Of a stretch of DNA of 40,079 nucleotides, positions 1 through 40,079 are shown piece by piece. A program made the position numbers and the translations under genes. Numbering within the stretch: the stretch's first letter is position 1; each line of letters starts with the position of its first letter. The DNA is from a virus, in the IMG/VR virus record IMGVR_UViG_3300032157_000029, positions 1 to 40,079 of that record; one strand, given 5' to 3'. The notes under the pieces are model-generated. The model saw nothing but the letters and a program-made list of their open reading frames with translations. It searched no databases and was not told where the DNA came from.

Positions 1-126
1 ACATCAGTGCCGCCGCTGATCTTACGAACTGCCTTCGCGCCGATGGCGTCGAGGTTGAGCGTCACAGCGCCGGTGTTATTTGCCCCGGCAATGAAGCTTA
101 GGCGCATGCCGGTGGCGAGCGCGCCG
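1..126. repeat. Terminal direct repeat, left copy
   Basis: The first 126 bases are identical to positions 39950-40075; position 127 (t) differs from its counterpart 40076 (a) and the next three bases match again. The repeat lies inside one continuous reading frame of the tail-fibre gene, which shows that the molecule closes on itself here. The length is what a circular contig assembled with a k-mer of about 127 would give, so it is probably an assembly overlap and not a biological terminus. Confidence 0.9.
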
Positions 127-341
127 TAGCTTGTGGTTGTCGTGAGGGTGATCGCGTCCGCTGTGCCAGCAACCGTCGCAGTGCCGCCGTAGTCGTCGTA
201 GAACTTGGCGATCATGGCGAGGGTGGCGCGGAAGGCATCGTCACCGGTCGACACCAAGGCATTGCCTTGAATGCTGACGCCGTTGATGTCGACGTTGAGG
301 GCGGCCGTCGGGCTAGCCTGAGAGATGTTGGCGATGGTCAT
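1..341 (-). CDS. Tail fibre-like virion protein, N-terminal part (cut by window edge)
   Basis: This frame starts at ATG 341 and stays open to position 1, covering the first 113 residues. Across the circular junction it continues at 39949 and ends at 38998, giving a protein of about 430 residues. The N-terminal part is rich in Thr, Ala and Gly, with alternating beta-type sequence and no enzyme motif. The start overlaps the stop of the upstream 97-aa gene as ATGA, so the two are probably translationally coupled. It is the last gene of the leftward virion operon, a common place for host-recognition proteins. The role as fibre or appendage is inferred from position and from the C-terminal half. 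Confidence 0.7.
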   Translation of the reverse strand, partial: MTIANISQASPTAALNVDINGVSIQGNALVSTGDDAFRATLAMIAKFYDDYGGTATVAGTADAITLTTTTSYGALATGMRLSFIAGANNTGAVTLNLDAIGAKAVRKISGGTD

Positions 342-631
342 TTGCGGGCCTCCAGCGCAGCGACGCGGGCCGTGAGGGACTTGATCGCTTCCGCCATGTC
401 GCGCCGCTCCTTCTGCTTTGCCTCATGCGCCGCGAGCTTGCGGTCAAGCAGCGCTTTCTCTGCCGCTTCGAGTGGTGCGCGAGCCGCCTTCATCGCCGCC
501 ATGATTGCGCGCTGCTCCATGTCGACGCGCTCTTGCTCTTCGAGCGAGGGGCCGCCGATCTGACCGGCAATGTCGACGACAACGGGCTTTGCGTCCTGCG
601 CTTCCGCAGGCAGCTCCATCGGACTTTTCAT
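338..631 (-). CDS. Small coiled-coil virion-operon protein, unknown function
   Basis: A 97-residue protein. Residues 1-35 are loosely structured; about 35-97 form a long charged helix rich in Ala, Glu, Lys and Arg with heptad-like spacing, which suggests a coiled coil. It lies between the LysM protein and the tail fibre, 12 bp after the former, and its TGA stop overlaps the fibre start as ATGA. It could be a fibre chaperone, a small structural spacer or an assembly factor; no motif decides between these. Confidence 0.7.
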   Translation of the reverse strand: MKSPMELPAEAQDAKPVVVDIAGQIGGPSLEEQERVDMEQRAIMAAMKAARAPLEAAEKALLDRKLAAHEAKQKERRDMAEAIKSLTARVAALEARK

Positions 632-643
632 GTCGGGGTGATC

Positions 644-1504
644 CTAGAGGTTGATCTTGTCGCCGACGTAGATGCGGTCAGCGTTCTTGATCTGTGGGTT
701 CTTGCGCTTCAGTTCATCGAGCGTCATGCCGTGGAGGCGGGCGATCTTCGTCATGGTGTCGCCCTTCTTGACGGCATAGGCGGAGACGGACGGGCTACCG
801 CCTGCCTTGATGCGCCGCATTTCTTCGTCACTGACAAAGGTGCGAACGCCGTTCTGCACGATGAACGATCGGCCCCGGCCATTGCCCATCGTCTTTGCGT
901 CCCAATAGCCGTTGTCGCCATCTTCGGTTTTGAGCGGCTGGAGCTTGCGGAAAGACGGAACGCCTGCGGGCGTGGGTGCCTTGCGACGGAACGATGGAAC
1001 GCCTGCGGGCGTCGGAGCCTGCTGTGCCAGCATTGCCATCGGCGGCGGGGGGAGGCTTTGGTACTGCGGGGCCTGCGAGCCACCCATTGCGTCAAGCAGT
1101 GAGGTTGGTGTCGGCTTGACCTGACTGCCACCCATCATGTCGAGCAGCCCTTGCGGAGCCTGTGACGCGGCCTGTGATCCGCCCATCATATCGAGAAGGC
1201 TCATCGGCTGTTGCGGCGGGCGCATATCAGGCCAGATGTTCGTTTCAGGGCTTGGAGACGGCGGGTTGATCTGACCGCCAAGGCTACGAATGGAGCCATC
1301 ATCCCGAATGGCGGGGGAAGCGTCGTATTGGCCCCAGAACCCGAACGGGTTGTCGAGCAGCAATTGGCCGGGGTCTTGAGCGAGGCTCATTGAGAGGTCG
1401 CCGCCGGGGGCTTGCCCCTGCACCTGAGCGAGCATCATCTTCTTGGCCTGCTGCTGAGCGATCCACTGTTGCAGCATTGCGGGGGTAATTGAGCTTTCGG
1501 CCAT
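644..1504 (-). CDS. LysM-domain virion protein with internal repeats
   Basis: A 286-residue protein. The last 45 residues form a LysM peptidoglycan-binding domain (YAVKKGDTMTKIARLHG near 243, then an Asn-Pro-Gln-Ile element and a closing YVGDKINL). The middle is low complexity: three copies of a Leu-Leu-Asp-Met-Met-Gly-Gly-Ser-Gln unit between about 103 and 145, and two copies of PTPAGVPSFR near 165-185. It starts directly after the stop of the transglycosylase gene (TGAATG). A LysM beside a virion transglycosylase suggests that both act on the cell wall during DNA entry, the LysM holding peptidoglycan and the enzyme cutting it. That cooperation is inference. Confidence 0.8.
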   Translation of the reverse strand: MAESSITPAMLQQWIAQQQAKKMMLAQVQGQAPGGDLSMSLAQDPGQLLLDNPFGFWGQYDASPAIRDDGSIRSLGGQINPPSPSPETNIWPDMRPPQQPMSLLDMMGGSQAASQAPQGLLDMMGGSQVKPTPTSLLDAMGGSQAPQYQSLPPPPMAMLAQQAPTPAGVPSFRRKAPTPAGVPSFRKLQPLKTEDGDNGYWDAKTMGNGRGRSFIVQNGVRTFVSDEEMRRIKAGGSPSVSAYAVKKGDTMTKIARLHGMTLDELKRKNPQIKNADRIYVGDKINL

Positions 1505-3088
1505 TCAGTAACTCCCCGGCAAGCGGCGCAATGTGCCGTTGATGGTGGTTGTCGGCATCAGTGAACCCGTCGATGGATCGACAAAGCCTTTGTTGTTGCC
1601 CGTGACGGTGATGCCTGCGGAGCGGAGCTTGCTGGCGAACAGATCAATGTCGCTGGGCTGCGTGATGGGCTTTGCCTGCTGCACGGGACGCACGGTGATC
1701 TGGTTGAGCGGCGGCAACGGGGGCGGCGGAGCGATAGTGCCGCCATAGCCTTCGGTCAGCATGCTTGGCGGAGGAATGGTGGGCATTGGCGAGGACGGGG
1801 CTGTGTAGGGCAGTCCGCCGCCAAGATAGGCCTCAAGCGGACTCATGGGCGGGGGCGTAGGTGGCGTAAGCGGAGCAGGAGCCGGAAGCGGTTGGGGCGA
1901 TGAAGGCGGGTAATAGGGATAGGGCGTGATCGGTGGCGCAGTGACTTTCGGCAGTCCGGTGACGCCTTCGCCGAAGTACGGAACGCTCGGTGGTGCTGTG
2001 ACCTTCGGTGGGGCCGCTGTGGGCATCTTGCCCATCATTTCGGCCAGCGTGATCTTGGGCGCGGTTGCGAGCGATGGAGCTGCCGTTCCGCCACCACCGA
2101 ACAGGCCGCTGAATAGATTGCCTGCCCCTGCCCCGATGTCGGCGACAAGGGTTTTGCCCTGATCGAGTGCGTTGTTGACGGTCGAGCCGACTTGCTGGCT
2201 GACCTGTGCGGCAACCTTCGGCACTTCGCTGCGAATGAGCCCACCAAGAATGGTGTTGGAGGTCGCCTCTTTGCCGAGGTTGAACAGCGGCGGCGGGGTA
2301 TGTGTGCGGTTGCCCTGCGCGTCGAACACGGTGACGCTGCCATCCGCGCCAACAATCGGGCGGCCGGGAATGACAACGGAGCCATTGGGCAACGTGATCG
2401 GCTGCGGTGTGGCCGGGCCGGAGCGGTCCATCGTCGGCAGTCCGGCTGGGATGGGCGGAAGCAGCGGCGTACCAAGGCGCGGCGTGGAGAATGGCCCCGC
2501 TGGCGTCGGCGCATAGGGCTGAGGGGCGGGAAGCGGGTTCCACTGGGTTGCGTTGTTGATCGCGGTCAGGCCCGGGGACGCGCCCGGATAGTCGGCATAG
2601 GACTCGGCGTATTTGTCCGCCTTGCCCGTCCACAGGCCAGCAAACTGCCCTGCCGTCATGGTGTTCGGATCGCCGCCATTCTGCTGCACAGAGGCAATAG
2701 CTTTGGAACGCGACACGCCCGCCTTAACCAAGGCGTCGACTGCACTGATGTTGGGGTTTGCGAGCAGCGCCCCTGCCCCGCCAAGGCCCTGCTGGTGGGC
2801 AAGATAGATTTCGCCGGCAGTCGGAGCCCGGCCAAGCTTCTTGGTCAGGGAGGCTATGTTATCGCGGGCCAGACGCATGCCAGCGTCGATGTTTGCAGCG
2901 GCATCAAACGGGTTCGTTAGCCCGTAGTCGCCAGCCGTGCCCGGCATGAATTGAAACAGGCCCGACGCGCCCGACTTGTTATAGGCGTTCGGGTCGAAAT
3001 TGCTTTCAATGCGAGCGATTGCCAGAGCCGTAGCGGGATCGACGCCGTACTTTTTGGCAGCGGCGATGATGTCGTCCTGGATAGACAT
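1505..3088 (-). CDS. Virion-associated lytic transglycosylase (SLT-like)
   Basis: A 527-residue protein. Residues 1-130 match the soluble lytic transglycosylase fold: predicted catalytic Glu28 in ARIESNFDPNA, then the family motif SGLFQFMPGTA near 40-50, and a Tyr-Leu-Ala-His-Gln helix near 95. Such enzymes cut the glycan strand of peptidoglycan. The rest, from about 180, is very rich in Pro, Ala and Thr with repeated KVTAPP elements and no recognisable domain. Size and position among ejection-type genes point to a particle-borne enzyme that opens the wall for DNA entry, not to a lysis enzyme; the lysis cassette is near 37-38 kb. Confidence 0.85.
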   Translation of the reverse strand: MSIQDDIIAAAKKYGVDPATALAIARIESNFDPNAYNKSGASGLFQFMPGTAGDYGLTNPFDAAANIDAGMRLARDNIASLTKKLGRAPTAGEIYLAHQQGLGGAGALLANPNISAVDALVKAGVSRSKAIASVQQNGGDPNTMTAGQFAGLWTGKADKYAESYADYPGASPGLTAINNATQWNPLPAPQPYAPTPAGPFSTPRLGTPLLPPIPAGLPTMDRSGPATPQPITLPNGSVVIPGRPIVGADGSVTVFDAQGNRTHTPPPLFNLGKEATSNTILGGLIRSEVPKVAAQVSQQVGSTVNNALDQGKTLVADIGAGAGNLFSGLFGGGGTAAPSLATAPKITLAEMMGKMPTAAPPKVTAPPSVPYFGEGVTGLPKVTAPPITPYPYYPPSSPQPLPAPAPLTPPTPPPMSPLEAYLGGGLPYTAPSSPMPTIPPPSMLTEGYGGTIAPPPPLPPLNQITVRPVQQAKPITQPSDIDLFASKLRSAGITVTGNNKGFVDPSTGSLMPTTTINGTLRRLPGSY

Positions 3089-3105
3089 TGGCGCTCTAGC
3101 TACCT

Positions 3106-3264
3106 ATGTTCTTGGGCATGGATGAAACCCCGCAACTGCCGCCGAAGCTGTCACGCTTCGAGCGGATATTCGGCAGATCGCAGCCCGTTAAAGTGGACTT
3201 CGCGTTCTGGGTGATGGTGATAGTGATGGGGCTCATCGCGTACTTCGCCAAGCGCTACTACTGA
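3106..3264 (+). CDS. Small single-pass membrane protein, antisense to the virion operon
   Basis: A 52-residue reading frame, ATG 3106 to TGA 3264, on the opposite strand to all surrounding genes. It fills the 169-bp gap between the start of the transglycosylase gene (3088) and the stop of the 699-aa gene (3258), overlapping the latter by 7 bp. The N-terminal 34 residues are Pro- and Arg-rich and soluble; residues about 34-47 are strongly hydrophobic (FWVMVIVMGLIAYF), followed by Lys-Arg-Tyr-Tyr. This is typical of phage moron or inner-membrane peptides. No good ribosome site is visible, and ATG 3118 is another possible start. No family recognised. Confidence 0.5.
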   Translation: MFLGMDETPQLPPKLSRFERIFGRSQPVKVDFAFWVMVIVMGLIAYFAKRYY

Positions 3265-5357
3265 GCGCGGCGCGGCCCTTCGGCCAATGCGGTTTGAGAC
3301 GACGCGGCACCAACGCCGATCGCAGTGCCCTTCAAAATTGCCTGAAGCGCGAGGCTCCACTGTGGCGACATGGCCGCGTTAGTGACGAGCTTGTTCAGCG
3401 CCGCTTTGTCGGATGACGTGAGCAGTGTTGCGACTTCGTTCATCACCTTCTGGTCGATGTTGCGACCAAGGAACCGCGCACCGGCCACGCCAGCGGTGAG
3501 CATCAGCGGTCGCCAGTCTCCCGTCATCCAGCCAAACCCGCCTGTGGTCGCACTGGCCCCGCCCAGGGCAGCGATTTGCGCCACAGTGGTCGAGTTGCCT
3601 TGCAGCGCCCGCTTGGACTGCTCCATGATCGCTTCGACGGTCGTGTAGGCTTTGAGCTGCTGCACCTTGAATGGACTGCCGAGTGCGAGTTCCGCCAGTT
3701 CGCGGTTGGCCGGGCTCTCAAACACCTGCTTGATGATCGCGTAGGAGTCGGCACCCGATTTGAGCTTGTCCGTGATCGAGGATGCCCACCCGATACCGAA
3801 CGCCTTCTTTTCAGCATCGCTGAATTTGGCATAAGCGGCCTTGGCTTCGGGGAGGTTGCGAGGCTGCAAAGCAAACTGTCGTCCGGCGTCGAGCGCGTCC
3901 TCGGCCCCGAAGAATCCGGCGGCCCCGCGCCGTGCGTTTCCGAACGCCGGCACTGCCGCGTCGAGGTCGTTGTTGAGAGCTGCGCGCAGTTGATTGAGAC
4001 GCGCTGCATCCTCGCCGCCACGGGGGAAACTTTCCGCTTTGGAGCGGAGATTGCGCTGTACCTGATCCCAGAATTGCAGCGATGGGGTAACGCCGGGCTT
4101 CATGCCTGCGATAGTGCCGTCCGGGTTGAACGTGAACGGATACTGCACCGGCTTGCCGCCGTTGAGCGCGGCGAAGGTTTTGCCTGTCGTTTCGGCCTCA
4201 CGCATGGCGGCGGTAAACTCAGGGGAAGCCGTCAACTGCTGAAGCCGTGGCGTCCATATCGACTGCGCTTCGGGAGCGGCATAGGCCGCGTCATAGGCTA
4301 CCTTGTTTGTGACCCTGCCCGTGTCCTGGATGCCCTGCCGCAGAGCGATGTCGTCTGCCGATCCGCCGACAAGCTGTGTCACGAAATTGGCAGCGCGCAT
4401 GCTGGGGATGCCGCGATCCATCGAAGCATCAAGCAGCCCCTTCGCGTCGGGGCTGGCGTTCGACGCCGTGCGAGCAAGGCTACGTGTCGCCGCGCCGCCG
4501 CGATCAAGGTTGGTGATCGGCATGCCGTTGCCAGTAGCCCATGCGTCGAGGCCGTCATCGAGAGCGCCGCCACGGGCAACGTCACTGCCGTAGGCTTTGC
4601 CTACCATGCGTTCGGCAGTGGCCCTTGGGTTTGCCGCACTCACCGCCTTGCCGGGCACACCGCCCAGCATCCAATTCGCGCCAATGCCGAGGCCCTTCGC
4701 AGCGACGCCAAGCGCGGGAACGGCCGCAGAGATAGCCGCTGGAATAGTCGAGTTCTGCGCCGCTTCCATCGGTGAAGCGCCGCGCGCCATCTGGTCCGCA
4801 AAGTTGATGCCGTACATCGACGTTCCGCTTAGAGCGGTGCGAGCGCCGAAGTCACCAAGCTTGGTCATGAACCCCGCGCCCGGCCCCAGATCGGCTCCCG
4901 TGAAGCCAAGCATGCGCGAGGTTGGCCCGAACATACCTGCGCCGGCAAATGGTAGGACGTTGCCCGTCACTGCGCCAGCATCACGCGACAACGGATCAAG
5001 TTCCTGCGCGCGGCTGGCCTCAAGCTTCATCTGCTCTGGCGTCGAGCCGTACATTTTGGCTTTGAGGTTGGTGGCGTTGTCGTACAGCCACGGCCCGGCA
5101 ATCGGGACGCCATTGATAGCAGCCGACGAAAACGCAAGGCCGCGCTCCCCCAGTGTTGGGGCGGGAAGACTGAGACGGGGGTCCGCGTCTGCCTGTGCCT
5201 GCGCCATTTGACCCGGCGCATTCTGCATGAACTGATCGGGGAACATGTCCTTGCCAGCATCGGGAAAGCGCGTGAGGATCAGCGCCTTGATCTGTTCCGG
5301 CGGCATGTCGTCGGGAAACGACACCACCGCACCATCGGGCATTTTGATGTCGGGCAT
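3258..5357 (-). CDS. Large ejection-type internal virion protein
   Basis: A 699-residue protein. It opens with a short domain seen at the N-terminus of many phage structural proteins (MPDIKMPDGAVVSFPDDMPP). The rest is Ala- and Gly-rich with several helical hydrophobic stretches (about 180-235 and 590-680). It has no catalytic motif. In short-tailed phages, two or three large proteins encoded next to the tail genes are ejected and build the channel through the envelope; size, composition and neighbours support that role here. Its start overlaps the stop of the upstream 359-aa gene by one base (TAATG). Confidence 0.65.
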   Translation of the reverse strand: MPDIKMPDGAVVSFPDDMPPEQIKALILTRFPDAGKDMFPDQFMQNAPGQMAQAQADADPRLSLPAPTLGERGLAFSSAAINGVPIAGPWLYDNATNLKAKMYGSTPEQMKLEASRAQELDPLSRDAGAVTGNVLPFAGAGMFGPTSRMLGFTGADLGPGAGFMTKLGDFGARTALSGTSMYGINFADQMARGASPMEAAQNSTIPAAISAAVPALGVAAKGLGIGANWMLGGVPGKAVSAANPRATAERMVGKAYGSDVARGGALDDGLDAWATGNGMPITNLDRGGAATRSLARTASNASPDAKGLLDASMDRGIPSMRAANFVTQLVGGSADDIALRQGIQDTGRVTNKVAYDAAYAAPEAQSIWTPRLQQLTASPEFTAAMREAETTGKTFAALNGGKPVQYPFTFNPDGTIAGMKPGVTPSLQFWDQVQRNLRSKAESFPRGGEDAARLNQLRAALNNDLDAAVPAFGNARRGAAGFFGAEDALDAGRQFALQPRNLPEAKAAYAKFSDAEKKAFGIGWASSITDKLKSGADSYAIIKQVFESPANRELAELALGSPFKVQQLKAYTTVEAIMEQSKRALQGNSTTVAQIAALGGASATTGGFGWMTGDWRPLMLTAGVAGARFLGRNIDQKVMNEVATLLTSSDKAALNKLVTNAAMSPQWSLALQAILKGTAIGVGAASSQTALAEGPRRAQ

Positions 5358-6436
5358 TACTGGCCCCCGAAATAGGTGCGGTAGTCAATTGGGGCACCCG
5401 TCCCCGCAGACGCCCCATAGGGGTTGGGTGCGAGCCCAGCCGCCTGCTGTTGTGTGCGGACCTTTGCCCCGTTGATGATGGTCTTCAATTCCTCGAGCGC
5501 GGCACGGTAGTCCTGCGGGCTCTGCGACGTGCTCAAGCGGCCAATGGCCTGCGTGGCCTTTTCGCCTTCGATCTGCGTGATCTGACCACCGCCGCGAAGG
5601 CTTTCAAACGCCTGCAAGAACGCCTGTCCTTGAAGCTGGAGCGCCCGCTGTCCAAAGCGATACTGGTCAGTACCGGCGACGCCCTGCATCCAGGACAGCC
5701 ACCCGGTCGAGTAGTCGAGCGCGGGATCGTTGAGAATGCCGTCGATAGTGCCGAGCATGTTGTCGGCTTTGGCGAGCTGCTGGGGAAGCTGATTGATGCG
5801 TTCGATAGCCGCTTTGCCCGAAGCGTCTCCAGCCGCCTTGTCGTAAGCGGGGGTGAAGTTGTCCTTCGCAATGGGTGAGCCAGCGGTCTGCCCCGGATTA
5901 ACCGGGTCCGGCTGCACAAACCCCGTGCCAATATCGAGGTACGGATTGGCCCGCTTCATGCGGAGGTAAGCAGCCTGCTGTTCGGGCGGGAGATTGCTGA
6001 AATACTGCCACTCTTGCACTGTGGCCGGAGCGGAGTTGTCTGCGACCGCGCCGCCTTCAAGTGCCATCATCTTGTTGAATGCATCTGCCGGCGTAGCGAT
6101 GCCAGCCTGCACCCCCTGCAATAGCGTTGCATAGCGCGGGTCGGACGCGGCCTTCTGCTGAAGCATGGCAATGGTCTGGTTCTGCTGCTGCTGTTCCTTC
6201 GCGACCTGTGCCTTTTTCTCCGCCTCCTGCTGGCGGATGATGGCGTTCTCTTGGTCGATGCTGACGCCGTGCTGCAAGCCCCCGACAAAGCCCTGTAGGG
6301 CCATGCGAGGATCGTTGCCTGCACCGGCCATGCCGCTGAACGCGCCCGTGATCTTGCCACGGTTCTGGTCAAACGCCTGATAGAACGGGTTTTGCCCGAT
6401 GCCGGGCACCAAGAGGTCGAGCAGTCCGGTGGCCAT
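5357..6436 (-). CDS. Virion-operon protein, probable ejection protein
   Basis: A 359-residue protein. Residues about 65-105 form a Gln-, Glu- and Lys-rich helix that may be a coiled coil. The C-terminal half contains a conserved-looking helical region with a Leu-Arg-Gly-Gly-Gly-Gln-Ile-Thr element near 280. I do not recognise a named family. It lies between the Gly-rich 263-aa protein and the large 699-aa protein, coupled to both (TGATG at its start, TAATG at its end), so a shared role in the particle or in DNA delivery is likely. Confidence 0.65.
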   Translation of the reverse strand: MATGLLDLLVPGIGQNPFYQAFDQNRGKITGAFSGMAGAGNDPRMALQGFVGGLQHGVSIDQENAIIRQQEAEKKAQVAKEQQQQNQTIAMLQQKAASDPRYATLLQGVQAGIATPADAFNKMMALEGGAVADNSAPATVQEWQYFSNLPPEQQAAYLRMKRANPYLDIGTGFVQPDPVNPGQTAGSPIAKDNFTPAYDKAAGDASGKAAIERINQLPQQLAKADNMLGTIDGILNDPALDYSTGWLSWMQGVAGTDQYRFGQRALQLQGQAFLQAFESLRGGGQITQIEGEKATQAIGRLSTSQSPQDYRAALEELKTIINGAKVRTQQQAAGLAPNPYGASAGTGAPIDYRTYFGGQ

Positions 6437-7227
6437 CAGAGGATGCTCCCCACTACGCCGCCGATGCCGCCGAGGATGTCCCAGAGACTGAGAGGCTTGT
6501 TCGTCTCATTGGCGCTATCGCCACCGCGCAATGCACCGAGGTACTGAGCGATATGATTGAAGGGTGCGTTATTGGTGCGGTTCCACATATCCTGATCGGA
6601 TGCCGTCTTTTCCGCAGCCTTGCTGTCGAGCAGGCCGGAATAGCCGAGCCCCGTAGCGTTCGCGCCCTGCAACGCGGAATTAGCCCCGAGGTAGCGCGAC
6701 CATTCGTTCTCGAAGTCCTGCGCCCTCTGTGGGTTTTCGCTTGTAGCGATCTGATCCACGGCACGGTCAACATAAGACCCGCCGCCGAACCGCCCCGAGC
6801 TGTTGAATACGTCGCCAACGTCTTTCATGATGTTGTCGCGCGTCGTCTGATAGCCCGCTTCACGATAGGGGTTCTGATTGCCACCGAGCCAGTCGCCCGC
6901 AGCGACACCCGCCATTGGGCCGCTGCGGAATGCCTCGATGTCGCTGAGCCCGCGATTGATGAGGCCAGAAGTCTGCGCCGAGAATGGCGTGTAGTTGGCG
7001 ATGGGGTTGATCTTCGGTCCCTGCCCGTAGGCAGTGCTGAGATCGCCAAAGAGCTGAGTGCCGAAGTTCTTTGGGTCGAACGTCGAAGCCGGGTTGCGGC
7101 CGTTCCACGTGAACGGCCCAGTGCCGGGACCGGAGGGAGCCGGGCCACCTGTACCGGGGCGGTTGGGGCCGCCCTGTCCCGGACCCGCAGGACCGCCATA
7201 TGATGAGTTATTGCCGCCACCAGACAT
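6436..7227 (-). CDS. Gly/Asn-rich virion protein
   Basis: A 263-residue protein. The first 45 residues are a low-complexity Gly-, Pro- and Asn-rich tail. Residues about 85-250 are helical with many Asn, Gln and Ala. The C-terminus (about 245-263) is a hydrophobic Gly- and Ile-rich stretch that could insert into a membrane or pack in an oligomer. Its gene lies just downstream of the GNAT-like gene and overlaps the next gene as TGATG. Such Asn/Gln-rich proteins are common among ejected proteins of short-tailed phages; the specific role here is unknown. Confidence 0.65.
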   Translation of the reverse strand: MSGGGNNSSYGGPAGPGQGGPNRPGTGGPAPSGPGTGPFTWNGRNPASTFDPKNFGTQLFGDLSTAYGQGPKINPIANYTPFSAQTSGLINRGLSDIEAFRSGPMAGVAAGDWLGGNQNPYREAGYQTTRDNIMKDVGDVFNSSGRFGGGSYVDRAVDQIATSENPQRAQDFENEWSRYLGANSALQGANATGLGYSGLLDSKAAEKTASDQDMWNRTNNAPFNHIAQYLGALRGGDSANETNKPLSLWDILGGIGGVVGSIL

Positions 7228-7649
7228 TACAGTGCCTTTCGGAAGTGCCAGCGCTTGTCGGGCGTCTGGTGTGCCGAGAAGTCGGGAAAGACCTTGCGCC
7301 AGTCCCGGCCTTCAAATCGGAGTTCGTTGCATTTGAGGTCGCGCGCCTTGGCCTCAATGAGAGCCATGAGGTCGCGCTTATCGTTGAGTGATCCGCCCTG
7401 CCCGGCCGCGTAGATGACCCAGAGCGTTCGCTTGTCTTTCTGTGTGACGACCCAGCCGCGCGTTGCGCCCGTGAGACGCCAAAAATCCAGTCCGCCCCTT
7501 ACGGCTTGATCGAGGACGGTCCACGTATCGCGCATCGGATCGAGCGCTATTGCAGGAGCCAAGGCAGGGCCTACCGTTTCCCACTCATGCGGGAACGATG
7601 ACGCCGGGATATGTTGAAGCAACTCAGATGCCGCCGCGACCGGCTGCAT
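7227..7649 (-). CDS. GNAT-fold-like virion-operon protein
   Basis: A 140-residue protein. The central and C-terminal parts resemble small acetyltransferase-fold proteins found among tail and internal virion genes of short-tailed phages: a strand TLWVIYAAG near 80, a helix MALIEAKARDL near 100 and a conserved-type element EGRDWRKVFPDF near 115. The T7 internal virion protein A has a comparable fold. No acetyl-CoA binding signature is clear, so it may be structural. Its start lies 26 bp inside the upstream gene. Confidence 0.6.
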   Translation of the reverse strand: MQPVAAASELLQHIPASSFPHEWETVGPALAPAIALDPMRDTWTVLDQAVRGGLDFWRLTGATRGWVVTQKDKRTLWVIYAAGQGGSLNDKRDLMALIEAKARDLKCNELRFEGRDWRKVFPDFSAHQTPDKRWHFRKAL

Positions 7650-7998
7650 AGTCGACGCCGCGCGTCACAAACACGTCCATATCACCCGTCCCCGAGCTCG
7701 ACGTGACCCGAAGCGTGTAGAGCGGCGGCAACACAAACGGCTCGTTGAAGATGAACGGTGTGCCGGCGGCCGATACCGCTACTGCCTTGCGCAGATACCC
7801 CACGCTGGAACCCGCCGCGTTGAACCATTCGATGGTGATGTTAGGCGTCCCGCTTGTAGGGCAAACGATGATCGACGCTATGAGCGCGCTGCCCTTTGCG
7901 GGGCTGCTCGCGAGCGGATAGACGATCGTCGGCGCGTTGTCGGTGAGCCGTACCGGATCTTCGGTAACAAGCCCGCCTTCGACATTGAAGGCACTCAT
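7624..7998 (-). CDS. Small beta-rich virion protein, unknown function
   Basis: A 124-residue protein made almost entirely of alternating hydrophobic and small polar residues, suggesting a beta sandwich. There is no motif that names a family. The ATG overlaps the stop of the tail hub gene as ATGA, and its 3' end overlaps the GNAT-like gene by 26 bp. Beta sandwiches in this position are often tail or baseplate decoration proteins; that is inference only. Confidence 0.65.
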   Translation of the reverse strand: MSAFNVEGGLVTEDPVRLTDNAPTIVYPLASSPAKGSALIASIIVCPTSGTPNITIEWFNAAGSSVGYLRKAVAVSAAGTPFIFNEPFVLPPLYTLRVTSSSGTGDMDVFVTRGVDYAAGRGGI

Positions 7999-9458
7999 CG
8001 CGGGCCGCCCCGTGCAGCGCCGATGTGGTCAACGCCCTTGGCGAATGTCCAAGTCGCCGACGCCGGGATGACGCGCCGGAAGCCGATGTTGAGGCCCCTG
8101 CCACGCAACGGCACACGGCCAGAGGCGACTTTGGCAACGCCGGTCACGTCAAAATCAGTGGTATCGGAAAGCTGGTCCTTAACCCCAAGGTGAGTAGTGC
8201 CCGCCGTGGCATCGTCTATAGGCGTCGCCCAGTTGATGAGCGTTGAGAACGGCCCATTGCCGACCGATGTTTCAAGCGTTGCGGCAAGGTTGGCCCCGCC
8301 AAAGGACGCATATTTGAGATCGGAGTTAATCATCCCGAATACGGGCTGACCGCCCTGCAGCAGACGGCTATCCCACGTCTCGACGGCATCGTCCCAAGTG
8401 CCATCGTAGGTGTCCCATGTCACGCCGGGATCGGCGACATAGGCCAGGTAAGCCGAATTGATGGTCAGCGTAAACCAGCGCTTCCACTGCCAGTTATAGC
8501 CGATGATGTCGCCATAAACGGACGCGCTGACGTAGTTGTCGCCCTTGTAGCGCCACAGCACATTCTTACGGAACAGGTCGATGGTGCCCTGTGTCAGGGA
8601 CATATCGCTTTGATCGACCTTCGCCAGAAACCACTGGTCAATGGCACCAGCACCGATCTGCCCGAGTCCCTCCTTGCTCGAAAACGCGCGCCAGCCGTCC
8701 GTTGACTGCCAAAACACCATTCCATCAAAGGCAACGCAGGACTTGGCACCAGTAGAGCCAAATTCCTCGAGGATCGACATGAGGCCCCACTGCGCCCCGC
8801 CGCCGGCATTGCCCACAGGCAACAGCTTGGCCGAGCGCTGCTGAAGGATCAGGGCCGAGTTATCTGAAATACGTCCGCCCCAGATGAGAGCGCCGCCGCC
8901 CTCAATAGATTGGTAGTCTGTGCCCGCGCCGGTCCATGCCGTGTGGACACCCATTTTGGATGAGCGGATGAGCCTGTTGTTCCGCGCCCCAGTGCTATCA
9001 AGGCAGTCGAGCCCGAACAGGATGTTGCCACACTCGAATATCCATCGAGGAGAACCCGCGGAAGCTATCGCAACCGCGGCTCCGGCACTTTCGATGTCAT
9101 AGGCGCGCAAGCCCTGTGTTGTGTTCGTGTAGAGCAGCTTGGTTCCGAACCGGCAGAACGACCAGTCGTCGCCCTGCGTCAGCAAAAGCCCGGTATCGAT
9201 CGCCGTCCAGGTGTCGTCCGATTCCTTCATGTAAATGGCGTCTTCGGTGCCCGCGAACACGAGCCATGAGCCGTCCGCTTTTTGCAGCGAGATGATGCCA
9301 CGCGGAGCGCCGGGCAGCGCGGTAGCCGTCGAGCTAACCGAGGGGCCGGGAAACGGTGCGTAGCCCATTTGCAGGGGCAACACGCCATCGGCAACCATCA
9401 TCACGCCGGGCGTGTCCGATCCTGCGTCGGGGGCGAGCGGGCCAAAGGGGACTTGCAT
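7995..9458 (-). CDS. Tail hub/nozzle-like protein
   Basis: A 487-residue protein dominated by short beta strands with repeated Trp, Gly and Asp positions, the pattern of a beta-propeller or stacked beta sheet (for example DGSWLVFAGTEDAIYM near 62 and DGMVFWQSTDGWRAFSS near 244). Together with its place directly after the adaptor gene it fits the nozzle or packaged-DNA stabilisation component of short-tailed phages. I recognise the layout, not a specific family. Its ATG overlaps the stop of an 8-codon reading frame as TGATG; that frame is part of a relay of two tiny frames linking it to the adaptor gene. Confidence 0.7.
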   Translation of the reverse strand: MQVPFGPLAPDAGSDTPGVMMVADGVLPLQMGYAPFPGPSVSSTATALPGAPRGIISLQKADGSWLVFAGTEDAIYMKESDDTWTAIDTGLLLTQGDDWSFCRFGTKLLYTNTTQGLRAYDIESAGAAVAIASAGSPRWIFECGNILFGLDCLDSTGARNNRLIRSSKMGVHTAWTGAGTDYQSIEGGGALIWGGRISDNSALILQQRSAKLLPVGNAGGGAQWGLMSILEEFGSTGAKSCVAFDGMVFWQSTDGWRAFSSKEGLGQIGAGAIDQWFLAKVDQSDMSLTQGTIDLFRKNVLWRYKGDNYVSASVYGDIIGYNWQWKRWFTLTINSAYLAYVADPGVTWDTYDGTWDDAVETWDSRLLQGGQPVFGMINSDLKYASFGGANLAATLETSVGNGPFSTLINWATPIDDATAGTTHLGVKDQLSDTTDFDVTGVAKVASGRVPLRGRGLNIGFRRVIPASATWTFAKGVDHIGAARGGPR

Positions 9459-9484
9459 CAGGGCAGCGCCATTTCAAACGTCAT
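9458..9484 (-). CDS. 8-residue micro-frame coupled to the tail hub gene
   Basis: ATG at 9484 encodes MTFEMALP and stops at a TGA whose last base is the start of the tail hub ATG (TGATG). Its own ATG overlaps the stop of the preceding 11-residue frame (ATGA). A product need not be functional; the likely value is to carry terminating ribosomes to the next gene. It could also be chance. Confidence 0.3.
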   Translation of the reverse strand: MTFEMALP

Positions 9485-9516
9485 TTCGGCGTTACCCAAG
9501 GGCCAACGGCGTACAT
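9481..9516 (-). CDS. 11-residue micro-frame coupled to the adaptor gene
   Basis: ATG at 9516 encodes MYAVGPWVTPK and ends at TGA 9481. The ATG overlaps the stop of the adaptor gene as TGATG, and its stop overlaps the start of the 8-residue frame as ATGA. Together the two frames tile the 57-bp gap between adaptor and hub with no untranslated base. Confidence 0.3.
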   Translation of the reverse strand: MYAVGPWVTPK

Positions 9517-10121
9517 CAGGGAGTAACGCCCGGAATTTGCACAGCCGCTCGGCCATGCTGGGCAACCATCGACTGAATACCTAAATCGTTGAGGACGCGA
9601 AGCGCCTCACCACGCAGGGTTGATGCCTCCGCGAAGTTCTTCTCCCATGCCGCCGCGTAGCTTTGGCACATGCTGAGATAAGCCTGCGGGGCATTGGCAA
9701 TGAGCCAGTTTGTCGTGTTACCCGAACTGAGACCGGTTAGGTTCGCTTCATAGTCGAGCGTCAGGTTGCCGGTGTAGGTCGACGCCGTTTGGATAGTTGA
9801 TCCCGTAACAGCAAAGATCGTCGGGATGCCGCTGGTATCCCATACTCGCTTAGCCCTTACCGCCGCCATCGATGCTTCATCGAGTGCGCCATAGGTCGCA
9901 TGCACAAGCCCCGTGGGGCGGATGAAGCCGCTGGGCTGTGCCGCGGAACCGGATGTGAAGGCCAGCGACGTGGCGGCCGTCTCCCGCGCATAATGCGGGC
10001 CGAGGTAAAGCCGAAAGTCGGCCTCGGCTAGACCGATGATCTGGTCTTCGTCAAAGTCGGAACGCTCCGACCAGTCCTGCATGGCGGAAACCAGCGTTGC
10101 ATATGTGGTGATCTGCGCCAC
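9516..10121 (-). CDS. Head-tail adaptor protein (SU10-type)
   Basis: A 201-residue protein starting with GTG directly after the TAA of the 105-aa gene. The N-terminal helical part (about 1-45) with WSERSDFDEDQIIGLAEADF, and the helical C-terminal part with a NAPQAYLSMCQSYAA element near 145, match the adaptor family typified by phage SU10, which forms a ring between portal and tail. The middle is a small beta region. It is followed by the tail hub gene, as expected. Confidence 0.75.
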   Translation of the reverse strand: MAQITTYATLVSAMQDWSERSDFDEDQIIGLAEADFRLYLGPHYARETAATSLAFTSGSAAQPSGFIRPTGLVHATYGALDEASMAAVRAKRVWDTSGIPTIFAVTGSTIQTASTYTGNLTLDYEANLTGLSSGNTTNWLIANAPQAYLSMCQSYAAAWEKNFAEASTLRGEALRVLNDLGIQSMVAQHGRAAVQIPGVTP

Positions 10122-10439
10122 TTACACCCTCCCCCTGCTGGTTCGGAACTTCGCGTTATCGCTGTCGTTCATCCACTTGCTCAGGAACCTGTCGTCCTGC
10201 ATCTGCACCGCGGTATCGAGGCCGGTCTGCTCAAGGATGTTGGTGGGCACCGATGCAATGCGGTTCCAGTCGCCGAAGCGCTTGCCATGCGTAGCCTTCT
10301 CAGCTTCGGCATTGGCTTCGATCAGACTGTCGATCGGCATTTCGACGCGCCACAGCGTCTTGCCTGGAGGCCCCTCATCAAGGGACATCCATATCTTCCG
10401 GCCCGTGTCAGGGTCGGTGTCGAACAGCACCCAGCTCAT
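10122..10439 (-). CDS. Conserved-type small phage protein of unknown function
   Basis: A 105-residue protein. The C-terminus carries the element LSKWMNDSDNAKFRTSRGRV, a Trp/Asn-Asp-Ser-Asp-Asn and Arg-rich ending that I know from unnamed proteins encoded between capsid and tail genes of many phages. The N-terminal part contains a small beta element around Trp-Met-Ser. It is coupled to its upstream neighbour (ATGA). The function is not known. Confidence 0.65.
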   Translation of the reverse strand: MSWVLFDTDPDTGRKIWMSLDEGPPGKTLWRVEMPIDSLIEANAEAEKATHGKRFGDWNRIASVPTNILEQTGLDTAVQMQDDRFLSKWMNDSDNAKFRTSRGRV

Positions 10440-10747
10440 TCGGCTTTGAGCGGGTCCGTGCGACCGGCAACGCCCTTTTCGATAAGGCGCATGGCGGTGT
10501 CGATGTCGACGCTCAGCACTTCCGGCGGATCGTGACGTTCCTCGCCGATCCAGTGCGATCGCTTGAGAACCACTTTCACCGAAGCAACAGAGCCGCCCTT
10601 CTTGCCGTCGCCGTCATGGTCGAGCGGATCGTGGGCAACGTCTTCCGCCAGCTTGGCAGTCAACTGGGCTTCGTCCCAGCCGTGGAAAGGCTTCTTGCCG
10701 AACTTGTCGGAATACTGCTCGCGCAGCGCAACGAGTGCTTCGCTCAT
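10436..10747 (-). CDS. Small virion-operon protein, unknown function
   Basis: A 103-residue protein. The first 30 residues form a helix ending in FGKKPFHGWDEAQL, which resembles a short head-linked domain common in phages (a Gly-Lys-Lys-Pro-Phe-His-Gly-Trp core). A segment about 40-53 (DPLDHDGDGKKGG) is Asp- and Gly-rich and could bind a metal ion. The C-terminal half is mixed alpha/beta. It may be a small head protein; no assignment is certain. Confidence 0.6.
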   Translation of the reverse strand: MSEALVALREQYSDKFGKKPFHGWDEAQLTAKLAEDVAHDPLDHDGDGKKGGSVASVKVVLKRSHWIGEERHDPPEVLSVDIDTAMRLIEKGVAGRTDPLKAE

Positions 10748-10768
10748 GTCGTCATCCTTGTGTGGGGA

Positions 10769-10792
10769 GGGCGCGATCCGAAGGCCGCGCCC
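10769..10792 (-). terminator. GC hairpin between virion genes, possible terminator or processing site
   Basis: A 7-bp perfect stem (GGGCGCG / CGCGCCC) with a 10-base loop in the 56-bp gap between the 103-aa gene and the 190-aa decoration-like gene. No T tract follows on the leftward strand, so it may be an RNA stability or partial-termination element. Confidence 0.3.
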
Positions 10793-10803
10793 ATTGCTGT
10801 TGA

Positions 10804-11376
10804 TTAGGTGGTGGAAGTGGTCACTGCACCGTCAGCGCGGGTCTGGCCGAGCAGGTACCATTTGGTGCCGTCGCAATAGACATCAACGAAGTCGCCGGGC
10901 AGGGCCACGTTGGCGACGAAGTTGAACGTATCCGCATCATCATCGGACGGGCCGTCTTCGGTCGTATCGGTTTCAAGCTCGTTGACCGACACCACCATGA
11001 TGTTGGCGGTTGGCGTGTTGATGATGTAGGCGGTCGTCGGAGCGGTTTTGACGATGAACTTGTAGCGCAGGCCAATGGCCGGGGCCGGGAGCGTTGTGGT
11101 GAAGCCGGCAGCCAGATCGAGAAAGAAGGTCTTGCCGGACTCGGCCGCAGAGACGGCTTTGGTCGTGATCACGACCTCGGCCATGCCGGTGCCACCGAGA
11201 ATGTTGCCTACGGTGGAGTATTTCGGCGCGTAACTGTCGGAGGCGTCGAGCGTCACGATCACGTCGTCACTGGCAACCGCCGCATTGGCGTCGGCAACGT
11301 TGGTAACATCATACTGAAGACGATGAAGCAGGCGGCTACGGTTGACCGTGCCGGATTGTCCTTCGGAAAGGGCCAT
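10804..11376 (-). CDS. Decoration-like capsid protein, long paralogue
   Basis: A 190-residue protein. Residues about 65-190 are clearly related to the whole 133-aa protein encoded just upstream; both share VSVNELETDTTEDGPSDD followed by a similar Asn-Val-Ala-Leu region, a Cys-Asp-Gly-x-x-Trp-Tyr strand and an Ala-Asp-Gly-Ala ending. It has an extra N-terminal segment of about 65 residues. Position just after the capsid gene and beta-rich sequence suggest a capsid surface (decoration or stabilising) protein. The function is inferred from context. Confidence 0.6.
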   Translation of the reverse strand: MALSEGQSGTVNRSRLLHRLQYDVTNVADANAAVASDDVIVTLDASDSYAPKYSTVGNILGGTGMAEVVITTKAVSAAESGKTFFLDLAAGFTTTLPAPAIGLRYKFIVKTAPTTAYIINTPTANIMVVSVNELETDTTEDGPSDDDADTFNFVANVALPGDFVDVYCDGTKWYLLGQTRADGAVTTSTT

Positions 11377-11430
11377 TTCGATATTCCTTCGTGTTGGGGT
11401 TGGGCCGGGAGCGCCCGTGTGAAATGGTTA

Positions 11431-11452
11431 GGGCGGAGCCAAAGCCCCGCCC
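11431..11452 (-). terminator. GC hairpin between the paralogous genes
   Basis: A 9-bp stem with one mismatch (GGGCGGAGC / GCCCCGCCC) and a 4-base loop in the 99-bp gap between the two decoration-like genes. On the leftward transcript no U run follows directly. It resembles the hairpin at 10769-10792 and may tune the expression of genes after the capsid, or protect mRNA ends. Confidence 0.35.
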
Positions 11453-11475
11453 CCTCGCGCACTCAATGGAGTGCT

Positions 11476-11877
11476 TTAGGTCGTACCGCTCGTGATCGCG
11501 CCATCGGCCACAACCTGGCCAATTGCGTACCAGAAGGAGCCGTCGCACTCCCAGGTCAGGGAGTCGCCCTTCAGAGCCACGTTGGCCTTGAAGGTGACGA
11601 CATCGGCGTTGTCATCGCTGGGACCGTCCTCGGTGGTGTCCGTCTCAAGCTCGTTGACGCTGACGACGATCACGTCAGCCCCGCCGGAACTCGAAATGGT
11701 GCAGTCCGAGGTCGGAGCCGTACCGATGATGGTCTTGAACCTCATCCCCGCAGTCAACGCAGGCAGGGTGATCGCAATGCCGCCGGCACGGTTCAACATG
11801 AACGTGGTGTCGTGATGGCCCTTGCGAATCTGGAAGGTTGCCGTGGTGATGGAGATCGGTTTGGTCATTGCTGCCAT
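11476..11877 (-). CDS. Decoration-like capsid protein, short paralogue
   Basis: A 133-residue, beta-rich protein coded 11 bp after the major capsid gene. From about residue 30 it aligns with the C-terminal two thirds of the 190-aa protein encoded next; the stretch VSVNELETDTTEDGPSDD is identical in both. This suggests gene duplication. Location and composition suit a capsid decoration protein. An enzymatic role is not supported by any motif. Confidence 0.65.
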   Translation of the reverse strand: MAAMTKPISITTATFQIRKGHHDTTFMLNRAGGIAITLPALTAGMRFKTIIGTAPTSDCTISSSGGADVIVVSVNELETDTTEDGPSDDNADVVTFKANVALKGDSLTWECDGSFWYAIGQVVADGAITSGTT

Positions 11878-11888
11878 TTTCGCTCTCC

Positions 11889-12869
11889 TTACGTGCTGGC
11901 CGTGAGGCCGAAGATGTCAGCCACGACGCCGAGACCGGCTTCGTTCATGACCTTCAAGCAGCCTTCACCGAGGATGACGCCCTTTTCCGAGTCGCCGGTC
12001 TTGGAGGTTTCCGCTTCCTGGATCGGACGCAGAGAACCCCATTTGACGAGATCGGGATCGAGCAGATAGGCGCGGCGCGCAGTAGCGGCAGCGCCGCCCA
12101 TGACGCGGTTGGCCTTCACCGTCACCTTGCCGAACGGGCCTTCGTAGATGTCGGCATCGCCAACAATCGTGTTCTTGCCCGAGGTCGAGGCCGCGTAGCG
12201 GAACGCCGCCACATTGGCATCGGACATGAACGTCACGAAGACCGACTTCACGTAAGGCGAGACAACGAGGTCCGACACATTCCCGCCATTGGTGTAGCAG
12301 GACTGCATAACGGTATCGAGCAGCGCCTTGGTGAAGGTGCGGAGGGTGCCGGTCGTTTCGGCAACGGTATCGCCCGACGAGAAGCCGCCGTTCGAACCCG
12401 AGTTGCGCGACACGTTCGTGGTGAGCCACGACGGCAGGCCGCCCATGAACCGCGGATCGGTGTTGACCGATGCGGTGTTGGTGACGATGGCAAGTTCGAT
12501 GTCCTTGCGGACATTGATGCCGGCCTTCATCTTGGCCTTGGCGGCCTTTTCCTGATTGCCCGCGTTGTCCACTGCCTGCTGGGTGCCGGAGTAGATCCAG
12601 GAGTCGCGGAAAATCTGGGTGCGGCCACCGAGACGAGTCGGGGCAACCTGAGTTTCGAAGTCGAATTCGCCGCCTTCGAGTTGTGCGTTTTCAGCCGGTG
12701 AGCGGAGGCTCTCGATTTCCCACTCGGGGTGTTTCGAAGAGAGCTTTTCTTTGCCCGCCATGCTGTAGATCGGCGTGTCCGTGGGGGTGATCATCGACAC
12801 GATGTTGTCGAGTTCCTCACGGTTGCCGATCGCTGCCGTGGTCAACACGGTTCCAGCGAGAACAGCCAT
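11889..12869 (-). CDS. Major capsid protein (SU10-type)
   Basis: A 326-residue protein. The N-terminal AIGNREELDNIVSMITPTDT and the following Pro-Glu-Trp-Glu element are characteristic of the SU10-type major capsid family (HK97 fold). The middle has a long helix (about 110-140, the spine helix region), and the C-terminal half has the strands of the A-domain. It lies downstream of a scaffold-like gene and upstream of decoration-like genes, the usual order. It starts 9 bp after the scaffold stop. Confidence 0.9.
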   Translation of the reverse strand: MAVLAGTVLTTAAIGNREELDNIVSMITPTDTPIYSMAGKEKLSSKHPEWEIESLRSPAENAQLEGGEFDFETQVAPTRLGGRTQIFRDSWIYSGTQQAVDNAGNQEKAAKAKMKAGINVRKDIELAIVTNTASVNTDPRFMGGLPSWLTTNVSRNSGSNGGFSSGDTVAETTGTLRTFTKALLDTVMQSCYTNGGNVSDLVVSPYVKSVFVTFMSDANVAAFRYAASTSGKNTIVGDADIYEGPFGKVTVKANRVMGGAAATARRAYLLDPDLVKWGSLRPIQEAETSKTGDSEKGVILGEGCLKVMNEAGLGVVADIFGLTAST

Positions 12870-12878
12870 TGGTCAGTC

Positions 12879-13913
12879 CTATCGTTTTTGGGTTGCGAGA
12901 TAGGCGTTCACGGCGTCATCGAGACGGCCGGATTGCCCGAGCTTGGTGAGTGCATCGCTTGTCGAGCGTGCCCGCGCTTCGGAAGGGTTCAGTCGCTTGC
13001 CGCCCTTGGTAACGGGCGGGCGTCCTTCAACCTTCTTCTGCATGCCGGCTTTGCTCGCCTGCAACTCGCGCCACTTGATCGCGTCCCTCATGACGAGAAC
13101 GCTACGGTGGTCATTGGGGAGCGCGCTTCGCAGCTCGTCCTCAGTGTAACCGTATGTCCTGCCGTGGCTCATGAGCTTGGCTCCGAAGGCCTTACCTTTG
13201 GCCTCGTCTTTCAGCTCAGGTGCCTTTTCCAGAAGCGTCGCCCATTCGCGCTTGGCAAGTTCCACTCGGAACGTCTCTGCCTCTGCCGTGCGGGTCTTGT
13301 GAACCTGCTGCTGCATTTGCTGGAGATAGCCGATGTGCTGCTGCCACTGCTCGAACTGCGCCTTCTGTTGGTTGTAGCCAACAATGTCGAAGGTGGGCGA
13401 GTTGACATCGAGCATGCGGATGTCGGGCGGTGCCTGTGGCACAATGGACGTGATCAGGCCGGTGAGATACTCGGCCTGTTGCGTGAGTTCAGCTTCGCGT
13501 TGCTGAATGCGCTGGGACTGGCTTTCGACGGAGCGTTTCTGCTCCGCGACTTCCTGGGTCTTCTGCGTATAATCCGCGTTCCTCAGACTGCCAGATTTGA
13601 GTTCGGCAACGGTGCTGAACGTTCCGTCCAGCAGGCGCACTCGGGCATTGTCTGCCACGAAGCGGCCCTGTTCGGACTCGGGTTCGTCGTCGCCGTCCTC
13701 GGCTTGGTCTTCGGCCTCGGTTTCACCTTCGCCTTCTTCGCCTTCACCCTCATCGGATGCCTGCAAATCGTCGTCGGTCGTGTCGCCTTCCGTCTCGGCT
13801 TCGGACTCGGCTTGGTCGGTTTCGACTGCCGGTGTCGTGGCCTTGATGTAAGCGTTAGTCGCCTCGTCAATAGACAGGCTTTCGCTACCCGCTGGGGTAT
13901 CGGTATCAGGCAT
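12879..13913 (-). CDS. Capsid scaffold-like protein
   Basis: A 344-residue protein. Residues about 30-85 are extremely acidic (runs of Glu, Asp and Gly). About 105-215 is a long Gln-, Glu- and Arg-rich helix, likely a coiled coil, and the last 40 residues are basic. An acidic, helical, dimerising protein with a basic tail directly upstream of the capsid gene is the standard arrangement for a scaffold that guides shell assembly. No protease domain is visible, so the scaffold may be released intact. The assignment rests on composition and position. Confidence 0.75.
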   Translation of the reverse strand: MPDTDTPAGSESLSIDEATNAYIKATTPAVETDQAESEAETEGDTTDDDLQASDEGEGEEGEGETEAEDQAEDGDDEPESEQGRFVADNARVRLLDGTFSTVAELKSGSLRNADYTQKTQEVAEQKRSVESQSQRIQQREAELTQQAEYLTGLITSIVPQAPPDIRMLDVNSPTFDIVGYNQQKAQFEQWQQHIGYLQQMQQQVHKTRTAEAETFRVELAKREWATLLEKAPELKDEAKGKAFGAKLMSHGRTYGYTEDELRSALPNDHRSVLVMRDAIKWRELQASKAGMQKKVEGRPPVTKGGKRLNPSEARARSTSDALTKLGQSGRLDDAVNAYLATQKR

Positions 13914-13966
13914 GATTGACTCTTTAGGTTTGCCAGTCCGTTTCCGGGGTGCTGGCGGTTAGAGGA

Positions 13967-14215
13967 TCAAGCGATCCCCGGCGGACCCTTCGGCTTCCCC
14001 GCGCGAATGAACGCTTCGAGGTCCGAACGGATTTCATCGACCACGGCCACAATGGCCTGAGCGGCGTAGAAGCCCTGCTCATCCGAACGTGGCACGATCG
14101 CTAGTTTTTCGAGGGCACGGCCGCGCTGCCCATCGAGCGCAGCCTGAAACGCCTCGTTGTCTTGGAGACTTTGGGCGAGAGCAGAAAGTTGGTCTGGCGT
14201 CATAGCGCCTGACAC
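13967..14215 (-). CDS. Small helical virion-operon protein
   Basis: An 82-residue helical protein with a conserved-looking Tyr-Ala-Ala-Gln-Ala-Ile-Val-Ala-Val-Val helix near 50-60 and a Gly-Pro-Pro-Gly C-terminus. Its start overlaps the end of the 158-aa gene by 16 bp. It could be an assembly factor; I do not recognise a named family. A 53-bp gap separates it from the scaffold start. Confidence 0.55.
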   Translation of the reverse strand: MSGAMTPDQLSALAQSLQDNEAFQAALDGQRGRALEKLAIVPRSDEQGFYAAQAIVAVVDEIRSDLEAFIRAGKPKGPPGIA

Positions 14216-14676
14216 TGGATCGTGACGGTGTGGGCTACGGCTTCAGCGGTGAGCGTTGTCACGTTGACGAGGTAGCCGAAGACCGAAGTGCCGAGCAGCT
14301 TGATCTGTTTGCCGAGGTTCGGCATGTCGATGTAGAGCGTTGCGCCCATATCCACGAGCTGCGAGATGTCGACGTAGCCGAGATAGGACGCACGGTCGCC
14401 GGTCGGAACGTCAAAGGCCGCATCGTCGGCAATGGCCGAAGGCGGCGTGACGTTGTAGAGGTGCAACCGCCAGACCGAAGTGACGTTCGTTCCCGTCGCC
14501 TGCGTGAATGTCACGGACGTGATCTTGAGATGCGAGCCGGCCGCCGGCGGGGCACCGAAACGATCGAGCAGCTTGAATTCCTGCGCTGCGCCGAAACAGT
14601 CGCCACCTGCATGCGATGTAGCGGCAGGGGTAAACGTCGCACTCGCACTGAAAAGCTGAGACGTGTAGTTTGCCAT
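14200..14676 (-). CDS. Beta-rich head-region protein
   Basis: A 158-residue protein with a beta-sandwich pattern: many Val, Thr and Ile strands, Gly turns and few charged residues. It lies between portal and scaffold genes, where several phages encode a head decoration or stabilising protein. There is no enzyme motif. It begins 8 bp after the portal stop. Confidence 0.6.
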   Translation of the reverse strand: MANYTSQLFSASATFTPAATSHAGGDCFGAAQEFKLLDRFGAPPAAGSHLKITSVTFTQATGTNVTSVWRLHLYNVTPPSAIADDAAFDVPTGDRASYLGYVDISQLVDMGATLYIDMPNLGKQIKLLGTSVFGYLVNVTTLTAEAVAHTVTIQCQAL

Positions 14677-14684
14677 GTCGGCTC

Positions 14685-16901
14685 CTATGCGGTTTTGTCT
14701 GCCCCGTTGGGCTTGGGTTTCATGCTGGCGATGTGCGCGGCGTTAGCCATGCGGGCCTGTTCAATTTGGGCTTGATGCGCCAGTTCCGCCGACTTGATGC
14801 GTTCCGCCGAAGCGATGCGCATTTGCTCGATCTGTAGCGCGCCCTGCTGTTTCACAGTCTCAATGGCGATAGCGTTTTGCCTATCGGCTTCTCGGGTTTG
14901 AAGATCGGCCTGCAACTCGGCTTCGTTCTTGGCGACTTCGCCCTGCGCTTTCAGTTCGGCGTCGTGCTGGGCGACCTGAGCGTCAACCTGCTTGGTCTGC
15001 ATTGTCGTCTGGGCGCGGGCCTGCTCAACCGCGATAGCGCCCTTCTGCTTTTCCTGCTCCAGCACAAGGGCCGGGTCGGGCTGCTGGGCCTGCTCGGCCA
15101 ACCGCTTCTTGCCTTCCTCGATCTCAGCCGGATCAATGTCCGGCCAGTAGAGTTCGGGCGAGCGCAGTCCCGACGCCTCCGCAAACTGCGTCAGCGTGTT
15201 GTGAATGTAGGGCAGCATATCGAGCGCCTTTTCGGGGAAGGCTGCTCCGATCCTGTCCGTGAATGCGATCTGCTGTTGCAGCACCTGTCCCAGCATCATC
15301 GCGTCCTTGTCGCGCGAGCCCGTCCCAAGCCCGGTGTTGACCGTGACGTGCATGTCCGGGTTCCAGTTCCGCGGATCGATCTGCACCGGCTTGCCTTTGA
15401 CGAGAATAACCTGCGGCCCTGCCTCATGCGCTGTCATCAGCCTGAGCAGCTTGCGGCCGACTTTCGACCAGCCCATTTCCGCCATGTTGCGGGCAGTCAA
15501 TTCCGGCTGCGATCGGCTGGCATCCGTGGCGTTCTGGTTGGCCGTCGCGCTCTGGTTCTGCAAAGCCTCAGGGTCGAGCGCCATGCTCTGCGCATTGACG
15601 CCGGTACGCCGTGCCGACACGTCATCCATGTAAGCTATGGCTTGCAGCGTCTTGTCGCCGATGTAGGGCACCGGCAACTCGCTGACCGTTGTGCCTTGGT
15701 CCCCAAACACTGTGCCGCCAAAGACAGGCGCATCGAGCAGTTCGGGGTTCTTCACCTTCCCAGCGACAAAGCGCATGGGGTTATTCGTCCAGTACGTATT
15801 GTTGAGAAGCTGGCGTTTCAGGACCGTCTTAACGTCCTGGACTTCAACCTCATCATCCGTGATCGAGCGCGACTCCCAGCGGTGGGGAATGGGTTCGCAC
15901 GGAATGTTATCGAACGGGTCTTCGTCCTCCCAGACTTCCCAGTCCAAAAGCTTGCCCTGATCGCCGCCGGCATAGCAGGCGCGGATCAGTTCGGCGACGC
16001 CATCACCATCGGCATCGATCATCACGAAGCATTCAAAGTAGTCGACAAGCTCGGTGGACTTATCCGTCGCATCGTTCGTCGTGAACAGCCTGCGGGCCTG
16101 TTCCTCGGCAGTGCTAAACCGGGCTGACTCGGGGATGGCCCAGACTTCGCCTTTGTCGTAGCCCATACCGATCAGGTCGGAGCGTGTTTTCTTCTGCCAG
16201 TGCGCCTTGAACGCTGCGTCCTCAAGGCACGTCGCATCGCCGTCGATCAGAAATTCCTCCGGCGGAATAACCGTTATCGTGATGCGGCCGTCAGCCTTCT
16301 TGCGGCGCAGCTTTACGTCATAGGCTTTCGTCTCAACCGGCTGGCCCATTTCGTCCATGCCGGGGACGGTGCGTTCGGTCTTCGCCAGCACCTCAGCGGC
16401 TTCATCGCCGGCCAGCATGGCGAGTTCGTCTTCGCTCAGTGCATCAAAGAACCGTGCGGGGCCATAGACCGGAGCGTCTTCCCAGAACGTCTTGACGATG
16501 GCGTCGCCATGCACCAGCGAGTCCCAGGTCGCGTCGTAAACGATCTGATAGCCCTTGTTAGACTTCCAGAAGATGTAGTTGAGGCCGTCGCTGGCTTCCT
16601 CGGCATAGTTCAGGTCTTCGGGATCGACCGGGTTGGCGAGGAACATGCGACCCGAGGCCGTCCATATCCGCATGAGCTGCGGCATGAGCCAGCCAATGGT
16701 GTCGGCAACGTCACGCGATACAACCTTGGAGCGGTTCTCTTCAGGGGGGACGTACTTGTCCATATTGCCGAAGAAATAGTCGAGCGCCTTGTCGCGTGAT
16801 GTGGCTCGGCCGCCCTGCTTGTCGTGATGCTTGGCGAGCGCGATCTGTTGCGAGAGGATCGCTTCAAGCTGGGATTCGGAGAGTTTGTCAGCCAATGTCA
16901 A
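14685..16901 (-). CDS. Portal protein
   Basis: A protein of about 738 residues. The start is most likely the TTG at 16901, which overlaps the terminase stop as TTGA; a TTG 9 bases further upstream and one 6 bases downstream are alternatives. The N-terminal helical region (DKALDYFFGNMD, then VVSRDVADTIGWLMPQLMRIW), the central mixed domain and the very long Gln-, Ala- and Glu-rich helical C-terminus (about 590-720) are typical of large P22-like portals, the twelve-fold ring through which DNA is packaged and released. The long tail likely forms the barrel inside the head. Confidence 0.85.
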   Translation of the reverse strand: MTLADKLSESQLEAILSQQIALAKHHDKQGGRATSRDKALDYFFGNMDKYVPPEENRSKVVSRDVADTIGWLMPQLMRIWTASGRMFLANPVDPEDLNYAEEASDGLNYIFWKSNKGYQIVYDATWDSLVHGDAIVKTFWEDAPVYGPARFFDALSEDELAMLAGDEAAEVLAKTERTVPGMDEMGQPVETKAYDVKLRRKKADGRITITVIPPEEFLIDGDATCLEDAAFKAHWQKKTRSDLIGMGYDKGEVWAIPESARFSTAEEQARRLFTTNDATDKSTELVDYFECFVMIDADGDGVAELIRACYAGGDQGKLLDWEVWEDEDPFDNIPCEPIPHRWESRSITDDEVEVQDVKTVLKRQLLNNTYWTNNPMRFVAGKVKNPELLDAPVFGGTVFGDQGTTVSELPVPYIGDKTLQAIAYMDDVSARRTGVNAQSMALDPEALQNQSATANQNATDASRSQPELTARNMAEMGWSKVGRKLLRLMTAHEAGPQVILVKGKPVQIDPRNWNPDMHVTVNTGLGTGSRDKDAMMLGQVLQQQIAFTDRIGAAFPEKALDMLPYIHNTLTQFAEASGLRSPELYWPDIDPAEIEEGKKRLAEQAQQPDPALVLEQEKQKGAIAVEQARAQTTMQTKQVDAQVAQHDAELKAQGEVAKNEAELQADLQTREADRQNAIAIETVKQQGALQIEQMRIASAERIKSAELAHQAQIEQARMANAAHIASMKPKPNGADKTA

Positions 16902-18175
16902 ACCACCCAATCCAGTTTGCGCTTCGGTGCCGGCGGCTGCTTGCGTTCATCCTCAGCCCCCATAACCCCACACCGGAATGCGTCTGCGCCGTGCGAGGCC
17001 CAGTCGTGCAATGGCCGGGGCCGCAAGGTCTGGTTCTTGTCGTCAAACTCGCTGCGATACATGCGCAGGCACTCAATGCCTCGGGCGCACTTGTCCTCAT
17101 CGAACCACATGCGGTTGAACCGGACGCGCGCCGCGTCGATGCCGTCCATTGGCTCATGCCTCGGAACGATCTGGACGTTGAACTGCCGTTCTTCGAGAAA
17201 CTGTTTCCGCGACTTGCCGGTTTGCAGCTCGCGTGCCTCGCCGTCATGCGGCAGGTAATGTTGATGCACCTTGTAGGGCAGCGCCTTGATCCAATCGACG
17301 TAGTGGTCGAGGGCGAAGCCGCTGTTCTCGTAGTAGTTGATCCAGTGCCATTCGCGCCCGATGATCTGGCCTATCCAGATCGCCATGCTGTCGCCAATGC
17401 CCAAGTCCCATGATGCGAACACGTCCGACGCGCGCTCATGTGGAACCCGGCCGATGCGCTTGTCTTCCTGCGCCTGCGAGATTTCGCGGCCGTAGTAAGC
17501 ACCGACAATGGCCGCCTCGAAGCTGCACTCGTATTCCTGCGCATACTGCTCGGCAGTGAGCATGCGCTTGGCGCTGTCGAGTTCTTCATCGTCCAATATG
17601 CCGGTGACGCTCGCCTTGAGCGCCATGTGCAACCAGTCGGGGTCAAGTGCGCCCGATTCCGTCCGGCCCAGCGAATAAAACCAATTCCGCCCGCTTGGCG
17701 TCCCGATGAACGTTGCCCAGCCCTTGAAGTCCGATAGCGTGGGGCGCAGCACTTCCGGCCATGCCCTCGGGTCCATTTGGGCAGGCTCGTCTATGTCCAT
17801 GCCGTCGAAGTAGAGGCCGCGAAGCCGATCGTATGCGTCAGCCCCGTAGAGCCTGATCCGCGCCTTGTTGTGGGGCATCTCGATCCACAACTCGCCGTCG
17901 CTGCCGTGAATGCCGGGGATCGCCGCCGTGTAGTGCTTGAGGTAGCCCCAGGCTACGTCCTTGGCCTGCCCATAGGTTGGGGCGATGTAGGCGTAACGCG
18001 GCGGCGGGTCGATGCGCGTGTTCTCAGCCGCCTTGGCTATGGTGTCGTTCAGCGTCCCCACCGTTTTGCCGAACCGGCGGTGCGCTACTACCTTGGCGAA
18101 GCGTTGCGTCCTTTGGTGGAAGGGGACGAATAGCTTCCGAGGCGCGTAGGGGATCAGGACTGGGGTGGCAGCCAA
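16898..18175 (-). CDS. Terminase large subunit
   Basis: The ATP-driven DNA packaging motor and nuclease. Read from TTG 18175 it has 425 residues. It shows the Walker A motif HRRFGKT (about 32-38), a Walker B region ending in MDIDE (about 126-130), the coupling Gly-Thr-Pro-Ser element near 155 and an RNase H-like nuclease domain beginning at ASWDLGIGD with a distal acidic residue in DWASHGADAFR. An ATG at 18289 would add 38 residues that are only an out-of-frame copy of the small terminase gene, so I reject it. The portal gene is coupled to its stop. Confidence 0.9.
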   Translation of the reverse strand: MAATPVLIPYAPRKLFVPFHQRTQRFAKVVAHRRFGKTVGTLNDTIAKAAENTRIDPPPRYAYIAPTYGQAKDVAWGYLKHYTAAIPGIHGSDGELWIEMPHNKARIRLYGADAYDRLRGLYFDGMDIDEPAQMDPRAWPEVLRPTLSDFKGWATFIGTPSGRNWFYSLGRTESGALDPDWLHMALKASVTGILDDEELDSAKRMLTAEQYAQEYECSFEAAIVGAYYGREISQAQEDKRIGRVPHERASDVFASWDLGIGDSMAIWIGQIIGREWHWINYYENSGFALDHYVDWIKALPYKVHQHYLPHDGEARELQTGKSRKQFLEERQFNVQIVPRHEPMDGIDAARVRFNRMWFDEDKCARGIECLRMYRSEFDDKNQTLRPRPLHDWASHGADAFRCGVMGAEDERKQPPAPKRKLDWVV

Positions 18176-18423
18176 GCGAACGCCAGTGTGATCGGCCCGC
18201 CGCCCTCGCCCGATACCTGCACCGGGATCAGCTTGGGATAGATCGTCGCCCAGAACGCGCGTTCGTTCAGCGGGTCTTCCTTGGCCCATTCAACGAGGCG
18301 CTGGTGTCCGCCTAATGATTCAGCGGCTTGGGCGATAACCTCTTTAGCTGCGGCCGTGACTTTGTTGGGCGAGCCTTTGGGCCGGCCGGGGCCGGGTTTG
18401 CCCCCCGTTATTTTATTTGGCAT
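18154..18423 (-). CDS. Terminase small subunit-like protein
   Basis: An 89-residue protein with a basic N-terminus (GRPKGSPNKVTAAAKEV), a motif common at the start of small terminases and other DNA-recognition proteins, followed by a helical segment (RLVEWAKEDPLNERAFWATI) and a short beta C-terminus. Overlap with the large subunit and order of genes support the assignment. It would recognise phage DNA for packaging. It is short for this family. Confidence 0.75.
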   Translation of the reverse strand: MPNKITGGKPGPGRPKGSPNKVTAAAKEVIAQAAESLGGHQRLVEWAKEDPLNERAFWATIYPKLIPVQVSGEGGGPITLAFAWLPPQS

Positions 18424-18475
18424 TCATCACCTCTGCGACTGCCATTAGCTTGGTCGCGTTTGATGGGGATTGGGG

Positions 18476-18682
18476 TTAGTTGCGCGTCTCATCCTGCGCC
18501 ACTGCGGATGCGCTAAGCGTACCGAGGGCTTTTGCTGCGAGGTCGGGCCGTGCCTTGCAGTAGGCTATGCGGTCCTTAATGGACATGCGGAGGAACTGTG
18601 CGCCTAGCTTGGCGACACGGGGTGAGGTTTGCTTGCGGGGCTTGGTCTTGAGCAAGCCGACGTAACCAAGCTTGGTGTTCAT
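18476..18682 (-). CDS. Small basic protein upstream of the terminase genes
   Basis: A 68-residue basic protein. I chose ATG 18682 because a GGAGCG ribosome site lies 7 bases upstream; a TTG at 18784 coupled to the stop of the previous gene would add 34 unconvincing residues. The helical part contains FLRMSIKDRIAYCKARPDLAA. Function unknown. It is the first gene after a hairpin with a T-rich run, so it may mark the start of the late operon. Confidence 0.55.
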   Translation of the reverse strand: MNTKLGYVGLLKTKPRKQTSPRVAKLGAQFLRMSIKDRIAYCKARPDLAAKALGTLSASAVAQDETRN

Positions 18683-18690
18683 CGGGCGCT

Positions 18691-18730
18691 CCAAAACAAA
18701 TTGCCCGCCTCGGAATGAACCGGGACGGGC
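18691..18730 (-). terminator. Probable intrinsic terminator or attenuator on the leftward strand
   Basis: On the leftward strand an 11-base arm (18720-18730) pairs with 18703-18713 with one mismatch and one wobble pair, with a 6-base loop, followed by AATTTGTTTT. This fits a rho-independent terminator separating the early-left operon from the terminase and virion genes. An antitermination or processive late transcription mechanism would then be needed. Confidence 0.45.
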
Positions 18731-18780
18731 TGGGGCTGCGTGAAGCAGCATGCGCCTTATGGGGCTGTTCTTACGCCACG

Positions 18781-18966
18781 TCAAGAGTCCCCGTCTGGCT
18801 CGCCATCCTCGTCGATACTAAGAACCTTCTCCACCGGAATGCCGCAGACCGCGCAGACGAAAAGCCCTATGCCTCCGATGACCGAACTGAACAGCAGGGA
18901 TACGCCGAGCGCCAGAACGTCGAGCGGGTCCGGCAGCGGATAACGGGGTTCCGGGATTTTACTCAT
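18781..18966 (-). CDS. Small single-pass membrane protein
   Basis: A 61-residue protein. Residues about 15-43 are hydrophobic (VLALGVSLLFSSVIGGIGLF and on) and the C-terminus is acidic (SIDEDGEPDGDS). Its start overlaps the stop of the 184-aa gene as ATGA. It could be a membrane regulator or a remnant lysis-type peptide. No family recognised. Confidence 0.6.
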   Translation of the reverse strand: MSKIPEPRYPLPDPLDVLALGVSLLFSSVIGGIGLFVCAVCGIPVEKVLSIDEDGEPDGDS

Positions 18967-19517
18967 GCCGCACTCGCTCCCTTGGTCTGCAACTGCAAAA
19001 ACTCAGCCGCCATATCAGCAATGCGCCGGACTTCCACCATTGCACGTGAAACAGCTTTGTCGTTCGGCTTGCTGAGCCTGTACCAGTGCTTGGCGAAGGG
19101 CGTCGGGCCCCATTCCCCGATGACGACAAACTCCAGCTTGGACGTGTTGATGCGGCCCAGATGCGTGGTCAGCCTGAGATAGTCGCGCCGGGCCTGCTCC
19201 CCGCTGATGATGTTGCCCTCGGGGTTGAGATAGCCGCCGTCCACGGGCTCACGGCTTGGATCTACAGCTCTGGCACCGCCAACCTGGGATTGCTCGTGCA
19301 GGTGGCGGAAACGGGCGCAGGCGCGTTGCTGTGCCTCCGTGCCACGGAACCGGGCAAACCCGCCAATGAGCGTTGTCATGTTGACTTGGGCCGCGATCTT
19401 GCCGGCGTAGCTCGGCCCCTTAGCCGAAAGCTCGGCCTTGAACTGAGCGAACTCGGTGAGCGGATTATCCATGTACTGAGTGACAATGATGTCGTGCTTG
19501 CGTGCGTCCATCTTCAT
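18963..19517 (-). CDS. Protein of unknown function, possibly DNA-binding
   Basis: A 184-residue protein read from ATG 19517, whose overlap with the HNH gene stop is ATGA. The layout is helical: a Thr- and Gln-rich helix near 50-80 (QQRACARFRHLHEQSQVGG), a linker, and a C-terminal helical region that ends near a Trp-Tyr-Arg-Leu element. The order of helices recalls the alphaproteobacterial DUF6456 proteins, but the match is too weak to assign. It is encoded near the end of the early-left operon, a frequent place for late regulators. Confidence 0.55.
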   Translation of the reverse strand: MKMDARKHDIIVTQYMDNPLTEFAQFKAELSAKGPSYAGKIAAQVNMTTLIGGFARFRGTEAQQRACARFRHLHEQSQVGGARAVDPSREPVDGGYLNPEGNIISGEQARRDYLRLTTHLGRINTSKLEFVVIGEWGPTPFAKHWYRLSKPNDKAVSRAMVEVRRIADMAAEFLQLQTKGASAA

Positions 19518-20167
19518 GCCACCCGCTTCCATGTTCGGTTCTTTTGGGCGTGCCAGATGGTGGCGGGGGCGACGCCGAAACGGTCAGCCAAAGCTTGCGT
19601 CACCCCCGGGCCCGGCTCAGTGGAGCGAATGATACGAACGGCGGCCTCGTCCAATTTGGCCCAGAAGTGTTCGGCACCGTGCTTCACACGCGAACGCCGC
19701 ACCATGTCATCCATATTTTCTTGATGCGTTGCCCACCGCAGATGATGCGGATTGACGCAGCCCGGATTGTCGCATGAGTGCGCGACATCTGGTTTCTCTG
19801 CGGGCTTCTCCCCGTGCGCTAGAGCGCACATCATCACGTGGCCTAGCTTGCCGCCGCCGGCGGACGCATAACCCTGATCGGAGTGCCCAAACGGCCACGC
19901 CAAACAAGCATCTTTGTCCGGCCACTCCGCGTGAGCCGCTAGCCATGCATTGATTTCGCCTCGCCCGGCGATCTTCGTCCCTCTGGGGTCTCCGGTCGCA
20001 CGAAGCCGCTGGTAGTGCTTGGAACAATATCCACGGTCCCGCGCCGGGCGGTCGCATTCTTCGACGGCACAGGTCTTCCCGCGCTGAGCGCCCCAAGCCA
20101 AACGGTCAGTGGTCAACGGCCGCCCGTCGATGCGTCGCTCGATTATCATGTCGTTGCCCCTAGTCAT
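19514..20167 (-). CDS. HNH endonuclease with zinc finger and C-terminal HTH
   Basis: A 217-residue protein; ATG 20149 is another possible start. Residues about 33-52 form a Cys-x4-Cys...Cys-x2-His zinc element. The HNH core is VAHSCDNPGCVNPHHLRW (about 127-145) followed by Asn-Met-Asp-Asp. The C-terminal 30 residues (TQALADRFGVAPATIWHAQ) form a helix-turn-helix, as in NUMOD-type DNA-contacting tails. This architecture is typical of free-standing homing endonucleases of phages. It could promote its own spread or cut host or rival DNA. Confidence 0.8.
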   Translation of the reverse strand: MTRGNDMIIERRIDGRPLTTDRLAWGAQRGKTCAVEECDRPARDRGYCSKHYQRLRATGDPRGTKIAGRGEINAWLAAHAEWPDKDACLAWPFGHSDQGYASAGGGKLGHVMMCALAHGEKPAEKPDVAHSCDNPGCVNPHHLRWATHQENMDDMVRRSRVKHGAEHFWAKLDEAAVRIIRSTEPGPGVTQALADRFGVAPATIWHAQKNRTWKRVA

Positions 20168-20197
20168 TCCGCCGCCTTGCCCCGTTTGGTTAGTGAG

Positions 20198-20509
20198 TTA
20201 GCTGCCTTTGGTTTCTTGCTCGAACTCGTCAGACGACAACCAGACGATCGGGACGGCCCGCCACTCAATGCCGCCGTCCTCGATGCACACCCAAGCTTCC
20301 TGCAGCACGGCGGCCACGGCCAGAAACGCCGCGATCACGTAGCCCGCCCTGTCTTGCGTCGCGCCGACGAAATAGGCGGCGACAGCCCCAGCAAAGAGCA
20401 GGCCGGTCAAGAAAGCGACGCCAGCGATTTCGTTGATCTCGGCCATCTGGGCATAATAGAAACGCACAATGCGAACCGGCGCTTCGTTGATGACTGGTTC
20501 GTCGCTCAC
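20198..20509 (-). CDS. Two-pass membrane protein, unknown function
   Basis: A 103-residue protein starting at GTG 20509, which overlaps the upstream stop as GTGA. Two hydrophobic segments are visible, about 28-51 and 56-75, with a short linker. The C-terminus is acidic and soluble. It might be a membrane exclusion protein. It lies far from the lysis cassette, and a holin is found there, so a holin role here is less likely. Confidence 0.55.
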   Translation of the reverse strand: MSDEPVINEAPVRIVRFYYAQMAEINEIAGVAFLTGLLFAGAVAAYFVGATQDRAGYVIAAFLAVAAVLQEAWVCIEDGGIEWRAVPIVWLSSDEFEQETKGS

Positions 20510-20685
20510 TTCGCATCCCTTTCCATCAATTTTGCCTTCCGCAGCCGTGCCGCAAACCCATGCAGTCCGCTGCGCTCTGCAAACTCGTTCACGCGGGCAT
20601 ACCTCACCCTTTTCTGCCTCCACGGTATCGGCCTGAGCCTTTCGTGGAGCCTCTTGGCTAAGAGGACCGTATTGCTACGGCGCAT
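20506..20685 (-). CDS. Small basic protein, unknown function
   Basis: A 59-residue, Arg- and Lys-rich protein. ATG 20685 was chosen because AAGGA lies about 8 bases upstream; the longer frame from 20913 crosses a structured non-coding stretch. Many basic residues (RRSNTVLLAKRLHERLRP) suggest nucleic acid binding. It is the first gene after a 350-bp region without genes. Confidence 0.5.
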   Translation of the reverse strand: MRRSNTVLLAKRLHERLRPIPWRQKRVRYARVNEFAERSGLHGFAARLRKAKLMERDAK

Positions 20686-21004
20686 ACTCAGTTCCTTTTC
20701 CACCTTCCGGTGCCCCAAGCTGCAAACTTGGGTTGCTCGACGCCATTTCTTGCGGCTGGCGCCACCTTCGGCCCGTACACTGGCAGCCACGCCAGCTAGA
20801 AGGGTCGAAAGCCTCGGACCGCTCCGGGGGTTGCCCGGCACGTGGAGGCCCAGGGTCCTATGGGTCACGGTGCCCTGGAATTTTGGTTCCGGTCGCTTTT
20901 TGAGGCCCGGCACTCGGACTGAACGTCATTCGCTTGCGCTCCACGTTGCGGTATCATACTACCACTAGTGCGTCGGGTGACTTTCTGAGAGACCGACGTA
21001 TTTG
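20686..21004 (-). promoter_or_regulatory. Structured region without genes, possible leftward promoter
   Basis: About 320 bases with no convincing frame. It holds a 6-bp hairpin CCCAAG/CTTGGG (20714-20732), a second CCAGGG/CCCTGG pair further up, and on the leftward strand a TATGAT -10-like box at 20953-20958 with no good -35 box. It might hold the promoter for the 59-aa gene and those after it, or a small RNA. Confidence 0.3.
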
Positions 21005-21034
21005 GGGCTTCGCGTCTTTGCCGGACGCGGGCCC
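21005..21034 (-). terminator. Hairpin directly after the 56-aa gene
   Basis: A stem with CGCGTC/GACGCG (21011-21016 with 21024-21029) extended by GGGC/GCCC (21005-21008 with 21031-21034). It begins at the base next to the TAA stop of the leftward gene. No T run follows on the leftward strand (AAATACG), so termination strength is doubtful; a weak T-rich stretch follows on the other strand. Confidence 0.4.
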
Positions 21035-21205
21035 TTATTCTTTGGTGGCCTCCATCTTTTGGAGGGTCTGAATGATCTCGGTCACCGTGAAGTTCTTTGG
21101 CTTCAACCCAAAACAGGCGCGCAGCGCATCCATGCCGAGTAGAACGACGAACTGTTTGTGATCAGCGGGGCGCTGCTCAATGAGTTTGGCGACGTAGGGG
21201 CTCAT
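21035..21205 (-). CDS. Small protein, unknown function
   Basis: A 56-residue protein from ATG 21205, which overlaps the upstream stop as ATGA. The longer frame from 21259 is disfavoured. It has a helical N-terminus (SPYVAKLIEQRPADHKQF), a hydrophobic middle and a Lys-rich C-terminal helix (VTEIIQTLQKMEATKE). No motif is recognised. Confidence 0.5.
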   Translation of the reverse strand: MSPYVAKLIEQRPADHKQFVVLLGMDALRACFGLKPKNFTVTEIIQTLQKMEATKE

Positions 21206-21429
21206 GACCGCAACCATCCGCTTAGGTTCGTGCATTCGAGCTGATTGTCGGCGATCCACTGGAGGCAGTCTTTCTTGCTGCCGAAGTGGAGGCCGTAGCC
21301 AGCCAGGTCGTCGGTTCGAACTTCGTGGGTCATGCCTTTGATCGCGCTATAACCGTAGTTGAGCAGGAGGACGCGCTTACGGCCCGTGGCGCGAAGCATC
21401 GTGCGAATGCCGTCTTCAACTTCGCTCAA
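21202..21429 (-). CDS. Small protein, unknown function
   Basis: A 75-residue protein starting with TTG at 21429, which overlaps the stop of the zinc-ribbon gene as TTGA. It has a beta-rich middle (RVLLLNYGYSAI) and a C-terminal segment with Lys-Lys-Asp-Cys-Leu-Gln-Trp-Ile. No family recognised. The coupling at both ends supports that it is expressed. Confidence 0.5.
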   Translation of the reverse strand: MSEVEDGIRTMLRATGRKRVLLLNYGYSAIKGMTHEVRTDDLAGYGLHFGSKKDCLQWIADNQLECTNLSGWLRS

Positions 21430-21791
21430 AACGGCAACTCCTCATCGAGGAGCGCGGGCGGAATAGGAGGCTGATAGACAGGGCGCGGTTTGAAACCGAC
21501 GCCTCCGCAAACGGGGCAGTCGATCTCCTCGGGATCTTGAGTTTCGAACTGGCCGGTGTGGTAGCCCGGTGCGCCCAAGGTTTCGTAGTAGCGAGCATCT
21601 GGATTGCTGACGAACCCATCGCCCTGGCACAGGTCGCACACAAGGTCGCTCAGCCGATCTAGCGCGTCTCGCATGTCTTTCAACAACACCATGCCGACCG
21701 TAACGCCACTGTCTCCGGCAAGGTCGTCTGGGTCGAAACCCGGGCTGTCGTAGGTTCTGACAAGATGGTTGATGCTGGCCAGTAGGGTCAT
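21426..21791 (-). CDS. Zinc-ribbon protein with paired CxxC motifs
   Basis: A 121-residue protein. Two Cys-x-x-Cys-x-Gly-x-Gly-type knuckles are visible: CDLCQGDGF near 52 and CPVCGGVGF near 92. They resemble a half of the DnaJ central zinc domain, so the protein can bind one zinc ion. The N-terminal 45 residues are helical. Its function is unknown; protein-protein contact is more likely than DNA cleavage, as no catalytic residues are seen. Confidence 0.6.
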   Translation of the reverse strand: MTLLASINHLVRTYDSPGFDPDDLAGDSGVTVGMVLLKDMRDALDRLSDLVCDLCQGDGFVSNPDARYYETLGAPGYHTGQFETQDPEEIDCPVCGGVGFKPRPVYQPPIPPALLDEELPF

Positions 21792-22138
21792 ACGATGCCT
21801 ACCTTCGACAGTGCGGCTTTTACCCTTTTGAAGGTGTCGGCCCAGATTTGACCGTCATTGAGTTCGGCTTCTTCGGCCACATGCGCCAACACCTCGACCA
21901 ATTCCATGTGGCAGTTCACGGCGGTAACGATCAGCTCTGCATTTGCTCTCATTTCCGACTGGGTGACGAACGGCCGCCCCGGCTCGCGGTCAGCCTCGGC
22001 ATCCCAGTTCATGGTTGCCACGTGGCGCCAGTTGTAAACCTCGTCGGCATCGTCCACGATGAACAGTCCGATGTCGGGGCCCATTGGGTCTTCAATGACC
22101 CAAGGCAGGGCGGTAGGCAGGGCAATGGGCTTGCTCAT
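21788..22138 (-). CDS. Early-left protein, unknown function
   Basis: A 116-residue acidic protein. The N-terminal half is beta-rich with several Trp; the C-terminal half is a helix (MRANAELIVTAVNCHMELVEVLAHVAEEAEL) like the Ala-Asn-Ala-x-x-Ile-Val helix of several small phage proteins of the early region. Coupled to both neighbours (ATGA). Role unknown. Confidence 0.6.
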   Translation of the reverse strand: MSKPIALPTALPWVIEDPMGPDIGLFIVDDADEVYNWRHVATMNWDAEADREPGRPFVTQSEMRANAELIVTAVNCHMELVEVLAHVAEEAELNDGQIWADTFKRVKAALSKVGIV

Positions 22139-22407
22139 GCCGCACCTACCTTGGCGCTCTTAACGACCGCCAACGCGGCGATGATCGCTGCAAGCCCCTC
22201 GCCTTTGGCGACAGGCTGGAGCCCGCGACCGTCCAGCGAATCAACGTGCCCATCGATCTGCGCCGCGCTCGTGCCACGAACGCGGCGCTTGGCCTGCGCC
22301 TCAGTGGCGTACCGACCGACGATCTTGCTTCCGACCAGAACCGCGAAAGGACGGGCTGCATCGTTGATGGCTACCGGGGTCTTCCGAGTGTCGAGAATCT
22401 TGATCAT
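22135..22407 (-). CDS. Early-left small protein following the RHH-controlled promoter
   Basis: A 90-residue protein from ATG 22407 with a GGAGCGG site 7 bases upstream. The longer frame up to 22983 is only the complement of the rightward gene. The middle has VLVGSKIVGRYATEAQAKRRV, an insert-strand-helix shape that may bind nucleic acid. It is the first gene downstream of the leftward promoter candidate at 22444-22472. Confidence 0.6.
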   Translation of the reverse strand: MIKILDTRKTPVAINDAARPFAVLVGSKIVGRYATEAQAKRRVRGTSAAQIDGHVDSLDGRGLQPVAKGEGLAAIIAALAVVKSAKVGAA

Positions 22408-22420
22408 TTGGCCGCTCCAC

Positions 22421-22449
22421 TTGCGTTTCAATCTGATATCAACTAAATA
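22421..22449 (+). promoter_or_regulatory. Candidate rightward promoter for the GIY-YIG/RHH gene
   Basis: TTGCGT (22421-22426), 17 bases, TAAATA (22444-22449). Both boxes are imperfect. The -10 box is the complement of the -10 box of the leftward candidate, so the two promoters would face each other and share these bases. A TGATATCA palindrome lies in the spacer. Confidence 0.35.
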
Positions 22450-22499
22450 GGAGATATCGTTTTGGCGGTCAATAGGGCGAGCAAGAAAAATGATATCAT
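22434..22499. promoter_or_regulatory. Cluster of three GATATC palindromes, probable operator
   Basis: GATATC occurs at 22435-22440 (within TGATATCA), 22453-22458 and 22492-22497 (within the 10-bp palindrome ATGATATCAT that includes the start codon of the rightward gene). The first two are 18 bp apart. Ribbon-helix-helix proteins commonly bind short palindromes in series near their own promoter, and the gene starting here encodes such a domain, so autoregulation is likely. Confidence 0.55.
22444..22472 (-). promoter_or_regulatory. Leftward sigma70-type promoter
   Basis: On the leftward strand TTGACC (22467-22472), a 17-base spacer and TATTTA (22444-22449). One GATATC sits in the spacer and another just past the -10 box, near the expected transcript start, so a bound repressor would block it. 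It would drive the 90-aa gene and the genes down to about 21,035. Confidence 0.5.
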
Positions 22500-22978
22500 C
22501 TTCCACAAGTCTGTATGTGATGGGCGCCGAGGGCGGGCCGATGAAAATCGGGCTCGCAAAGATGCCAGAGCGGCGTTTGCGCTCAGTCCAGACCGGACAC
22601 GCACGGCCCGTGCGGTTGCTCGCTTCTTGGCCGGTCCCGCTGGACAAGGCTCGCGACATTGAGCTGCGAGCCCGTTGGCTGCTGCGTGAAAAGCGGGCGC
22701 ACGGGGAATGGTTCACAGTTGGCGCACGAGAGGCTACACAGGCCGCGAAGGCCGCCGTTGAGTCCAATGGCGAGGGAGAGAAGGCCAGGCCCGCCGTGGG
22801 ACGCATCAAGATCAACGACGAGCAAACCCCTGCCCGCTTTCCAGAAGGAACGCTGGCGCGAATTGACGCGGCCCTAGACGGCAAGGAAAAGCGTTCGGAC
22901 TTCATCCGCGAAGCGGTGGAGCGGGAGCTGGCTAGGCGAGCGAAGGTCAAACCCCGTCCTCCCACCGGCCTTGATTGA
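22490..22978 (+). CDS. GIY-YIG-like (MUG113/T5orf172-type) domain fused to a ribbon-helix-helix domain
   Basis: A 162-residue rightward gene in the middle of the leftward operon. Residues about 7-75 match the MUG113/T5orf172 branch of the GIY-YIG fold: LYVMGAEGGPMKIGLAKMPE, then RRLRSVQTGHARPVRLL and the closing R..GEWFTV. Residues about 112-152 (ARFPEGTLARIDAALDG, then RSDFIREAVERELARR) form a ribbon-helix-helix DNA-binding domain. The usual second Tyr of GIY-YIG nucleases is not obvious (Lys-Ile-Gly replaces it), so the nuclease may be inactive. Palindromes at its start suggest self-control. Its 3' end overlaps the convergent 112-aa gene by 32 bp. Confidence 0.75.
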   Translation: MISSSTSLYVMGAEGGPMKIGLAKMPERRLRSVQTGHARPVRLLASWPVPLDKARDIELRARWLLREKRAHGEWFTVGAREATQAAKAAVESNGEGEKARPAVGRIKINDEQTPARFPEGTLARIDAALDGKEKRSDFIREAVERELARRAKVKPRPPTGLD

Positions 22979-23285
22979 GCCACGTGGCTAGGTGCGGGAT
23001 GAACTTCCCATCGTCCTTCATGCGGAACGTGCGCTTATCGATCTGCGAGCTGACGTATGCCTTCACGCCCGCAAGGATCGCCTCGGGTGTCGCCTCTAGT
23101 TCGAGGTCCACATATTGCCCGCTGTCCTTGTCGAGTGTGCGGGTGCGGAACCCACCCTTGAGGATCGCTTCGTACTTGGCGCGGGCGAGCGGCTTCTTGG
23201 CCTTGTTGGGCCAGAGCTTCCAGACTTCCTCGAACCGGCTCGGCTCCGGCGTAGCGTCGGGGAATAGGCGTTGCACGTTATTCAT
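22947..23285 (-). CDS. DnaT-like/replisome loader-like protein
   Basis: A 112-residue protein. The N-terminal FEEVWKLWPNKAKKPLARAKYEAIL and the C-terminal KFIPHLATWLNQGRWED are the two hallmarks of the C-terminal domain of phage replication proteins of the O/DnaT type (a Trp-Pro-x-Lys segment and a Pro-His-x-x-Thr-Trp-Leu-Asn element). In full-size proteins an N-terminal winged helix precedes this; here it is missing, but a separate winged-helix protein is encoded directly upstream. It may recruit the host helicase. It is the only replication-type gene seen. Confidence 0.7.
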   Translation of the reverse strand: MNNVQRLFPDATPEPSRFEEVWKLWPNKAKKPLARAKYEAILKGGFRTRTLDKDSGQYVDLELEATPEAILAGVKAYVSSQIDKRTFRMKDDGKFIPHLATWLNQGRWEDGV

Positions 23286-23638
23286 GCCGCCACCTGCTGC
23301 GCAAAGAGCGCTTTTGACGCCGGAGGCATCCTGTAGCCACGCCTAAATATCGTCTCGATCTTGACGCCGGACTTCGCCAGCTTCTTGCGTAGATGGTAGA
23401 CGTACACGGACAGGAGGTTGCCGCTCCGGGTATCCCCCTCATGGATAATGGCTTCCATCGCGTCTATCGTGACGACCTCGCGCGCTAGAAACAGTTGAAG
23501 AATGGCGCTCTCGTGCCTCGTCAGGTAGGGCACCCAATCTGGAAGCGGCGATGCCTGGGCGGCGATGGAACGCAACTGGCGCACAGTCTCTTCCAGCTCT
23601 TCGACACGCGCTCGCAGGCGCTCGTTCTCACTTTCCAC
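23282..23638 (-). CDS. OmpR-type winged-helix protein with N-terminal coiled coil
   Basis: A 118-residue protein. Residues 1-25 form a short coiled coil rich in Glu, Arg and Leu. Residues about 35-108 match the DNA-binding half of OmpR-class response regulators: ESAILQLFLAREVVTIDAM, then LLSVYVYHLRKKLAKSGVKI and ETIFRRGYRM. No receiver domain is present, so no phosphorylation is expected and the coil may provide dimerisation. It is coupled to the DnaT-like gene (ATGA), so it may serve as a transcription factor or as the DNA-binding part of a split replication initiator. Confidence 0.75.
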   Translation of the reverse strand: MESENERLRARVEELEETVRQLRSIAAQASPLPDWVPYLTRHESAILQLFLAREVVTIDAMEAIIHEGDTRSGNLLSVYVYHLRKKLAKSGVKIETIFRRGYRMPPASKALFAQQVAA

Positions 23639-23918
23639 GCCGCGCCTCCTCTGCGTTCAATTCAAGCTGGCGACGGGCCCCAGCGGCGGCGCGGCGGGCT
23701 ATCTGCCGGCGCATCTCTTCCGGGTTATCGTCGCGTTCCCACGGCGACACAGCGCGAGCGGCGGACAGGTCGAGCGACACGCCGTGCCGAATGAGAATGT
23801 CCCGCACTTCCGTGATAAGAAGATGGGTCCGCTTGGCGATGTTGAAGTCTGAAACACCGTCCCGATAAAGCGCGGGCACCAATACCTCGTAGTCAGTGCG
23901 CGAAACCCGAACGCTCAT
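23628..23918 (-). CDS. Small HTH-like protein
   Basis: A 96-residue protein from ATG 23918, coupled to the nuclease stop as ATGA. Residues about 20-46 (GVSDFNIAKRTHLLITEVRD) resemble a helix-turn-helix. The C-terminal half is Arg- and Ala-rich and helical. The role may be regulatory. The end overlaps the winged-helix gene by 11 bp. Confidence 0.6.
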   Translation of the reverse strand: MSVRVSRTDYEVLVPALYRDGVSDFNIAKRTHLLITEVRDILIRHGVSLDLSAARAVSPWERDDNPEEMRRQIARRAAAGARRQLELNAEEARRGK

Positions 23919-24238
23919 TTGCCCCTCCGCACTACGTTCCACTGCTCAAGAATTGCGATAGGCTCGTCCCTGCCCCGCGTGATAGCGTGAGGAATACCGA
24001 GCAGGATGCAGCGCTCTTTGAATGCCGCCTGCGCCTCGCTTATGCGGCCCTTGTCCGTTTTGAGTTCGATGAAGCCGACGCCGATCGACGGACAAAGCAC
24101 CATCAAATCCGGCAGGCCCTTGGTGAGCCCGTGCTGCCCCATCGCCCCCATATTGGGCAGTGTCGCTACCAGCGTGTTCGGCAAGCCGCAGGAGCGCCAG
24201 TGGGCTATGACTGCGGAGTGAATGGCGGACTCGTTCAT
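23915..24238 (-). CDS. VRR-NUC-type nuclease
   Basis: A 107-residue protein with the complete minimal VRR-NUC fold of the PD-(D/E)xK group: LPDLMVL near 43 (metal-binding Asp), GFIELKTDKGRISEAQ near 55 (Glu-x-Lys) and a Gln/Phe helix after it. N-terminal Glu in the first helix is also conserved in the family. In phages such proteins are thought to be structure-specific nucleases, for example on branched DNA. It lies between an HNH gene and an HTH gene, coupled on both sides. Confidence 0.85.
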   Translation of the reverse strand: MNESAIHSAVIAHWRSCGLPNTLVATLPNMGAMGQHGLTKGLPDLMVLCPSIGVGFIELKTDKGRISEAQAAFKERCILLGIPHAITRGRDEPIAILEQWNVVRRGK

Positions 24239-24591
24239 GCTGCCGCCGTTACGAGGCGAAGCGCTTCGTAGCCATTGGGCAGGTCAACGATAGCGTCCGC
24301 CGCTACGCCCATTTGCATAAGCCGCTGGGCCAGCCGCGCGACCGCTTCAGGACCAAGGTTGCGAGCCCAGTAGATCGGGTCCATGTCGCCCTTGGCATTG
24401 TTGCAGGCGTAGCAGCACTCAATCTGGTTGAGGCTGTAAAACTTCCACGGCAGGCGACGCCCGAAGCGCCGCATCGCGGCCTGCGGAATGATATGGTCTA
24501 TCGTCTCTCGGTCAGCGGGTGAGTCCTTGAACCACAGTGCGCGTTGCGCGATCCTGCGAAGCGGACGGTCGCAGTAGAAGCAAGTCGTCAC
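24235..24591 (-). CDS. HNH endonuclease
   Basis: A 118-residue protein. The motif runs CFYCDRPL (4-11), TIDHIIP near 30 (the first His of HNH with preceding Asp), Asn near 55 and CCYACNNAKGDM (about 59-70). Two Cys-x2-Cys pairs would bind a structural zinc. The C-terminal 40 residues are helical. It may act as a nicking enzyme in recombination or as a mobile nuclease. Confidence 0.8.
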   Translation of the reverse strand: MTTCFYCDRPLRRIAQRALWFKDSPADRETIDHIIPQAAMRRFGRRLPWKFYSLNQIECCYACNNAKGDMDPIYWARNLGPEAVARLAQRLMQMGVAADAIVDLPNGYEALRLVTAAA

Positions 24592-24770
24592 CCCCGCCCC
24601 CCGAGTTCACGTTGAAGCTTTGCTGTCGCAGCCCGAGCAATGGCAGCCTGTGCCTTACGGTTCGTGTGGACGTTGCGTATGCCGTTGGCGCGTAGATACC
24701 GCCGCTCTGCCGTGGTGGCCCGCTGCTTGTCGGCGTCTGAGATGACGCGAGCGTCTGTGCGTTGGGTCAT
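24588..24770 (-). CDS. Small basic protein, unknown function
   Basis: A 60-residue protein starting at ATG 24770, overlapping the methyltransferase stop as ATGA. It is very rich in Arg, Ala and Thr (RATTAERRYLRANGIRNVHT) and helical. It may bind nucleic acid. A longer frame up to 25010 is a shadow of the methyltransferase. Confidence 0.55.
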   Translation of the reverse strand: MTQRTDARVISDADKQRATTAERRYLRANGIRNVHTNRKAQAAIARAATAKLQRELGGRG

Positions 24771-25558
24771 GCTGCCAACTCCGGCTGCGCGTAAGCGGCC
24801 TCGATACGTGCGCAAGCCATGTCGAAATAGCGCGGGTCGATCTCGATCCCGACAAACGGGCGTCCTGCGCGAACGGCGGCAACGCCGGTAGTCCCCGATC
24901 CCATGAAAGGATCGCAGACCAACCCGCCGGCGGTTGCCTCTATGGCCTTTGCTGGCAGCGCAAGTGGGAATGGCGCCGGATGCTCGCTTCGCTCTGGGGT
25001 CATCTCCCACACGTCACCAAGCCCGCTCACGCCCTTGCTTTTCAGGCGGAAGGTGGGCTTCGCTAGAAGCATGATCCATTCATGCGTTGGAACGAAAGCG
25101 GCGGGGTTGTAGTTCATGCCACCAGGCCGCTTCCACACTACAATCTGGCGAAGCTCCGCCACCTCGGGCAAAAGCTCCTGCGGCGTCCACAGACGAGTGC
25201 CGACGACACGCGGCTTATGGTTTAAGAAAATCGCGCCTTCATCTGTGAGCGCCTCCCAAAATAGTTCGATCACCGCGCGCTGCCATGCTACATATGCGGG
25301 CCAGTCCATGTCGTCAGAGTGAGCAGTGTATGAGACGCCGCCATCGCCGCTTTGGGCCCCGCCGCGCCACTTTCCCCTCCCACCCGAGCCGCTAGCGGAC
25401 TTCGGCCGCCAATGCCCAAGGTGGGGCCACGGAGCCGCACCCAAGTTGTAGGGCGGGCTGGTAACCCCAAGTGATACCCTGCCGGCGAGCCGCGGTAGCT
25501 CCTCGACGCAATCGCCAAGGATCAGTGTCGCTTCGCCAAGATGAACTATTTGCCCCAT
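24767..25558 (-). CDS. DNA methyltransferase (N4-cytosine/N6-adenine, beta-class order)
   Basis: A 263-residue protein. The catalytic motif TSPPYN is at 33-38 and the SAM-binding motif DPFMGSGTTG near 217-226, so the catalytic motif precedes the SAM motif. TSPPY is frequent among N4-cytosine methyltransferases, but N6-adenine is also possible. Between them, about 45-80, is a Gly-rich insertion. No restriction partner is encoded nearby, so the enzyme is probably solitary and could protect phage DNA from host restriction or alter regulation. Confidence 0.85.
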   Translation of the reverse strand: MGQIVHLGEATLILGDCVEELPRLAGRVSLGVTSPPYNLGAAPWPHLGHWRPKSASGSGGRGKWRGGAQSGDGGVSYTAHSDDMDWPAYVAWQRAVIELFWEALTDEGAIFLNHKPRVVGTRLWTPQELLPEVAELRQIVVWKRPGGMNYNPAAFVPTHEWIMLLAKPTFRLKSKGVSGLGDVWEMTPERSEHPAPFPLALPAKAIEATAGGLVCDPFMGSGTTGVAAVRAGRPFVGIEIDPRYFDMACARIEAAYAQPELAA

Positions 25559-25578
25559 GTTCCCCTGCCCCTGAATGG

Positions 25579-25836
25579 TTAGGACTTGGACGACTGACTG
25601 ACGCTGGTTTTTAGAAAGCCGCCGAGGAAGCCCATCGCAGCGCCGACATGCCAGAGCGGGAGCCCGTCAATGTTGACGCCAAGCCGCCCCATGAAGCCGA
25701 CGATAAGCGGCTCGAAGCCAACCACCGTCAGCACCCAGCCTGAGAACGCGCCGCCCAATACGCCGAGAATTGGTGCTGCGAAAAACACTGCCCCGAACAA
25801 GAGCAGCCCGAGTGCAAAAGTCGCCAACTTGTCCAT
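25579..25836 (-). CDS. Small two-pass membrane protein
   Basis: An 85-residue hydrophobic protein with segments about 5-35 and 62-75 spanning the membrane, and a Ser- and Lys-rich C-terminus. No motif is present. It may alter the envelope early in infection or prevent superinfection. An 85-bp gap upstream contains an imperfect GGCGGT/ACCGCC stem. Confidence 0.55.
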   Translation of the reverse strand: MDKLATFALGLLLFGAVFFAAPILGVLGGAFSGWVLTVVGFEPLIVGFMGRLGVNIDGLPLWHVGAAMGFLGGFLKTSVSQSSKS

Positions 25837-25921
25837 CTATCGTCCCCTATGGTCTATCGCGGGCTATGCCGCTGTGAGAGTTAGGCGGTGGGCGCGCGAT
25901 GCGTCCTACCGCCGAGGCGTG

Positions 25922-26230
25922 TCAGGGAAGCTGGCGCTCGATGCGTTCGATCATCTCGATGCCGTAGTCGGCCTTTGCCGCGATGTCCCCGGCCCGCGAC
26001 AGCGTGACGCCGAGCAGGCCGTTCGGGACGCCGGCAAGCGCGGTGGCAGGGCCCTCTGGCGGTGGTGTGCCAACCAGTCGATCCGCGAGGCTGCCGAGGC
26101 GGTTGAGCAACACGCCGACGCGTTCATCCGCATACTGGACGGAGTCCGCAAAGTTCGGATTCGAGGGCGGGGTAGCGTGTCCCGCCGCACCCGCATATTG
26201 TTTGGCCGCGTAGCCCGGTCCTTCGATCAT
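25922..26230 (-). CDS. Small protein, unknown function
   Basis: A 102-residue protein. The middle (about 32-53) is a helix (SVQYADERVGVLLNRLGSLA) and the C-terminus another (AKADYGIEMIERIERQL). The linker is Gly- and Pro-rich. No family recognised; possibly a dimer-forming helical hairpin. Confidence 0.55.
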   Translation of the reverse strand: MIEGPGYAAKQYAGAAGHATPPSNPNFADSVQYADERVGVLLNRLGSLADRLVGTPPPEGPATALAGVPNGLLGVTLSRAGDIAAKADYGIEMIERIERQLP

Positions 26231-26273
26231 AGGTCAGTCCTTTCGAGGTTGAGGCGGATGATCCGCCGGGGAA

Positions 26274-26666
26274 TTACGCGGCCTTGGCCGTTGGCAGAGG
26301 AGCCGCGCTGTGCGCCGTCACCCATGCCAGCCACTGTTCGGGCGGTACGACAGAGCGGATGAACGCGAGCAGCCCTGCCTCACGGCGTTGTTCGTTGAGA
26401 GTGCCGCGCTTGTTCTGGACGATGTTGAGCGCCGCCTTCTTGTAGCGGAGCGCTGACTTGGCTCGCGCCACCCATTCGCCCCGCTGCTCAGCGAGCGGCT
26501 TGAAGCCTTCTGCGTCGATCTGGTACTCAATGCCAGCGATAGCGCCGACGAGGTAGTTGTGAGCATCCTCGCAGTCTTGCAGCGTCGCCACTTCGCTGAC
26601 CGACCACCCCTCGGTGATCTCCAGATCGGGGATTTCAATGTCGGCAAACGGGTCAATGGTCATCAC
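26274..26666 (-). CDS. Early-left protein, unknown function
   Basis: A 130-residue helical protein. It can start at GTG 26666 (GTGA overlap) or ATG 26663 (TGATG overlap); both couple it to the upstream gene. Residues about 20-85 form long helices with QDCEDAHNYLVGAIAGIEYQ and Glu-Trp-Val-Ala-Arg-Ala; the C-terminal half contains Pro-Pro-Glu-Gln-Trp. I know related small proteins from early regions of phages infecting alphaproteobacteria, but not a function. Confidence 0.6.
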   Translation of the reverse strand: MMTIDPFADIEIPDLEITEGWSVSEVATLQDCEDAHNYLVGAIAGIEYQIDAEGFKPLAEQRGEWVARAKSALRYKKAALNIVQNKRGTLNEQRREAGLLAFIRSVVPPEQWLAWVTAHSAAPLPTAKAA

Positions 26667-27004
26667 GCAGCCCTCTCTTTCTTCGCTTTAATTTTCGCCA
26701 CCAGAGCCTCAAGCTCTGCCGCAATATCGCTATCCAGATCATCGTCTGCCGCCGCGTCCGTTTTGATCTCGTGGAGCAAGTTCTGAGCCTGCCCCTGACA
26801 CATATCGAGGTAGGCCGCGTTGATCCGCGCCAGCATCGAACCCTCGACTGTCTTCGCTTTGCCCTTGCGCAAATGCCAAAGGGTCCAGAACGGTAGGCCG
26901 TATCTGGCTTCCAGCCGCTGCATTGCGTTGTCCAGATCGCCCCAGCCGCGACTCTCGCGCTGGACCATCTTGCGGACTTTGGCCGTCGCTACATCTACAC
27001 TCAT
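26663..27004 (-). CDS. Early-left protein, unknown function
   Basis: A 113-residue protein from ATG 27004; ATG 27037 would add 11 residues. The N-terminal half has VRKMVQRESRGWGDLDNAM and an Arg-Tyr-Gly-Leu-Pro element; the second half is an acidic coiled-coil-like helix ending in Lys-Ala-Lys-Lys-Glu-Arg-Ala-Ala. The basic first part may contact DNA. It is coupled to the next gene. Confidence 0.6.
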   Translation of the reverse strand: MSVDVATAKVRKMVQRESRGWGDLDNAMQRLEARYGLPFWTLWHLRKGKAKTVEGSMLARINAAYLDMCQGQAQNLLHEIKTDAAADDDLDSDIAAELEALVAKIKAKKERAA

Positions 27005-27558
27005 TCGGGGAAGCTCTTTCCTCGATTTAGGGAACATGGTTCTAGGTGCCTCTCGTTACGGTTGCTTATCGAAACCGGACAACGCGAAAGGCGTTCTACA
27101 TGGCGAAGTTTCGCAGCATCGGAGCTGTGGTAAGTGACGTGCTGCGTCATACGGAAGTGAAGCGCATGGCGTTGGCGCGCCGCGCTGAAATTGAGGTGGT
27201 GGCTAGGGTGGATTGCTCGGTAAATGCGCCGCCCCAAGAGGTGGCCCCCGACCCGAGTTTGACGCCGCCGGGCAAACGGAGAGAAGACCCGGATAGCGCA
27301 TCCATCCATACGACTGCGCCCCGCCACCGTGAGGCTGGGGAGGTTGCCGGGGATGAAAAGGAATTGCGTTGGCTGGGCGCCGGCGTAATCGACGCCCAGC
27401 CGGGTATTCAGGTGCGTCAAGTCAAAGAGCCCACCGAGCCGAAGCCCCGTGTCCTGCGCGTCGTTACCGGCGGCAGAGATGGGCGTACCGCATTGCCCCA
27501 CGGGTTCCCCCGCCCGGCGGTGCGTCCATCTCTGATGCTGGTTGTGAGCGGGCGTCAC
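27001..27558 (-). CDS. Uncertain leftward frame, alternative to the rightward frame 27100-27564
   Basis: A 185-residue frame starting at GTG 27558, which overlaps the stop of the small membrane protein gene as GTGA, and ending with ATGA overlap to the 113-aa gene. This double coupling fits the style of the operon. The product is unusual: very rich in Arg and His and poor in acidic residues, with no domain. Only about 27% of its codons start with G, below what most real genes here show. Either this or the rightward frame may be real; I give it no function. Confidence 0.4.
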   Translation of the reverse strand: MTPAHNQHQRWTHRRAGEPVGQCGTPISAAGNDAQDTGLRLGGLFDLTHLNTRLGVDYAGAQPTQFLFIPGNLPSLTVAGRSRMDGCAIRVFSPFARRRQTRVGGHLLGRRIYRAIHPSHHLNFSAARQRHALHFRMTQHVTYHSSDAAKLRHVERLSRCPVSISNRNERHLEPCSLNRGKSFPE

Positions 27559-27564
27559 GGCTGA
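27100..27564 (+). CDS. Uncertain rightward frame, alternative to the leftward frame 27001-27558
   Basis: A 154-residue frame on the opposite strand to the operon, from ATG 27100 with AAAGG about 9 bases upstream. Its composition is balanced and about 40% of its codons begin with G, as in real genes. The first 35 residues (MAKFRSIGAVVSDVLRHTEV) look like a helical start; the rest is Pro- and Arg-rich. It overlaps the small leftward membrane gene by 10 bp. No family recognised. Confidence 0.4.
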   Translation: MAKFRSIGAVVSDVLRHTEVKRMALARRAEIEVVARVDCSVNAPPQEVAPDPSLTPPGKRREDPDSASIHTTAPRHREAGEVAGDEKELRWLGAGVIDAQPGIQVRQVKEPTEPKPRVLRVVTGGRDGRTALPHGFPRPAVRPSLMLVVSGRHG

Positions 27565-27698
27565 TCGCCCTCAGTGTCGTCACCGCGCGTCATCGCCCAT
27601 GCAATGAGGCCCGCAAGCGCAAGCAGTGCGAGGCCAACAAGCCCAATGCCGAGGGCAAGCGTGTAAACCGATGTGTCGATGAGCGGCTGCGGGTTCAT
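27555..27698 (-). CDS. Small single-pass membrane protein
   Basis: A 47-residue protein, ATG 27698 to TGA 27555. Residues about 12-37 form one clear membrane helix (LALGIGLVGLALLALAGLIA), followed by an acidic tail (DDTEGDQP). The start overlaps the upstream stop as ATGA. Too short for most gene finders, but the coupling and the clean membrane helix support it. Role unknown. Confidence 0.6.
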   Translation of the reverse strand: MNPQPLIDTSVYTLALGIGLVGLALLALAGLIAWAMTRGDDTEGDQP

Positions 27699-28081
27699 GC
27701 TGCCCTCGGCTCAAGCGGAAGGCGAACAAACCACTCGATAGGAACAAGGGCGTTCAGATGATTGTTGCCGTCGCCGATCCATGCCTTGCGGTCTTGCTGG
27801 ACAGCCATGCGGGCGAGACGCCTGACGTACTCAACGGGGACAACGAGCCAGCATTCTGGGAAAAACTCGATGGCATAGACGCCGGCGGTTGTGACCATGA
27901 CGCCGGACTCGACGGTGTCGCCGTTTCGCAGCGTCTGCGCGATTTCGATTGCAACATTGCCGGTGCGCGCCGCCTTCTTGTCACGCTTATGCTCCACTTT
28001 CGAACGGAGCATGACGTGGACGAAGGCATCCTCACGTGCCTTGCCCTCACGAAGGTCCATGTCAAATGTTTCGTAGGGCAC
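27695..28081 (-). CDS. Putative PD-(D/E)xK nuclease-like protein
   Basis: A 128-residue protein starting with GTG 28081, overlapping the upstream TAG by one base. It contains SKVEHKRDKKAARTGNVAIE (about 27-46): Glu-x-Lys-Arg-Asp followed by a Thr-Gly-Asn and a hydrophobic-Glu strand, then Glu-Ser-Gly and Thr-Thr-Ala-Gly. This series recalls a group of small phage and plasmid endonucleases with a VEVKRD...TGN...SG pattern. Catalysis is inferred. The substitution of His in Glu-His-Lys is a slight departure from that pattern. Confidence 0.55.
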   Translation of the reverse strand: MPYETFDMDLREGKAREDAFVHVMLRSKVEHKRDKKAARTGNVAIEIAQTLRNGDTVESGVMVTTAGVYAIEFFPECWLVVPVEYVRRLARMAVQQDRKAWIGDGNNHLNALVPIEWFVRLPLEPRAA

Positions 28082-29313
28082 TAGGCGACCTCGCTTTCGG
28101 TGTCAGCCTGGTTGCCCCAGACGGCCCAGCCCTCACGGGGGCGGCGAGCGAACAATTCGAGATATGGACCGGGAACAAGGCGCTCGATGCGAGCTGCTAC
28201 CTCGTCGGGCTTGCGACTGTGTTCCATGCGCGGCGACTGCACGACTTGATGCACGTCCGCATTGAGCCGGACGGGGTTGCCCTTCGTTGCGAGGATGCAG
28301 ATCTCCGCATTTGCGCGGGTCCAGTAGCCCATGCCGGTTGCAGGGCGCGACTCGTCTTGCGTCGTCTTTACCCAGACGAAAGCGACGGTCTTAAACTCAA
28401 ACCCCCACGCCTTGATGACTTCGAAAGCGTCGGGAAGCTGGGGCATGACGGCCCACATGAGCAGGGCACAATCATCGGCCGCCAGCCGCTCAATGGGCAA
28501 CGCCTTAATGTCGTCAAGCTCCATTGTCGGATAGTGGTTCTCAGCAGCGCGGTCAGTCCCTGCCCCGCTCCAGACTTTGTAAGCCCAAGGCGGATCGGCG
28601 TAGATGACGCCGTACTTGCGATCACTCTCCGGCACTTCTGCATTGCGGGCGGAAATGGCCTTGGCCTGCTCAACCTTTTCGGTGCGCTTCTTTTCAACGC
28701 GCTCGGCACGGATGGCCTTCGCCGCCAGCAGTATTTCCTTTTCGCCCTTTGCGACGACCTCGCGCTGTTCCTCTCGGGGAAGCGTGGCAACATCGGCGGC
28801 AGCCGACACGCTCACCTGCCCCGCCTCAACAGCGGCAACAAGCTCTGGCGCACCTTCGTCCTTGACGGTCTTCGCTGTTGCGACAGTGCGCGGCGACACG
28901 TTGAGCATCGTCGCGGCGGCTTCACGGGAAACATGCAAATTTGCATCTTTGCCGTGTTCGCCCTGCCGCAGGGTTTCGAGCTTCGCCGCCACCATGCCGC
29001 GCTGCGACTCGTTCAAATGCCGCCGCGAAAGGTTGAGCGAAACGACGAAGCCGAGCGGATCGTCGCCAAGATATTCGACAAAGGGATATTCAACGCCAGC
29101 AGCGCGAGCAGCCATGTAGCGGTTGCGGCCGTCAAGCAATTCGCCCTGATAGAAAACGATGGGCTCTCGAACGCCGTTCTGGCGCACGTCCGCTTCAAAG
29201 GCGGCAAGCGCGTCACCGTCCAGCATGGGGAACAGCTTGGCGTATTCGTGCCAGCGAACGCCTGCCTCGTTGAACTTCTGGTATTGGACTTCGCTGAGTT
29301 GGCCCCTGCTCAT
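28081..29313 (-). CDS. ParB-like domain fused to MT-A70 adenine methyltransferase
   Basis: A 410-residue protein. Residues about 20-130 match the ParB N-terminal fold (VREPIVFYQGELLDGRNRYM, then LSRRHLNESQRGMVAAKL). Residues about 130-190 continue with a helix-turn-helix as in ParB (EAAATMLNVSPRTVATAKTV). After a Lys- and Glu-rich link, residues about 230-400 form an MT-A70 methyltransferase with catalytic DPPW near 240 and a C-terminal Glu-Leu-Phe-Ala-Arg element. MT-A70 enzymes transfer methyl groups to adenine N6. The ParB part could target DNA. It is the second gene of the early-left operon and is coupled to the Cro-like gene. Confidence 0.85.
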   Translation of the reverse strand: MSRGQLSEVQYQKFNEAGVRWHEYAKLFPMLDGDALAAFEADVRQNGVREPIVFYQGELLDGRNRYMAARAAGVEYPFVEYLGDDPLGFVVSLNLSRRHLNESQRGMVAAKLETLRQGEHGKDANLHVSREAAATMLNVSPRTVATAKTVKDEGAPELVAAVEAGQVSVSAAADVATLPREEQREVVAKGEKEILLAAKAIRAERVEKKRTEKVEQAKAISARNAEVPESDRKYGVIYADPPWAYKVWSGAGTDRAAENHYPTMELDDIKALPIERLAADDCALLMWAVMPQLPDAFEVIKAWGFEFKTVAFVWVKTTQDESRPATGMGYWTRANAEICILATKGNPVRLNADVHQVVQSPRMEHSRKPDEVAARIERLVPGPYLELFARRPREGWAVWGNQADTESEVA

Positions 29314-29567
29314 GCTGCGCTTTGCGCCTCTGTGGTGGTGGGGGCTGAGGGTTCCTCAGTCATTGCGTCACGCAGGAATGCGTCTGCCGACAATTCGACG
29401 TTCTTTTCGCGGAGTGCCGTTATGATCTTCGCAACCGTTTCCAGCCGAGGCTGCGTCTGGGCATTTTCGATCCGCAGCACAGTCAGCCGGTCCTTCCCGA
29501 TCATGCGGGCAAGGGCCGTCTGCGAAAGGTTTGCTCGCTTTCGAGCGCCGGTAAGCGGGTGGGTCAT
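29310..29567 (-). CDS. Cro-like XRE repressor
   Basis: An 85-residue protein from ATG 29567. Residues about 5-55 are an XRE helix-turn-helix (ANLSQTALARMIGKDRLTVL, then Glu-Asn-Ala). The tail is Thr-, Glu- and Ala-rich. It is the first gene of the leftward operon. The -10 box of the promoter ends 7 bases before the ATG, so the transcript may begin at the start codon and be leaderless. It may bind the same operators as the divergently encoded repressor and decide lysis versus lysogeny. A longer frame from 29603 runs through the promoter and is rejected. Confidence 0.75.
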   Translation of the reverse strand: MTHPLTGARKRANLSQTALARMIGKDRLTVLRIENAQTQPRLETVAKIITALREKNVELSADAFLRDAMTEEPSAPTTTEAQSAA

Positions 29568-29574
29568 AAGCCAA

Positions 29575-29603
29575 GATGTAACACCGGGCGTTACGGAGCG
29601 CAA
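29575..29603 (-). promoter_or_regulatory. Early-left promoter
   Basis: On the leftward strand TTGCGC (29598-29603), 17 bases and TACATC (29575-29580). The spacer and -10 box include the 17-bp operator. The block from CCCCCTTGC through the operator to ACAT is shared with the early-right promoter at 30129-30158, apart from five or six spacer bases. Confidence 0.6.
29578..29594. promoter_or_regulatory. Repressor operator O1
   Basis: GTAACACCGGGCGTTAC, an imperfect palindrome with arms GTAAC/GTTAC. It is the exact reverse complement of the copy at 30139-30155 and lies within the early-left promoter, so binding would block transcription of the Cro-like gene. Confidence 0.65.
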
Positions 29604-29623
29604 GGGGGTTGCATTTGTCGCCT

Positions 29624-29640
29624 GTCACGCCGGGCGTTCC
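29624..29640. promoter_or_regulatory. Repressor operator O2 (divergent copy)
   Basis: GTCACGCCGGGCGTTCC agrees with O1 at 14 of 17 positions. It lies between the Cro-like gene and the repressor start and may tune the repressor promoter. Its last five bases belong to the parS-like palindrome, so two proteins could compete here. Confidence 0.5.
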
Positions 29641-29649
29641 ACGTGGAAC
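29636..29649. promoter_or_regulatory. parS-like palindrome
   Basis: GTTCCACGTGGAAC is a perfect 14-bp palindrome and fits the core of the bacterial centromere consensus tGTTNCACGTGNAACa, with the last flanking A also matching. It stands 26 bases before the repressor start. No other copy exists in the window. It may be bound by host ParB, or, less likely, by the phage ParB-domain protein encoded 320 bp away. Confidence 0.55.
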
Positions 29650-29674
29650 ACCGGATGCCGCTAGACTTGTCCCT

Positions 29675-30028
29675 GTGGATAAACCCCTATTTAAGCGGAC
29701 CTACATCAAGGAATGGCGCGAAAAGCGCGGGCTGTCCCTTCGGCGGCTGGCAGAGCGCTTGGAAGAGACGCCCGGCGGCGATCTGCTGATCTCTCACGCC
29801 AGCATCGGACGGATTGAGAAGGGCAAGCAGCCCTACTCCCAGCCCGTCCTAGAGGCTATAGCTACGGCTCTTGGGGTTCCGGCGTACATGCTTCTTGAAG
29901 TGAACCCGGACAAGGATGGTGACGTGATCGACATCACTCTCCGCCTCAACAAGGCGCCGCCCGAGCTGCGTGACCAGGCGGTCAGCATAATCAACGCCCT
30001 TTTGCAGTCTGCCGGCCCCCGCCGGTAG
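29675..30028 (+). CDS. CI-like XRE repressor
   Basis: A 117-residue protein from GTG 29675. A TTG at 29609 would extend it through the operator region and is less likely. No ribosome site is visible before the GTG, which fits a leaderless repressor mRNA. Residues about 12-70 form an XRE helix-turn-helix (REKRGLSLRRLAERLEETPG and SHASIGRIEKGKQPYS, then a Leu-Gly-Val-Pro helix). The C-terminal 45 residues are short and lack the LexA-type self-cleaving domain, so induction would not be by RecA-stimulated autocleavage. It likely represses both early promoters through the shared operator. Confidence 0.75.
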   Translation: MDKPLFKRTYIKEWREKRGLSLRRLAERLEETPGGDLLISHASIGRIEKGKQPYSQPVLEAIATALGVPAYMLLEVNPDKDGDVIDITLRLNKAPPELRDQAVSIINALLQSAGPRR

Positions 30029-30062
30029 CTTAATCCTCACAAGCATTTAGCGCCCCTCCGCC

Positions 30063-30085
30063 CGTGCGGCGATTCTCACCGCACG
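30063..30085 (+). terminator. Hairpin after the repressor gene
   Basis: A 7-bp perfect stem CGTGCGG/CCGCACG with a 9-base loop, 35 bases after the repressor stop. No T run follows (CCACACTTG). It may be a weak terminator or an RNA end protector for the repressor transcript. Confidence 0.35.
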
Positions 30086-30128
30086 CCACACTTGTAACAT
30101 GGCATGCAACTATTTTCCAGCGACCCCC

Positions 30129-30158
30129 TTGCTATTCAGTAACGCCCGGTGTTACATA
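30129..30158 (+). promoter_or_regulatory. Early-right promoter
   Basis: TTGCTA (30129-30134), 18 bases and TACATA (30153-30158). The operator lies across the spacer and -10 box as in the early-left promoter. It precedes the 48-aa gene by about 40 bases of leader and would drive the whole rightward operon to the integrase. Confidence 0.6.
30139..30155. promoter_or_regulatory. Repressor operator O3
   Basis: GTAACGCCCGGTGTTAC, identical to O1 in the opposite orientation. Its orientation relative to the promoter is the same at both early promoters, so a single repressor can silence both operons. Confidence 0.65.
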
Positions 30159-30205
30159 CTGGGCATCACCAGCGCACATCGCGCCAATGGATGGGGAACG
30201 GGAAA

Positions 30206-30352
30206 ATGGGGAAGCAGCCGAACGAAACGCCGGACAGCGATGTAGCGCCGCAGGACTGGCGCGACCACCCGGAAGGGTTTGAGGACGGCGAGTTCGAGGA
30301 ATGGGAAAGCGAGCCCGACAACGGCGGCTATGCCGATGAGGAGGGCTGGTGA
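30206..30352 (+). CDS. Small acidic protein, first gene of the early-right operon
   Basis: A 48-residue protein from ATG 30206; ATG 30191 is in frame too, and an AACGGGAAA stretch precedes the chosen start. It is very acidic (EGFEDGEFEEWESEPDNGG) with several Trp. Small acidic early proteins of phages can mimic DNA or bind host enzymes, but no match is seen. Confidence 0.55.
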   Translation: MGKQPNETPDSDVAPQDWRDHPEGFEDGEFEEWESEPDNGGYADEEGW

Positions 30353-30636
30353 TGACCACCCTCGGCAACCGCCTCGACGCCATGCTCAACCGCCCCGCTG
30401 TGTTCGCGTGGCACATCACAGACCCGCTCATGGCAGCGCTCTACGCAAAGCGTCAGGTGTGGGCTGCTGACGCCATCCTCGCAGATGCGAACCCCGGCGA
30501 CTATTCCCCGGCTGAGCGTGACGCCGAAGAAACCCGCGACCTGTTCCGCGCTGAATGGGCACGTCGCATCCGTTCGCTGTGGGCATCGCGCAAGCTCGAA
30601 CGGCTGGCTGATAACCCGATGATGATGGGGGCGTGA
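30352..30636 (+). CDS. Early-right protein, unknown function
   Basis: A 94-residue, helical, Arg- and Ala-rich protein; ATG 30352 overlaps the previous stop (TGATG), and GTG 30349 is one codon further up. It has RRIRSLWASRKLERL near the C-terminus. No family recognised. Confidence 0.55.
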   Translation: MTTLGNRLDAMLNRPAVFAWHITDPLMAALYAKRQVWAADAILADANPGDYSPAERDAEETRDLFRAEWARRIRSLWASRKLERLADNPMMMGA

Positions 30637-30639
30637 GAG

Positions 30640-30951
30640 ATGCACGACATTGAGGAATTGAAGCGGCAGTTGAAGGCTGCGACGGACAGAAGCCGCCAAG
30701 CAGATGAGGCGATGCGTGACGCTCGCAAGCGCTTGGAGAGCGCGCAACTGGAGAACAGCGGTCTAGCTGGGCACCTTGTCGAAGGGCCGGAGTATAGTTT
30801 CTCGTCACGGCTCCACCGCATCATCGTGGATCAGGTGTCAGGGCCGTATCTGTTCGGGAAGGTCGTCAAGAAGGACGGGTCACCCGGACTCCGCACTGCC
30901 CGCGTGTTGCTCGACAACGCAACGGACCTTGGCCCAGCGGCTACGCCATGA
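30640..30951 (+). CDS. Early-right protein with N-terminal coiled coil
   Basis: A 103-residue protein. Residues about 1-38 form a charged helix (IEELKRQLKAATDRSRQADE) typical of a coiled coil. The rest is a short beta-rich part with GPYLFGKVVKKDGSPG. The function is unknown. Its stop overlaps the next small gene as ATGA. Confidence 0.55.
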   Translation: MHDIEELKRQLKAATDRSRQADEAMRDARKRLESAQLENSGLAGHLVEGPEYSFSSRLHRIIVDQVSGPYLFGKVVKKDGSPGLRTARVLLDNATDLGPAATP

Positions 30952-31049
30952 ACTACACCCTCACTCAAACGCTGTTCTACCTCATTGTAGGCATAGCCAT
31001 GATCGGCTTCATGCTTGCAGCTTATGGAGCGCAGTATGGAGCGTCCTGA
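30948..31049 (+). CDS. Tiny single-pass membrane protein
   Basis: A 33-residue protein with one membrane helix (about 9-26: LFYLIVGIAMIGFMLAAY). Its ATG overlaps the previous stop as ATGA and its end overlaps the next small frame by 14 bp. It is short but placed exactly in the coupled series. Confidence 0.5.
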   Translation: MNYTLTQTLFYLIVGIAMIGFMLAAYGAQYGAS

Positions 31050-31158
31050 CCCCGCCATTGTCGCTGCTGTCTGCGCACAGAACCGTCCCCGCTTGCTCGC
31101 AATGGTTGCTGCCATTCAGGCCGCTGTTGCTGCGACCAAAACAGCCGAAAGGAAATGA
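31036..31158 (+). CDS. Tiny Ala-rich protein, unknown function
   Basis: A 40-residue protein from ATG 31036. It is helical and Ala- and Val-rich (RLLAMVAAIQAAVAATKTAE). The stop overlaps the ERF gene start as ATGA, which supports translation. It might mainly serve coupling. Confidence 0.45.
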   Translation: MERPDPAIVAAVCAQNRPRLLAMVAAIQAAVAATKTAERK

Positions 31159-31826
31159 GCATGAATACCGAAAAGGCAACGCCGGACCTGTTTGCCGCAC
31201 TCGCCAAGGCGCAGGCCGAAGTCGAGAACGCAACCAAGGGCAGCGTCAACCCACATTTCAAAAGCAAGTACGCCGACCTGGCCGAAGTGCTGAACACCGT
31301 GCGCCCAACATTCGCCAAGCACGGCCTGTCGCTGTTGCAGTCAACGGCATTCGAGGGCTCGCTCGTTGAGGTCACCACTCTTGTCGCACATGCGAGCGGC
31401 GGCTTTGTGTCGTCCGTTGCGTCATGTGTGCCGGCCAAAACCGACGCGCAGGGCATCGGTGCCGCGACGACGTATCTGCGGCGCTACGGACTGGCCGCCA
31501 TGACTGGCGTGGCCCAGGAGGACGACGACGGCCAAGCCGCTTCGCACAACCGGGAGCCGAACCCCGTTGCCGTCAAGTCGTCGGCGCAGGCAAAGCGTGA
31601 CGGCGACTGGGAAGCGTTCAAGACTGAGATCGACGCCTGCCTGACGCTCGATGAATTGAACCGGCTCGTTGGCTCGCCAGCATTCGTCAGTTCGGCAAAG
31701 CAGTTGCCCAACCAGTGGAAGACGCAGCTCCGCGACTACATCGAGCAGGCCCGCGAGGAGTTCGCCAAGGCTCAGCCCCGGCCGCCCGTCGCGCCAGACT
31801 TCACCAAACTGGAGCAGGTTCAATGA
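31155..31826 (+). CDS. ERF-family single-strand annealing protein
   Basis: A 223-residue protein. Residues about 10-130 match the ERF superfamily of recombinases: LFAALAKAQAEVENATKGSV, NPHFKSKYADLAEVLNTVRP, GLSLLQS and the GIGAATTYLRRYGL element near 102. ERF proteins anneal complementary single strands, which may circularise incoming phage DNA and drive recombination. The C-terminal part is variable and Pro-rich with a helix, probably for protein contacts. A single-strand binding protein is not obvious nearby. Confidence 0.85.
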   Translation: MSMNTEKATPDLFAALAKAQAEVENATKGSVNPHFKSKYADLAEVLNTVRPTFAKHGLSLLQSTAFEGSLVEVTTLVAHASGGFVSSVASCVPAKTDAQGIGAATTYLRRYGLAAMTGVAQEDDDGQAASHNREPNPVAVKSSAQAKRDGDWEAFKTEIDACLTLDELNRLVGSPAFVSSAKQLPNQWKTQLRDYIEQAREEFAKAQPRPPVAPDFTKLEQVQ

Positions 31827-32032
31827 GCGCGGAACGCATGGACGCCCTGTCCCCCGTACCCGGCAAGGACGGCAAGACGTTCTTCCGGCGTGTGGGCACC
31901 GCATGGGCCAACAAGAACGGCTGGAGCGTCACGCTCGACGCTCTGCCCCTGCCCTACATCAACGACAAGGGTGTGCTTGAAACACGCATCCTGCTCATGC
32001 CGCCGAAGGAGTCGGGCAATGAGCCTTTCTGA
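31823..32032 (+). CDS. Small protein linked to recombination genes
   Basis: A 69-residue protein from ATG 31823, coupled to ERF (ATGA). It contains GKTFFRRVGTAWANKNGWSV and a Leu-Pro-Leu-Pro-Tyr-Ile-Asn-Asp-Lys-Gly segment, a small beta domain that resembles unnamed proteins often found next to recombination genes in proteobacterial phages. The function is unknown. Confidence 0.55.
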   Translation: MSAERMDALSPVPGKDGKTFFRRVGTAWANKNGWSVTLDALPLPYINDKGVLETRILLMPPKESGNEPF

Positions 32033-32219
32033 CACCGAAACGCGGCTGCGTGACTCCGTCGCACTCGAGGGCTGCAAGACGGAACGCGAGTTCGCTTACG
32101 TCACACGCAACATCGAAGCCCGCCACGCCGTCGAGGGTATCAGCGAGGGCGACCGCATTGCCTACGAGTTTGAAAAGGCGCGCGCCGCCGATCGCATTGC
32201 GAGGGTTCTAGCAGCATGA
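32019..32219 (+). CDS. Small protein, unknown function
   Basis: A 66-residue helical protein from ATG 32019, starting 14 bp inside the previous gene. Charged and Arg-rich (EGDRIAYEFEKARAADRIAR). Its stop overlaps the NinB gene start as ATGA. It may aid recombination, judged by position only. Confidence 0.5.
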   Translation: MSLSDTETRLRDSVALEGCKTEREFAYVTRNIEARHAVEGISEGDRIAYEFEKARAADRIARVLAA

Positions 32220-32656
32220 GCGACAAGTCCTCGTTTGTGCTGGTGAACGATCGGGTACGCGCCAACGCTATCGAAGCGCTGCGCACGGCCCCGGCTGACT
32301 ACATTGTCACGCTGGCACCGCGGACTCGCTCAAACGATCAGAACGCTATGTTCCATGCAATCTGCGGCGACATCGCAAAGTCGGGCCACAAGTTCGCTGG
32401 CAAGCCTCGTTCGGCCAAGGTTTGGAAGGTGTTGCTTATCAGCGCCCATGCCGCAGCGACGGGTGACGGCAACGAGGTAGTCCCCGGCATCGAAGGGGAG
32501 TTCGTGAATATCCGTGAAAGCAGCGCGCTCATGTCGGTGAAGCGCGCGGCGAGCCTCATCACTTATTGCCTTGCCTACTGCGACACGAACCAGATCCCGC
32601 TCACTGAGACGACAAAGGCAGGCCACTTCGACAGCTACGCACCGAGGGCGGCATGA
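32216..32656 (+). CDS. ninB: NinB-like recombination protein
   Basis: A 146-residue protein. It resembles lambda NinB (Orf), which binds single-stranded DNA and helps loading of recombination proteins: RTRSNDQNAMFHAICGDIAK, then a Trp-Lys segment and a C-terminal region with Thr-Tyr-Cys-Leu-Ala-Tyr-Cys and LTETTKAG. It is placed after ERF, as in many temperate phages. Confidence is high for family, lower for exact biochemical role. Confidence 0.8.
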   Translation: MSDKSSFVLVNDRVRANAIEALRTAPADYIVTLAPRTRSNDQNAMFHAICGDIAKSGHKFAGKPRSAKVWKVLLISAHAAATGDGNEVVPGIEGEFVNIRESSALMSVKRAASLITYCLAYCDTNQIPLTETTKAGHFDSYAPRAA

Positions 32657-32862
32657 GGAAGCTTGACCAAGGCGAAACCAACGCCCTTCGGTTTGTGGCG
32701 CGTGTTGGCGGCTCCTATTGCCCAAACCGGGACGCTTGCGCCGAACCTCTCATTATCGACACGCTCAACTCTCTTGTTCGCAAGAAGCGCCTGTCGGTAG
32801 AGGCCACCGACGACGGCCCGCGCTATTCCCTCACAGCATTGGGGGAAGCAGATGCCGCGTAG
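32653..32862 (+). CDS. Small winged-helix-like protein
   Basis: A 69-residue protein. The pattern of a helix (about 5-18), a short helix (about 30-40), and a basic turn followed by strands with GPRYSLTALGEADAA is like a small winged helix. It may be a regulator or a nuclease accessory. It overlaps the HNH gene by 11 bp. Confidence 0.5.
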   Translation: MRKLDQGETNALRFVARVGGSYCPNRDACAEPLIIDTLNSLVRKKRLSVEATDDGPRYSLTALGEADAA

Positions 32863-33235
32863 CAGGCGATACGAGTTTTCCAAGCCAGTGAAGCGCGAGG
32901 CGGACAAACGAGCCGCCGGCAGATGCGAAGCGACTGGCGAAGTGTACGGGCTTCCCTCTGGGCAGCGTTGCAACGCGCCATTCAAGGGCGGGCGCAAAGA
33001 GTTCGATCACTACCCGGTCCCAGCGACAGAAGAAGGCAGCGACACGGTTGAGAATTGCGTCGTCTGCTGCCCCGACTGTCACCGGTTCAAGACCCGCACG
33101 TTTGACGTTCCCGGCCAGGCCAAGAGGAAGCGCGTGAGCGACAAGCACCGCGGCATCACCCGGCCATCGGGCTTCGCCACCAACCGCAACGGGAAATACA
33201 AGAAGCGGATGAGCGGCGAGGTTGTCCTGCGATGA
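32852..33235 (+). CDS. HNH endonuclease
   Basis: A 127-residue protein. The core reads EFDHYPVPATEEG (Asp-His), NCVVCCPDCHRFKTRTFDVP (Cys pairs, final His) and a Lys-Arg segment Ala-Lys-x-Lys-Arg. This is the pattern of small HNH proteins common in early operons of alphaproteobacterial phages. It may take part in recombination or packaging. Confidence 0.75.
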   Translation: MPRSRRYEFSKPVKREADKRAAGRCEATGEVYGLPSGQRCNAPFKGGRKEFDHYPVPATEEGSDTVENCVVCCPDCHRFKTRTFDVPGQAKRKRVSDKHRGITRPSGFATNRNGKYKKRMSGEVVLR

Positions 33236-33534
33236 CCCTCACAGATGAAGTGATCGCGGCAACGTCTCGCGGGATGACACCGAAGCAGCGTGAGTTAGCG
33301 CGCCACACGTTGGGCCTCGACAACCCCGCCGCCAAGAGACGGAGCTACCGCAACCGCTTTTATGCCAGCCGAGGTCACCCTGCGTGGCACGACCTGCACG
33401 TCATGGTTGGAGCTGGCTGGATGAACCTCCAGGACGAGCCCACTGGAAAAGAGACGCGGTTCTGGCTCAACCGTTCCGGTGCCCTGCTGGCGCTCAATGC
33501 TGGCGAAACGCTAGACCCGGAGGACTTCCCATGA
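33232..33534 (+). CDS. Early-right protein, unknown function
   Basis: A 100-residue protein. The N-terminal segment MTPKQRELARHTLGL resembles the start of several unnamed phage proteins. The middle holds a Arg-Asn-Arg-Phe-Tyr-Ala segment and a Gly-Ala-Gly-Trp-Met element. No catalytic motif. Coupled to both neighbours. Confidence 0.6.
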   Translation: MTLTDEVIAATSRGMTPKQRELARHTLGLDNPAAKRRSYRNRFYASRGHPAWHDLHVMVGAGWMNLQDEPTGKETRFWLNRSGALLALNAGETLDPEDFP

Positions 33535-33950
33535 CCCTCACCGCTATCCTTGAGAGACTGAAAGAGGCAACGGGGCCGGACGCAACGCTCGATGCGGACA
33601 TCCATCTTGCCCTATTCCCTGACATGCTGGGGATCAATAGCGGGTTTGAGGGAGTACCCCTCCGTGAAGCCGCGCGCCGCTATCGTGAAGATGACCCGGA
33701 ATACTGGCCGGTCGTGACTCATACCTACGACATGACCGCGATCACCGCCTCCATAGACGCCGCTCTCGGCCTCGTGGAGCGCTTGGGCTTCACCATTCAC
33801 ACCGCTCACCACGGCAAGTCGTTCTGGTCTGTGGATGTGTGCGTCCCCGACAACGCAATGTTGGCAGAAGAAGGGGATGGCCCGACATTCCCCCTCGCAA
33901 TTCTCACCGCCCTCGTGACCGCCCTTATCGCCCGAAAGGAACAGCAATAG
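33531..33950 (+). CDS. Early-right protein of a common phage type, unknown function
   Basis: A 139-residue protein starting at ATG 33531 (ATGA). It begins LERLKEATGPDATLDADIHL, a signature I know from many small proteins of phages infecting alphaproteobacteria. It then has YDMTAITASIDAALGLVERL and a C-terminal helix TALVTALIARKEQQ. Such proteins have no established function. Confidence 0.65.
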   Translation: MTLTAILERLKEATGPDATLDADIHLALFPDMLGINSGFEGVPLREAARRYREDDPEYWPVVTHTYDMTAITASIDAALGLVERLGFTIHTAHHGKSFWSVDVCVPDNAMLAEEGDGPTFPLAILTALVTALIARKEQQ

Positions 33951-34205
33951 ATGGCCGCCATTTGGAAGTACCCGTTGCAAGTCACCGACTGGCAGGAAGT
34001 GAGGATGCCACCGGGGAAGCCGCTCTGCGTCCAAATGCAGGGCGACCAGCTTTGCATGTGGGCGGAGGTTGTCCCGCACGGCATGGAAAGCACTCGCCAG
34101 GTTCGCATCTACGGCACCGGCCACACGATGGACCCTGTCGGTTCCGGCTCCTATGTCGGCACCGTGCAGATCGGTGAACTCGTGTTCCATGTGTACGTCG
34201 ATTGA
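33951..34205 (+). CDS. DUF7352-like protein
   Basis: An 84-residue beta-rich protein: IWKYPL at 4-9, MPPGKPLCVQMQ, a Cys-Met-Trp-Ala strand, IYGTGHTM and a final YVGTVQIGELVFHVYVD. The spacing matches the small proteins grouped as DUF7352 in phages. Function unknown. It follows the previous gene directly (TAGATG). Confidence 0.7.
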   Translation: MAAIWKYPLQVTDWQEVRMPPGKPLCVQMQGDQLCMWAEVVPHGMESTRQVRIYGTGHTMDPVGSGSYVGTVQIGELVFHVYVD

Positions 34206-34237
34206 CCGTCCCCCACTCTCTCGAAAGCACCCCATCA

Positions 34238-34540
34238 ATGACAGACGCACTCGACGGCATCATCAATCTGCTTTGCTTCTGGCCTGCCATGTTGCCCCTC
34301 GTCTGGCGTCGGGTGTTTGTCATCGCGCTCCCAGTGACCGTGCTGGTTTACTTTCTCGGTTTGGCGATCGCCGGCGCCCTCCTAGCCGATCGTGTCTTGT
34401 ATCGTGAGCAGCTTGAGGCCGAAGGCTGGCGATTTGTCGAGCCGGGGTACATGGCGCTACCCCGCGACCGAAAGGAGGCTGAGATGATGTCGGTCATCGC
34501 CGACGCCTATCTCAACCAACCGGAGCCGCCCGATGCCTAG
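34238..34540 (+). CDS. Single-pass membrane protein
   Basis: A 100-residue protein from ATG 34238; a TTG at 34202, overlapping the previous stop as TTGA, would add 12 residues. One or two membrane segments: about 9-22 and 26-50 (VFVIALPVTVLVYFLGLAIA). The C-terminal half is soluble and acidic. Function unknown; perhaps envelope modification or exclusion. Confidence 0.55.
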   Translation: MTDALDGIINLLCFWPAMLPLVWRRVFVIALPVTVLVYFLGLAIAGALLADRVLYREQLEAEGWRFVEPGYMALPRDRKEAEMMSVIADAYLNQPEPPDA

Positions 34541-34646
34541 CCCCTACAGTCGTCTCCCCCCATTCGTCATAGGTCTAGCTGTGCTTATCCTGTTCGCTAT
34601 TGGGTATGCAGGGTGGAAGGCTGGGATTGCGTGGGGGTGGTGGTGA
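34533..34646 (+). CDS. Tiny membrane protein
   Basis: A 37-residue protein, starting 8 bp before the end of the previous gene. One membrane helix (PPFVIGLAVLILFAIGYAG) and a Trp-rich end. Its TGA overlaps the GTG of the excisionase-like gene (GTGA). Function unknown. Confidence 0.5.
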   Translation: MPSPYSRLPPFVIGLAVLILFAIGYAGWKAGIAWGWW

Positions 34647-34984
34647 GCTTGCTGCCGGAAACCGTTTCGCCACAAGACCTAGCCGAGCGCATGGGCTGGT
34701 CCGTCCGGCGTGTCAAGGCGCTTGCGAGGGGGCTTGGCGCGTGTCGCGTTTTAGGCAACCGTATGACCCTCACGAAAGCGGACGTTGAGATCATTTTGGA
34801 GGCGTCAAAGCCATGCCCCTCAAACTCAAAAAGCGCGGGGAAATCTGGCACTACACCGGCACCGTTGCCGGGCGGAGACTACGCGGCTCTACAAAAACTT
34901 CGCAGAAGGCCGAAGCCGAACGCATCGCCAACGAGGCGGAGTCACGAGAACTCCAAGGTCGTCGCGATCCGGGTTCCGTCCTGA
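34643..34984 (+). CDS. Excisionase-like HTH protein overlapping the integrase gene
   Basis: A 113-residue protein from GTG 34643. Residues about 7-57 form a MerR/excisionase-type helix-turn-helix (SPQDLAERMGWSVRRVKALA, then Leu-Gly-Asn-Arg-Met-Thr-Leu). The C-terminal tail (SKPCPSNSKSAGKSG, Pro-Leu-Pro-Gly-Gly-Asp-Tyr) is encoded out of frame with the first 172 bp of the integrase gene. The same type of tail is familiar from excisionase-like genes of alphaproteobacterial prophages, so the overlap is likely conserved and the tail real. It would direct the integrase toward excision. Confidence 0.7.
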   Translation: MSLLPETVSPQDLAERMGWSVRRVKALARGLGACRVLGNRMTLTKADVEIILEASKPCPSNSKSAGKSGTTPAPLPGGDYAALQKLRRRPKPNASPTRRSHENSKVVAIRVPS

Positions 34985-35817
34985 CTTTTGCACAGGCCGC
35001 TATCGAGTACCGCAAGGCGGGCAAGGAGCCGCGATACCTGGATTTGGTCGAGGACCATTGGAAGGATACGGCGGTCAAAGAGATCACGCGCGGGGCAATG
35101 AAACGGGCTGCGATGACCTTACTACCGAACGGCTCTGGAGCCTATCGAAATAGAGCTGTGATTGTCCCCACGCAGGCTGTTATCAACCACGCGGCTGAGC
35201 TAGAATTGTGTTCTCCTGTTCGGGCGAAACGGTTCCATGAACCGCAGCGCACCAAGGAACCGGCGACACTGGAATGGGTGCGGACCTTCATGGCGCATAG
35301 CTCACCACACCTCGGGGCTTTGGCTTGTTTCATGTTCGGAACTGGTGCGCGGATCAGCGAAGCCCTCAACGTCACGTGGGGCGACGTGGACCTGCAAGCT
35401 GGTCGGGTGCGGATCGTGATGGGGAAACTGGGGGGCGAAGAACGCTTCGCGCGTCTGCCGGCCGAACTGGTCGCGGCCCTCGCCAACATCGGCGGCAACC
35501 GTGAGCCAGAGGCGCGGGTGTTTCCCTATGCCCGATATGACTCAGTGCGGAAGCCTTGGGACGCCGTTATCGAGCGGGCGAAGATCAAGCGGGTGACGCC
35601 GCATGGATGCCGCCACGGCTTCGCCACGGGTCTGATGCATCAAGGCGTCGATCCGGTGACGGTGGCAAAGCGGGGCGGGTGGAAGTCACCGGCGCAGCTA
35701 TTCAAAACTTACGGCCACGCAATGGACGATGAGACGGTCGCGGATCGGCTTTTTGGCAAGCCAAAGGCACAAACGGAAAGTGCCCCGCGCAACGTGTTGA
35801 AGTATAAGGCGAATTAA
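34813..35817 (+). CDS. int: Tyrosine recombinase (phage integrase)
   Basis: A 334-residue protein. N-terminal arm-binding region (about 1-50), core-binding helices (about 55-155) and a C-terminal catalytic domain: Arg in GARISEALNVTW near 177, HGCRHGFATGLM near 263 (His-x-x-Arg), GGWKS near 285 and Tyr in FKTYGHAMDD near 293. All key residues are present. It catalyses site-specific integration and excision. The gene lies 510 bp before a complete tRNA-Arg gene, the likely attachment site. Confidence 0.9.
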   Translation: MPLKLKKRGEIWHYTGTVAGRRLRGSTKTSQKAEAERIANEAESRELQGRRDPGSVLTFAQAAIEYRKAGKEPRYLDLVEDHWKDTAVKEITRGAMKRAAMTLLPNGSGAYRNRAVIVPTQAVINHAAELELCSPVRAKRFHEPQRTKEPATLEWVRTFMAHSSPHLGALACFMFGTGARISEALNVTWGDVDLQAGRVRIVMGKLGGEERFARLPAELVAALANIGGNREPEARVFPYARYDSVRKPWDAVIERAKIKRVTPHGCRHGFATGLMHQGVDPVTVAKRGGWKSPAQLFKTYGHAMDDETVADRLFGKPKAQTESAPRNVLKYKAN

Positions 35818-35847
35818 CACACACCGCGCGCTGCGTTAGGGCAAGGT

Positions 35848-35859
35848 GTCCTGAGGCGG
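35848..35859 (+). repeat. 12-bp repeat of the tRNA 3' end, possible att core or arm site
   Basis: GTCCTGAGGCGG occurs here, 31 bp after the integrase stop, and again at 36387-36398 in the T arm and acceptor stem of the tRNA-Arg gene. The match ends sharply on both sides. The site may be a second or older attachment core or an integrase-binding element; a chance 12-base match in so short a span is unlikely. Confidence 0.4.
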
Positions 35860-36019
35860 GGAGTATCGGAATGACTGGAAAAGCGCAAGTGGCAACGGGT
35901 TTTGGCGGATCGGCACCGTGCAGCTTCTTGCAAGTTCATGCAGAACGGAGCCGGAACCGGCCATATCGTGTGGCAAGCCACGGGCACACGCCGTTCGCGG
36001 AAGGTTCACAAGGAGAACG

Positions 36020-36421
36020 ATGATGGCCGAAGACGACCCCCTGAACCCTATCAAGCTGTCGCGGGGCGTGGTCGCCTCAGTGCGAGCAATGTCCCCGGTG
36101 AACTACGAAGCATGGCAGGACGGCTACCAGCCTCCCGGCGACCACGTGTTGATCCACAACCTTATGTATGAGGGCGCGCACGTGGTCAGTAGCCTTGCCC
36201 TCGACGGATTTGGCTTCTGGGTCGTGGTGCGGGGAACGTTGGCGGGGAAGAAGGGCGAGGTCTTCCGCAAGATGCTCGAAAGCCAGATCGAGGATATCGT
36301 CGAACACATCACGGTCGAACCGGAAGGTCCGCCTAGCTCAGATGGGATAGAGCGCCCCGATCCTAACGGGGAGGTCTCAGGTTCGAGTCCTGAGGCGGAC
36401 ACCACGGCTGCGGTTGTGTAA
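36020..36421 (+). CDS. Protein whose 3' end is formed by the tRNA gene
   Basis: A 133-residue protein from ATG 36020, with AAGGAG at 36010-36015; ATG 36023 is equally well placed. Residues about 1-100 look like a small soluble protein with a hydrophobic beta middle (ALDGFGFWVVVRGTLAG) and an amphipathic helix (FRKMLESQIEDIVEHITVE). Residues about 103-128 are the translation of the tRNA-Arg gene, so the original C-terminus may have been replaced when the tRNA segment was acquired. Function unknown. Confidence 0.55.
   Translation: MMAEDDPLNPIKLSRGVVASVRAMSPVNYEAWQDGYQPPGDHVLIHNLMYEGAHVVSSLALDGFGFWVVVRGTLAGKKGEVFRKMLESQIEDIVEHITVEPEGPPSSDGIERPDPNGEVSGSSPEADTTAAVV
36327..36404 (+). tRNA. tRNA-Arg(CCT), with encoded CCA; probable attP
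   Basis: All elements are present: acceptor stem GTCCGCC/GGCGGAC perfect, D arm GCTC/GAGC, anticodon arm CCCCG/CGGGG with loop ATCCTAA (anticodon CCT), variable loop, T arm TCAGG/CCTGA with TTCGAGT loop, discriminator A and CCA. It is 75 nt plus CCA. Integrases often use the 3' part of tRNA genes as attachment site, and phages commonly carry the 3' part to restore the host gene; here the whole gene is present. It may be functional or be the attP identity segment. It lies within the reading frame 36020-36421. Confidence 0.85.
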
Positions 36422-36481
36422 ACCGCGCGGGTGTGGAATCCCGTTATGCTCTGATAGACGGATTCAATGTTGGGGAGTAGC

Positions 36482-36871
36482 TCAGTCCAGCCGTTCGACG
36501 CAGACAGTTGCAACGCCTGGCAACGTCAGCCCGATATGACGCGCTGCGGCATAGCTGAGATCGAGCGATCGGCCTGCGATGTAGGGGCCGCGGTCATTAA
36601 CTCGGACGGTGACGTTCCTGCCCTTATACCAGACGCGAAGCTTGGTCCCGAATGGTAGCGTCTTGTGCGCCGCGGTAAAGCTGCGGCCGTCGAAGAACTC
36701 GCCATTGGCGGTGCGGGAGCCGCTTTCGGTGCCGTACCACGACGCAACCCACTTCACGCCGGGGCAAAGGTTGGCCGCGTTCGCATGCGGCACACTGCTC
36801 ATAAGGAACACATAGGCAAGGGCAAGGATGATGGCTGCGCCGGCAGTCGCTTCGACTAGGGCGCGGATCAC
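36482..36871 (-). CDS. RlpA-like secreted protein of the lysis cassette
   Basis: A 129-residue protein from GTG 36871, overlapping the previous stop as GTGA. Residues 1-32 are a signal peptide or membrane anchor (AAIILALAYVFLMSSVPHANA). The rest is a double-psi beta-barrel as in RlpA: ASWYGTESGSRTANGEFFDG near 43, Ala-Ala-His-Lys-Thr-Leu-Pro-Phe-Gly, VTVRVNDRGPYIAGRSLDLS near 87. RlpA of some bacteria is a lytic transglycosylase for glycans lacking stem peptides, which an amidase would create; here an amidase is encoded in the same cassette. Catalytic activity is inferred. Confidence 0.8.
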   Translation of the reverse strand: MIRALVEATAGAAIILALAYVFLMSSVPHANAANLCPGVKWVASWYGTESGSRTANGEFFDGRSFTAAHKTLPFGTKLRVWYKGRNVTVRVNDRGPYIAGRSLDLSYAAARHIGLTLPGVATVCVERLD

Positions 36872-37086
36872 GGCTTCGATGCCCAGAACGGCAGTAACTT
36901 GGCAATGACGCCACCGACAGCCGCGGCGAAGCCCGCTATCCCCATGACGGTCTTCCAACTGCCCCTAGCCGAGATCATCATGTCCCGCATTTCCACCAGC
37001 ATTTTGCTTTGCTCAGTGGTGTCGCGTTCGAGGCGGGTGAGGCGGGTCGATAGGTTTTCGAGTTCTCTCTGTTCGGACGGGGCCAT
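36868..37086 (-). CDS. Coiled-coil membrane protein of the lysis cassette
   Basis: A 72-residue protein. Residues about 5-42 form a coiled coil (LENLSTRLTRLERDTTEQSK), followed by one membrane helix (about 47-66). It has an AGGGAG ribosome site. It resembles small phage proteins called holin or holin partner; since a separate holin is encoded nearby it may be an antiholin or assist RlpA release. The 126 bp between it and the o-spanin gene hold no gene that I can see, only GCCGTTGACGG/GCCGTTGGCGG partial repeats. Confidence 0.65.
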   Translation of the reverse strand: MAPSEQRELENLSTRLTRLERDTTEQSKMLVEMRDMMISARGSWKTVMGIAGFAAAVGGVIAKLLPFWASKP

Positions 37087-37212
37087 TAACGGCTCCCTAG
37101 GGTTTTGAGTATCGGATGGGTCAAGGTTCGCTCCTGTTGAACCAGGGGTGGACTTAGGGCCGTTGACGGTGGGTCAAACGCCGTTGGCGGCCCGCTCATT
37201 GACGCTAGGGGA

Positions 37213-37458
37213 TTAAGGGCACAGCGCCGCAAACTTGGCGTTGTGCCGCTTCACTTCGATGATGGTTTCGTCGGTGTCTTTGACGGACCACGAGATCGGC
37301 TTGAACGCCTCGCAGGACGTATCGACCGGCCTAGTCGCGGCGATGCCCGTCAGACTCGCGCAGCCGCTCAGGCTCAGCAGCAAGAAGGCTGTCGAGATCA
37401 CGGGCAGCAGCTTCCGCTTCCGCCACGCGCTGTCGCTGTTCTTCGGACATTTCGGCAT
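37213..37458 (-). CDS. o-spanin (Rz1-like outer membrane lipoprotein)
   Basis: An 81-residue protein. The N-terminal basic region (WRKRK) and hydrophobic stretch lead to the lipobox LSGC (about 30-33), the expected lipidation site. The mature part (about 49 residues) contains the Lys-Pro-Ile-Ser-Trp-Ser and HNAKFAALC elements common in outer membrane spanins of alphaproteobacterial phages. It starts inside the i-spanin gene, out of frame, and runs past its end. Together they fuse inner and outer membranes in the last lysis step. Confidence 0.8.
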   Translation of the reverse strand: MPKCPKNSDSAWRKRKLLPVISTAFLLLSLSGCASLTGIAATRPVDTSCEAFKPISWSVKDTDETIIEVKRHNAKFAALCP

Positions 37459-37558
37459 AGGCCGCGTTCCTTCCGTCCTGATACCAGCGTGTTTTCTGGA
37501 AGGCGACGAAGATCGTCGTCACCAGCTTGAACAGCGCTATGGCGGTTGCGAGCTTCAC
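37331..37558 (-). CDS. i-spanin (Rz-like)
   Basis: A 75-residue protein from GTG 37558, overlapping the holin stop as GTGA. It has an N-terminal membrane segment (about 3-20: LATAIALFKLVTTIFVAF) and a periplasmic coiled-coil region (YAEMSEEQRQRVAEAEAAAR). The o-spanin gene starts within it. Size is short compared with lambda Rz but similar to other compact spanins. Confidence 0.75.
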   Translation of the reverse strand: MKLATAIALFKLVTTIFVAFQKTRWYQDGRNAAYAEMSEEQRQRVAEAEAAARDLDSLLAAEPERLRESDGHRRD

Positions 37559-37728
37559 TTGGCGGTCTTGCGGTTCCAGAAGAACCACCACGCCACGGAG
37601 CCAATGCCGAGGATCGCGCCGCCGAGGGTTTCGACGTTGGCCGGGTCGAGCCCGCCCTTGGCACCGAGCCAGCCCGCAATGGCATAAGCCGCGATGCGAG
37701 CGATCTGCTGAATGTCGTTCCAGTTCAT
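37555..37728 (-). CDS. Holin (Pam3_gp28-like)
   Basis: A 57-residue protein from ATG 37728, with AAGGAG about 12 bases upstream at the end of the amidase gene. Two hydrophobic parts: about 8-23 (QIARIAAYAIAGWLGAKG) and 34-50 (LGGAILGIGSVAWWFFW), then a basic end (NRKTAK). The pattern fits the Pam3_gp28 family of putative holins. It would open the inner membrane to release the amidase. Confidence 0.75.
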   Translation of the reverse strand: MNWNDIQQIARIAAYAIAGWLGAKGGLDPANVETLGGAILGIGSVAWWFFWNRKTAK

Positions 37729-37732
37729 TTAG

Positions 37733-38290
37733 TCAGTCTCCTTTCGGGAGGTTGAGCAGCGCCTTGGTGGAACTGCGGAAGATTTCGCCAACGGCCCTTG
37801 CGCCAACTACGGCGGGGCCGAACGGCAGGCGGGTGATGTCCCACTTCTGTTTCTGGGCTATCCCCAGCGTCGGCTGCACTTCGGCATGGGACAGCACGGT
37901 TTGCGGCGTGACGGGGATCTGGTAGAACTTGCACAGCGCCGCCAGCACATGAGGCAGCGCGTCCCATTGGGTTTTTGTCATGGGCGCAACGCCCGGATGA
38001 AACGGAGCCTCAATAGCCCCGGCCATGCAGCACAGGGACACACCGATAGACCCGCTGTTGCATCTCAGCGTGTGCGCCGCGTAACCCTTGCGGGCCGGTC
38101 GCTGGTTGAGGTCGATGGTTGGGATACCCTGGACGACATTGCCGTCCGCCTCGATGAGCAGGTGATAGTGCGCCCGGTCGTTTGCTGACGCCTTGTGCCC
38201 ACCCCCAGTCCAGTGGACCACGATGCGCTCCATTTTGGCTGGAACACACGCAGCCGCTATCGCTGTCTCGCTCTTGGGGGAGAGGGGCAT
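37733..38290 (-). CDS. Endolysin: N-acetylmuramoyl-L-alanine amidase
   Basis: A 185-residue protein of the Amidase_2 (T7 lysozyme-like) family. Zinc ligands: His26 in VVHWTGGG, His near 134 in LSHAEV, and Asp near 150 in QKWDITR; Lys preceding it is the catalytic-type residue. It also has RAHYHLLIEADGNVVQG near 39. It cuts the amide bond between MurNAc and the stem peptide. No signal peptide is present, so it needs the holin. It is the first gene of the leftward lysis cassette. Confidence 0.85.
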   Translation of the reverse strand: MPLSPKSETAIAAACVPAKMERIVVHWTGGGHKASANDRAHYHLLIEADGNVVQGIPTIDLNQRPARKGYAAHTLRCNSGSIGVSLCCMAGAIEAPFHPGVAPMTKTQWDALPHVLAALCKFYQIPVTPQTVLSHAEVQPTLGIAQKQKWDITRLPFGPAVVGARAVGEIFRSSTKALLNLPKGD

Positions 38291-38359
38291 ATTTGTCTCA
38301 TTTTCAGCGTTGGGTGGAATGCTTTTCTAGCCGCACTGGTACACACTGACGCGACGGCC

Positions 38360-38375
38360 CATGTCATGGGACATG
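38360..38375. promoter_or_regulatory. Inverted repeat over the start of the moron gene
   Basis: CATGTCATGGGACATG has 6-bp arms around ATGG and includes both candidate start codons of the rightward gene. It may be an operator or an RNA hairpin that hides the start. The 70 bp between it and the amidase start contain no clear -35/-10 pair. Confidence 0.35.
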
Positions 38376-38798
38376 AGACACATTGCAGCACTGCTTTTCG
38401 CGTTAACCCTGATCGGCCCAGCCGTCGCCGCGCCCGTGACTTCGGCCTCGAAGTGGCACTTCAAAATGTCGTGCCTCGATACCGGGCTGCAATCGACCGC
38501 TGATCGCCACTGTTCATCTACGCGCGTCGAAAGCATCTACATGATGCCCCCGGCGTCCTGCACGGTTGGCCCGCTGCCTGCTTACACCATCGAGCGCGTC
38601 AGTCTTTCCGCACTGCGCCGTCTGGTGGCGGCGGATGCGGGCGTTTCAATGAGCGCCTTGGGTAGCGCCAAGCCGCTTGGCTTCACCGATCTTGCCCACT
38701 CCATCGTCTATATCCGCGATGATCTGCATGGCGGTATCTATGACGATGCGCTCATCCATGAGCAGGCGCATTTGCGGGGTTGCGAGCATCGGTTCTAG
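38361..38798 (+). CDS. Secreted metzincin-motif protein (probable moron)
   Basis: A 145-residue protein; ATG 38361 or ATG 38373. The first 24 residues are a signal peptide (MRHIAALLFALTLIGPAVA-A). Residues about 30-120 hold three Cys and no clear domain. At the C-terminus is HEQAHLRGCEH (133-143), which fits the extended zinc motif HExxHxxGxxH. The chain ends two residues later, so there is no room for the Met-turn of true metzincins. It is rightward, flanked by leftward lysis and tail genes, as expected for an independently expressed moron acting in the periplasm. Protease activity is not proven. Confidence 0.65.
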   Translation: MSWDMRHIAALLFALTLIGPAVAAPVTSASKWHFKMSCLDTGLQSTADRHCSSTRVESIYMMPPASCTVGPLPAYTIERVSLSALRRLVAADAGVSMSALGSAKPLGFTDLAHSIVYIRDDLHGGIYDDALIHEQAHLRGCEHRF

Positions 38799-38815
38799 GC
38801 TGCTAGGCTGAACCT

Positions 38816-39001
38816 ATGCGCAATCCTTCACGCCGCGAGATATTGCGAGAGCTTGACCGGCTTCTGCCGTCCTTCGCCATGTCGCCTGAATTGCGGGAAG
38901 AGATAGCGCGGACGTTGCCGTTACGTGCCCAGTCAGACGCCGAAGTCGCCAAAAAGAAGATGTTTGAGCGCACGCGCAGCAATGACAGTGACGAGGATTA
39001 G
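38816..39001 (+). CDS. Small charged protein, unknown function
   Basis: A 61-residue protein 17 bp after the metzincin-motif gene, probably in the same unit. It is helical with equal Arg and Glu content (RREILRELDRLLPSFAMSPE) and an Asp- and Ser-rich end. Its TAG overlaps the stop of the convergent tail-fibre gene by 4 bp. No family recognised. Confidence 0.6.
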   Translation: MRNPSRREILRELDRLLPSFAMSPELREEIARTLPLRAQSDAEVAKKKMFERTRSNDSDED

Positions 39002-40079
39002 GAGCTAGCCATGATGATCCAGTTTGTGCCGTCGCTGACGAGCGTCGCCCAAGCGCCGTCCGTCGCGGGCAAGATAGCGGTGCCAGCGGCACCGCCGGCG
39101 CGCGGAACAACGTTGGACGCATTTGACACCACCGTCTGCGCCTGAATGGTGGAGAACATGAGTTCGCGGCCGGGGTAGGTCGCAGCAGACGGTAGCGTGG
39201 CCGTATTAGTCGCACCGCGGTTTGAGATGATCCAATTCTCAGCGGCCCCTACGGTGAAGTCGCCTGTCTTGGTGACAGGGGCGCCGCGACCAATGGAGCC
39301 GCTTTGCGCTGAGAGGAACCCTGTGCTGCTGATGCGCCAGCGTTCGGCAGGGGTTGTGCCTCCGTCCGAGGTTGTCCGAAAGCCGAGGCGGCCGGGCATA
39401 TCGTTTGTGCCTGGGGTGCCATCAACTTCAGCAAAGATGTCAGCGGCGCGGATGAAGTTCGTTCCGTCGCTGCCCTCGAACTGAAGGTTCCCGAGGCGTT
39501 CCCCGTCTGCAACAATAGTATGCGTGCCTTGGGAGCCGCTTGCGGACTTTGCAATAGCAAGCTGACCCGCTGTCGAGGGTGTTGCGTTGTAACGAATAAG
39601 CGCGAACGTGGTGGCGACCTGCACGTTGGCGGTGGCCTGCGTGGAGCGCGACGCGGAGTCACCAAATACAAAGTTGCCGCCTTGGAAGGCCAGCAGGTTC
39701 GAGCCGTGTGTCGCTGTTAAGTCGCCATTGTTCCAATTGATGACACTGCCGTCCGCAAGGAACAGATCAGACCATTTGAGCGCCGTTGTCCCTAGTGCCG
39801 CGCCATCGTCGGCGTTCGGCGTAATGGTAGAGGGAAAGGTCAGGCGCTGCACTGCAGTCAGTATCCACGCGCCAGCCGCTGCATTCGCTGCGGCGTTGTA
39901 GATGATGTCGCACATGGCACCCTGCAGGATGTCACTAGCGACCAGGGCAACATCAGTGCCGCCGCTGATCTTACGAACTGCCTTCGCGCCGATGGCGTCG
40001 AGGTTGAGCGTCACAGCGCCGGTGTTATTTGCCCCGGCAATGAAGCTTAGGCGCATGCCGGTGGCGAGCGCGCCGAAGC
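38998..40079 (-). CDS. Tail fibre-like virion protein, C-terminal part (cut by window edge)
   Basis: This frame is open through 40079 and continues, on the circle, to the ATG at 341 on the left side. The real protein has about 430 residues. The C-terminal part contains GRLGFRTTSDGGTTPAERW and RISSTGFLS, the kind of repeat found in phage fibres and appendages before the final beta segments (for example Asp-Gly-Gly-x-x-Pro-x-Glu-Arg-x-Arg-Ile). The start at 40056 given by simple frame search is not the true start. Ends with Gly- and Thr-rich strands and Trp-Ile-Ile-Met-Ala-Ser-Ser. It likely binds the host surface. Confidence 0.7.
   Translation of the reverse strand, partial: FGALATGMRLSFIAGANNTGAVTLNLDAIGAKAVRKISGGTDVALVASDILQGAMCDIIYNAAANAAAGAWILTAVQRLTFPSTITPNADDGAALGTTALKWSDLFLADGSVINWNNGDLTATHGSNLLAFQGGNFVFGDSASRSTQATANVQVATTFALIRYNATPSTAGQLAIAKSASGSQGTHTIVADGERLGNLQFEGSDGTNFIRAADIFAEVDGTPGTNDMPGRLGFRTTSDGGTTPAERWRISSTGFLSAQSGSIGRGAPVTKTGDFTVGAAENWIISNRGATNTATLPSAATYPGRELMFSTIQAQTVVSNASNVVPRAGGAAGTAILPATDGAWATLVSDGTNWIIMASS
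39950..40075. repeat. Terminal direct repeat, right copy
   Basis: Identical to positions 1-126; see the left copy. The mismatch at 40076 (a against t at 127) is near the end of the read-through and may be a sequencing or assembly error, or evidence for two closely related variants. The unique circular length is 39,949 bases if one copy is removed. Confidence 0.9.

Follow-up and report, generated by a model that had tools for sequence, protein, structure and literature searches.

The locus studied here raises the question of whether a phage protein that joins a GIY-YIG domain to a ribbon-helix-helix (RHH) domain, and whose gene starts within an array of GATATC palindromes, acts as a repressor, as a nuclease or as both. 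The window, i.e. the whole stretch of DNA analysed, belongs to a temperate tailed phage and is a virus record of 40,079 bp with terminase, portal, scaffold, endolysin, Erf, NinB and integrase genes. The fusion gene (22490–22978, + strand, 162 aa) is the sole rightward gene between two leftward neighbours. To its left, a gene for a 90-aa protein (22135–22407, − strand) with a Shine-Dalgarno-like GGAGCGG is the first under the candidate leftward promoter and is followed by further leftward genes; to its right, a convergent gene for a replication-initiation-protein-like product (22947–23285, − strand) overlaps the 3′ end of the fusion gene. A scan for an intrinsic terminator between the fusion gene and its neighbours returned a single candidate, at chance level.

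Translation, Pfam and NCBIfam bear out the original prediction that this lone rightward gene unites MUG113/T5orf172 and RHH domains. Residues 19–87 match MUG113 (E = 2e-8) and T5orf172 (E = 3e-5), both above the Pfam cut-offs and both belonging to the GIY-YIG superfamily; the complete domain covers approximately residues 9–87 (22514–22750, +), including the motif residues Y9, K19, R29 and E58. Residues 111–150 match the YlcI/YnfO RHH family NF041551 with 31.9 bits against a curated cut-off of 30. The RHH domain (22799–22945, +) comprises the predicted DNA-contacting strand Q112-T113-P114-A115-R116-F117 and helices at residues 121–128 and 135–152, both of which are present in the AlphaFold2 monomer model at pLDDT of about 87–91 (mean for the model, 87.6). 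A solved relative of the protein was not found by sequence. The prediction had covered 22421–22978; the fusion gene is indeed present there, with the refinement that it begins at 22490 and that 22421–22489 constitutes the control region. Two other leftward genes of the window were noted: one adjoining the switch (23282–23638) encodes a small Trans_reg_C winged-helix protein without a receiver domain, possibly another regulator, and one at 28081–29313 encodes a DNA methyltransferase fused to a ParB-like domain.

The control region contains two facing promoter candidates, TTGCGT-17-TAAATA on the + strand (22421–22449; −35 at 22421–22426, −10 at 22444–22449) and TTGACC-17-TATTTA on the − strand (22444–22472; −35 at 22472–22467, −10 at 22449–22444). 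Both use the same six −10 bases, and operators 1 and 2 are centred 9 bp to either side of them, as originally described. Operator 1 (TGATATCA, 22435–22440) lies in the spacer of the rightward promoter and over the leftward start that we infer from the usual distance; operator 2 (GATATC, 22453–22458) occupies the mirror position in the leftward spacer, over the rightward start expected in the same way. Operator 3 (TGATATCA, 22492–22497) overlaps the ATG of the fusion gene (22490–22492). The hexamers are modest consensus matches, and both candidates fall short of the strict consensus threshold applied in the promoter scan; we credit them because their elements are kept in 20 other arrays.

The three GATATC copies fall within 63 bp, and the window has a single further copy, at 36293. 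Three starts within 57 bp were seen in 0 of 2000 first-order Markov windows, on which ground chance clustering was rejected. GATATC is a common palindrome and its total count in the window equals expectation, as would suit a cluster that arose by chance or that serves restriction or methylation and has nothing to do with the protein; considering the clustering, the conservation of the array in about 27 loci and its covariation with the RHH strand described below, such an origin is extremely improbable. A wider GATATC regulon in this phage found no support, other near-matches in the window being at chance level.

A scan of viral sequences identified 23 relatives, mostly stand-alone RHH proteins of about 50–80 aa with up to 86% identity in the RHH domain; the stand-alone RHHs of phages with GATATC arrays are 74–86% identical to that of the fusion. 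Nearly all relatives have 3–4 GATATC boxes before or across the start, spaced by 18/25/35 bp or, in one subgroup, 31/34 bp. In the window, the spacing of 39 to operator 3 is unlike that of the relatives, and the canonical third site, expected near 22478, is lost. An alignment of 21 control regions indicated that the boxes, the TTG of the rightward −35 element, the shared −10 region and the leftward TTGAC are kept. Carriers of a stand-alone RHH gene with an array include many alphaproteobacterial phages and prophages and one plasmid, and the same layout is present in Methylobacterium soli, Caulobacter and Chelativorans genomes, in the isolated Caulobacter phage DMCA and in the Methylobacterium plasmid pAMS5c. 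A recognisable array is absent from two stand-alone loci (L012 and L092) and two fusion loci (L005 and L008). L012 is the main exception to the rule, as its stand-alone RHH has a QTPARF strand and there is no GATATC array upstream of position 2275. At L005 and L008 the fusion gene comes after another short RHH-like gene, located about 200–300 bp upstream, with 83.6% DNA identity between the two loci.

RHH proteins read DNA mainly through their beta strand (PMC10853773), and the operator type follows this strand. Strands of the form xxPARF (with A for P in one case) are found with GATATC boxes, TMARF or TLARF with GGTATC, DMxARF with TCATATGA, KLT- or KVT-ARF with GGTGKC, and FTAVRL with CGATAACG. 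Strand position 3 accounts for 1.45 of 1.52 bits of operator class across 41 loci, a value reached in 0 of 5000 shuffles, although the shuffles overstate its significance because the covariation is partly inherited through shared ancestry. Within its strand classes the rule held in all six loci found later (L083, L084 and L097–L100). A more distant RHH protein at L091, with strand EQLRLPL and upstream ACATGA-type repeats, may represent a sixth operator class. Together, the five classes tied to strand residues, and the possible sixth, would amount to a natural recognition code for RHH repressors.

Because the boxes change with the RHH strand and arrays accompany stand-alone RHHs, we read the array as the operator of the RHH protein and the module as a portable autorepressed switch. 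Some 40 related loci, whose array and RHH gene occur together and co-vary, lend strong support to the predicted autoregulator with its own GATATC operators over two promoters. On these comparative grounds, the GATATC array is very probably bound by the RHH domain of the fusion, repression of both promoters by that binding is highly likely, and the RHH repressor with its array is an old portable switch as judged from its relatives.

The genes on the other side of the switch vary. Each of the 28 checked loci of the GATATC or GGTATC type has a leftward open reading frame that starts 15–62 bp to the left of the first box, in most cases with a purine-rich stretch resembling a ribosome-binding site. 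Homology of these leftward genes across loci was considered and rejected, as they are unrelated except for two pairs. RHH gene, array and two promoters therefore make up a portable, autorepressed cassette whose cargo differs from locus to locus and in the window begins with the 90-aa protein. For alphaproteobacterial phages, such a promoter cassette marks a place to seek new accessory genes.

The GIY-YIG domain is a repeated addition to this module. Five distinct fusions were identified, namely those of the window, L002, L004, L005 and L008; L003 encodes the same protein as L002. The fusion label requires 5 changes on the RHH tree, which was built from 53 columns and has many unresolved forks. 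At least 3 of these changes are forced by supported branches, and none of the bootstrap trees unites the fusions as one group. The window protein neighbours the stand-alone RHH of L007 (88/89 support). L007 also encodes a 68% identical counterpart of the protein to the right of the fusion gene, and its DNA resembles the window further left as well. L004 is 97.7% identical to the stand-alone locus L018 over 44 bp on the box-1 side and 92% identical to L020 over 171 bp on the RHH side; what lies between these near-identical flanks is GIY-YIG coding DNA, indicating a clean insertion. An uninvaded allele at the same locus is thus available both for L004 (L018/L020) and for the window (L007). L008 looks like a recombinant from its sequence, its RHH half being 97% identical in DNA to the stand-alone L019 and its upstream part resembling L005, with a differing strand. 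Between fusion lineages, the GIY-YIG halves are 28–38% and the RHH halves 51–81% identical. Considering the tree neighbours without the domain, the clean insertion and the lower identity of the GIY-YIG than of the RHH halves, we conclude that the domain was added at least 3 times independently, at the same joint.

Outside these loci the combination is rare, as none of about 700 alphaproteobacterial genomes sampled contained a fusion, RHH and GIY-YIG domains occurring there only apart. Searches with each fusion protein gave no new fusions with an RHH domain, and no paper on such a GIY-YIG/RHH fusion, or on operators of this family, turned up in the open-access literature searched. Prior descriptions exist separately for RHH autorepressors, for GIY-YIG homing nucleases and for a chimeric T5orf172 nuclease. 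A separate neighbouring GIY-YIG gene as a partner for stand-alone RHHs was considered and seen only in L006, where a GIY-YIG protein (3447–4121, − strand) is encoded near the RHH gene; it lies beside a tRNA-like stretch and is probably incidental for that reason.

Whether the added domain cuts DNA can be approached through its residues. G16, P17, K19, I20, G21, R29, E58, E73 and F75 do not vary among the five fusions, and Y9, K19, R29 and E58 align with Y127, K138, R148 and E180 of Odn, so that the catalytic Arg and Glu are kept in all five. Odn, from phage ICP1, is an active T5orf172 nuclease whose cleavage needs a repeat array and which is catalytically inactive as E180A (PMC8263062). In the fusion, the second catalytic tyrosine (the YIG position) is a lysine, and the helix His/Tyr is absent, as it is in Odn (PMC8263062). 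Since Odn is active with like residues, the lysine is no sign of inactivity. The AlphaFold2 model has 105 viral structure matches at E < 1e-3, the named ones mostly T5orf172, MUG113 or GIY-YIG proteins; against solved structures in the PDB the match is only weak, the best being Slx1 (prob 0.77, E 0.75). Comparison of the GIY-YIG domains of the window and L002 yielded a dN of 0.33 with saturated dS, and the domain is therefore under purifying selection. On these data the balance tips slightly towards a catalytic domain. The original suggestion of a nuclease aimed at operator-like sites is plausible in light of the motif residues shared with an active T5orf172 nuclease and of the repeated capture.

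The serious rival is a GIY-YIG domain that serves as a non-cutting accessory for DNA or partner binding, leaving a protein that is only a repressor, like the regulators combining T5orf172 with KilA-N/BRO-N. The window genome keeps three intact GATATC boxes that an unrestrained array-directed nuclease would cut, which counts against cutting; the YIG tyrosine is replaced, T5orf172 domains are known in viral BRO-type proteins, and stand-alone RHHs manage without an extra domain. However, the active-site Y, R and E persist in lineages that share only about 30% identity, and Odn, which is an active nuclease, carries the same residue set, making a non-cutting domain the less probable reading. The alternative offered by the original prediction, a switch in which repression would be lifted when the domain senses DNA damage or a ligand, draws on the domain fusion itself and on nothing else; the protein has no LexA/RecA-type or known ligand-binding feature and the relatives give no hint of sensing, so we regard a sensor as very unlikely.

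The insertion data also bear on a homing endonuclease allele, in which GIY-YIG DNA entered the repressor locus and spreads by cutting alleles without it near the array and being copied into them, regulation being only what the host gene already did. The clean insertion between the near-identical flanks of L004 and L018/L020, the repeated use of one joint and the precedent of I-TevI speak for such an allele, and a canonical box is missing in 3/3 GATATC fusions compared with 2/25 stand-alone loci (P = 0.003, post hoc, n = 3). However, there are just three such arrays, the insertion alone could have deleted the box, and the GIY-YIG halves are too divergent for one recently spreading element. We consider this origin of the domain doubtful.

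Our preferred reading, which we regard as likely, is an autorepressor of a two-promoter switch with an added, probably active GIY-YIG nuclease aimed at the GATATC arrays of rival or unfused alleles. RHH dimers would bind the GATATC boxes through their beta strands and, once bound, cover the start and spacer both of the rightward promoter of the protein's own gene and of the facing leftward promoter, so that the repressor would limit itself and the accessory genes from 22407 leftward. Because the −10 element is shared, only one promoter could fire at a time. The GIY-YIG domain came in later, and repeatedly, between array and RHH; it is catalytically able in the somewhat more probable case, and would be directed to GATATC arrays by the RHH. 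If catalytic, it must spare its own array; one such route is known from I-TevI, in whose operator a suitably spaced cleavage sequence is missing (PMC2988022). The fusion may mainly repress at its own altered array, while it could cleave the arrays of related phages that carry the stand-alone gene, leading to exclusion, as Odn does to PLE, or to spread of the fused allele. Tentatively, and with less than even probability, phages may repeatedly convert a resident autorepressor into a nuclease against the operator arrays of competitors, repressor specificity targeting the attack, changes in array spacing protecting the carrier, and stand-alone and fused alleles being victim and attacker.

Among known systems, the YlcI/YnfO family, whose curated cut-off the RHH domain of the fusion passes, includes ylcI of the E. 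coli prophage DLP12, which likewise stands alone, runs opposite to the late genes around it and comes just ahead of nohD, a packaging gene. Unlike the window fusion, E. coli YlcI is a stand-alone protein; GATATC was absent upstream of its gene, which was rejected as a carrier of the same operators, and a functional study of the protein did not turn up in the literature searched. About 150 bp upstream of this gene (L060, 7252–7446) there is a near-palindrome, TGATAATAATTATCA. Arc/Mnt-type phage repressors are small RHH repressors with operators between or over phage promoters; they differ from the window in their operators and genome position and are not known to have a nuclease domain.

I-TevI of phage T4 is a GIY-YIG nuclease that, like the window protein, also has a DNA-binding domain; it acts as a repressor at the promoter of its own gene, and its cleavage of the operator there is about 100-fold poorer (PMC2988022). 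I-TevI differs in being intron-encoded, in its canonical GIY-YIG motif, in its long linker with a zinc finger and in its binding domain, and the dual nuclease/repressor function is proven for I-TevI only, not for the fusion. Odn (ICP1 Gp88) joins a T5orf172-type GIY-YIG domain, aimed at a repeat array, to a DNA-binding domain common to other mobile elements. That domain is an N-terminal replication-origin binder (DUF6945 region) and not an RHH, and the target array lies in PLE and not over Odn's own promoter. The fusion has the corresponding trait, in that its binding domain is common to the stand-alone RHHs of phages with GATATC arrays. That one repressor module captured a GIY-YIG domain on at least three occasions suggests that regulators can repeatedly turn into sequence-directed nucleases, along the lines proposed for Odn.
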